DNA of 48,565 bases from Candidatus Bipolaricaulota bacterium. Its GTDB lineage: Bacteria > Bipolaricaulota > Bipolaricaulia > UBA7950 > UBA9294. Below are positions 1 to 48,565 of this stretch, piece by piece. The notes under the pieces are model-generated. The model made no database searches. It saw only the letters and a list, made by a program, of their open reading frames with translations, and had not been told where the DNA came from. Position 1 is the stretch's first letter; every line of letters begins with the position of its first letter. The translations under genes and the position numbers were made by a program. The DNA is taken from positions 1 through 48,565 of the forward strand of contig JAUWPW010000004.1 in assembly GCA_030611415.1 (NCBI GenBank), given 5' to 3'.

Positions 1-2
1 TG

Positions 3-653
3 CTTGATCTATGGGTAGAGGCGTGGCGGAAGAGTCACGCCCAAGGCGAGGTATACATCGTGCGATATGCCGATGACTGGGTGATGGGGTTTGAGTACCA
101 CGGTGATGCAGAAGCGTTTCACCATGTATTGGGAAAACAGATGCAGAGCTTTGGACTTAAGCTAAACGCACAGAAGACTCGTTTACTAGAGTTTGGCCGT
201 TTTGCCATGGATAACCGAGCAAAGCGGGGCGAGGGAAAGCCGGAGACCTTTGAGTTTCTTGGGTTTACTCATATCTGTGCGCGCCGTCGCAAAGACAAGG
301 ATTTTATCGTATGGAGGAAGTCAATCGCCAAGCGACTGCGGATGAAGGTTAAACAGGTCAAAGAGGAGCTGGAGCACAGACGGCACGACCCAGTATCCCA
401 ACAGGGTAGATGGGTTTGTAGTGTCGTACGTGGGTACTTTAATTACCATGCAGTGCCGGGCAACATCTATGCCTTAGGACAGTTTCATAAGCAGGTAGGT
501 CGGGCATGGCTGCACGCTCTCCGGCGACGAAGTCAGAAAGGTCGAAGATTGACCTGGGCACGGTTGCAAAAGCTTCTAGACACATGGCTACCGCGGCCGC
601 GGATACTACACCCCTATCCTAATCAACGTCTTCGCGTTACAAACCCGAGGTAG
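3..653 (+). CDS. Group II intron-encoded reverse transcriptase/maturase, C-terminal part (runs off left edge)
   Basis: Open frame from base 3; YADD catalytic motif, 'FEFLGFTH' and maturase-type C-terminus; followed by a D5/D6-like RNA. Confidence 0.88.
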   Translation, partial: LDLWVEAWRKSHAQGEVYIVRYADDWVMGFEYHGDAEAFHHVLGKQMQSFGLKLNAQKTRLLEFGRFAMDNRAKRGEGKPETFEFLGFTHICARRRKDKDFIVWRKSIAKRLRMKVKQVKEELEHRRHDPVSQQGRWVCSVVRGYFNYHAVPGNIYALGQFHKQVGRAWLHALRRRSQKGRRLTWARLQKLLDTWLPRPRILHPYPNQRLRVTNPR

Positions 654-727
654 GAGCCGGATGAGCGTAATTCCTCACGTCCGGATCTGTGCGGGGGGCG
701 CCCAGCAATGGGTGTCCCTACCGCGAC
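654..727 (+). ncRNA. Group II intron domains V and VI (3' end of intron)
   Basis: GAGCCGGATGAG-CGTAATTC-CTCACGTCCGGATC folds as a D5 hairpin with a 2-nt CG bulge; then a GCGGGGGGCGCCCA/TGGGTGTCCCTACCGC D6-like hairpin. Confidence 0.75.
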
Positions 728-738
728 GACACAAAGCC

Positions 739-759
739 AGTCCAAAGTCCAACGTCCAA
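739..759. repeat. Heptamer tandem array (AGTCCAA)x3, degenerate
   Basis: AGTCCAA AGTCCAA CGTCCAA in register. Confidence 0.75.
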
Positions 760-796
760 AGCCTGAAAGCAGGTGAACACAGGAGAGGTTACAGCA

Positions 797-850
797 ATTA
801 AGAGGTTTGAAGATATCGAGGCATGGAAAGCCGCTCGAACAATCAATTAA
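797..850 (+). pseudogene. Fragment of a four-helix-bundle (S23/23S rRNA-intervening-sequence-type) protein gene
   Basis: Frame encodes IKRFEDIEAWKAARTIN*, resembling the N-terminal signature of this family, then runs into a CCGCAGAG repeat. Confidence 0.6.
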
Positions 851-942
851 CCGCAGAGAAGAGCAAAATGATGGGTTAGAGGCAAAGACATCTTACTCCA
901 CTACAAACAAAGACATTTAACCGCAGAGGGCGCAGGGGAAAC
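851..942. repeat. Composite CCGCAGAG...GCAAAGACATCT...CATTTAACCGCAGAGGGCGCAGGGG element
   Basis: Matches a related block at 44303-44424. Confidence 0.65.
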
Positions 943-952
943 CGGAAAAGAA

Positions 953-1010
953 AGTTATTAGTTTTCAGTTATCAGAAAAAGAAGTTATCAGCTTTCAGTC
1001 CTCAGTAATC
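953..1010. repeat. Heptamer array, unit AGTTATC-like
   Basis: AGTTATT AGTTTTC AGTTATC ... AGTTATC AGCTTTC AGTCCTC AGTAATC. Confidence 0.8.
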
Positions 1011-1030
1011 AGTTCCTTGTCTTTCATGCA

Positions 1031-1058
1031 TCACGGATCACCCATTACTCATCACTGT
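1031..1058. repeat. Heptamer array, unit TCACCCA-like
   Basis: TCACGGA TCACCCA TTACTCA TCACTGT. Confidence 0.75.
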
Positions 1059-1069
1059 TCGTCGACATC

Positions 1070-1163
1070 TGGATGCCGGATCAAGTCCGGCATGACGGTA
1101 TGCGTCGTCATTCCGGCGGATCCCGGATCGGGGTCCAGAGCAGGGCCCGGAATCCAATGTGAT
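1070..1163. repeat. Dispersed palindromic repeats of CCGGAATGACG type
   Basis: GGATGCCGGATCAAGTCCGGCATGACGG and CGTCATTCCGGCGGATCCCGGATCGGGGTCCAGAGCAGGGCCCGGAATCCA; related copy at 44538-44570. Confidence 0.65.
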
Positions 1164-1207
1164 GGTGCCTCCACGTTACCCACTACACGTCACTCTTCAC
1201 CGTTTTT

Positions 1208-1274
1208 CGACTCCCGACTGTCTTTTCACCCGTCACCCATTACCGTCTTTCGACGTTGGACATTGGACGTTGGA
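1208..1274. repeat. Three adjacent heptamer arrays with different units (CGACTCC; TCACCCG; CGTTGGA)
   Basis: CGACTCC CGACTGT; TCACCCG TCACCCA TTACCGT; CGTTGGA CATTGGA CGTTGGA. Confidence 0.8.
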
Positions 1275-1288
1275 CTTGTTTTCCCCCC

Positions 1289-1361
1289 ATTTAACCAATC
1301 AACTATTTAACTTGCCTTTGCCTTTCCCGTTCTCCCACTTAACTAGTCAACTACTCAACTG
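1289..1361. repeat. Two octamer arrays (ATTTAACC-like; CTTAACTA-like)
   Basis: ATTTAACC AATCAACT ATTTAACT; CTTAACTA GTCAACTA CTCAACTG. Confidence 0.75.
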
Positions 1362-1369
1362 GTTTTGGC

Positions 1370-1390
1370 TGCTGACTGCCGACTCCCGAC
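1370..1390. repeat. Heptamer array, unit TGCCGAC-like
   Basis: TGCTGAC TGCCGAC TCCCGAC. Confidence 0.75.
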
Positions 1391-1400
1391 TGGGTTTTCA

Positions 1401-1435
1401 CTCACCACCTACCACCTACCACTTACCACTCACCG
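1401..1435. repeat. Heptamer array, unit CCTACCA-like
   Basis: CTCACCA CCTACCA CCTACCA CTTACCA CTCACCG. Confidence 0.85.
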
Positions 1436-1562
1436 TTTTTCGACGTTGGACTCATAGGAACTATACTCACGCATTGAGGGTTAGTAGGACGCTTGCCGTA
1501 GAGGATAGGATGGCTTTGCGGTAGACTTATGACGGATGTGGAATTGGTGAGGAGGGATTGCA

Positions 1563-1586
1563 GTGAGACTTAAGCTTGCATCATGA
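1563..1586 (+). CDS. Possible 7-codon leader minicistron (VRLKLAS*) overlapping the next start codon
   Basis: GGAGGG (1551-1556) lies 6 nt upstream of GTG 1563; TGA stop overlaps ATG 1583 as ATGA. Confidence 0.35.
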   Translation: MRLKLAS

Positions 1587-3142
1587 CAGCTTCACTTAAC
1601 ATCAGTCAGGATTTGACGCTCGGTCTGGAGGATATTATCGGGCAATGTGTTGCCATTCTTGGCATACGCGGTTCGGGAAAATCGAATACCGCGGGCGTTA
1701 TCTTTGAGGAACTCCTGAGGAACAATTATCCGCTCTCCATTATCGACATTGACGGCGAGTACTTCGGTTTGAAGGAGAATTATGAGGTTCTTGTCGTTGG
1801 ACGAGGGGAAGGGGTTGAGATAGAGGTTGATACTGATTGTGCTGAGGAGATAGCGCGGATTAGCCTGGAGAAGAATGTCCCCGTTGTGCTTGACCTAAGT
1901 ACGTTTCTTTCTGAGGAGCGCAGCCTGTTCCTGAAAGAGTATCTATCTTCTCTCTGGACGTTGGCCGGTCGTCTTCGCCGTCCCTACATTATCGGTATTG
2001 AGGAGGCGCATGAGTTTATCCCCCAAGGAGTGAGATCGGAGTTGAAAGAGTTGATCGCTCGAATTGCTCTTCGCGGTCGCAAGCGCGGACTAGGGGCAAT
2101 TATCGTTTCCCAGCGTAGCGCCAAGGTGGATAAGGATGTGCTTAGTCAGGCAGGTATGCTGTTTCTTCATCGGGTTGTACACGAAGCGGACATGCGTGTG
2201 TATGGTGAGCTTCTTCCTTGGCGAAAGAGCGAAGTAAAGGAGGTTGTTTCCGCGCTCAATACAGGCGAGTGTGTATACGTAAATGGGGATAAGGTAGTTC
2301 CTGTATATGTACGAGAAAGAGAAACCTTTCACGCTGGATTTACGCCATCCCTGCAGGTGGTGGTTACACCGGAGTTAAAGCAGGTGAGCCAATCGATTAT
2401 CGAGGCGATTGAACGGGCAAAGGATGGGCAGGGAAAGAAGTCACGGCTTGCTAGACTGCAGGAGCGCGTAGGGCAGTTGGAGGCATTGTTGACAGAGAGA
2501 GACAAGAAGATCGGCGAATTAGAGGACATAGCACGTACCCTTGGCTATATCAAGGTGGAAGCTGTAGCGCCATCTGTACAGAACGTTTCTGAAGCAATCG
2601 TTCACGCCGCAGAGGGGAATATCAAAGATCACGGAGAGGAAAGACTGTCAATCAAACCCATTGATCGCCAAGTATTGAGCGGAGCCCTTGATTCTTGGAG
2701 CGAGAAGGAGTTTGTTCAAGATGGTAGACCGATCATTGATATTGACTCACCGCCTAGTCACGATCAGCTTCCTCGGGCGGTGAGGAGACATATCAGCCGT
2801 ATCGTCTCGCGGTTAGAAAAGCGACCACTTCTCGAGAGGCGTCTTGTCGCGTTTCTTATTGGTCATACGCCTATCTCTTACTCAGTTAAGCAGATCGCTG
2901 CATGGACTGACTGCGCTGAAGCAGTAATTGTTGATAGCCCTCCCCGAGACTTGCTCGATGCAGGAATTGTCGTAACTGAACGACGATCGGATGGAATCTA
3001 CTACCGTGGCAATCTGAAGGCGTTTGTTATGCGGGAATTCGCTGTCTATCGACCGGATATTGGAGAACATGAGCTTCATCTGGTTACGCAAGCGCTTTGT
3101 GATCGTCTAGCTTCCCTGGTGGGTGAAACTGTCCGAACGTAA
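1583..3142 (+). CDS. HerA/DUF87-like ATPase with C-terminal coiled-coil region
   Basis: Walker A GIRGSGKSN, Walker B-like IIGIEEAHEF, GAIIVSQR; 519 aa. Confidence 0.8.
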   Translation: MTASLNISQDLTLGLEDIIGQCVAILGIRGSGKSNTAGVIFEELLRNNYPLSIIDIDGEYFGLKENYEVLVVGRGEGVEIEVDTDCAEEIARISLEKNVPVVLDLSTFLSEERSLFLKEYLSSLWTLAGRLRRPYIIGIEEAHEFIPQGVRSELKELIARIALRGRKRGLGAIIVSQRSAKVDKDVLSQAGMLFLHRVVHEADMRVYGELLPWRKSEVKEVVSALNTGECVYVNGDKVVPVYVRERETFHAGFTPSLQVVVTPELKQVSQSIIEAIERAKDGQGKKSRLARLQERVGQLEALLTERDKKIGELEDIARTLGYIKVEAVAPSVQNVSEAIVHAAEGNIKDHGEERLSIKPIDRQVLSGALDSWSEKEFVQDGRPIIDIDSPPSHDQLPRAVRRHISRIVSRLEKRPLLERRLVAFLIGHTPISYSVKQIAAWTDCAEAVIVDSPPRDLLDAGIVVTERRSDGIYYRGNLKAFVMREFAVYRPDIGEHELHLVTQALCDRLASLVGETVRT

Positions 3143-3147
3143 ATAGT

Positions 3148-3163
3148 TTATATGTACATATAA
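3148..3163. promoter_or_regulatory. 16-bp perfect palindrome TTATATGTACATATAA
   Basis: Direct reading, intergenic. Confidence 0.6.
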
Positions 3164-3170
3164 TTGCGTT

Positions 3171-3204
3171 GCCCATTGATCAATGGGCTCTTTTCTGCTA
3201 GAAT
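3171..3204 (+). promoter_or_regulatory. Promoter for hpf with -35 inside an 18-bp perfect palindrome (possible operator or terminator)
   Basis: GCCCATTGATCAATGGGC; TTGATC (3176-3181) N17 TAGAAT (3199-3204). Confidence 0.5.
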
Positions 3205-3228
3205 TCTATTGGTGAAAGGGAGGGGAGA

Positions 3229-3744
3229 TTGAAGATAAAGATTGCGGAGCGGCATGCGGTGCTAAGTGATTCCTTGCGGTCCTATATCCGGCACAAGACA
3301 GAAGGGTTGAGCCGGTTTTACGACCGTATCATAAGTATTGATGTTATCTTATCAGTGGAAAAGGAGCGGCAAATTGCTGATTTTCACGCCCATCTCACCA
3401 ATAAGAAACTCATTAATGCTCACGAGGAAAGCGCTGATATGTATGCCTCGATTGACGCAGCGCTAGATCACTTGAAGCGGCAACTTGTCAAGCGCAAGGA
3501 TCAGCTTAGAGGTAAACCGTTCAGTGAACCTTCTTTGTCCAAGGAGGCGGAAAAGCCTGATCACAAGAAAATACTCCGCACTGATATCTATTTCCACAAA
3601 CCCATGAGCCTTGAAGAAGCCGTTTTGCAGCTGGAGGCGATCGAGAAGAATTTCCTGGTGTTTGTCAATGCTGATGATGATAAGGTGAGCATTCTTTATC
3701 ACAGGCGTGATGGCAACTATGGCCTGATTGAGCCAAAACGATAG
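3229..3744 (+). CDS. hpf: Ribosome hibernation promoting factor, long form (TTG start)
   Basis: N-terminal S30AE/HPF-like domain and C-terminal dimerisation-like domain (DIYFHKPMSLEEAVLQLE...FLVFVNADDDKVSILYHRRDGNYGLIEP). Confidence 0.88.
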   Translation: MKIKIAERHAVLSDSLRSYIRHKTEGLSRFYDRIISIDVILSVEKERQIADFHAHLTNKKLINAHEESADMYASIDAALDHLKRQLVKRKDQLRGKPFSEPSLSKEAEKPDHKKILRTDIYFHKPMSLEEAVLQLEAIEKNFLVFVNADDDKVSILYHRRDGNYGLIEPKR

Positions 3745-3752
3745 GTGAGGAA

Positions 3753-4829
3753 TTGCAGCGCAAAAAAATGAAAGCTTTGTCGTTGTTTTCTGGGAGCCTT
3801 GCCAGCCGTATAGCAGCTAGATTAGTTGAGCATTTCCCAAATGTAGAAGAGATAGCGCTTCTTTATTTTCGGTGTCCATATTTTGGGGGATATGAGAGAA
3901 TTCGTGAGATCGTCAAAGAAGAGTGGCCTGGAGTGTATTTCCGCACGCAATCACTGAAAAAGGAATACCGTCGATTAGCGAATATCGGCCCTGCAGGATG
4001 TTTTTCGCTTAGGAGCGCTTGTCTCAGTTGTCGCACGATTATGCTATCGCATGCCATTCACTACATGGAACGAATAGGGGCGGATTTTGTTGTCACTGGG
4101 GAATTGATGGGTAAGAATGGGCTTTTTGAGAGAGAAATGCTACAAATTGAGCAAGCTTTGGGAATAAGCGGTCTTATCTTGCGCCCACTTTCGGCGCGTC
4201 TCTTGCCCGTAACTAAGGCGGAGCGTGTGGGCAAGATCGATCGAAATGTTCTGGGTAGATTAACCGTGGATGACAGTGCTGAGTTGGCCAACATTGGTGC
4301 TCGCCTTGGCCTTTTGAGCGGTGATGGATTACCAGCTGAAGTACGTTGTAAGCTGACCTCTCGTCAATTTGGTACGCGATTAGAAGATCTATTAGGAGAG
4401 AGAGGGTTCAATATAAGCTCTTTGAAACTGCTAGATTTTGCTCTTTACTACAAGGTTCCTCCGGATGTGAAGATTGTTGTAGCAAAGGATGAGGAAGAGA
4501 AACGAATGCTGCAGAACTTCTTCCTGCCGCATGATTTACGGGTATACCTTCCTATTCATGGCGGTTCGATGACACTTGTGCGTGCTAATTGGGCGACGAA
4601 ATCACAGGCCGAAACAGAAGAAATCATTGAATTTGCGAGCAGAATCACTGTTACTCATAGTGAAACCGTCAGACGGTCTAGTATGCAGGTGAATTACCGC
4701 TTTGAGAATGACGATGAGACGCTACAGTTAAATGTGTTTCCATTTTCATCCGAGAGGGAGATCTGTAATTACTGCTGTGTTCCTGTTGCCCCTTACGCAA
4801 GTTCTAGCGAGAGCTTGGTTCGGTCTTGA
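3753..4829 (+). CDS. PP-loop/ThiI-MnmA-like tRNA thiolation-type protein with degenerate PP-loop
   Basis: FSGSLASRIAARLV where SGGxDS is expected; ACLSCRTIMLSHA; TGELMGKNG...LILRPLSARLLP. Confidence 0.6.
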   Translation: MQRKKMKALSLFSGSLASRIAARLVEHFPNVEEIALLYFRCPYFGGYERIREIVKEEWPGVYFRTQSLKKEYRRLANIGPAGCFSLRSACLSCRTIMLSHAIHYMERIGADFVVTGELMGKNGLFEREMLQIEQALGISGLILRPLSARLLPVTKAERVGKIDRNVLGRLTVDDSAELANIGARLGLLSGDGLPAEVRCKLTSRQFGTRLEDLLGERGFNISSLKLLDFALYYKVPPDVKIVVAKDEEEKRMLQNFFLPHDLRVYLPIHGGSMTLVRANWATKSQAETEEIIEFASRITVTHSETVRRSSMQVNYRFENDDETLQLNVFPFSSEREICNYCCVPVAPYASSSESLVRS

Positions 4830-4953
4830 AAAAATGTCTGTTCGCGCTATACTCTTTTTGGAAGGTCAAAATAGTTGACAGAGCTACATTTAATGTAAAT
4901 ACATAAGGGTTTGAATAAGGAATGATCCCCAATCAGGTGGAGGTGGGGAAGGT

Positions 4954-5169
4954 ATGCCTATTTATCGTTATGAATGCAAGGACTGTGGGACGGTTTTCAA
5001 GGTCTTTCGTCGAAATGGGAACGGTAGTCTTGTTGAATGTCCTCACTGTAACAGCCGGATAACCAAACAGTTACTACCTCGCATTGGTGTCATTTATAAA
5101 GGGAACGGGTATTATAGGACCGATTATCAGAACAAGAAACAGACATCTTCAGACAAGACCAAAGAGTAG
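4954..5169 (+). CDS. FmdB-family zinc ribbon protein
   Basis: MPIYRYECKDCGTVFKV...CPHCNS. Confidence 0.85.
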   Translation: MPIYRYECKDCGTVFKVFRRNGNGSLVECPHCNSRITKQLLPRIGVIYKGNGYYRTDYQNKKQTSSDKTKE

Positions 5170-5298
5170 GTTATTGATCTCCCTTGATTCTCATGACTTG
5201 TGGACAGTGGATGCAAGGGACTAGCTGTTTGGTCTGCCGGAAAACTATTGATGACAAGTTGGATGATTTGTCCCGTTTTAGAGAGCACACTATGAGAG

Positions 5299-8200
5299 GT
5301 GAATTCATTGATTTCTGGTGATGATATTAAGCGGATAAAGCTCCAGCTTGCACCTGCATCTGTAGTGATTGGTTGGTCGCATGGTGAGATCACCCAGTCG
5401 GAGACGATTAACTACCGTACTCACAAACCTGAACGAGGTGGCTTATACGCAGAGGAGATCTTCGGCCCGGAGAGCGATTATGAATGTGCCTGTGGGAAGT
5501 ATAAGGGCAAGAAGTACGAGGGAATCACCTGCGAGAAGTGCCACGTACTAGTTACCGACTCCTCTGTGCGACGGGTAAATATGGCGCATATCTCGCTCGC
5601 CAGTCCAGTGATTCATTTCTGGTTCTTGAAGGGAGTCTCTAGCCTGCTGAATCGCCTCCTCGGGATGAAGAAGAAGGAACTGCAGCGAATTGCCTACTAC
5701 GAAACCGAGCCATCTGAGCAAATGCTCTATATAGTGACTACTTCGGAGTGTAAAGAGATTCACTGCGGAGAAACGCTTTATGAATCTGAATATGGCATTC
5801 TTGCTAATGCGTTCCCATTTTCAGTTGAGCCGGCTTACTATGTAGAAGAAGCGCCACGAGTTCTGGCTGATGAGGGCGGGAAGGTCATGATAGAGGAGCG
5901 TCATCTTACTAACGGTGAGAAGATAAGCGCGGTAGTTATCGGAAGCCAGGAATATCCAATCATTGGGGATATTGACTTGTTGGTGGAGGAAGGGGATAAG
6001 GCTTCAGCGGAAACTGTGATTGCCGAGAGACCGGTAGATGAGGTATGTTCCGAGACTGGTTTCGAGATGCTTAGCGTTCGCTATGGGGCAGCTATCAAGG
6101 GCGAGAAGATCGTGGAATTTGTTGATAGCTTGACTTTCCTTGTGACGCGAGTGAAGGATCCGGCAGTACCCCTCAAGATCGGTGATCGCTTGACCTACCT
6201 GGAAAAACGTGCCTATGAGAGAGTCTATCCAGATGGATTTGTTGCCATGACAGGAGCTGCTGGGATCAAGGGGTTGCTTAAAAGCCTTGATCTCGATGAG
6301 TTACATCGCTCCTTGAACGATGAGCTGCAAAGTAGTGTTGCTGTCGGTAATCGACGGCGATTGGTGAGGCGGCTGGAAGTAGTTGATCAGCTGCGTGGTT
6401 CAGGCAACAATCCACAGGATATGGTCCTTGACGTGGTTCCAGTGCTTCCTCCGGCATTGAGACCGATGATTCAGCTTGAGGGAGGAAGGTTTGCCACTAC
6501 CGATGTGAATGATCTATACCGTCGGATCATAAATAGAAATAACCGCCTTAAGAAGTTGATTGATATGGGCGCGCCGGAAGTGATCTTGCGCAATGAGCGA
6601 AGAATGCTCCAGGAGGCCGTTGATGCCCTGATCCATAATGAGAAGAAGGAAACTCCAATTCGCGGGCGTGATAACCGGCCGCTGAAGTCGCTTTCGGAAC
6701 GAATTCATGGTAAGCATGGTCGACTGAGGCGCAACCTTCTTGGGCGGCGAGTTGATTATTCGGGACGAGCCGTGATAGTAGTGGATCCTAAACTAAGGCT
6801 CGGACAGTGTGGTCTTCCTAAGAAGATGGCCCTCGAGCTGTTCAAACCCTTCATTCTTCACAATCTGGAATCAACCACCTTCTCTGATTTTGACGAGATT
6901 AAGAACAAGGCGCTTCGTGGTAAGATGCCAGAGGTGTGGGACATCCTTGAGAAGTTGGTGAAAACTCATCCTGTTTTGCTGAATCGTGCGCCGACATTAC
7001 ACCGGCTTTCTATCCAAGCGTTTGAGCCAGTTCTTGTCGATGGACAGGCCATACATATTCACCCCTTGGTTTGCCAACCGTACAATGCTGATTTTGATGG
7101 GGATCAGATGGCGGTTCATCTTCCTCTTTCTCCAGAAGCCATTGCAGAAGCACGAGAACTGATGGCAGCGCCTCGTAACATACTTTCGCCGGCTAACGGT
7201 GAGCCGCTAAGCCTCCCCACTCAAGACCCAGTCTTTGCCTACTATTATTTGACTGTTGTTGACCCGGAGGGTAAGGGTACGGGAAAATCCTTTCGAGATA
7301 TCATAGAAGCCAGGCGAGCGTGCGAGGAAGGAATAGTTGATCTTCATAGCAGGATCAAGATTAGGATGAATGGAAGGATAGTGGACACAACGCTTGGGCG
7401 CGCTGAGATGAATCTTTGCCTTCCGGAGGAAATACGTAACTACGATCGCGTAGTGGATCGGCGTGTAGTTAAGGAGATAGTCAAAGAGTGTTACCATCGT
7501 TTTGGCTGGGAGAGAACGGCCGAGCTTCTTGATCGCCTTAAGGACCTCGGATTCAAGTACGCTACCAAAGCAGGGCTTACGATTTCACTAAAGGATTGTC
7601 TAATTCCTGAAGAAAAGGAAGGAATCATAAAGCGTGCGTATGCGATAATACGACGAATCAACAGGCTTTACGAATTAGGCTTAGCTACCGAGGAAGAGCG
7701 TGCCAGGACTGTTATCCGCATTTGGCGTAGAACGGTTGACGAAGTTGAGGATGCAACAATGGAAAATCTTCGCCGCCATCTGTTCAATCCTCTTTACGGT
7801 ATTGTTATTTCAGGTGCGCGAGGTGGGCCTGATCAGGTGAAACAGCTGTGTGGGATGCGAGGACCTATGGCTGGCCCATCAGGTGAGATCATTGAGATGC
7901 CAGTTATTTCTAACTTCCGTGAGGGGTTGGATATGATGGAGTATTTTATCTCTACGCATGGTGGCCGTAAAGGTGCTGCTGATACTGCATTGAAGACAGC
8001 CAATTCTGGTTATTTGACTCGCCGTCTAGTTGATGCTTCTTCCGATACTGTTGTGGAGGAAATAGATTGTGGAACCGCGCAAGGTATTGAGGTTAACCCG
8101 TTGCGATTTAGTAAGACCGAGATCATGGAGACAATTGAAGAGCGAATATATGGGCGTGTAGCCAGTAGGCCTATTGTTGACCCAGCTACAGGGGAGATAA

Positions 8201-10227
8201 CGGTTGAGGCGAATCAGTGGATTACACGCGAGATGGCTGAACAAATTGGCCGATTAGAAGCTGTGCTGCACCTTGGCAGGGAAGAGGATGAAGCAAGGCT
8301 TATTGGTACCAAGAGTGTCGAGGATGTTTATGATGCTGAGGAGAGACGTGTTTTGCTTCAGGCCGACGAACGCATCACGCCTCGTTTGATCGATGCTTTG
8401 CGGACCGCTAACATCTCGAAAATTAGGGTGAGACCACAAATTGTAATTCGTTCTCCGATGACCTGTGAGACAAGTAAAGGGGTCTGCCAATATTGCTACG
8501 GATACGATATGAGTAACCATCGGCCGGTAGAGCCAGGAACGGCAGTTGGAGTAATAGCTGCGCAGTCAATTGGTGAGCCGGGAACCCAGCTGACAATGCG
8601 TACCTTTCATACTGGTGGGGTTGCTGGCGCGGATATTACTCAGGGCCTCCCTCGCGCTGAAGAGCTGTTTGAGGCACGCAAGGCGTTGAAAAGTGTTCAA
8701 TCTGTGCTTTCTCCTCTTGATGGTTATATCAAATCGATTTCCTCCACCGAGAAGGGAAGCGAATTAGTGGAGATTGAGAGTGCTTGCAGAATGATACAGA
8801 TTCCTACAGTCCTTGCCTGTGCCGAACCAGGCGAGGAAGTGGACGTAAACGGAGTGATCAATGTAAAGAGTCCATGTTCCGGCGAGGTTTACATATTGGA
8901 CAACAGGGAGATGTTGATTATTGACTCTGCTTCAGGCGATCGATCCTATCCTCTTCCTCCAAATGCCCTCCCGCGGGTCAAGAATGGCGAGATCGTATCA
9001 GCTGGAAATGCTCTTACCAAGCGATTCAATATTGAAGGTGTTGTGAGTAACACAATAGGAACAGTCTCGGTTGTCAATGAGGATGAACGCGCTTTTCAAC
9101 TCGTGGCAACAAATGGGGATGTGTACAACTACAGCATTCCATACGGGGCACGCATGATGGTTGAACCGGAAGCCAAAGTAAAGGTTGGAGATCGATTAAC
9201 TTCCCGCTCAAGACCGATCTTTATTGCCGCAGAAGCGGAAGGAACAGTAGTGCTGCTTGCCGATAGAATCATCGTTTACAATCCGGACGGTAACGCAGTA
9301 CGTTTCCCTTTAACGAAGGACATCTCGCCAATAGGGAAGAGAAAGGATGGGGGCCAGGTGAAAGCAGGTTGGCCACTGGTACAACCGGAGATTCTTCATA
9401 AGGGATCTCTATTTGTAGAAAAGGTAGAGGAAAAGGGCGAGATAACCAATATCCATTTGACACCAAGAAGCGTAGTAGAGGTTGATCAATCGCTTGTGGT
9501 TCGGGTTGGTGACAAGGTAGAAGAGGGAGATCTGCTAACCAAGGGAGTTGTAGCTCCTCAAGCTCTTCTGGACACAGCGGGAGTGCAGAAGACACGAGAC
9601 TACTTGTTGACGGAGATTCACAAGGTATACAAGACGCAAGGGGTTGACATCAATGACAAACACCTTGAGATAATCATTCGTCAAACCCTTAATAATGCGC
9701 GCATATTGGATCAAGGCGATTCGCGTTTCTTGGTAAATGACCTTGTGACGCTAGAAGAATTTCAGCACGAAGTACGTAGGCTAAGTGACTTGAATCGTTT
9801 GATGGATCGCACTCGTAAGGGAGTAATTGGAGAAGAAGTAGCGGAGAGTATTATAGCTCATGGTCATTTGATTGCTGCTAAGGGTGAGCCCTTTACTGAA
9901 GAGGTCTTCCAAGCAGCGCAGCGCGCTGGAGTTACTAGGGTCTATATTCAACAAGAGGGTGAATCCATGGAAGTTCCTATTAAGGACAAAGAACTTCCCG
10001 TTGCCGAGCGTGAATTGTTGCGGATTTCTAAGGCTGCCCTACATACAAAGGGATGGCTGTCTGCGGCTTCCTTTCAGCGAACAACTAAGGTCCTTGCCGA
10101 GGCAGCGTTGCGTGGAGAGGTTGATGAGCTTTTGAGTTTGAAGCCAAGTGTTATTGTAGGGAAACGGATACCATGCGGCACTGGGTTTCCCAGGCCGCAT
10201 GAGAAAACAGCTGAATCAGAGCAATAG
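5299..10227 (+). CDS. rpoC: DNA-directed RNA polymerase beta' subunit (start likely GTG 5299 or TTG 5308)
   Basis: [17 protein letters not shown]-terminal zinc site CACG...CEKC, C-terminal [13 protein letters not shown]; 1642 aa. Confidence 0.98.
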
Positions 10228-10239
10228 GTCTGGACAAAC

Positions 10240-10268
10240 TTGACACAGTTTGTGAGTGTGTCTATAAT
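10240..10268 (+). promoter_or_regulatory. Consensus sigma-70/sigma-A promoter upstream of rpsL
   Basis: TTGACA (10240-10245) N17 TATAAT (10263-10268). Confidence 0.8.
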
Positions 10269-10295
10269 TTATTAATTGCGATTTGGAGAGTAAAC

Positions 10296-10667
10296 ATGCC
10301 AACAGTAAATCAGTTGATTAGGCTAGGACGTAAGGCGAAAGTGAAGAAGAGCAAAGCACGCGCGCTTGATTGTTGTCCACAACTACGTGGCGTATGTACC
10401 CGAGTCTACACCCGTACGCCTAAGAAGCCAAACTCGGCATTACGCAAGGTTGCACGAGTACGTTTGAGCAACGGAAAAGAAGTTACGGCTTACATTGGTG
10501 GTGAAGGACACAATTTACAGGAGCACTCTATAGTTCTTGTGCGCGGTGGCCGTGTAAAGGATTTGCCAGGGGTGCGTTACCATATCGTTCGAGGAACACT
10601 TGATACAGAGGGAGTGGAAGGGCGGAAGCAAGGACGATCGAAGTATGGGACTAAGAGGCCCAGTTAA
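10296..10667 (+). CDS. rpsL: 30S ribosomal protein S12
   Basis: [12 protein letters not shown]...[20 protein letters not shown]. Confidence 0.98.
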
Positions 10668-10676
10668 GGAGAGAGG

Positions 10677-11135
10677 ATGGAGCTACCAGGGCGTGATGTG
10701 AAACTGGATGTTAAGTACAATAGTAAATTACTTGGAAAGTTAATCAATTATGTTATGCTAGATGGGAAAAAGGCTACTGCTGAACGAATAGTCTATGACG
10801 CTCTGGATCAGATTGAGAAACACAATGAGTCCTCGGCTCTTGACATGTTTAGAGAAGCTGTTGCCAACTGTTCTCCTCGGTTAGAGGTGCGTACTCGTCG
10901 TGTTGGCGGTGCGAATTATCAAATCCCTTATGAGGTTCCTAAGGATCGTCAAATCGCTCTTGCTTTTCGGTGGATTGTTCAGGCAGCACGAGAGCGAGGA
11001 GAGTATGCTATGTCAGCCCGCCTTGCCGCTGAGATTACTGCCGCGACGCGCAAGGAGGGAAAGGCTTACAATAAGCGGCTTGAGTCACATCGCATGGCAG
11101 AGGCCAACAAGGCTTTTGCTCATTACCGCTGGTAA
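10677..11135 (+). CDS. rpsG: 30S ribosomal protein S7
   Basis: S7 motifs (LEVRTRRVGGANYQIPYEV). Confidence 0.98.
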   Translation: MELPGRDVKLDVKYNSKLLGKLINYVMLDGKKATAERIVYDALDQIEKHNESSALDMFREAVANCSPRLEVRTRRVGGANYQIPYEVPKDRQIALAFRWIVQAARERGEYAMSARLAAEITAATRKEGKAYNKRLESHRMAEANKAFAHYRW

Positions 11136-11190
11136 CTAGCTTTCCCGACGAAGATCCCAGATTGAGCGAGAATAATCAAAGGGGAAGTGT

Positions 11191-13266
11191 ATGTTTGCCA
11201 ATGGCTTAGCGGAGATGAAATGGGTCAGGAATATTGGGATCATGGCCCATATCGATGCGGGCAAAACCACAACCACGGAGCGTATCCTTTACTACACCGG
11301 ACGTACCCATAGAATGGGTGAGGTCCATGACGGGGATACTGAGATGGACTGGATGCCCGAGGAACGCCAACGAGGCATCACAATCACTTCTGCGGCCACA
11401 TCCTGCCCTTGGCATGAGTACCAGATCAATGTTATCGATACTCCGGGACACGTAGATTTTACTGCGGAAGTAGAGCGTTCATTACGTATTCTCGATGGAG
11501 GGGTTGTAATCTTTTCTGGAGTGGAGATGGTGGAGTCACAGTCTGAGGCGGTATGGCAGCAGGCTGATCGTTATCACATTCCGCGGATAGCATTCATCAA
11601 CAAACTTGATCGGGTTGAGTCAAACTACATCGGGACACTAGAAATGCTTGAGGAACGCTTAGGGGCAAGAGTGGTCCCGTTGCAGCTTCCCTATTGTGAT
11701 TCTGATCGATGTTTGGTAGGAATGATAGATCTCCTTGAACAGAGACTTATCGTCTGGAATCAGGAAAACAAAGGGGAGACTTGGGAATATCTGGCTGTGC
11801 CACAGAAGCTACGAGGTAGTGTTGAGCACTACCGAGAGGTGGCGATTGAACGAGTGGCGGAGTTTAATGATCGAGTAATGGAATCCTATGTTGAAGGCAA
11901 GAATATTGACCGTGTAGCGTTTCACGGCGGATTACGCCAGGGATGCATACGACAGCTACTGGTACCTGTTCTTGGAGGATCGGCTGTTCAGAATCAGGGA
12001 ATTCAGCCTCTTCTTGATGCGATAACGCGCTATCTTCCTTCTCCGCTTGATGTCCCTCCGGTGCATGGAGTTAAGGGTGGCGAAGTTCGTTCGGCGGATC
12101 CAACGGCACCGTTTGCTGCGCTTGCATTCAAGGTTGTCATGGATCGTTATGTTGGGCGGTTAGTGTTCATACGTGTCTATTCGGGGAAGATAGGAGTTGG
12201 CGAGCAAGTGCTTAATGTTTCGACGGGAAAGAGTCTTCGGCTTAGTCGGATTTTTCGGATGCATGCTAATCAGCGAACACAGCTAGGCGAAGCCATGGCA
12301 GGTGAGATTGTAGCGGTTGTAGGATCAAGGGATATATCAACTGGAGATACATTATCTGACCGAACAGCACCAATCTTGCTGGAGAAGATCAGTTTTCCAG
12401 AACCGGTCGTATCTGTGGCAATTGAGCCACGCAGTGAGAGCGAGCGGGGTGCGCTACATGAAGGATTGGCTAGGTTAGCTCAAGAAGATCCAACCTTTCG
12501 AGTCGACGTGGATGAAACCACAAGTCAGACAGTTATTTCTGGAATGGGTGAACTTCACCTGGAAATCCTGATGGAACGATTGCGTAAGGAAGAAAGGATT
12601 TCTGTGGCGATGGGAAAACCTCAGGTCGCCTATCGTGAGACACTGCGAGAACCAATCAACGTGGACAAGGAGTTTGCAAAGCAGACCGCCGGGCGAGGGC
12701 AATACGGGCACGTTATCGTGTATCTAGAGCCGCTTTCTCGTGGAAGTGGTGTTCAGTTCGTAGATGCGGTGAAGAAGGATGAGATTCCAAAACAGTACCG
12801 GGGCGCCGCTATCAGTGCAATGAGGGAACTATTGACAAATGGCCCACTTGCCGGTTATCCTTTAGTAGATATCAAGATCACCTTAGTAGGTGGTTCATTC
12901 AGCCCAGTGGATTCGTCGGAAGTGGCTTTTCGTGCAGCCGCTGCAGATGCACTTCATGATGTCTTCGAGAGGGGTGCTTTTGACCTTTTGGAGCCAATTA
13001 TGGAGGGAGAAGTGGCTACACCTGGCGAGTACTTGGGAGAGGTAATGGACGACTTGGGACAGAGGCGGGGGGTGATCCAGAGCTGTCAGCCGCGAGGGAC
13101 AGTCCAGGTAATTGTTGTTTGTGTTCCTCTTGCTGAGACATTTGGTTACGCTACACGTCTACGTTCTTTGACTCAGGGACGTGCCGCTTACACATTGAGA
13201 GTAACACGTTATGATGTAGTGCCGGAGGAGTTGAGTCGAATGATCAAGAGAAGCAGAGGTTATTAA
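11191..13266 (+). CDS. fusA: Elongation factor G
   Basis: [43 protein letters not shown]. Confidence 0.96.
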
Positions 13267-13268
13267 GC

Positions 13269-13577
13269 ATGGCAAGAGAGAAGATTAGAATCAAGTTGCG
13301 GGGTTACGATCATGAACTTGTGGATAGCTCCATTAAGAAGATAGTTGATTCAGCGAAGCAGACAAGGGCTAAGATCGCTGGACCTGTTCCTCTTCCGACA
13401 AGGAGGCGAATTTACACGGTTCTCCGCTCGCCGCATGTGAATAAGAAATCGATGGAGCATTTCGAGCGAAGGATTCATACGCGGCTACTTGATATCAAGG
13501 AACCAACTTCGGAAACGATCAATGCTCTGATGGATATTGAACTTCCAACTGGGATTGATATCGAGATTAAACTGTAA
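13269..13577 (+). CDS. rpsJ: 30S ribosomal protein S10
   Basis: [15 protein letters not shown]; follows fusA. Confidence 0.98.
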
Positions 13578-13601
13578 CGAATAGTCACGGAGGTTGGATC
13601 A

Positions 13602-14231
13602 ATGACGGTTGGGATCTTATCACGTAAAATAGGGATGACGCAGCTGTTCGACGATGGCAACGCAATTGGTGTCACAGTTGTTATGGCAGAACCAAGTACA
13701 GTTGTTCAGATAAGAAGGAAAGAAACTGATGGATATGATGCCCTTCAGCTTGGTTATCAAGAAGTCGTCCAGGAACGTAGGATTACACGTCCCATGTTAG
13801 GGCACTTCAAGAAGGCAGGAGTTGTGCCACACCGACATTTGTTCGAGGTACGGGTGGATGATCCTGCTAGGTACAAAGTGGGAGACAAGATTGGGGTTGA
13901 GGCGTTTACGAAGGGTGACAAAGTGGATGTTATGGGAACATCACGTGGTCTTGGATTTCAGGGTGTTGTAAAGCGTTGGAACTTCGCCGGTGGACCAAAA
14001 TCTCATGGATCGCATTTTCACCGTGGTCCGGGATCGGTGGGAAACTGTGTGAAGCCGGGACGAGTAGTCAAAGGAAAGAAGCTGCCAGGACATATGGGAA
14101 ACCGTCGCCGAACAATGAAGGGTGTTGAGATATTACGGGTTGATGCAGAGAAGAACCTGCTAGTGCTCAAAGGAGCAGTTCCAGGTCCGCGTGGTGGCAT
14201 GTTGAAATTGACAAGGAAGGGTCATGGTTGA
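13602..14231 (+). CDS. rplC: 50S ribosomal protein L3
   Basis: GILSRKIGMTQLF...GSHFHRGPGSVG. Confidence 0.98.
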   Translation: MTVGILSRKIGMTQLFDDGNAIGVTVVMAEPSTVVQIRRKETDGYDALQLGYQEVVQERRITRPMLGHFKKAGVVPHRHLFEVRVDDPARYKVGDKIGVEAFTKGDKVDVMGTSRGLGFQGVVKRWNFAGGPKSHGSHFHRGPGSVGNCVKPGRVVKGKKLPGHMGNRRRTMKGVEILRVDAEKNLLVLKGAVPGPRGGMLKLTRKGHG

Positions 14232-14862
14232 AGCGAGATTGTATAGCCTTGATGAAGCGACGGAACCGAAAACGGTGGCACTGGATGCCACAATTTTTGA
14301 TGCGAAGGTTAATCCGGATCTTCTATATCGGGCTGTTCGTACACAGTTGCTAAGTCGGCGTCAGGGGACGAGTTCTACAAAGACGCGTGGGGAAGTTAGG
14401 GGAGGCGGCCGTAAGCCCTGGCGACAGAAAGGGACAGGCCGTGCCCGCGCAGGAAGCCGTCGTTCTCCGTTGTGGGTAGGTGGTGGAATCACTTTTGGTC
14501 CGAAACCGCGTTCCTACAAAGTGAAATTACCCAAGAAAATGCGCCGAGGGGCACTTATCTCTGCACTATCCGATCGCGCTGGTGATGGAAAGGTTACTTT
14601 GCTTGGTGAGATAGCGTTTACCGAGCCCACAACTAAGGGGGCTGTTTCCTTGTTGAATCGGTTAGGAATAAGTTCTACGGCACTGGTGATTGTTAGTGCG
14701 AGTGAGTATAATCGTGCGGTTAGAAAATCCTTTTCTAATCTCGTAGGAATAAAATGTCTGGCAGCGGGGGGATTGAACGTTTACGACGTACTGCGACATG
14801 ATGAGCTTATGCTCACTTTGTCCGGACTTAAGGAAGTGAAGGAGAGGTTTCGAGATGGGTAA
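14224..14862 (+). CDS. rplD: 50S ribosomal protein L4
   Basis: [25 protein letters not shown]. Confidence 0.98.
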
Positions 14863-15151
14863 GTTGCTTCATCCTGAGGATATTCTTCTAGCCCCCCTCT
14901 TAACGGAAGAAACGTGGGGAATGATGGAACAGAACAAGTATACTTTTCGGGTTGCCCTTGGTGTGAACAAAGTGCAGATTCGTAAAGCAGTTGAAGAGAT
15001 ATTCAAAGTGAAAGTTGACAGGGTTTGGACAGCTAATATAAAGGGTAAGCCCCGCCGCGAGCGGCTAAACCAGATGCATGGACATACATCGCGTTGGCAC
15101 AAGGCGATTGTACGATTGGCACCTGGTGACCGGATTGATGTAATGGGGTGA
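14855..15151 (+). CDS. rplW: 50S ribosomal protein L23
   Basis: LLTEETWGMMEQNKYTFRV; synteny. Confidence 0.95.
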   Translation: MGKLLHPEDILLAPLLTEETWGMMEQNKYTFRVALGVNKVQIRKAVEEIFKVKVDRVWTANIKGKPRRERLNQMHGHTSRWHKAIVRLAPGDRIDVMG

Positions 15152-15160
15152 TGGTAGGCG

Positions 15161-15997
15161 ATGACACCGAAGAGATTTAGTCCAACATCTCCAGGACGAC
15201 GGCACGCAGATCTGCCTGACTACGGGGAGCTATCGGGAACGGCTCCCGAAAGAAGCCTGTTGTGTCCAATACACAAGAAGGGTGGCAGGAACAACCAAGG
15301 CAAGATTACTGCGCGCTGGCGAGGAGGAGGACACAAGCGTCGTTACCGAGTGATTGACTTTGGGCGTGCTAAGGATGGAGTCCCTGCACAGGTTGTTTCA
15401 CGTGAGTATGATCCGAATCGCTCTAGCTGGATTATGTTGCTTCACTATTCTGATGGTGAGAAACGCTATATTCTTGCCCCTTTCTCGCTTGAGATAGGAG
15501 CCAAAGTAGAAGCGGGGGAGGAAGCGGAAATCCGTGTAGGAAACGCGATGTCGTTAAGACGCATTCCTTTGGGGGCTATCGTTCACAATGTAGAGCTAAC
15601 CCCTAGGAGCCGGGGAAAGGTTGCACGGTCGGCAGGAACTTCTGCTAAGCTGATAGGTAAAGAAGGGAACAGGGTCCATGTCCGTATGCCTTCTGGCGAA
15701 GTAAGGATTTTTGACGCTGAGTGCCGAGCAACAATTGGAGAGGTATCAAATCCCGATCATAAGAATATTAAGCATGGAAAAGCTGGACGCGTGCGCCATT
15801 TAGGACGTAAGCCAGAGGTACGTGGCGTTGCTATGAATCCTGTTGATCATCCTCATGGTGGTGGAGAAGGAAGGGCTCATGTGGGACGGCCACAAGTGTC
15901 GCCAACGGGGAAGCTAGCTAAAGGTGGCCGCACTCGCAAGAAGAATAAGAGAAGCAATGCTTGTATTGTGCGCCGTGCAGGGAAGGGAAGAAGGTAA
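15161..15997 (+). CDS. rplB: 50S ribosomal protein L2
   Basis: [38 protein letters not shown]. Confidence 0.98.
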
Positions 15998-16008
15998 GGA
16001 GAAAGGCT

Positions 16009-16293
16009 ATGCCTAGATCGACAAAGAAAGGTCCGTTTGTGTCTGAAACCCTCCTGAAGAAGGTTCATAAGGTGAAACAAGGAGAACTGAAGGAAATCAA
16101 GACTTGGTCAAGGGGTTCTATGATTACTCCTGAGATGGTAGGCCTGACAATCAAAGTGCATAATGGAAGAATTCACTCTCCTGTCTACATCGTGGAGAAC
16201 ATGGTAGGCCATAAACTGGGAGAATTTGCTCCTACGCGAGTGTTTCGAGCACATGGTGGAATGAAGAAGAAGAGAGCACCAGGCTTAACTTAA
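16009..16293 (+). CDS. rpsS: 30S ribosomal protein S19
   Basis: [11 protein letters not shown]...[17 protein letters not shown] at 16009 preferred over longer ORF. Confidence 0.97.
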
Positions 16294-16302
16294 GAGGTTG
16301 AT

Positions 16303-16644
16303 ATGGAAGCAAGAGCGATAACTGACTCGGTACGAATATCTCCTCGTAAGGTAAGGCTAGTAGTTGATACTATCCGCGGGAAGAATGTCAATGCGGCGTT
16401 ACGTGTTGTGTCACTTTGCAACAAGAAAGCAGCAAGGCCCATTCGCAAGACATTGGAATCAGCAATAGCCAATGCAGAGAACAATTATGATGTTGATGTC
16501 GATCAACTGTGGGTGGTAGGAGTCTATGTAGATATGAGAAGATCATTGCGTCACTTGAAGCCAAGGGCGATGGGCCGAGCAGATATTATCCGCCGACCGA
16601 TGAGTCGTATTACAGTTATTGTAGGCGACGAGAGGAGTGAATAA
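16303..16644 (+). CDS. rplV: 50S ribosomal protein L22
   Basis: RISPRKVRLVVDTIRGK; synteny. Confidence 0.97.
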   Translation: MEARAITDSVRISPRKVRLVVDTIRGKNVNAALRVVSLCNKKAARPIRKTLESAIANAENNYDVDVDQLWVVGVYVDMRRSLRHLKPRAMGRADIIRRPMSRITVIVGDERSE

Positions 16645-17291
16645 TGGGGCAGAAGGTTAATCCGATTGGATTTCGTGTAGGGGTAAATAGAAAATGGGTT
16701 TCCAATTGGTATAACCCTAAGCTTGCCCCGGAATATATCTGTGAAGACAAGCACATCCGTGACCTTATAACAGAACGATATCGCAAAGCGGCGGTTGCTG
16801 AAGTGAATATCGAGCGTTCTAAGGAAGATAGGGTGTCTATCATTGTTCGTTCAGCTCGGCCGGGAATAATCATCGGACGTGGTGGAAGCGAGATTGGAAG
16901 GTTGCAGGCTGATCTAGAGAAGCTTACCAATAGAAAGGTGAAGGTATCGATCAAGGAAGTTACTCATCCTGATTTGGAGGCAAGTTTAGTATCTCAACAA
17001 GTGGCAATGCAGATCGAGACTCGAGTTGCTCCTGCGCGTGCAATGAAAGAGGTGATTCGTCGAGTAATGGGGTCTGGGGCAGCTGGTGTAAAAATAAAGA
17101 CGAGCGGCCGACTTGGTGGAGCGGAGATTGCCCGCTCAATGACGATGATGAGAGGACGAGTTCCTCTGCAGACAATTCGAGCGGACATTGACTATGGTTT
17201 TACTGAAGCACGAACTAAGTATGGACATATAGGGGTTAAAGCCTGGGTATTTCGTGGAGAGCACCCGACCCGCGCGAAGCAAAGAGGATAA
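16644..17291 (+). CDS. rpsC: 30S ribosomal protein S3
   Basis: MGQKVNPIGFRVG, IIIGRGGSEI KH motif. Confidence 0.98.
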   Translation: MGQKVNPIGFRVGVNRKWVSNWYNPKLAPEYICEDKHIRDLITERYRKAAVAEVNIERSKEDRVSIIVRSARPGIIIGRGGSEIGRLQADLEKLTNRKVKVSIKEVTHPDLEASLVSQQVAMQIETRVAPARAMKEVIRRVMGSGAAGVKIKTSGRLGGAEIARSMTMMRGRVPLQTIRADIDYGFTEARTKYGHIGVKAWVFRGEHPTRAKQRG

Positions 17292-17303
17292 GGTGAAATA
17301 GAA

Positions 17304-17735
17304 ATGGCGTTCTTGTTTCCTAAGCGGACTAAACATAGAAAGGTACATCGCGGGCGAACAAAGGGAAAAGCGACAAGGGGACATGAGATTGCATTTGGCG
17401 AGTACGGTATTCAAGCTCTTGCTCCAGCGTGGATTACTGCACGACAGATTGAGGCTTGCCGAACAACGATGAGCCGTCAGACACACCGCGATTCTAAAGT
17501 TTGGATCAGGATTTTTCCGGACAAACCTATAACGAAGCACCCCGCGGAAGCACGCATGGGGAAAGGAAAGGGACCAGTGGATCATTGGGTAGCTGTAGTG
17601 AAACCAGGAAGGATCCTTTTTGAGATTGCAGGAGTGGATGAACTAGCCGCAAAGCGAGTGCATGAACTTGTCAGTCATAAGCTTCCGATTCCTACCCGAC
17701 TGAAGAGAAAGATCGTGCTAGGAGGAGAGATATGA
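17304..17735 (+). CDS. rplP: 50S ribosomal protein L16
   Basis: [23 protein letters not shown]. Confidence 0.98.
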
Positions 17736-17932
17736 AAGCTGTTGAGATACGGGAATTGACAGCGGAGGAATTGAGGCAAAAAGAGTCGGAGCTTAAACGC
17801 AAGCTGTTGAACTTACGCTTTCAGAAGGTAACAGGGGAGCTAGATAACATAGCCGAACTCGCAAAAACCCGCAAGGATATTGCACGAGTACTGACGATTA
17901 AGGGTGAGAAGACGCAGGAGGCAACGAGATGA
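17732..17932 (+). CDS. rpmC: 50S ribosomal protein L29
   Basis: Size, sequence and synteny. Confidence 0.95.
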
Positions 17933-18174
17933 GGAAGATAAAAGTCGGGCGGGTAGTGAGCGATCGAATGGCAAAAACCATTGTAGTGAAGGTTGAAGAA
18001 CGGCATGTTCATCCACGCTATCATAAATACATTCGTAAGCATGTCAAGTTCTACTCTCATGATGAAGGTGAGCTAGCATCAGTTGGTGATCTAGTGAAAA
18101 TTGAGGAATGCCGTCCCCGTAGTCAGAAAAAACGTTGGCGGCTGCTTGAAGTTATTGAAAAGGTGGAGGCGTAG
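17929..18174 (+). CDS. rpsQ: 30S ribosomal protein S17
   Basis: [17 protein letters not shown]. Confidence 0.96.
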
Positions 18175-18176
18175 CC

Positions 18177-18545
18177 GTGATTCAGATGCAGACGCTATTA
18201 AGGGTCGCTGATAATTCTGGCGCGAAGCAGGTTAGGTGCATATCTGTTTTGGGATCGTCGAACCGGCAAAGGGGCATGATTGGTGATATCATAGTCGGTT
18301 CGGTGCGTAAACGTCTTCCTACAAGTGACATAGAAAAAGGGCAGGTTGTTAGAGGTGTTATCGTTCGCACGCGCAAGGCATATCGGCGAAAGGACGGAAC
18401 TTATATTCGGTTTGATGACAACGCAATCGTGCTTATCAACGACCAGCGAGAACCAGTAGGAACCCGAGTGTTTGGACCAGTTGCACGAGAGCTCAGAGAA
18501 AAGAAAATGATGCGGATTATCTCGCTGGCTCCCGAAGTGCTTTGA
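18177..18545 (+). CDS. rplN: 50S ribosomal protein L14
   Basis: [22 protein letters not shown] (GTG start). Confidence 0.98.
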
Positions 18546-18556
18546 AGGAGTAAGTG

Positions 18557-18868
18557 ATGAGAAAAGTACGTAAAGGGGATCGTGTGAAAGTCCTAAGTGG
18601 GAATGATCGCGGTAGGGTAGGCAAAGTACTAGTGGTGTATCCCGATAAGCAAAGGATTATTGTAGAGAACGTGCACATGATTACCAAACACCAGCGTCCT
18701 ACTCAGACCTTGCGTGAGCCGGGGATTATCAAGAGAGAAGGAACAATTCACATATCCAATGTTCTTCCGATTTGCCCAGAGTGTGGCATTCCAAGCAGGG
18801 TTGGGTTTGTAATAGTGAATGGTGAGAAGATGCGCCGTTGTAAGCAGTGCGGGGAGACGTTTAGATAG
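18557..18868 (+). CDS. rplX: 50S ribosomal protein L24 with C-terminal CxxC pairs
   Basis: KOW motif VKVLSGNDRGRVGKV; synteny. Confidence 0.97.
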   Translation: MRKVRKGDRVKVLSGNDRGRVGKVLVVYPDKQRIIVENVHMITKHQRPTQTLREPGIIKREGTIHISNVLPICPECGIPSRVGFVIVNGEKMRRCKQCGETFR

Positions 18869-18870
18869 AC

Positions 18871-19401
18871 ATGTTACATGAGAGATTTAAGACAGAGATT
18901 GTCCCGCGATTGGTGGAAGGGCTGGGGCTAGCAAATGTTATGCAGGTGCCACGCCTGGAGAAGGTGGTCGTGAATATGGGAATCTTGGCCAAGGACAACC
19001 CCAAGGTGCTTGAGGGAGCGGTGAGTAACCTGACGAAGATCACAGGGCAGAAACCAGTTGTAACCAGGGCTCAGCAGTCAATTGCTGATTTTCATCTCAC
19101 TAAGGGTGAACCGATCGGTAGCAAGGTAACCCTCAGGCGCGAGCGGGCTTATGAGTTCTTGAACAAGCTATTTAACGCGGTCTTGCCAGGGATACGAGAT
19201 TTCCGAGGCCTTTCAGCGTCTTCTTTCGACGGGCGTGGAAACTATAGTCTTGGATTGAGCGAACAGCTAAGCTTTCCAGAGATTTCCTACGGAGAAGTTG
19301 TTTCTATGCAGGGAATGGATGTTACGATAGTTACTAGCGCAAGGAACGATCAAGAAGGCTACGCCTTATTGAAGGGGCTTGGGCTTCCATTCAAAGATTA
19401 G
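18871..19401 (+). CDS. rplE: 50S ribosomal protein L5
   Basis: L5 motifs; synteny. Confidence 0.98.
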
Positions 19402-19409
19402 GAGGGTTG

Positions 19410-19595
19410 ATGGCAAGAAAGGCGCTGATAATAAAGAGCAAGAGGAAGCCTAAATATAAAGTTAGAGCTTATAGCCGTTGCAGTTTGTGTGGGCGCTCTC
19501 ATGGGTACATCCGCGATTTTGGGATTTGTCGACTCTGCTTTCGGAAGCTTGCTCATAAGGGTGAGATCCCTGGAATAAGAAAGGCAAGCTTGTAG
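19410..19595 (+). CDS. rpsN: 30S ribosomal protein S14, zinc-binding type
   Basis: [22 protein letters not shown]. Confidence 0.97.
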
Positions 19596-19603
19596 GAGGC
19601 AGG

Positions 19604-20011
19604 ATGACAATAGAGAACCCCATTGCTGATATCTTAACGCGTATTCGAAATGCGAATGCGAAGTTCCATTCTCAGGTCTTGGTACCACACTCGAAAATGA
19701 AGGAAAAGATGGCTGTCATTCTCAAAAAAGAAGGATACATTACGGGCTTTGATGTTTTGGACGGAGCGCACGCGCCAATATTGCGCATAGATCTGAAGTA
19801 CATAGGAGAGAGACGGAAGGCGACAAGGGCAATAACTGCACTCAGGCAGGTTAGTAAGCCAAGCTGCCGTGTTTACGTCAATACGGGTGAAGTACCGCGG
19901 ACGCTTGGGGGATTAGGAATATGCATCCTGTCCACTTCACAAGGTGTTATGTCAGGACATGAGGCGAAAAAACGCGGCATTGGTGGCGAGGTTCTTTGTG
20001 AAATATGGTAG
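19604..20011 (+). CDS. rpsH: 30S ribosomal protein S8
   Basis: NPIADILTRIRNANAK; STSQGVMSGHEAKKRGIGGEVLC. Confidence 0.98.
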   Translation: MTIENPIADILTRIRNANAKFHSQVLVPHSKMKEKMAVILKKEGYITGFDVLDGAHAPILRIDLKYIGERRKATRAITALRQVSKPSCRVYVNTGEVPRTLGGLGICILSTSQGVMSGHEAKKRGIGGEVLCEIW

Positions 20012-20022
20012 GGTGATACGAA

Positions 20023-20580
20023 ATGTCTAAGGTGGGTAAGATCCCGGTTCAGATTCCAAAGGGCGTTAAGGTTGGAGTAAAGGGCGCAACCCTGTTGGTG
20101 GAGGGAAAACATGGCCGGCTTACACAAGTGTACAGACCTGACAGGGTAGAGATTGCTGTAACTGATGATCTGGTAACGGTAACAAGGAAGGGCGAGGGAA
20201 AGGAATACCGAGCTTTTCATGGCTTGTATCGGAGTCTTGTTGCCAACATGGTTTACGGGGTATCGCAGCGATGGGAGAAGGAACTGTTGGTGAAGGGCCT
20301 TGGTTATCGGGCTCGGTTACAAGGCAAGAAGCTAATCCTTGATCTTGGGTATTCCCAACCGGTAGAGTACGCTATTCCTGAGGGAGTAGAAATCGAACTT
20401 GCTAGCCCAACCGAGATCAGTATCCGTGGAGCAGACAAACAGGTTGTAGGGCAAGTTGCAGCTAAGATTCGAGCGCTTCGCAAACCGGATCCATATAAAG
20501 GAAAGGGAGTCAGATATAAGAATGAGGAAGTACATCTTAAGGCCGGCAAACTCGGAAGCGTTGCCGGTGGTGTTGGGTAG
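20023..20580 (+). CDS. rplF: 50S ribosomal protein L6
   Basis: L6 motifs including IRALRKPDPYKGKGVRY. Confidence 0.98.
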   Translation: MSKVGKIPVQIPKGVKVGVKGATLLVEGKHGRLTQVYRPDRVEIAVTDDLVTVTRKGEGKEYRAFHGLYRSLVANMVYGVSQRWEKELLVKGLGYRARLQGKKLILDLGYSQPVEYAIPEGVEIELASPTEISIRGADKQVVGQVAAKIRALRKPDPYKGKGVRYKNEEVHLKAGKLGSVAGGVG

Positions 20581-20583
20581 GGA

Positions 20584-20955
20584 GTGACAAAGATGACAGC
20601 AGTCAACCGAAAAGCAGAGCGAGATAAACGGCACAAACGGGTCCGGAGAAAGATTAGTGGAACGGGTGCGTGTCCCCGTCTGTGTGTCAGCAAGAGCCTC
20701 AGACAGATCTATGTCCAGCTGATTGACGATGAAGGTGGAAAGACACTTGTGTCGGCATCAACTAATGGGAAGGAGTTACGAAAAGAAGGAGCAAGGAACA
20801 ACATTCCTGGAGCGGAAAAGGTGGGGTCACTTCTTGCCAGGCGTGCACTGGAGAAGGGAGTCGAGACAGTAGTCTTCGATCGCGGTGGCTACGTATATCA
20901 TGGTGTAGTTGCTGCGGTGGCTGATGGCTGCCGCAAGGGAGGCTTAAGGTTTTGA
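20584..20955 (+). CDS. rplR: 50S ribosomal protein L18
   Basis: RVRRKISGTGACPRLCVSKS; synteny. Confidence 0.97.
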   Translation: MTKMTAVNRKAERDKRHKRVRRKISGTGACPRLCVSKSLRQIYVQLIDDEGGKTLVSASTNGKELRKEGARNNIPGAEKVGSLLARRALEKGVETVVFDRGGYVYHGVVAAVADGCRKGGLRF

Positions 20956-21455
20956 CCATCACAAAGGAATTCGAGAATGAGATTATTGATATCAGACGCG
21001 TTAGTAAGGTCACTAAAGGTGGGCGGAACCTAAAGTTTAGAGTGACCATTGTTGTAGGTGACCGTGAAGGACGAGTAGGGGTTGGAGTGGGAAGTACCAC
21101 TGAGATCCCTGGCGCTATCCAGCAGGCAATCAGGGATGCTGAGAAGAGCATGATAAAGATTGGTCTGAATGGTGCAACGATTTCCCATGCAGTGATTGGG
21201 AAATTCAAAGCAGGGAGGGTTCTCTTGAAACCTGCTTACCCTGGAACGGGAATAATTGCCGCGGTAACTGTGGGGGCTGTTTGTCGATTGGCGGGAATAC
21301 AGGACCTGTTAACGAAGTGCCTAGGGACAACCAATCCTCTTACCTTAGCGCGTGCAGTGATTGATGGCTTGTTGCAGCTGCGCAGTCGCCGGGAGGTTGA
21401 AGAACTCCGGGGTGTGCCTGCTGTTGCGAGTACGGAGGTTCAAGATGAGAATTGA
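20952..21455 (+). CDS. rpsE: 30S ribosomal protein S5 (TTG start)
   Basis: RRVSKVTKGGRNLKFRVTIVVGD. Confidence 0.98.
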   Translation: MTITKEFENEIIDIRRVSKVTKGGRNLKFRVTIVVGDREGRVGVGVGSTTEIPGAIQQAIRDAEKSMIKIGLNGATISHAVIGKFKAGRVLLKPAYPGTGIIAAVTVGAVCRLAGIQDLLTKCLGTTNPLTLARAVIDGLLQLRSRREVEELRGVPAVASTEVQDEN

Positions 21456-21891
21456 GGACCTGCACCCAAGCAAGGGGAGTGTGCATCGGCGGAAGCGCGT
21501 TGGCCGTGGTTACGGCTCGGGGCGGGGCGGACATGCAAGTGGTCGTGGGACAAAAGGGCAGAACTCACGTAGCGGAGGAGGAACACGCCTTGGTTATGAA
21601 GGAGGCCAGACTCCCGTGTGGATGCGTTTTCCCAAGCGAGGGTTTACTAACTACGTGCGGATTAACTACATGTGTGTCAATGTCGACACCTTAGAAAAGC
21701 GATTCCCGGCAGAGAGTAAGGTGACAATTGAGCGGCTCCAGGAGTTGAGAATTATCAAAGGAAGAACCAGTAAGTTGAAAATCCTTGGCCGGGGGGAACT
21801 CACTAAGCCTCTTACTGTATACGCTCATCGGTTCACCCAGACAGCACAGAAGAAGATTGAGGAAGCTGGGGGAAAGGTTAAGGTGGTATAG
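21445..21891 (+). CDS. rplO: 50S ribosomal protein L15
   Basis: KRVGRGYGSGRGGHASGRGTKGQNSRSGG; ATG 21445 preferred over longer ORF. Confidence 0.97.
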   Translation: MRIEDLHPSKGSVHRRKRVGRGYGSGRGGHASGRGTKGQNSRSGGGTRLGYEGGQTPVWMRFPKRGFTNYVRINYMCVNVDTLEKRFPAESKVTIERLQELRIIKGRTSKLKILGRGELTKPLTVYAHRFTQTAQKKIEEAGGKVKVV

Positions 21892-21893
21892 CG

Positions 21894-23180
21894 ATGTGGG
21901 AGAAGCTATCTCATCTATTTAAAGTTCCCGAGCTTCGTAAGAGAATTTTGTTTACATTGGGTGCCATAATCATCTTTCGATTGGGAACGCATATTCCTGT
22001 ACCCGGTGTGGATTCGGCATCACTCAAGGATTTCTTCGCTACACAGCGTGGTGGAATATTCGATTTTCTGAATATGTTTACTGGCGGTGCGTTACAGCGG
22101 TTCTCTTTGTTTGCGCTTGGAGTTACCCCCTATATTAACGCATCGATTATTTTCAGCCTTCTTACAGCTGTTATTCCCAAGTTGAAGGAGTTACAGCAGC
22201 AAGGCCGTGAAGGGAGGCGAAAGATTACCACGTATACCCGTTGGGCAACACTTGGTCTTGCCCTTGTCCAGGGCGCAGCAATGAGCATGCTTATTATAAA
22301 TTGGGGACTTGCTAAGCCTGGGCTGTGGTTCTACCTCACTTCTATGGTTTCATTGACCACAGGAACTATCTTCTTGATGTGGCTTGGTGAAAGAATAACT
22401 GAAAACGGAATTGGCAATGGCATTAGCATGATTATCATGCTTGGGATTCTTGCGCGTTTTCCCAGCATGTTCCAGAGTACTTACATTGAGATAAGTGCTG
22501 GAACGGTGAGTCCGTTTTGGGGAGCGGTGTTCGTGCTGCTGTTGGTTGTAGTAATTGCTGGGGTGACTATGATTCAGCAGGGGCAACGAAAGATTAGGAT
22601 CCAGTACTCGAAGCGAACCGTTGGGCGGCGTATTTACGGTGGACATACTTCTCATCTGCCGATTCGTGTGAACCAGGGCGGAGTAATCCCAATTATTTTT
22701 GCATCAGCGCTTCTGACCGTGCCAATGACTATTGCGCAATGGGTACCTCCCCTTGCTTGGTTGGAGCCCTATATTCGTAATGGTAGTCTTACTTACATAA
22801 TTATATATGTTCTCTTGATTTTCTTCTTCACATATTTTTACAGTTCAATCGTCTTCGATCCGAAGGATGTAGCGAAGAATGTGCGTGATTCAGGAGGGTT
22901 TATCCCAGGGGTGCGACCAGGGAAAGCAACGGAGAACTACATATCGGATGTACTAAGCAGGTTGCTGTTGATTGGTGCAGTATTCTTAGCAGGGATTGCT
23001 GTATTGCCGTATATATTCTCATCTGTGAGCGGAATGCAAAGTATCCTGATCGGTGGTACATCGTTATTGATCGTAGTTGGGGTTGGGATAGACACGATTA
23101 TGCAAGTTGAGGCTCACCTTGTGATGCGTCACTATGAGAGTTTGACCAAGGGTAGTGGGCTACTGGGGAGGAGAGGCTAA
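21894..23180 (+). CDS. secY: Preprotein translocase subunit SecY
   Basis: SecY transmembrane and loop motifs; synteny. Confidence 0.98.
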   Translation: MWEKLSHLFKVPELRKRILFTLGAIIIFRLGTHIPVPGVDSASLKDFFATQRGGIFDFLNMFTGGALQRFSLFALGVTPYINASIIFSLLTAVIPKLKELQQQGREGRRKITTYTRWATLGLALVQGAAMSMLIINWGLAKPGLWFYLTSMVSLTTGTIFLMWLGERITENGIGNGISMIIMLGILARFPSMFQSTYIEISAGTVSPFWGAVFVLLLVVVIAGVTMIQQGQRKIRIQYSKRTVGRRIYGGHTSHLPIRVNQGGVIPIIFASALLTVPMTIAQWVPPLAWLEPYIRNGSLTYIIIYVLLIFFFTYFYSSIVFDPKDVAKNVRDSGGFIPGVRPGKATENYISDVLSRLLLIGAVFLAGIAVLPYIFSSVSGMQSILIGGTSLLIVVGVGIDTIMQVEAHLVMRHYESLTKGSGLLGRRG

Positions 23181-23830
23181 TGGGTCGTAAGAGACTTGTG
23201 CTTCTCGGTCCTCCTGGAGCAGGAAAAGGGACGCAGGCTAAGATGATTGCTGCTAAAACAGGCCTTGTGCACCTTTCTACTGGTGACATCCTTCGAGATG
23301 AGGTGAGCCGTGGAAGTCAATTAGGACAGGAAGCCAAGCAGTGGATGGATCGCGGGGATCTTGTCCCAGACAAGCTTATCATTGATATGATCGAGGGGAG
23401 AATAGCCAAGGCTGATGGATTCATACTCGATGGTTTCCCGCGTACAATTACTCAGGCTAAGGCTCTTGGAGAAGTTACTCCAATAGATATTGCGATAAAC
23501 ATAGTGTTATCTCAGGACGAGGTAATAAAGCGGCTTTCATCGCGTCGCGTCTGCCGGGATTGTGGAAGAATATGCAATTTGCTATTTAGCCCCCCACGAA
23601 TAGATGGGTGTTGTGATATCTGCGGCGGAGAATTGTTACAGCGTAGTGATGATCATCCTGAGGTAATAAGAAAACGATTTGATGTGTATACTCGACAAAC
23701 TGCTCCTCTGATTGATTTTTATCACAGACAAGGAACACTACAAGGGATTGACGGAAACTTGCCTCCAGAAAAAGTACTTGAGCGGATCATGGCTTTGTTA
23801 GTAAATGATAGTTCTGAAAACAGCTACTGA
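23180..23830 (+). CDS. adk: Adenylate kinase with zinc-type LID
   Basis: LLGPPGAGKGTQAKMI; CRDCG...CDICG. Confidence 0.97.
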   Translation: MGRKRLVLLGPPGAGKGTQAKMIAAKTGLVHLSTGDILRDEVSRGSQLGQEAKQWMDRGDLVPDKLIIDMIEGRIAKADGFILDGFPRTITQAKALGEVTPIDIAINIVLSQDEVIKRLSSRRVCRDCGRICNLLFSPPRIDGCCDICGGELLQRSDDHPEVIRKRFDVYTRQTAPLIDFYHRQGTLQGIDGNLPPEKVLERIMALLVNDSSENSY

Positions 23831-24560
23831 GATTGATATACTGCGTGCAAACGGGGCTATCCTGGCTTCAGTGCTCAATAGAGTGTGTCAAGAGGTTTCA
23901 CCAGGGCAGAATACCGGAGAACTGGATAGGCTAGCAGAAAGGCTTGTACGGGAGTCCGGCAGTGAACCCGCATTCAAAGGAATGTATGGATTTCCCGCAA
24001 CAATCTGTACCTCAATTAATGAGGAGATTGTACACGGGATTCCCTCACTGAAGCGACGGTTGAAGAAAGGGGACATATTGTCGATTGATATTGGGCTTTG
24101 TCGCAATGGAATGTATGTAGATATGGCTACTACCGTTCCGGTTGGCGAGGTTGATGAAAAGGCAGCCAAGCTACTGCAGGTGACCGAAGAGGCCTTGTGG
24201 CGAGGGATAGGAATGGTTAACATTGGGAATCGCTTAACTGATGTTTCGCATGCAATCGGATCATATGTAGAAAATGAGGGACTGTATGTGGTTAGGGAAT
24301 ATACTGGCCATGGGATTGGCCGTGATTTGCACGAAGATCCGCAAATCCTGAATTACGGTGACTCTGGACAAGGACCACGGTTGCAGATTGGAATGGTTCT
24401 TGCCCTTGAGCCGATGGTGAAGACCGTTCCCGGCGCGGTTGAAGTGCTTGGCGATGGCTGGACTGTTGTAACGGATCAGGGTGCGCTAGCAGCTCATTTT
24501 GAGCATACTATAACGTTAAGAAACAATGGCGTTGAAGTTCTGACGCGAGGAGGTGTGTAA
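23805..24560 (+). CDS. map: Methionine aminopeptidase, type I
   Basis: [23 protein letters not shown]; overlaps adk 3' end. Confidence 0.97.
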
Positions 24561-24567
24561 AGACCTA

Positions 24568-24810
24568 GTGGCTCGAGCAAACGTACACAATCAAAAAAAG
24601 GCGGATGTGATCCGTCAACGTGGTGAGGTTATTGAAAGTCTACCAAACTCGATGTTTCGGGTAAAGCTGAATAACAATTATGTTGTGTTGTGTCATATTT
24701 CAGGACGGATGCGGAAGCATTATATACGTATCTTGACAGGGGACCACGTGACAGTTGAGTTTTCGCCGTACGACTTGACAAAGGGACGTATTGTGTATCG
24801 AGAGAGCTAG
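24568..24810 (+). CDS. infA: Translation initiation factor IF-1 (GTG start; ORF open from 24553)
   Basis: [57 protein letters not shown]. Confidence 0.95.
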
Positions 24811-24827
24811 CCGCGACGTTTGTCAAT

Positions 24828-24941
24828 ATGAAAGTCAGAAGCTCGGTAAAACCGATTTGTGCTAAGTGTAAGGTGATCCACCGAAAAGGGCGAGTTATGG
24901 TTATATGCCAGAATCCTAAGCATAAGCAGAGACAAGGATAG
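24828..24941 (+). CDS. rpmJ: 50S ribosomal protein L36 (absent from the supplied ORF track)
   Basis: [37 protein letters not shown], 37 aa. Confidence 0.97.
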
Positions 24942-24949
24942 GGGGATGA

Positions 24950-25315
24950 ATGGCGCGAATAGCAGGGGTTAATCTACCCAATAATAAGCGGATTGAGTTT
25001 GGGCTTACGTATATTTTCGGTGTTGGGCGCTCGCGTGCAGCTGAGATAATTGAGCAAGCAGGTGTTTCACCAGATATACACGTAAAGGATCTAACGGAGA
25101 AAGAGATAGCTAGTTTGCGCCATGAGGTGGAGCAGTACATTGTTGAGGGTGACTTGCGGCGCCGAATCTTTGGGAATATTCAGCGATTAAAGGATATCAA
25201 TTCCTATTGTGGGGTTCGCCATAAGAAACGGCTTCCGGTTCGTGGACAGCAGACCCAGTCCAATGCGCGAACGTGGAAGGGACCTCGGCCAGCGAAAGCG
25301 GGAAAGAAGAGGTAG
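24950..25315 (+). CDS. rpsM: 30S ribosomal protein S13
   Basis: [25 protein letters not shown]. Confidence 0.98.
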
Positions 25316-25317
25316 GC

Positions 25318-25674
25318 ATGGCGAAAAACATAAAGCTTGAACGGGCACAGATTCACGTACATACAAGCTATAATAACACAATCATCACGTTGACTGATGT
25401 TGAAGGGCACCCGATTGCCTGGAAGAGTTCAGGAACAGTTGGATATAAGGGATCACGTAAAGGAACTCCATATGCGGCACGAATAGCTGCAGAGGCATTG
25501 GTAAGGGAAATGAAGGAATATGGTGTTCAGTCGGCAGTTCTTATGATGAAGGGAGCGGGGTCAGGTCGCCAAGCTGTTATTCAAACCATAAAGGGCTCAG
25601 GCATACGGATAAGTGAGGTAAGAAACGTAACGCCGGTTTCCCATAGTAAGGGTATCTTAAAGGGGAGAAAATAA
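25318..25674 (+). CDS. rpsK: 30S ribosomal protein S11
   Basis: AQIHVHTSYNNTIITLTD; ATG 25318. Confidence 0.98.
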   Translation: MAKNIKLERAQIHVHTSYNNTIITLTDVEGHPIAWKSSGTVGYKGSRKGTPYAARIAAEALVREMKEYGVQSAVLMMKGAGSGRQAVIQTIKGSGIRISEVRNVTPVSHSKGILKGRK

Positions 25675-26297
25675 TGGGTAGATACACAAACCCGAAATGT
25701 AGGCTGTGTAGGAGAGAAGGAGAAAAGCTTTTCTTGAAAGGAGATCGCTGTTATACGCGTAGCTGTCCACTGACTGGGAATGCTTCCTTGCCGGGCGAGC
25801 GAGCAAAAAAACATCGATCGCGCATGAGCCACTACAGACTACAATTGCGGGAAAAGCAAAAGGTTCGACGAATCTATGGGATTGGCGAGCGACAGTTTCG
25901 TAACTATATGGAACAGGCAAAGCGCAAGAAGGGAATAACGGGCGATGTTTTGCTTGGCTTACTTGAGAAGCGTTTGGACAACATTGTTTATCGGTGTGGT
26001 TTCGCTTCGTCTCGTGCACAGGCACGTCAATTGGTCGTACACGGTCACTTCGGACGAAATGGGCGAAGTATAGATATTCCCTCCACATTATTGAATGAGG
26101 GTGATACGATTGCTGTCAAGAAAGGGCGGCGTGATCGAGTAAAAGATATTGTAGAGGCAAACAAGGAACGGCAGATTCCCAGTTGGATGGAGAAGAACCT
26201 AGAGGCAATGGAGTGCCAAGTAATTGCTCCTCCCAATGTGGAGGAAATCGGATACGCTATTGCCACGAACCTGATTATAGAGTTTTATTCTCGCTAG
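25674..26297 (+). CDS. rpsD: 30S ribosomal protein S4, zinc-binding type
   Basis: CRLCRREG...C..SCPL; S4 domain. Confidence 0.98.
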   Translation: MGRYTNPKCRLCRREGEKLFLKGDRCYTRSCPLTGNASLPGERAKKHRSRMSHYRLQLREKQKVRRIYGIGERQFRNYMEQAKRKKGITGDVLLGLLEKRLDNIVYRCGFASSRAQARQLVVHGHFGRNGRSIDIPSTLLNEGDTIAVKKGRRDRVKDIVEANKERQIPSWMEKNLEAMECQVIAPPNVEEIGYAIATNLIIEFYSR

Positions 26298-26308
26298 GAG
26301 GTTGTCGC

Positions 26309-27259
26309 ATGGGTGAATTGGTCTTCCCGCAAGGGATAGATGTCAAAGAACTTGCTGCTACGCAAGGAAGAATTGTTATCCAGCCTCTTGAGCGCGGACA
26401 TGGCACTACTCTAGGGAATGCACTTAGGAGGATTCTCCTGTCTTCTATTCCAGGTGCTGCTGTGGTACGAGTAAATCTTGCGGGTGTGTACCACGAGTAC
26501 GATACGATTGAGGGGATTAAGGAGAGTGTGCTCGAGATTATTCTGAACCTTAAGGGCCTTTCCTTACGTCTGCATGACGATGAATTGAAACGACTCACAA
26601 TTGAAAAACGAGGTCCGTGTGAAGTGAAGGCCTCAGATATTGATTTGCCTCTAGGGGTTGAGATTGCCAACCCCGAGTTACACATCGCTACGTTGAACGA
26701 TCGAGGTAGACTGGAAATGGAGTTAGAAGTTGAATCAGGATTTGGTTACCGCTCGGCGGAAATGAACAGGCTAGAAGAAGCGCCTTTGGCTGTAATTCCC
26801 ATTGATTCAGACTTTTCCCCTGTAAGACAAGTGAACTTTGTCGTTGAAGGGACACGGGTGGGTGGAAGTACGGGATATGAGCAATTGATCCTTGATATGA
26901 CAACAGATGGGGGGATTAGACCGGAGGAAGCACTGTCGGAAGCAGCATCTATCCTGTGTCGGTACTTTGATCTGTTTAGTGGCTTTGCTGAGCATCCGTT
27001 TGGTATTGCTAAGGGAGCGGCAGAAGAGGAAGTTGATGTTCTGAGTGCTTCCCTAGAAGACTTGGAGATGGATCGGCGTGCTTGCAATCTTTTGAAAGAA
27101 GCGGAAATCACTACTCTGGGCAAGCTTATCTCTCGACCACGTGAGGAGTTGCTCGATATTCACGGTTTCGGTACCAAGTCCTTGAGCAAAGTGGAAGATC
27201 GTCTAAGGGAGTTGGGCTACGCGCTGGGAGATGAGGGTAAGGTAAGAGATGAGGCATAA
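26309..27259 (+). CDS. rpoA: DNA-directed RNA polymerase alpha subunit
   Basis: GHGTTLGNALRRILLSSIPGAAV; alpha-CTD; ATG 26309. Confidence 0.98.
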   Translation: MGELVFPQGIDVKELAATQGRIVIQPLERGHGTTLGNALRRILLSSIPGAAVVRVNLAGVYHEYDTIEGIKESVLEIILNLKGLSLRLHDDELKRLTIEKRGPCEVKASDIDLPLGVEIANPELHIATLNDRGRLEMELEVESGFGYRSAEMNRLEEAPLAVIPIDSDFSPVRQVNFVVEGTRVGGSTGYEQLILDMTTDGGIRPEEALSEAASILCRYFDLFSGFAEHPFGIAKGAAEEEVDVLSASLEDLEMDRRACNLLKEAEITTLGKLISRPREELLDIHGFGTKSLSKVEDRLRELGYALGDEGKVRDEA

Positions 27260-27602
27260 GCGAAAGCGTAAGAAACTGGGTATGGCGAGCAGAAGCCAAA
27301 GGCAGAGCGTCTTGGCGAACATAGCTAAGGCACTAGTTTTGTACGACAAAGTGGATACAACACTTGCGCGAGCGAAGGCAGGGCAGCGATACGCAGAGCG
27401 TCTTGTTTCCTTGGGGCGACGAGGAGATCTACATGCGCGGCGAATCGCGTTTTCACGACTGCAGGACAAACCAGTCGTAGATAAGCTGTTCAGTGAGATA
27501 GCTGCGCGCTATGAGGACCGAGCGGGCGGGTACACCCGTGTAGTGAGACTTGGTCCGCGTAAAGGAGACGGTGCTGAACAAGCTCGGTTGATGTTCGTTT
27601 AG
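27249..27602 (+). CDS. rplQ: 50S ribosomal protein L17
   Basis: MRHKRKRKKLG...RVVRLGPRKGDGAEQARLMFV. Confidence 0.97.
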   Translation: MRHKRKRKKLGMASRSQRQSVLANIAKALVLYDKVDTTLARAKAGQRYAERLVSLGRRGDLHARRIAFSRLQDKPVVDKLFSEIAARYEDRAGGYTRVVRLGPRKGDGAEQARLMFV

Positions 27603-27659
27603 TTGTCGATATCAACAGTGCATTCGCATTTCTGCAATGTCTTAATGCAAACCTGCTTC

Positions 27660-28622
27660 TTAATGAGTGGAGCCTAAGTGTTTTAACATATCTATTGTCA
27701 TGGACGGCAAATCAAAGCTGGGTTGCCATCCCCATTCTTTGCGTGCAGCGCTATCATCAATTCTTTTCGGCCATGAATCAGCGATCGCCTGCCTGAAATC
27801 AGGCTCATAATAGCAGGTAAAATCGGGGATCCACTTCTTGATCTCAGACGCCAATTGCTTGGCAGAGAAACTCATTCCCGCCAGGTTATAATCGCAGTGG
27901 TGTTTAAGTGAGGATAGATTTGCTTCCATCAGTTGGATACTTGCCTTGATACAATCTGGCATATACATCATTGGGAGAACGGTGTCTTCACGCACAAAAC
28001 AAGTATACCGTCTGTCTTTAATGGCGGCGTAGAAAACCTGTACCGCGTAATCTGTTGTACCACCTCCTGGGAGGGTCTCACTAGAGATGATCCCTGGGTA
28101 ACGTAATCCGCGTACATCCAAGCCAAACCGCTCGTAGTAGTAATTGCCCAGGAGCTCTCCGGCAACCTTTGTTACTCCATAGATTGTTGTTGGGCGCAGT
28201 ATGGTCTCCTGTGGAGCACTATTTCTGGGTGTCTCTGGGCCGAAAACAGCAATTGAACTGGGGACAAAGACTCTTTTCACATCATATCGTCTTGCAGTTT
28301 CGAGGATGTTGTGCAAGCCGTTGATATTTACATTCCAGGCAAGCTGCGGTTTCTCTTCACCTACCACCGAAAGGATTGCGGCCAGGTGGTAAATCGTGTT
28401 TATCTTATGCCGCTTTATGACTAGTTCGATTTCATCTCGATTGGTAACATCAATGATCTCGAACGGTCCAGTAGTACGTAGGGCGTCATCTGGTTTTGTC
28501 CGGTGTCCAGCAGCGATGATATTGTCATTTCCATATCGTTTGCGTAGTTCCATCGTGAGCTCGGATCCAATTTGGCCGACTGCGCCCGTTACTAAGACCT
28601 TCGGAGTATTCTTCTGTGTCAA
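27660..28622 (-). CDS. tdh: SDR-family NAD-dependent L-threonine 3-dehydrogenase (TTG start likely)
   Basis: VLVTGAVGQIGSEL, IYHLAAILSVVGEEKPQLAWNVNINGLHN; divergent from kbl. Confidence 0.8.
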   Translation of the reverse strand: MTQKNTPKVLVTGAVGQIGSELTMELRKRYGNDNIIAAGHRTKPDDALRTTGPFEIIDVTNRDEIELVIKRHKINTIYHLAAILSVVGEEKPQLAWNVNINGLHNILETARRYDVKRVFVPSSIAVFGPETPRNSAPQETILRPTTIYGVTKVAGELLGNYYYERFGLDVRGLRYPGIISSETLPGGGTTDYAVQVFYAAIKDRRYTCFVREDTVLPMMYMPDCIKASIQLMEANLSSLKHHCDYNLAGMSFSAKQLASEIKKWIPDFTCYYEPDFRQAIADSWPKRIDDSAARKEWGWQPSFDLPSMTIDMLKHLGSTH

Positions 28623-28798
28623 TTCATCTCTCCTTTTCTTGTTACAGCAAACATGAATTGTACGGAAAGATAGGGAAATGGACAAAGCGTGTGTAGGCAA
28701 CAGTGGTTGGGAATGAGGCTGTTTTTTGAATAGAATAGGGATTGTTCAGACGGTTTAGTCACGCCTAGGATTAGATTCGCAAAGGAGAGGTGATTTAA

Positions 28799-30001
28799 GT
28801 GAGCGTCAATAGAAACCCCACGCAGTACTTGAAGGAAGAGTACGAGCGCTTGTTGAGCGAGAAGTTAACTTGGGAGCCGAGGGAACTTCAGAGCAGCAGT
28901 GGAGCGGATTGTAGGATGGATGGCAAGCAAGTGATAATGCTCGCGGCAAACAACTATCTGGGTCTGTCAACTCACCCCAGGGTTGTTAATGCCATGATAA
29001 AAGCAACTGGGGAATACGGCGCTGGCGCTGGAAGTGATCGCTCAATTGCCGGAGACATGGATGTCCACGAGCAATTGGACAGCCGGCTCGCCAGGTTTAA
29101 AGGAGCACCGGCTTCTTTGACTTACCAGACTGGTTTTATGGCTAATGAGGGACTAATTCCACAATTGGCTACCCGTGGTGATCTATTTGTCTCTGATGAA
29201 TTGAACCATGGATCGATTATAGACGGAATTCGGCTCTCTCACGCGGATAGGGCAGTCTATAGGCATAAGGATGTAGACGATTTGGCAAGGGTGATGAAAG
29301 AGGCAGAAGAACATGATCCTCAATATCGACAGATTTGGATTGTGACCGATGGTGTGTTTTCCATGGATGGAGACCTCGCGCCACTTGCTGACATTGCGAA
29401 GATTGCTCGGGAACATGGGGCCGGTGTATATGTAGATGATGCGCATGGTGAAGGTGTACTTGGAGAAAAGGGGCGCGGGATTGTAAGCCATTTTGGGTTG
29501 AGCCACAAGGAAATACATGCGGAAATGGGAACTTTCTCCAAGGCTTTTGGGGTAGTCGGAGGACATGTCTCCGGTAGTGAGTTTCTGCGGAAGTTTGCGC
29601 TGAACAAGTCTAGGAGCTGGCTGTTAAGCGGGGCAGTGCCGCCGGGAGTGGCCGCTGCGTGCATTGCTGCGATCGATGTACTTGATAGCGAGCCACAATG
29701 GTTGGATAAGTTATGGGAGAATAGGAACTACTTTATCAATGCAGTTCAAGAGCTTGGATTTGATACGGGCAATAGCGAGACACCGATTGTACCGATCATG
29801 TGCGGAGACAGCGGGACGGCAAGAGAGCTAACGGATTTCGTTTGGGAGAAAGGGATCTATGTTCTTCCTATCGTTTTCCCAATGGTGGCAAGAGGTAAGG
29901 CAAGGATTCGAGTGCAGCTTTCAGCAAAGCACACAAAAGATCAGTTAGATCAGGCGATTGCCGCATTTAAGAAAGGTGGAGAAAAACTTCACTTGATTTA
30001 A
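28799..30001 (+). CDS. kbl: Glycine C-acetyltransferase (2-amino-3-ketobutyrate CoA ligase)
   Basis: AANNYLGLSTHPRV, VYVDDAHGEGVLGEKGRGIVSHF, GTFSKAFGVVGG. Confidence 0.9.
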   Translation: MSVNRNPTQYLKEEYERLLSEKLTWEPRELQSSSGADCRMDGKQVIMLAANNYLGLSTHPRVVNAMIKATGEYGAGAGSDRSIAGDMDVHEQLDSRLARFKGAPASLTYQTGFMANEGLIPQLATRGDLFVSDELNHGSIIDGIRLSHADRAVYRHKDVDDLARVMKEAEEHDPQYRQIWIVTDGVFSMDGDLAPLADIAKIAREHGAGVYVDDAHGEGVLGEKGRGIVSHFGLSHKEIHAEMGTFSKAFGVVGGHVSGSEFLRKFALNKSRSWLLSGAVPPGVAAACIAAIDVLDSEPQWLDKLWENRNYFINAVQELGFDTGNSETPIVPIMCGDSGTARELTDFVWEKGIYVLPIVFPMVARGKARIRVQLSAKHTKDQLDQAIAAFKKGGEKLHLI

Positions 30002-30014
30002 GAGAGAGGTAGAA

Positions 30015-30140
30015 ATGAAAGAGGTTATTGCAACAAATGATGCCCCGCTGGCGGTCGGTCCGGCTCGCTCATGTATTCAGGTAGCAGCACTTCCTCAAGG
30101 AGCAAGAGTCGAAATAGAGGCAATTGCGTGCCTACAATAG
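30015..30140 (+). pseudogene. Internally deleted RidA (YjgF/UK114) micro-ORF
   Basis: MKEVIATNDAPLAVGPARSCIQVAALPQGARVEIEAIACLQ*: RidA N-terminus joined in frame to RidA C-terminus. Confidence 0.8.
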
Positions 30141-30156
30141 GCGGTACAATCACGTG

Positions 30157-31188
30157 ATGTTCTTTGATGCTCATTGCGACACTGTGTTGAAAGTTATCAG
30201 TGGGAATCTAGACTTTAATACAGGGGAGGGCAAGGCTCATGTTACCCTCCCCGGGATGCTTTCAGCAGGAAGCTGCGCGCAGGTGTTTGCCTGTTTTGTG
30301 TTGAGTGACGAGCACCCAGGCAGAGAGCGGGAAGTGGCCCTGGGTATGATCCAGACGATTGTCCGGATGGCCACAAGAAGTGAGGGTAAGATGAAGATTG
30401 CTCTCAGCGCTTCGGAGCTTCATAGTGCGTGCGATGGCGGTCCGATTGCCGCCCTCATCGGACTAGAGGGCGCAGATCCGCTAGAAGGAAGAGCTGAGAA
30501 CCTGCACTATTTCTACGAGCTTGGCGTGCGTGATCTGATTCTTGCATGGAAGGATAACCCCTTTACAGGAACTACATTCGGTAGGAACACACCACTTACC
30601 GAGGAAGGGAAGAAGCTGGTTGCGATTGCTGAAGAGCTTAAAGTGATGATTGATGTATCCCATCTTTCAGATGTTGCGTTTGATGACATATGCAATACTG
30701 CAAAGCGTCCGTTCATTGCCAGCCACTCCAATTGTCGGGCATTATGTCCAGACAGACGCAACCTGACCGATTTAATGGTCCACAGGCTTGCGGAGCGTGG
30801 CGGAGTGATGGGGATCAACCTTTCTTCCGACTTTCTCGATCCTGTTTTCCGTGAGAAGTTGAAGTCCTACAGGCGTAAGGTTCTAGCGGACAAGAGGACT
30901 CCTGAGGAGCTTGATCGATTTCGCGCAAATGTCGCTACCTGGCCATGCCCATCGATCGAGTGGGTGACAAGACACATTCTCCACGCGATCAATGTTGGCG
31001 GTGAAGATTGCATCGGTCTCGGTGGGGATCTTGATGGGGTTACCAGTATTCCAAAGGGGCTTGAAGGAATTGCTGACTACAGCAAGCTGCCCGATCTTTT
31101 CCTCTCGGCTGGTCTCAGCACCGGGCAGGTGGAGAAGATTTGTTACCAGAACTTCAAGCGTGTGTTTTGTGAGGTGTTACCCAGCTGA
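30157..31188 (+). CDS. Membrane dipeptidase (peptidase M19)
   Basis: FFDAHCDTVL, IDVSHLSD, ASHSNCRALCPDRRNLTD, GLGGDLDGVTSIPKGLEGI. Confidence 0.9.
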   Translation: MFFDAHCDTVLKVISGNLDFNTGEGKAHVTLPGMLSAGSCAQVFACFVLSDEHPGREREVALGMIQTIVRMATRSEGKMKIALSASELHSACDGGPIAALIGLEGADPLEGRAENLHYFYELGVRDLILAWKDNPFTGTTFGRNTPLTEEGKKLVAIAEELKVMIDVSHLSDVAFDDICNTAKRPFIASHSNCRALCPDRRNLTDLMVHRLAERGGVMGINLSSDFLDPVFREKLKSYRRKVLADKRTPEELDRFRANVATWPCPSIEWVTRHILHAINVGGEDCIGLGGDLDGVTSIPKGLEGIADYSKLPDLFLSAGLSTGQVEKICYQNFKRVFCEVLPS

Positions 31189-31277
31189 ACCGGAGACATT
31201 GCCGCTAGTCTATATTTCATCAATGGCACTGCTGTACTTATTTCCTTAGTTCGACAGGGCTTGTCTGCGACGTTAAG

Positions 31278-33089
31278 CTAATCCACAGTGAGTGTCTTGC
31301 TTAGATTGCGGGGAAAATCAGGGTCGATCCCTCGCGAGGTGCTCATATAGTAGCTTATGAGTTGAAGTGGCAGGACAGCAAGAAGTGGGATCAGTTCTTG
31401 CCTTGTATCGACAAGTAGCAGATATTCGTCTACGTTATCCCGCAGTAGCTTGCTTGGAGCAGCGACTACGATTGAGTGTCCACCACGGCAGGCGACCTCA
31501 TTAACGTGGTTTACCATCATGGCTGTGTCTTGTGGGGCAGTAACAAAGAGGACCGGATAGTTGGCATGTACGGCTGATAGCGAGCCGTGCTTAAACTCAG
31601 AACTGAGCATCCCCTCACAATGCGCGTAGGTTATTTCCTTCAGTTTGAGCGCTCCTTCCATTGCTATGCCAAGTGTCACTCCATAACCCAGGTAGTACAT
31701 TTCATCATGAGGGTTGAGGAGGTCGGCCGTGTGGCGTGCAGCGGAGTCAGTCGCAGTAAGGGTTTCTGCGATAAGATCAGGAACGCAGCCCCAATCAATG
31801 TGCGATCCATGGCGTCGCAGTTTGTCAGCCAAATAGAGGAACAAAATCGCCTCGTTCAGAAAGGTTTTCGTTGCGGGAACGCTAATCTCATAGCCGCAAG
31901 CGAGCGGAAGGTAGTGGTTGGATGCATGCATTAATGTAGAGCCAAGGACATTCAGTATGCCCAAAATCTGTGCCCCTGATAAACGGGCTGCGTTAAGTGC
32001 ATTTAGCACATCTTTTGTCTCTCCGCTCTGGCTCACAAAGACTACCGCGTCAGTTGGTTTGAGGGTGTGCATTAGGGTCTCCGTAAACTGGGGCGCAAGC
32101 ACGGCGATTGCTGGAATGGTGGCTAGCTGGTTGAAATACGCTGCCCCGACTACACATGCATGGTAGCTTGTTCCACAACCAACAAAGTAAAGATGGTGCG
32201 CGTTACTCAGGGCTTTCACGAATGGGGCAACGTGGGGGGATGCCTCGAGCCAGTGGATCAACTCCGCTGCTGTGTACGGCTGTTCGTGAATCTCCTTCTC
32301 CATGAAGTGAACATAACCGCCTTTCTGGGCTACTTCCATCCCTTTTGTGAATCTCTCCGGGATTCGGTGGACCAGTTCTCCGGTGGATACCTGGCGGATC
32401 TCTACTCGGTCAGGCCATAGGGTGACCATCTCTCCATCCTGTAGTCGTAAGATCTTGTCCGTTAGAGGCAGGATAGAAGGAAGATCGGAAGAAACGCAAG
32501 TGGCTTGGTGGGCAATTCCCACAACAAGGCCAGAGCCATTCTTGATTGCGTACAGAGGACGGTGCCCACTCGTATTTTCTTCATTCCTTGAAGCAATTAC
32601 AAATGCATAGTCTCCTTCTAAGTCTTCCGCCGCTTTCCGAATTGCTTCGATCATGTTATAGCCTTGATTGATGTAGCGTTCTACGGCATGCACACAACTT
32701 TCTCCATCATTGGTTCCACGAACCACCATGCCTTCCGCGATGAACTCCTCACGCAAGGAAACGTTATTGACTATGTTTCCGTTGTGAGCGCCAACTAAGT
32801 TGGCTTTCGAGTCAAGGTGAGGTTGGGCGTTTACTTGTGAGGGAGAGCCAAAAGTAGCCCAGCGCAACTGCACGATACCTCGCTGCCCTTTCATTGTGTC
32901 AAATCTCAATCGTTTGTTCACTTCATCAATCTTGCCAGCATCTTTCCTTAGGTCAATTTGGCCTTCTCTATCGATGGTTGCACAGCCGATGGAATCATAG
33001 CCTCGATAGGCAAGCCGCCGACCCGCGTCAAGCAAGATATTCCCCAATGGTTGTTCGTTACTAGTAACAATTCCAAAGATTCCGCACAT
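31278..33089 (-). CDS. glmS: Glutamine--fructose-6-phosphate aminotransferase, divergent glutaminase motif
   Basis: MCGIFGIV N-terminus, YRGYDSIG, two SIS domains (GCGTSYHAC; SQSGETKDV). Confidence 0.9.
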   Translation of the reverse strand: MCGIFGIVTSNEQPLGNILLDAGRRLAYRGYDSIGCATIDREGQIDLRKDAGKIDEVNKRLRFDTMKGQRGIVQLRWATFGSPSQVNAQPHLDSKANLVGAHNGNIVNNVSLREEFIAEGMVVRGTNDGESCVHAVERYINQGYNMIEAIRKAAEDLEGDYAFVIASRNEENTSGHRPLYAIKNGSGLVVGIAHQATCVSSDLPSILPLTDKILRLQDGEMVTLWPDRVEIRQVSTGELVHRIPERFTKGMEVAQKGGYVHFMEKEIHEQPYTAAELIHWLEASPHVAPFVKALSNAHHLYFVGCGTSYHACVVGAAYFNQLATIPAIAVLAPQFTETLMHTLKPTDAVVFVSQSGETKDVLNALNAARLSGAQILGILNVLGSTLMHASNHYLPLACGYEISVPATKTFLNEAILFLYLADKLRRHGSHIDWGCVPDLIAETLTATDSAARHTADLLNPHDEMYYLGYGVTLGIAMEGALKLKEITYAHCEGMLSSEFKHGSLSAVHANYPVLFVTAPQDTAMMVNHVNEVACRGGHSIVVAAPSKLLRDNVDEYLLLVDTRQELIPLLAVLPLQLISYYMSTSRGIDPDFPRNLSKTLTVD

Positions 33090-33108
33090 AGATTGGTCCC
33101 CCTTTTCT

Positions 33109-33132
33109 TGTGTGAATAGTCCTATTCACACA
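33109..33132. promoter_or_regulatory. 11-bp inverted repeat, 2-nt spacer: TGTGTGAATAG-TC-CTATTCACACA
   Basis: Direct reading; lies just upstream of glmS ATG. Confidence 0.65.
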
Positions 33133-33137
33133 CACAA

Positions 33138-34439
33138 TTATGATCTCCGCGAATACAGGGCATACAATTGGTCCAGTGCTTTGTGGTAACGGGAGTCGAG
33201 CGCATCTACGTCAGTGAGCTCTGGTTCATTGCTCATTGTGACGTAGGGAATTGTTATTCCGTTCACTGTGAGCATTCCGCACGGAGCCTGGGCAATATCA
33301 GGCCAATCATCCTCTCTGTATGTGCGTTTCATTTCTTCGCAGGGGACGGAATGAGTGAGGATTCCGCCGGATTTCTTCTCATTGTAGCGAGCAATGTTTC
33401 TGCGCCAGGATTCATTGAATGATACCTGTACATAAAGGATGGCTGCACGAGAAAGAACTTCTGGCGAAAGGTAACCCAAGGCCTCAGAGTAGCCGTGCGC
33501 TTTGCCACGAGAGAGCTCGATGATAATGGTTTCATTAGATGACGTAGTTCTGCTGAGTAGTGGTCTTGCCTGCTGGTTGATCTTGCCGATCAGAAATGAC
33601 CACAGGCCATCGTCTGTAACATAGTAATTTCCCTTTATTGGCTGAGAGTAAAGTCGCTTTCGTCCGAGGTCTTCCCATAGATTGTCCTCTTCGCACTTTT
33701 CCCACAGAATAGGGAAATCATCGATGACGCGAAATGGAGAGATATGATAGCGTTTAGCTCGGCGTTCAACTGAGCATTTGTTCATAAAGTCGATGAACTC
33801 GCTCTTTCCACTGGCAGGACGACCCAGGAGAAGAAGAGTGCCAAATGTGTTCTTTGTAGTTGGGCCCTTTCTTGTATACCGGAGCGGAAGGATTGCTTCT
33901 ACTTGGGCAAGGAGGGTTGATGGTGAAGAATCCGCATTTACTATGCGTAGATTGCTGCCCTGAGCGATGTGCCATTCTTGCAGGTGTACAAGCATTTGCT
34001 TGAGCGTGGGTCTGTCCACCTCGAATTGCGGTGTTTTGCGTGCTTTCTGCCGCCGTATAGAGACATCTATTGGAATTGCCAACCGTAGGTATAAGTTTGG
34101 TCGGGACAGGGATAGCTCAACTTTACCGTAGGCATTGATGAATGACCTATCGTTAAGCGCCTTTGAATAGGCGAGGTGAACGCCCATATGCGACTCTTCC
34201 AGGCACATTTTGCCTTGTTGCGCGACGCTTTCCAGTTGTGCGCGGCGATAAGGAAGCTCGGCAATGATTGCCTCGGTGAGTCTCTCTCGTTCAGATAAGA
34301 TGTCGATTTTCTCTTTAGCCGCTACCTGTTTGACGAGTTCGGGAAAAACCTCGATTTGTTCCGGGTAGAAACGGGCAAGCATTTGTATTGTCTCGGTTTT
34401 TCCCGCTGTCGGTAGACCTTCTAAAATGATGTGTGGCAT
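33138..34439 (-). CDS. Protein with two P-loop nucleoside/thymidylate kinase-like domains
   Basis: Walker A GLPTAGKTE at N-terminus and GRPASGKSE mid-protein; 433 aa. Confidence 0.6.
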   Translation of the reverse strand: MPHIILEGLPTAGKTETIQMLARFYPEQIEVFPELVKQVAAKEKIDILSERERLTEAIIAELPYRRAQLESVAQQGKMCLEESHMGVHLAYSKALNDRSFINAYGKVELSLSRPNLYLRLAIPIDVSIRRQKARKTPQFEVDRPTLKQMLVHLQEWHIAQGSNLRIVNADSSPSTLLAQVEAILPLRYTRKGPTTKNTFGTLLLLGRPASGKSEFIDFMNKCSVERRAKRYHISPFRVIDDFPILWEKCEEDNLWEDLGRKRLYSQPIKGNYYVTDDGLWSFLIGKINQQARPLLSRTTSSNETIIIELSRGKAHGYSEALGYLSPEVLSRAAILYVQVSFNESWRRNIARYNEKKSGGILTHSVPCEEMKRTYREDDWPDIAQAPCGMLTVNGITIPYVTMSNEPELTDVDALDSRYHKALDQLYALYSRRS

Positions 34440-34627
34440 TCCTTCTCCTTACCGAGTAATTTTAGCTAACTAGGGCAGGAAAAGCACTTCTGATATACCA
34501 GATGCGCGTGACGACGGTTTGCATGAAGTGAATTCTCTGTTACACTAGTGTCTTGGTGTTGCATTCCGTTAAAGGTTCTGTTGCTGTGTGGATTGTGGCT
34601 AAAGATTCAAGAAAGGAGCTCTTAGAA

Positions 34628-36874
34628 TTGACAAGACTTGTGATTGTTGAATCCCCAACCAAGGCACGTACGATAGGTAAGTACCTTGGAAGTCCATATG
34701 TGGTGCTTTCTTCTCAGGGTCATGTGCGTGACTTACCAAAAAAGGAGTTGGGGGTGGATGTAGAAAACGAATTTACTCCCAAATTTGAGACCAAACGTAC
34801 GAAGCAAGTTACAAAGCTGCGACAAGCAGCCAAGAAGGCTAGACAGATCTACCTTGCGACTGATAACGACCGAGAGGGAGAGGCGATTGCCTATGATCTA
34901 TATACTATTCTGAAACGGGTAGTGAAGGACGATGATGCGTTTCTACGACCGGTTTTCAACGAGATTACAAAGCCGGTAATCCTTAAGGCGTTATCTAAGC
35001 CGTCGAGAATCAATGTCAATAAAGTTGAGGCACAGCGGACACGTCGCATCCTCGATCGGTTGGTTGGGTATCAAGTGAGCCCTCTTCTTTCGCGGGCAAT
35101 TGCAGGAAGCCAATTTGGAGGGCTTTCTGCTGGGCGAGTGCAGTCGGTTGCGCTTCGTTTCTTGTGCGACCGGGAAGCAGAGATTGCTTTATTTGTCCGT
35201 GAGGAGTACTGGGAAATCTACGTATGTCTAAGGGGGGAAGAAGCATTTACCGCGTCTCTGACCAAGAAGAACGGTAAGAAATTCGTTGCAAGTAGTGAGA
35301 CAGAGGCAAATAAGACCCTGAAAGAACTACAGGGCGAAGAAGCTGTTGTCAAAAGCATTGTGCAAGACACCCGGCTTCGACAACCTCCTCCTCCGTTTAT
35401 TACTAGCTCCCTGCAGCGAGCCGCTTCGTCATCTCTTGGTTTTGCGCCTAAACGTACAATGAGCATTGCTCAGCAATTGTATGAAGGAGTTAGGCTTCCT
35501 CAGGGAGATGTGGGACTAATCACCTATATGCGCACTGACTCGGTTCGCATGTCGGGCAGCGCGGTGAAGGAAGCGCGCCAGTTGATTGCCGAGCGATACG
35601 GGAAAGACTACTTATCGGCCAAGACTCGTCACTACAGGAACAAGAAACGTTCTCAAGATGCTCACGAGGCAATCCGTCCTACTACGGTGAGCTTAGGGCC
35701 GGAGAAAATTGCTTCCTGGCTTTCACCGGACCAGCGCAAATTATATGCGCTGATCTACAAGCGCTTTCTCTCCACTCAGATGTCAGAAGCCCTTTACAAG
35801 CAAGGCAAGGTTACTATAACGGCTGGTCGCTACACTTTGGAGGCGACCGGCAGCACACTTGTATTTGATGGGTTTCTTACCCTTTATCCGCGAGAGAAAA
35901 ACAGCGATGGCAAGATCCCAAATTGGTTGAGGGAGGGGCAAATCCTTGCGATAGAACGAGTGGATTTACAACAGAAATTCACTGAGCCACCGCGTCGTTA
36001 CAGTGAGGCTGGGCTGATCAGCATATTGGAGAAGAAGGGAATAGGTCGACCAAGCACTTATGCTACAATAGTATCGGTTATTCAGACACGTGACTATGTT
36101 CGCAAGAAGAATGGAAGCCTGTACCCAACCCTTCTTGGAGAGGAAGTCACTGAATTTCTGAAGCAGTACTTTCCCGAAACGGTGGAGGCTCACTTCACTG
36201 CACAGATGGAAAAAGATCTCGATCGTATTGAAGAGGGACAATTCTCACGAGCTGATGCGTTACAGGAATTCTATGATCCTTTCTCAAAGCGGCTGACAAG
36301 ACTTGAATCCCGCATCAAAGAGGGTAAGCCGTTCCGGGTAATGACCGATGTCGTTTGCGACAAGTGCAAGTCACCGATGGAGCTTCGGTATTGGAAGGGT
36401 TCACACTTTGTCGGTTGCTCGAACTACCCCGAGTGCCGAAATACGCGCAGTCTTCCGGCAGAGCTTCCTTATCGCCATAAGGATGGAGTATTGATCATCG
36501 CTGAGTCTCTGGAAAAAGTGGAGAAGGAAATGGAGACTAAAGCGACCTGTCCAGTTTGTGGAGAACCAATGACGACGAAAAGTGGTCGATATGGCCGCTA
36601 CCTAAGGTGTACCAATCCTGAGTGCAATAAAACAACTTCCATTCCTACCGGTGTTTCCTGTCCATCATGTGAGAAAGGGATGCTGGTTGAGCGATACTCG
36701 CAGAAACGCAGACAAACGTTCTATGGCTGCGACAACTATCCTAGCTGTCGGTATGCAATGTCTGAGCGACCGGTGAAGGCGTGCCCCACATGTGGGCATG
36801 GTGTGCTTGTAGAGAAGAAAGGTAAGCTTGTTTGTAATAACAAAAACTGCTCGTACAGCAAAGAGATTAAATAG
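34628..36874 (+). CDS. topA: DNA topoisomerase I (TTG start likely)
   Basis: RLVIVESPTKARTIGKYLG, YMRTDSVRMS, multiple C-terminal Cys4 zinc ribbons. Confidence 0.96.
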   Translation: MTRLVIVESPTKARTIGKYLGSPYVVLSSQGHVRDLPKKELGVDVENEFTPKFETKRTKQVTKLRQAAKKARQIYLATDNDREGEAIAYDLYTILKRVVKDDDAFLRPVFNEITKPVILKALSKPSRINVNKVEAQRTRRILDRLVGYQVSPLLSRAIAGSQFGGLSAGRVQSVALRFLCDREAEIALFVREEYWEIYVCLRGEEAFTASLTKKNGKKFVASSETEANKTLKELQGEEAVVKSIVQDTRLRQPPPPFITSSLQRAASSSLGFAPKRTMSIAQQLYEGVRLPQGDVGLITYMRTDSVRMSGSAVKEARQLIAERYGKDYLSAKTRHYRNKKRSQDAHEAIRPTTVSLGPEKIASWLSPDQRKLYALIYKRFLSTQMSEALYKQGKVTITAGRYTLEATGSTLVFDGFLTLYPREKNSDGKIPNWLREGQILAIERVDLQQKFTEPPRRYSEAGLISILEKKGIGRPSTYATIVSVIQTRDYVRKKNGSLYPTLLGEEVTEFLKQYFPETVEAHFTAQMEKDLDRIEEGQFSRADALQEFYDPFSKRLTRLESRIKEGKPFRVMTDVVCDKCKSPMELRYWKGSHFVGCSNYPECRNTRSLPAELPYRHKDGVLIIAESLEKVEKEMETKATCPVCGEPMTTKSGRYGRYLRCTNPECNKTTSIPTGVSCPSCEKGMLVERYSQKRRQTFYGCDNYPSCRYAMSERPVKACPTCGHGVLVEKKGKLVCNNKNCSYSKEIK

Positions 36875-36937
36875 TGAAAAGGCAAGACAAATCTCGTTTT
36901 GCTGAATACTTAGAGATGGCTGCTCTAAACAACGTGC

Positions 36938-37879
36938 TCAAACGTCTTCAGATAGGAGCTTGAACCATTCGAGTCGTTGTTTAAGGTTGGAATCCTGCAG
37001 TTTGGCCAGAGCCTCTTTTTGTATCTGGCGTACACGCTCTCTGCTAATCGCAAATTCGGCACCTACTTCATCGAGCGTTCGAGGCTGATAATCGTGAAGG
37101 CCGTAGCGTAGCTCGATAATTCTTCTCTCTCGGTTAGTCAGCCGCTCGCCCAGAGCAGATTGCAGTTCCCGCATAAGGAGGTGTTGAAACGTCTCTTTTT
37201 CCGGAGAGGTTGCAGTGTTGTCTTCTATGAAGTCTCCAAGGACCGAGCCATCATCATCGTAACCGATTGGCATATCCAGTGAATTCATGTTTTGCGACGT
37301 TTTCTTTGCTTTTATGACGTTTTCCACGCTAGTGTCCAATTCGTTGGCCAGATCCTCTGGCGTGGGTGGCTCTCCGTGCTTCTTAAGATGATTGCGTTCT
37401 AGTTGGTAGATCTTGCGGATCAGTTCATTGATGTGTGTTGGAACACGGATCATTCGCGATCGGTTCGTGATCGCCCGCAAGATCGCTTGGCGAATCCACC
37501 AAGTGGCGTACGTTGAGAACTTGTAGCCCCTTTTGTAATCAAATTTCTCTATTGCCTTCATCAATCCTAAATTGCCTTCTTGGATTAGGTCGAGAAATGG
37601 CAGGCCACAGCCTCGGTATTTTTTGGCGATGGATACGACCAATCGCAGGTTTGCTTCAGCGAGCTCTTCCTTCGCTTGTCTATTACCCATCTCAATGCGC
37701 TTGGCGATGCGTACCTCGTCTTCGCGGCTAAGGAGTGGCACACGGCTAATCTCGTCAAAATACGTGCGAATGGGGTTGTCTGACCGTTTCCGCGGTTTTT
37801 CTTCCCCGCGTTTGTTCCTGGCAGGTGCAGCACCGCTTACGTTCTTTCTCAGGTTTACGGTCGCACTAGTTGTTTTCAC
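36938..37879 (-). CDS. rpoD: RNA polymerase primary-type sigma factor (GTG start after AGGAGG)
   Basis: Regions 1.2-4.2: [57 protein letters not shown]. Confidence 0.93.
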
Positions 37880-38017
37880 TCTTCCTCCTGAATACTGTGG
37901 GTAAGAGAGAGATCTCAACAAACAACGAGAATCGGGTGGGTAACACCCCCCCCGATCTGTGACGAATTCCATTCTCTCAGAACACTTCTCACGTAGTATC
38001 CCACAACAAAACACTTT

Positions 38018-38046
38018 ATTATAACACAAATCACCTGGCTTGTGAA
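38018..38046 (-). promoter_or_regulatory. Putative sigma-A promoter for the sigma factor gene
   Basis: Minus strand TTCACA N17 TATAAT. Confidence 0.6.
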
Positions 38047-38182
38047 GCCAAGGAAAGGAGCGTTTGGAAGAATTCTCCAGGGACTACATATACTCTAAGA
38101 AGCACAGTGTTTTCCTTTACAACAATAGAGATAGTGCAGTACTATGAACGCATGTATTAGCTTGCCACACAGGGAGGAAAAA

Positions 38183-39505
38183 ATGATAAAGCGGATCGTA
38201 TTGGCCGAAGTAATTCTTCTTCTTGGGTTAGTTCTAGTTTCAACTGCTTTGTTTGCGGGGGAAAGCTTGACTATTTATACCGAAGGAATTGCCTGTGTTG
38301 AAGAGTCTCGCACAGTTCTACTAGTAGGCGGAGATGCTGAAAAGCTGCGACTGGATAACGTGCCAAGTCGGCTTATTCCTTCTTCGCTTCAGGTTGATCT
38401 TGATGGTGAGATCCTGGCTCAGGCCTTTTACTACACGCCACCGGAGCGAATATTGACCGCACAGATTGGTGAGCAGATACAGCTAGAAAGTGAAGGGAAA
38501 CTCTACCATGGCACGCTGCTCGCAGTTGGCGAATGGCTCGCGCTAAGAGATGAAAATGAAAGGATTCATCTAATCAAGAATCCAGAACGAATTGAGATTC
38601 AGAGTGGGAATGAGCTTGCCCTTAGCCCTTATGTCGAGCTGACGCTAAGCTGTCAGCAAGGCGGCGTTAAGTTGATCGAGCTGCTTTACTTGACAGAGGG
38701 AATCAGCTGGAAGGCGAGTTACATCGGAGTTCTTAGCCAAGACGAGACAAGTCTTGCCTTGGATGCGTGGATTTCTGTGAGCAATGGCTGTGGCCGGGAT
38801 TTTACCGATGCGACAGTGAAGCTTGTTGCTGGAGAGGTAAACAGAGAGCCACAGAGTACAGGATACGGACGTAGTGCCATGGCCTTGGAAGCAGTGCAGA
38901 AGACATCGCTCACCGGAGAAACAGCATTTGAGTATCATGTTTATAAGGTTCCTGGTAAGCTTAGCGTTGCCAACGGAAGATCGAAACTCGTTCCGTATAC
39001 AGCTTCGGCATCGGTCGGTGTGAACAAGACGTATACCTATGATGGCGCCTACTACGATGGCGTAAAAGTGGCTTTGGAATTTGTAAACAGTTTGGCAAAC
39101 GGCCTTGGCAACGCTCTTCCTGGAGGTGTGGCTCGTATCTTCCAGCAGCAATCTGATGGCACAACCTTGTTTATCGGCGAAAGCAGGATTATGGATACAC
39201 CGGTAGACGAGCAAATCAGTCTGGAAGTAGGAAGCGCGTTCGATCTTGTAGGTGAAAGGATTCAGGTATCGAGAGAACAGGTTGCTTCGTCCACATACCG
39301 GGGAAGCTATCTGATCACCCTAGCCAATCACAAGGAAGAAGCAGTATTGATCAGCGTCGTTGAGCACCCTGGAGGTTCGTCCTGGGAGATCCTTTCATCA
39401 TCCGAAGGGTATGAGAAGGTGGATTCCGATACAATTTGCTTTTCAATGAATGTCCCTGCCGGAGAGAAGAAGGAGGTTAGCTACACCGTTGAATATCGCT
39501 ACTGA
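38183..39505 (+). CDS. Secreted/membrane-anchored DUF4139-like protein
   Basis: N-terminal hydrophobic signal; LLYLTEGISWKASYIGVL...; strong GGAGG upstream of ATG 38183. Confidence 0.65.
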   Translation: MIKRIVLAEVILLLGLVLVSTALFAGESLTIYTEGIACVEESRTVLLVGGDAEKLRLDNVPSRLIPSSLQVDLDGEILAQAFYYTPPERILTAQIGEQIQLESEGKLYHGTLLAVGEWLALRDENERIHLIKNPERIEIQSGNELALSPYVELTLSCQQGGVKLIELLYLTEGISWKASYIGVLSQDETSLALDAWISVSNGCGRDFTDATVKLVAGEVNREPQSTGYGRSAMALEAVQKTSLTGETAFEYHVYKVPGKLSVANGRSKLVPYTASASVGVNKTYTYDGAYYDGVKVALEFVNSLANGLGNALPGGVARIFQQQSDGTTLFIGESRIMDTPVDEQISLEVGSAFDLVGERIQVSREQVASSTYRGSYLITLANHKEEAVLISVVEHPGGSSWEILSSSEGYEKVDSDTICFSMNVPAGEKKEVSYTVEYRY

Positions 39506-39524
39506 ACAACTCAATGGAGAGGAG

Positions 39525-39752
39525 ATGTTACAACGTTACAAGGAAGCGGTAGAAAAAGCACTTCCTCATTTACCGGTGAAAAACGGTGTGGTTGACATCG
39601 ATTCACTCTGGGTAGAGCTCTCCATTCCATACAGTCTCTTACGGGAGATTATCTCACGGAACGATCTTTCTCTTCCCGATAATGTGAAGAGGATTAGCAT
39701 GAAGTCGCGTTTAGGAGAGGAGAGTGCAAAGACAGCAAGGCAAAAGAGATGA
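39525..39752 (+). CDS. Small hypothetical protein
   Basis: GGAGAGGAG before ATG; overlaps next gene. Confidence 0.6.
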   Translation: MLQRYKEAVEKALPHLPVKNGVVDIDSLWVELSIPYSLLREIISRNDLSLPDNVKRISMKSRLGEESAKTARQKR

Positions 39753-41208
39753 GCCAGTAATAAGATTCGGAACTGATGGTTGGCGTGCCATTATCGCGCA
39801 AGATTTTACATTTGACAATGTTGCGCGCGTTGCTCAAGCGGTAGCGAAATTCCTTGTATCACCAGCCCGTAAGGAACTTGCTATCTATCGCGATTGGGGT
39901 GCGGAATATCGTCCGGCAACAAGTGGCGTAGTTGTTGGTTACGATATGCGATTTCTATCCTATGAATTTGCCCACTACTTCGCCCGGGTTTTGCACAAGA
40001 ATGGAATTCCGGTGGTCGTAAGTGAGTCTCCGGTGCCTACTCCGGCCCTTTCATATGCAGTGGTTGATGGCTCCTATGCGGCAGGGATCATGTTCACCGC
40101 CAGTCACAACCCAGCGATCTATAACGGGATCAAGTATAAGGCAGAATATGGAGGTTCCGCTCCTGATGAGGTTACCTGTGAGGTGGAGAGACTTCTTCCG
40201 ATTAAGGCTCCTCATCTACGCTCATCAGAAGGAGAAATAGAGGAAATAGGGTTGAAACAGCCACTGCTTGCCAAGATTCGTACCCTGATCGACCAAGATC
40301 GGCTTACTGCTCACCCGCTGCGGGTAGTAGTGGATTCTATGTATGGGGCAGGGCAAGGTTATGTGGGACAACTTCTTTCCGAATATGGTGTGCCGTGCAT
40401 AGATATTCGCGCGCGACGGAACGTGCTATTTGCTGGCAAGAAGCCTGAGCCACTTGAGAAGAACCTCATTCCATTGAGAGCGGTGATTGCCTCCATGCGC
40501 AAGCGAGGAATGCCTCTTATCGGGGTAGCTACGGATGGAGATGGTGACCGAATCTCGGCGATGGATGAGAAGGGTGGGTTTATTGATGCTCATCGCACCT
40601 TTGCCCTTATTCTTCGTTATCTGGTGGAAGAACGAGGCTGGCGAGGTGCGGTTGTGAAGTCGTTCGCGCTCACCGACATGACACAGGATATGTGTAGAGA
40701 GTACAATTTGGAACTGATCGAGGTTCCCATCGGATTCAAATATGCCTGTGAACAGATACTGAAGCATAATGTTCTGATCGCTGCTGAGGAGAGTGGCAGC
40801 ATTGCGGTACAAGGGCACATTCCCGAGCGAGACGGCATTTTGTGTTCGATGCTTCTGGCAGAGCTTGCAGCGAGTAGTGGGCGGCCGATAAGCGAGGTTG
40901 TAGAAGACATGTTCACTGTTTTTGGTCCGCACGTTTATCGTCGCTATGATGTTGAGGTTGAAGAGCGAAAGCAAGTAGTGGCCAAATTGCGGGAGAACCC
41001 ACCGGAAAGGTTTGCAGGACGTAGTGTTCGTTCGGTTGACACCCTTGATGGTGTCAAGTTGAGATTCAAGAAAGGTTGGCTCTTGTTTCGGGCGTCAGGA
41101 ACCGAGCCAGTCCTGCGTCTTTACTGCGAAATGCCAACAGAGAGAGACGTGTACGAGCTACTGCAACAAGCAGAGCGATTAGCGCTGGGAGAGTTGACTT
41201 TATGGTGA
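39724..41208 (+). CDS. Phosphoglucomutase/phosphomannomutase family protein
   Basis: [54 protein letters not shown]. Confidence 0.93.
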
Positions 41209-44081
41209 GGCGGTATGATTTCAGGATTATTGAGGAGCGCTGGCGCGATTTCTGGCGTGAGAATGGTTTTTTTCGCGCGCATACCTCTGATACAAAGCCC
41301 AAGTTTTACTACCTGAATATGTTCCCTTATCCATCTGGCTACCTGCACGTAGGTCATGGACGAAACTACATCATTGGCGATGTGATAACCAGGTTCTACA
41401 TGATGCGCGGGTTCAATGTGCTAAATCCAATGGGTTGGGATGCTTTTGGTCTTCCTGCGGAGAACGCGGCTATTGACAGAGGGATTCATCCACGGGAGTG
41501 GACACTGGCCAACATTGTACAAGCCAAGGAACAGTTTCGTGCGTGGGGCATTGAATACGACTGGGATCGTGAGGTTACAACCTGCCTTCCTGAGTATTAT
41601 CGTTTTACTCAGTGGCTGTTCTTAAAGCTATATAAGCACGGCCTTGCCTACAAGAAACGAGCATCAGTCAACTACTGCCCTAGTTGTAGTACTGTTTTGG
41701 CAAACGAACAGGTTGTGGGCGGTCTATGTGAGCGTTGTGGTACTCCTGCGCAAAAGAAGACGCTCGATCAGTGGTTCTTCAAGATTACAGCATATGCCGA
41801 TCGTTTGCTTGAGGACTTGGAGAATCTTCCCGATTGGCCGGAGAACGTCAAGAAAATGCAGGCAAATTGGATCGGCAGAAGCGAGGGGGCAAAGGTTTGT
41901 TTTCATACTGAACAAGGGGATGAAATTCCTGTGTTTACCACACGGCCCGATACGCTGTGGGGGGCAACCTTTATGGTGTTAGCGCCTGAGCATCCCCTTG
42001 TGGATGAGCTGACTGATCCACAACAACGTGAGACGGTGGAAGCCTATCGCAAGGAAGCAGGCACAAAGACAGAGCAGGATCGACAGTCGATCGAACGAGA
42101 AAAGACCGGTGTTTTTACTGGCGGGTATGCAATCAACCCTGTCAACGAAGAGAAGATTCCGGTGTGGATCGCTGATTACGTGATGATGTCTTATGGAACC
42201 GGCGCGATTATGGCTGTGCCTGCTCATGACGAGCGCGATTTTGATTTCGCCATCAAGTTTGGGCTCCCGATAATTCCCGTAATTGATAGGCTGGATGAAC
42301 AAGCCAAGGCGTTTGTCCAACATGGCGCGGTAAGGCAAGCAATGACCGACGCGTTGCACGAAGCTGGGATTTTGTTTGAAGAGAAGAAAGGATCGTTATT
42401 GGTTACCTTGGAGAAGAAGCAGATCGATTCCTATATCAATTTGGTTCGCAGCTATCTGCTACCAGGAAAGTGGGGTGAGATAGTCGGATCACGGTTTGTT
42501 TTTATCTTCGAGGATAAGGCTGTTGCCCTTGATTCCGTGAAATCGGATCTTGAGATTGTTGCCCGTTGTCACAAGCTTGAGCCGGAACTGCGGGGGAGAC
42601 GTACAGCGATGGAGATACTCGTCAGTCGCGAGCTTTACTCTGACTTGCTCTATCACGCTGATTATGGAGAGATGCTTTACTCTGGATCGTTCAGCGGTAG
42701 TTCAGGGAAAGAAGCTACGACGAAGATAATCAATTGGCTAGAGGAAAAGGGCATAGGCAACAGGATGGTGAATTACCGGCTGCATGACTGGTTGATCTCC
42801 CGGCAACGTTACTGGGGAGCGCCAATCCCGATTATCTACTGCGATAAATGTGGTGTTGTCCCTGTCCCTGAAGAAGACTTGCCCGTGTTGCTACCGGAAG
42901 TTGAATTCATCGGAAAAAAGGGGCTTGCTGATGTTCCGGGTTATGCGGAGATAATCTGTCCACGTTGTGGTGGCTCAGCTAAGCGAGATACCGACACAAT
43001 GGATACATTTGTGGATTCTTCTTGGTATTACCTGCGCTACATCTCACCTCACGACCAGAAACAGCCATTTGTCAAAGATGATGTAGACCGCTGGCTTCCA
43101 GTCGATCAATACGTTGGTGGAGTCGAACATGCTATTCTCCACCTTCTTTATTCGCGATTTGTCACCAAAGCGCTTCACGATCTGGGTTACCTTGGTTTTG
43201 ATGAACCGTTCAAGCGACTGTTTACTCAAGGAATGGTCTGTCACAATGCCTACCACTGCCCCAGGCATGGTTGGCTATACCCTCATGAAGTTAAGGATGG
43301 TCGTTGCCCACAATGTGGCGAGCAGGTAGAGATTTCTAACTTCTCCATGTCTAAGTCAAAGAAGAATGTGGTTGCTCCATCAGAGATAATAGAACGCTAT
43401 GGCGCAGATACAGAACGGCTGTATACATTGTTTATGGGTCCGCCTGATCGGGATATCGAGTGGTCCGAAGAAGGAGTGCGGGGCGCGCTGCGTTTCCTTA
43501 ATCGGTTGTGGAATCTTGTAATTTCTCAGGCCGAAAAAGTTGCGCATGTCCGTGAATCTGTTGATGTGGCTGTGCTGGATAAACCTGGTCGGGCTCTGTG
43601 GCGGCGTTATCATTACACGGTCAAAAAGGTAACTGAGGATATCGGCCCTCGGTTCAGTTTCAATACGGCCATTTCCACGATTATGGAGCTTGTAAATGAG
43701 CTTGGTCGATATGTGCAACAAGGGACATGTGATGCCTTGGTGCGAGAAGTAATCGAGGGGTTAGTGCTGATTCTTTCGCCGTTTGTTCCATTTGTCTGTG
43801 AGGAAATGTGGCGACAGATTGGACGTAGTGACGCAGTACTTGAAAACAAATGGCCAAGCTTCTTGCCTGAGGCGCTTGAGGAGGAAACAGTCGAAATCCC
43901 GGTACAGATTAATGGGAAGCTTCGCGCGCGATTGAGGGTTCCTATTGGAATAAGTCGTGATGCCAGCGCGCTTGAGCAGGCCGCCCTAGATGCCTCAGCC
44001 GTTGCCGAGCGGATCAAAGGGAAGGAGCTTGTCAAGGTGATTGCAGTTCCAGGGCGCATGGTAAGCCTTGTAGTTCGCTAG
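41202..44081 (+). CDS. leuS: Leucine--tRNA ligase
   Basis: [47 protein letters not shown]. Confidence 0.97.
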
Positions 44082-44192
44082 CTAGAGAGGATAGATGTGA
44101 ACAGCCTGTCTGTAAGAGGTTTGTGGCGCATCCTGGTTATGTGAAGACTTGAAAAAGATAGAAGAATCTGGTAAGAAGGAAGGTACGATATC

Positions 44193-44265
44193 GGGGCCTT
44201 AGCTCAGTTGGGAGAGCGCTTGCATGGCATGCAAGAGGCCAGGGGTTCGAGTCCCCTAGGCTCCA
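44193..44265 (+). tRNA. tRNA-Ala (anticodon GGC), CCA not encoded
   Basis: Cloverleaf readable; G3:U70 alanine identity pair; CTTGC-ATGGCAT-GCAAG anticodon arm. Confidence 0.95.
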
Positions 44266-44273
44266 TGAGATAG

Positions 44274-44293
44274 GGGCGGTTCGCGAACCGCCC
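44274..44293. repeat. 20-bp perfect palindrome GGGCGGTTCGCGAACCGCCC
   Basis: Direct reading; no T-tract follows. Confidence 0.7.
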
Positions 44294-44302
44294 ATACTTC
44301 AT

Positions 44303-44424
44303 CTTACCGCAGAGGACGCAGGGAAAGACAGTAATAAGTGATGGGTAATGAGTGATGGGTGAAAAGCAAAGACATCTAAATGCTAAAGACAGATACATTT
44401 AACCGCAGAGGACGCAGAGGGAAC
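44303..44424. repeat. Composite CCGCAGAGGACGCAG / GTGATGG heptamer element
   Basis: GTAATAA GTGATGG GTAATGA GTGATGG GTGAAAA in register, flanked by CCGCAGAGGACGCAG copies; related to 851-1058. Confidence 0.75.
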
Positions 44425-44487
44425 CAACAATAGGGTGAAAGACAAGACCATAATACGTAGATCGTTTGTAGCGTCGAGTCTTCGCTT

Positions 44488-44515
44488 GCCCCGTGCAAGC
44501 CTATTGCACTGGGGC
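44488..44515. repeat. Imperfect hairpin GCCCCGTGCAA-gccta-TTGCACTGGGGC
   Basis: 11-bp stem with one bulge. Confidence 0.5.
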
Positions 44516-44537
44516 GCCCGACGTTAAAGATGTATCC

Positions 44538-44570
44538 ACCGTCATTCCGGCACACCCCGGTTCGGGGTCT
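44538..44570. repeat. Dispersed palindromic repeat related to 1107-1140
   Basis: GTCATTCCGGCACACCCCGGTTCGGGGTC vs GTCATTCCGGCGGATCCCGGATCGGGGTC. Confidence 0.65.
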
Positions 44571-44887
44571 ATTATAAGGTGGACTTCTGGCATGGTGAAT
44601 CCGCTCCTTACCCCTCCTTCTTGACTAACCTCAAGCTTAGTGTTGTAACAACAGGTTTGCAATACCAAGCCAATAGAAGACAAGTTCTCGCTCGCTTTCT
44701 AGATCCATTATGACGGGAGTGGTAGTGTGATATAAGGGAGGAATCTTGAAGGCTACTCATACATCCACTTGTTTGGCACTCCCAAGGTTTGTGAGAATTT
44801 GATCTCCAGGCACGGCTCTTCCTGAGATTTCGTGTTATTCAGTGCTCCGCACACAGGTACTTGTGCCGGTTACTCCTTCGGAGCGGT

Positions 44888-44957
44888 GGAAAACGGCCTG
44901 AAAACGTCGTAGAAACTCGCGCAGGTAACAAACTAATCAAGTCTCAGGCAGTTATTC
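44888..44957 (-). repeat. attC-like site C (weak)
   Basis: Minus strand GAATAAC TGCCTGAGAC ... GTTTTCAGGC CGTTTTCC; overlaps 3' end of ORF 44933-45340. Confidence 0.35.
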
Positions 44958-45340
44958 AGCGATACAAAGGAACCCTCAACTAGAAAAGGGGCATTTGCGC
45001 CAGAAAACAGAAGTGAAAAGCACTTGAAAAACAAGGTAGGAAACCGGTAAAGGCTGTGAAAGGACAAGTTGTTAGTACGCGGTGTCGGTTTCTTGCTTGT
45101 GTTATGAACCCAATCTTCTCCGTTAGAACCCCAAGTGTACTTGACGTTAGTTGATGAAAGAGCCTGAGAAAAATAATTGATGACTTCATCCTTAACAACT
45201 TCAGGCACGAGCAAGATAAAGTTAACTCTTTCGACCCCCTCAATAAAAGTGGCAGCACTTGTGCCCGTACCGCGCAGGTCTGCACAGTAAACACAACTAT
45301 TAACGAGAACGTAACCTGCGGTTTGTAATGGCTCTGTCAT
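44933..45340 (-). CDS. Hypothetical protein, possible cassette gene
   Basis: ATG 11 nt downstream of attC-like site B; C-terminal part may not be genuine. Confidence 0.45.
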   Translation of the reverse strand: MTEPLQTAGYVLVNSCVYCADLRGTGTSAATFIEGVERVNFILLVPEVVKDEVINYFSQALSSTNVKYTWGSNGEDWVHNTSKKPTPRTNNLSFHSLYRFPTLFFKCFSLLFSGANAPFLVEGSFVSLNNCLRLD

Positions 45341-45350
45341 TTTCTCTCTT

Positions 45351-45387
45351 GTCGAACGTTGGCTTTGCCTGCAAGCGCTTGTTAGGT
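45351..45387 (-). repeat. attC-like site B (short)
   Basis: Minus strand ACCTAAC AAGC GCTTG CAGG CAAAGC CAAC GTTCGAC. Confidence 0.45.
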
Positions 45388-45407
45388 ATCATACCAGTAA
45401 ATTGTCG

Positions 45408-46163
45408 TCACACCGACTTCAATAAATCGTCGACTGAGGCCGTCAAGACTTCCCAGCACGTCCTCGACGTGGCTGCATCGAAAGAGGCCTTCTGTGAGAT
45501 ATGTACCCACGGATGCACAACATTGCGTGACTCCCGGAGTGCATGACTAAATTTCCCGCGATCAGACTTTATCCAACCAACATCGACCGCAACGTCAACC
45601 AGAGAATTGAGGTTCCAATCTTGGATTGCACGTACTTTCCCGTTCTTGTCTTTCGGCGCCTTGGACGACCTACATGCCGCAGGCAAATCCATGTTAACAC
45701 GGGAAAGAAGGAGACCTTCAAGAATGCTCCCCATTAGTACAACCGCTGCCAAATTGGCGCCGCTATGTTGGCATTTCTGTGCTTCAAGCCAACGGTCATC
45801 AACCAGTTCTTTGAGGCCTGGCATCGTTGTCGTAATACGTGAAACATCAGGGGCGCGAGTAATGCGCTTTGTCGTTTTGATAGCACCGCTGCCCAACAAC
45901 GTTAGTGCCGAGTTAACATAATTACACAGCGCCTCAAGGCGAACTTGCCGACTGTTGGCTTCGAAATCTTTGTCGCCGTCCATGCTTGAAATCAACACAA
46001 AAAAGCCAGAGGTCGGGACTTCAGCCAGAACCATTTTGACTTCGCGAACTTTGGCATCGACGGCACGTAGCCGTGAGAATTCTTCAGTTCGCGCCACACC
46101 ATTAGCTGTGGCAATTTCGCCCCGAATCTTTGTGAGAAGCCTTCGCGCTGTATCCTGGTCCAT
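45408..46163 (-). CDS. Hypothetical protein, possible HEPN-like C-terminal region
   Basis: LRESRNVVHPWVH (R...RNxxHP); RBS GGGAGGA upstream of ATG. Confidence 0.65.
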   Translation of the reverse strand: MDQDTARRLLTKIRGEIATANGVARTEEFSRLRAVDAKVREVKMVLAEVPTSGFFVLISSMDGDKDFEANSRQVRLEALCNYVNSALTLLGSGAIKTTKRITRAPDVSRITTTMPGLKELVDDRWLEAQKCQHSGANLAAVVLMGSILEGLLLSRVNMDLPAACRSSKAPKDKNGKVRAIQDWNLNSLVDVAVDVGWIKSDRGKFSHALRESRNVVHPWVHISQKASFDAATSRTCWEVLTASVDDLLKSV

Positions 46164-46190
46164 TGAGTCCTCCCGATTCCTTTCTTGCGT

Positions 46191-46250
46191 ACCTAACGGA
46201 CGCGCTAAACTGTGCCGTCTTCGGCGTCGTGCTTAAGCGCGTTATTGGGC
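46191..46250 (-). repeat. attC-like site A (60 nt)
   Basis: Minus strand GCCCAATAACGCGCTTAAGCACGACGCCGAAGACGGCACAGTTTAGCGCGTCCGTTAGGT: R'' / L'' / VTS hairpin / L' / R' layout. Confidence 0.65.
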
Positions 46251-47326
46251 GTTTCTTTCCTCTGTGACGGTGGTTTGTCAACGCCTCGCTCTTTTGCCCA
46301 CGCTCTCAGCATGGCAACTCTTTCCTTCCAGGCTTCCTTTCTTTCCTTCCAGGCTGCCTTTACCATGGCGTTCTCTATACTCTCTCCCATGGCGTTCTCT
46401 ATACCCTTTCCAAGGTCCTCCAACCACTTGTCCACACCCCACATCTCAATATACTGCTTGTCCATTCCAACACACTGCTGTTCGACTTCCTCCTGGGACA
46501 TGTGGGGAAGGCTCTTGACCCATGCAAGTGTCTCTTGAACCTGTGGATCACTGCACCCGATTTCCGCGATCCTGGAGAAGGTGCGTGAACCCACAAGCTT
46601 CTCCAGCCAGTCCACCTGATGCTCACGAAGCCCGCCGAAAATCGGCGTCTCTATGCCAAATTTCGCGGCATAGTTAAAACGAACCGTTCCGAGAGGATAT
46701 TTCACCAGATGGCATATCGAAAGAACCACGATTACATCTCTGAAACTCCCAAACCATTTCGTGAAGGCGGCCTCTTCGAATGTCTGGAAGTTGCCCTTGA
46801 ACATCCCAAGCTGATTTGAGAACTTGTGCCCTTTCGTGTGAACATAGTTGTGCAGGTAGCCGAACGACAGAAGGCGTGATTGCAGGTCGTAGCTGCGCTG
46901 GAACTCTTGGAAGTTCCGGTGTTTCACGAGCTTCGCCCAAATCTCGCGCAAGCGAGGGGTATCTTTCCTAGACCTTAACCACTCCTTGACAGCCTGATGA
47001 CCGTCGTCATTGAGATTCCAGTAAACTGAAAGCAGGCCAAGCTCGAGCCCACTTCGGAGTGAGACCATGGCCTGCTTGTAGAAGCCGAACAGGGCAAGAT
47101 TGCAGGAGATCTGGATTTCCCGCCAGGATTCCACCCACGGGAAGAAGTGTCCTGACCAGAGGTTCTCCGTTGTGTGCGGAATCAGGTCACCCACAGCGCA
47201 GTAGGTGTGCCCGAGTGTAGTGATTTCTGGCTCCAAGCCTGAGCGATCAAGGAAATCCTTCGATTCCTCGTATACGTCTACGCTCTTGTCCGGGTGCCAA
47301 AAAAACGAAAAGAGTATTGGCTTCAT
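46205..47326 (-). CDS. Hypothetical protein with repeat-containing C-terminus; stop codon inside attC-like site A
   Basis: 373 aa ORF; tail NNALKHDAEDGTV encoded by site A. Confidence 0.65.
   Translation of the reverse strand: MKPILFSFFWHPDKSVDVYEESKDFLDRSGLEPEITTLGHTYCAVGDLIPHTTENLWSGHFFPWVESWREIQISCNLALFGFYKQAMVSLRSGLELGLLSVYWNLNDDGHQAVKEWLRSRKDTPRLREIWAKLVKHRNFQEFQRSYDLQSRLLSFGYLHNYVHTKGHKFSNQLGMFKGNFQTFEEAAFTKWFGSFRDVIVVLSICHLVKYPLGTVRFNYAAKFGIETPIFGGLREHQVDWLEKLVGSRTFSRIAEIGCSDPQVQETLAWVKSLPHMSQEEVEQQCVGMDKQYIEMWGVDKWLEDLGKGIENAMGESIENAMVKAAWKERKEAWKERVAMLRAWAKERGVDKPPSQRKETPNNALKHDAEDGTV
46320..46361. repeat. 21-bp tandem duplication, 20/21 identical
   Basis: CTTTCCTTCCAGGCTTCCTTT CTTTCCTTCCAGGCTGCCTTT. 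Confidence 0.85.
46363..46404. repeat. 24-bp period tandem duplication
   Basis: CCATGGCGTTCTCTATAC at 46363 and 46387. Confidence 0.85.
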
Positions 47327-47861
47327 TTTAGGTCGCCTAACTTGTTATTCTACCCAAAATCTTCCTCTTACGGGGAATCATTCTCACGACACTACGCATT
47401 CTATGACTCCATTCCTTTACTGTCAAGAAGAGAACTGAAGAGACTATTCGATTGAAATCAGCCCGGCGATTAACATAACAACGTAGCTGGCGAGTTATGG
47501 AGATTGTCAATAATCAGGAATCGAAGGCTTGTGCCTGTCTTTCTACTGCTTCTATCCTACGTTCACTGCTCTTCGTTCACTCATCTTCCATTGCCTTCTC
47601 CATCCTCTCTAGCAGATTCCAAAGTCCTTTCCCGCCATTTTCCACCCCAGTGAACGCGCCGAGGCAAGTCTCCAGGAAGTAACGCAGCCGGATAGCTCTA
47701 TCGGACTTATTTAGTTAGGTTGGTTTCCTTCATTTGTGTTTCTCTCTTGGGAATCTAGTTTGTCCATTAATTCCAAATGTTAATCACGTACTTCACCGGC
47801 ACGATGTCGCACAAGGCTGTTCGCGGCAATTTGGATGAATGGATGAAAGCTGCTGCCCCAG

Positions 47862-48203
47862 CTATTGAGCAAGCGAAATCAAACATTCAGCATCAGTCGC
47901 AGCCTTTGTAATTGATACTGGCACTTTGTGCTCTTTTCCTTCATATTGGAACACAATCCAGCAAAGATCGAATGGCTCCTCTAGTGCTTGTGCGATTTTG
48001 GTCGCGTCTCCTTTGAATAGCCCATCCAACTTAGAAAGGGTTTCCGAAACTGGCGCTTTCTTAGTCCCTTCAAATGACGATGTATCCTTCCATCCAATAA
48101 TGCAGTAGCCGGCTGCTGTTAGGGAGCCATCAATCCTAACGTCGCCAACGCTCAGGGTTGCGGCCTCATTCTTGATCTCGAAGGCATAATCTCGCGTCTT
48201 CAT
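47862..48203 (-). CDS. Small hypothetical protein
   Basis: GGAGGG precedes ATG 48203; plausible globular composition. Confidence 0.55.
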   Translation of the reverse strand: MKTRDYAFEIKNEAATLSVGDVRIDGSLTAAGYCIIGWKDTSSFEGTKKAPVSETLSKLDGLFKGDATKIAQALEEPFDLCWIVFQYEGKEHKVPVSITKAATDAECLISLAQ

Positions 48204-48565
48204 ATTCCCTCCATTGCGCGTCACTTCCCCGTACTTGCCATAATAGTGATTCTTGCGCTTCGCACAACTCTTGATTATATAGCACGTTAGTTTTATGACG
48301 TCTCTCGGTGATCAAGATGCCGACCACTCAATCCAAAAGCGAAGAGCCTCACATCCTGTCTGAACTCTTAGCATTCTGCAACCTGATTGTTATTCCATGC
48401 TGTGAGTAAGCTGTTACTGCCTTATCTCAGGAACGCCCTAGTTATTAGAGCAAGGGTCGAAAGTTCTGAGAAATGTCTCGTTTATCAAGGCAAGGGGTTT
48501 TTCCATCTCTTGTTCTTCTTGCTCTAAGCCATGCCCTCAAATTCCTCACCCGTCTTATTGCTCTT

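Follow-up and report, generated by a model that had tools for sequence, protein, structure and literature searches.

Integrase-less clusters of same-strand cassettes with attC junctions are classed as CALINs in IntegronFinder (PMC9024848), and complete sedentary chromosomal integrons have an attI site with a promoter, a divergent intI side and cassettes joined at G^TT. Outside class 1 integrons, attI sites are poorly described and are not searched for, according to the authors of IntegronFinder (PMC9024848). Additional attI copies outside the main integron are known from the delta-attI-type cassettes of class 1 integrons (PMC12901181), the closest described case that we found.

The window analyzed here, a stretch of 48,565 nucleotides from a Candidatus Bipolaricaulota genome, holds an array that is very probably a small sedentary integron that lost its integrase gene. 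It shares with CALINs the same-strand cassettes, the attC junctions and the lack of intI but retains an attI site and a predicted promoter; its two attC-like junctions, one of them degenerate, only marginally reach the CALIN minimum of at least two attC sites, and since a retained attI anchors it, it is better named a sedentary integron without intI than a free-floating CALIN. The attI with its predicted promoter, the divergent intI side and the G^TT joints are those of a complete sedentary chromosomal integron, from which the array differs in lacking intI and in being very short. In class 1 integrons attI1 ends in AAACAAAGTTAGGC, comparable with AATAACAAGTTAGGC at the end of the window attI, and the attCs are collinear in their L and R boxes, whereas the attI region is otherwise unrelated and the array lies neither on a plasmid nor on a transposon. 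Delta-attI-type cassettes sit in mobile class 1 arrays, whereas here attI copies are spread over genome contigs, each before different DNA. Taken alone, the array belongs to a known kind; what is unusual is that attI copies are dispersed and mostly lack intI.

Three consecutive minus-strand ORFs, from which an earlier note on this DNA had proposed an integron-like cassette cluster, were present as it had placed them. The features of the locus are as follows.

44193-44265, plus strand: tRNA-Ala (Rfam)
44933-45340, minus strand: ORF1, 135 aa, probable third cassette with a truncated 3' end
45351-45387, minus strand: site B, a shortened attC-like junction of 37 nt, R'' ACCTAAC and R' GTTCGAC
45357-46196, minus strand: cassette 2 (ORF2), from GTTAGGT in site A to ACCTAAC in site B
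45408-46163, minus strand: ORF2, 251 aa, carried by cassette 2
46191-46250, minus strand: site A, the attC of cassette 1, from the covariance model, a sequence and pairing score and the box layout (R'' 46244-46250, L'' 46232-46240, L' 46201-46209, R' 46191-46197)
46197-47340, minus strand: cassette 1 (ORF3), from GTTAGGC in attI to R'' GCCCAAT in site A, ends complementary at 5/7 positions
46205-47326, minus strand: ORF3, 373 aa, carried by cassette 1
about 47334-47526, minus strand: attI block with predicted cassette promoter
47335-47341, minus strand: R' GTTAGGC with the crossover G^TT between 47341 and 47340
47398-47426, minus strand: predicted Pc-like promoter TTGACA-17-TAGAAT, 11 of 12 consensus bases, kept in the aligned attI copies
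47527-48565, plus strand: place expected for intI, occupied by unrelated DNA with no IntI match

The attI block and the missing integrase

A BLAST comparison of the window with fetched loci identified a 193-bp block (match at 47334-47525) with 84% identity to positions 11801-11992 of contig C137 in G098, a genome of the same family. In G098 the match directly precedes an intI gene scoring 400 bits to TIGR02249, and the contig ends inside this gene, after the tyrosine motif. The alignment begins at the intI start codon and breaks off after GTTAG, which places the attI crossover in the GTTAGGC heptamer; ORF3 begins 8 nt past it. End points were taken from an alignment of 12 attI copies of the family, the query of the initial block search having stopped 5 nt past the crossover. 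Identity among the 12 copies was 90% over the 30 nt leading up to the crossover, 47% across the 4 nt that follow and 26–30% farther on. The TTGACA/TAGAAT motif faces the cassettes about 57 bp before the crossover, and the block is, by homology, an attI site with a conserved predicted promoter that would transcribe the array. Save for the crossover heptamer at its edge, the block lies just outside the interval 44888-47341 to which the cluster had been assigned.

On the other side, homology to G098 ends at the intI start codon; the 1,039 bp between 47526 and the window end at 48565 are other DNA, in which tblastn found no IntI pieces. This replacing DNA holds a 120-aa ORF without a family match (47862-48224, minus strand). 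The G098 IntI gave no match at E 1e-6 in the source genome (G000; draft, 93% complete, 78 contigs), and an integron-integrase profile gave sub-threshold matches only, one of them an N-terminal fragment on contig C29 that contains a stop codon. That no integrase is in view held both beside attI and for an intact IntI in these genome searches, and the other contigs, where a search for intI and more attC sites had been proposed, yielded the C29 fragment and attC-like sites but no intact intI. Besides the IntI fragment, C29 (L011:1-4320) carries a GNAT cassette-like gene with an attC at its end (699-754) and a second site at 4254-4272, whose L' and R' are identical to those of the first; the locus is another decayed integron in the source genome. 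A shared array spanning C29 and the window was considered and dropped, attI being placed at 47335 and C29 having its own IntI fragment.

The cassette junctions

Site A is 60 nt long, with R'' GCCCAAT, L'' GCGCTTAAG, L' TTTAGCGCG and R' GTTAGGT (GCCCAAT-AACGC-GCT(T)AAG...TTT-AGC-GCGTCC-GTTAGGT). Its length, the R''/L''/hairpin/L'/R' order, the extrahelical base and the R' box were all verified as first described. For comparison, 30 reference attCs were collected from class 1 and Tn7-type integrons, a Shewanella phage, a Vibrio phage and one viral contig. With 26 nt retained on either side, these sequences aligned gap-free, and site A could be placed alongside them in the same register. The pairing of its L arms follows that of class 1, Shewanella, Vibrio and same-family attCs, and so does the position of the extrahelical base.

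Self-built covariance models, in place of that of IntegronFinder, were run with Infernal. Under a model of the 30 reference attCs (R1), which recovers convincing attCs in relatives, site A scored only 9.3 bits and ranked low. A second model (R2) added 19 attCs from the same phylum and included no site of the window or of its own genome; it gave 11.9 bits for site A (E 1.3 over the whole window) and 12.6 bits for site B (E 0.89), the best match of the window. In this covariance search, of the kind proposed in the earlier note, the top three matches of 44.3-48.5 kb were the two sites, B ahead of A, and the attI junction, each of them on the minus strand, but the E-values of sites A and B were near 1 over the window, so that for sites A and B covariance alone leaves the question of an array undecided. 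By the sequence and pairing score, site A exceeds 15% of known attCs (leave-one-out), and matches as good were found at 1 of 176,634 background positions and in 0 of 1,500 shuffles, with about 2e-4 expected per junction. An earlier hand-made score, trained without same-phylum attCs, had not separated site A from random sequence; adding the 19 same-phylum attCs raised its score. On its sequence, site A is a fair attC, and it should still fold into the hairpin used by an integrase. Neither site A in plasmids nor a degenerate version of its pattern in viral contigs gave more than chance matches.

Of the attC-like elements said to end each ORF, the one following ORF3 stood, the one following ORF2 proved shortened and none was supported at the 3' end of ORF1 in the covariance scan of 44.3-48.5 kb. 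Site B folds weakly and is far below normal attC length, and its recombination is probably impaired; the last cassette, that of ORF1, would have lost its 3' site.

The ends of cassette 2, reported before as complementary at 8 of 9 positions, pair as GTTAGGT with ACCTAAC at 7/7. In eight cassettes, the two of the window and six of relatives (related loci and a small sample), cassette start and terminal R'' were complementary at 50 of 56 positions, compared with 42.0 after partner swapping (P 0.001). This test is independent of site finding, since pairing in the covariance model is between both ends of a single attC, not between the start and the end of a cassette.

Cassette genes and genomic setting

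ORF3, predicted to be mostly helical, has relatives of 49–52% identity in a Methanoperedens archaeon MAG, a Nitrospinaceae MAG and Pontibacter. Its last 16 codons lie at or inside site A, with the stop codon supplied by L', and two of the three relatives stop at the point where the ORF3 protein runs into site A. No attC was seen by inspection around the three relatives, and homologues elsewhere thus lend the cassette reading no support; no ORF3 relatives were found in viral contigs. The C-terminal half of ORF2 has relatives of 31–39% identity in Deinococcus, Prevotella, Streptomyces and Paraburkholderia records; ORF2 matched nothing in Pfam, NCBIfam or PADLOC, and the RNxxH motif at its end is what suggests that it may be HEPN-like. 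Structure predictions were poor (pLDDT 36 for ORF2 and 57 for ORF3), and a fold search of the PDB gave no significant match. ORF1 had neither a family nor a plasmid match.

Among 100 genomes of the phylum, ORF2 and ORF3 were absent from all 99 others. The leucyl-tRNA synthetase gene and tRNA-Ala beside the array, the latter the only match in an Rfam scan of the window, are 88–94% identical to those of G001, G002 and G003 of the same genus, and the match ends at 44265-44420. The comparison of presence and absence, suggested for strains and made here across the phylum, found the two genes in 1 of 100 genomes and no conserved synteny beyond tRNA-Ala in these three; together with the differing DNA after attI copies, it amounts to cassette turnover between relatives. 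Directly after the same tRNA-Ala, G003:C2 (L088:2093-3658) has a large serine-recombinase-like gene, which marks the tRNA as a variable insertion spot in the genus. A 75-bp repeat, 80% identical, is shared by 44353-44425 and 869-943, between the two ends of the contig. Elsewhere in the source genome, Shedu (SduA), AbiJ and Ymh genes adjoin attC-like sites on C55 (L064) and C25 (L065), and repeats of 85–200 bp with promoter-like motifs precede several of them.

Dispersed attI copies and the proposed history of the array

Eight of the 100 phylum genomes, all from a single family, contain the attI/promoter block. Its matches number up to four or five per genome, and 3–5 in several, the weakest being short; the source genome has a second match on C62. 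These copies, at loci L120-L133 (G099, G095, G022, G016, G000:C62 and G098), are mostly without an intact intI, and the 12-copy alignment has different DNA after each. A cassette and then an attC follow six relatives' copies (G098:C137, G095:C125, G099:C35, G099:C277, G016:C33 and G016:C14), and G098 keeps the arrangement intI-attI-cassette-attC. G016, G022, G095 and G099 also hold attI copies without an intact intI: searches with the G098 IntI found only fragments, several with stops, in G016, G022 and G099, and none in G095. An intact family IntI is encoded in G012. In the G098 IntI (L027:11971-13230), about 110 extra residues precede the point at which integrases usually start, and pieces of this N-terminal extension adjoin other attI copies.

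The claim of a CALIN-like or chromosomal-integron array gained its support here. The attI homology to an intI-bearing relative, the fall in identity past the crossover among the 12 copies, the six cassette and attC units of relatives and the absence of ORF2, ORF3 and conserved synteny beyond tRNA-Ala in relatives together settle that this is a cassette array. Sequence comparison gives the attI homology, the crossover position, the cassette ends, the missing intI and the genes' absence in relatives; the history proposed here goes further. The cassettes of ORF1, then ORF2, then ORF3 would have been inserted by site-specific recombination at attI G^TT, ORF3, which adjoins attI, being the latest because newcomers join there. 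The intI expected divergently beyond 47526 would then have been lost and the cassettes thereby fixed; with intI gone, the array can change no further except through an integrase acting in trans. Against this reading count the R'' of cassette 1, 5/7 complementary to the cassette start, the shortness of site B, the E-values near 1 of sites A and B under self-built models, the lack of attCs around the three ORF3 relatives and the draft state of the genome, in which an intI may lie elsewhere.

Those E-values are also what would favor a chance cluster of unrelated ordinary genes with intergenic DNA resembling attC, to which we give next to no credence: attI homology ends at the junction, cassette ends are complementary in cis, three independent junctions are the top matches on the right strand, and the attI homology rules such a cluster out. 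Another, improbable reading keeps the integron complete, with intI split off by an assembly or contig problem, or acting in trans from within the 7% of the genome that is missing. The draft state of the genome, the window end at 48565 and the C29 IntI-like fragment with its stop and attC-like sites would allow this, but 1,039 bp of other DNA stand where intI should begin, no intact copy turned up with either the G098 IntI or the integron-integrase profile, and four other genomes (G016, G022, G095 and G099) likewise have attI copies without an intact intI.

A mobile attI/promoter block, spread for example within attI-bearing cassettes or a HicB-attI unit, with the array growing at an orphan copy that never had intI, is an unlikely history too. 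In its favor, several genomes hold 3–5 copies, class 1 integrons are known to contain functional delta-attI-type cassettes (PMC12901181), and a HicB/DUF7387-like gene, identified by weak Pfam matches, precedes six attI copies in a shared block of 275–470 bp at several loci. The window copy, however, extends as far as the intI-linked copies of G098, G099:C35 and G022:C163 do, up to the intI start codon, and so most likely once had intI; moreover, the crossover is the sole block end defined as a recombination site. Loss of the integrase gene from a small sedentary integron remains the preferred reading.

By itself the array adds one decayed integron, and its significance rests on attI: comparison within the family defines an attI family and its predicted promoter to the base, in multiple copies mostly without intI, offers a way to find integron loci missed by attC or IntI searches, and makes integrases serving distant attI sites in trans a testable question. 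Conceivably, and we propose it only tentatively, these copies are intI-less docking stations of attI and promoter, part of them coupled to a HicB-like gene, up to 4–5 per genome, each with its own cassette or two and served by a rare integrase in trans. In the open-licence papers searched, no description of such dispersal of attI blocks was found. Cargo at the family's attI copies includes TIR/Thoeris-like and type I restriction-like genes; in G099:C277 (L128:12517-13817), an attI-anchored cassette with ThsB-TIR and TIR-8xMP genes and a strong attC at its end looks like anti-phage cargo.
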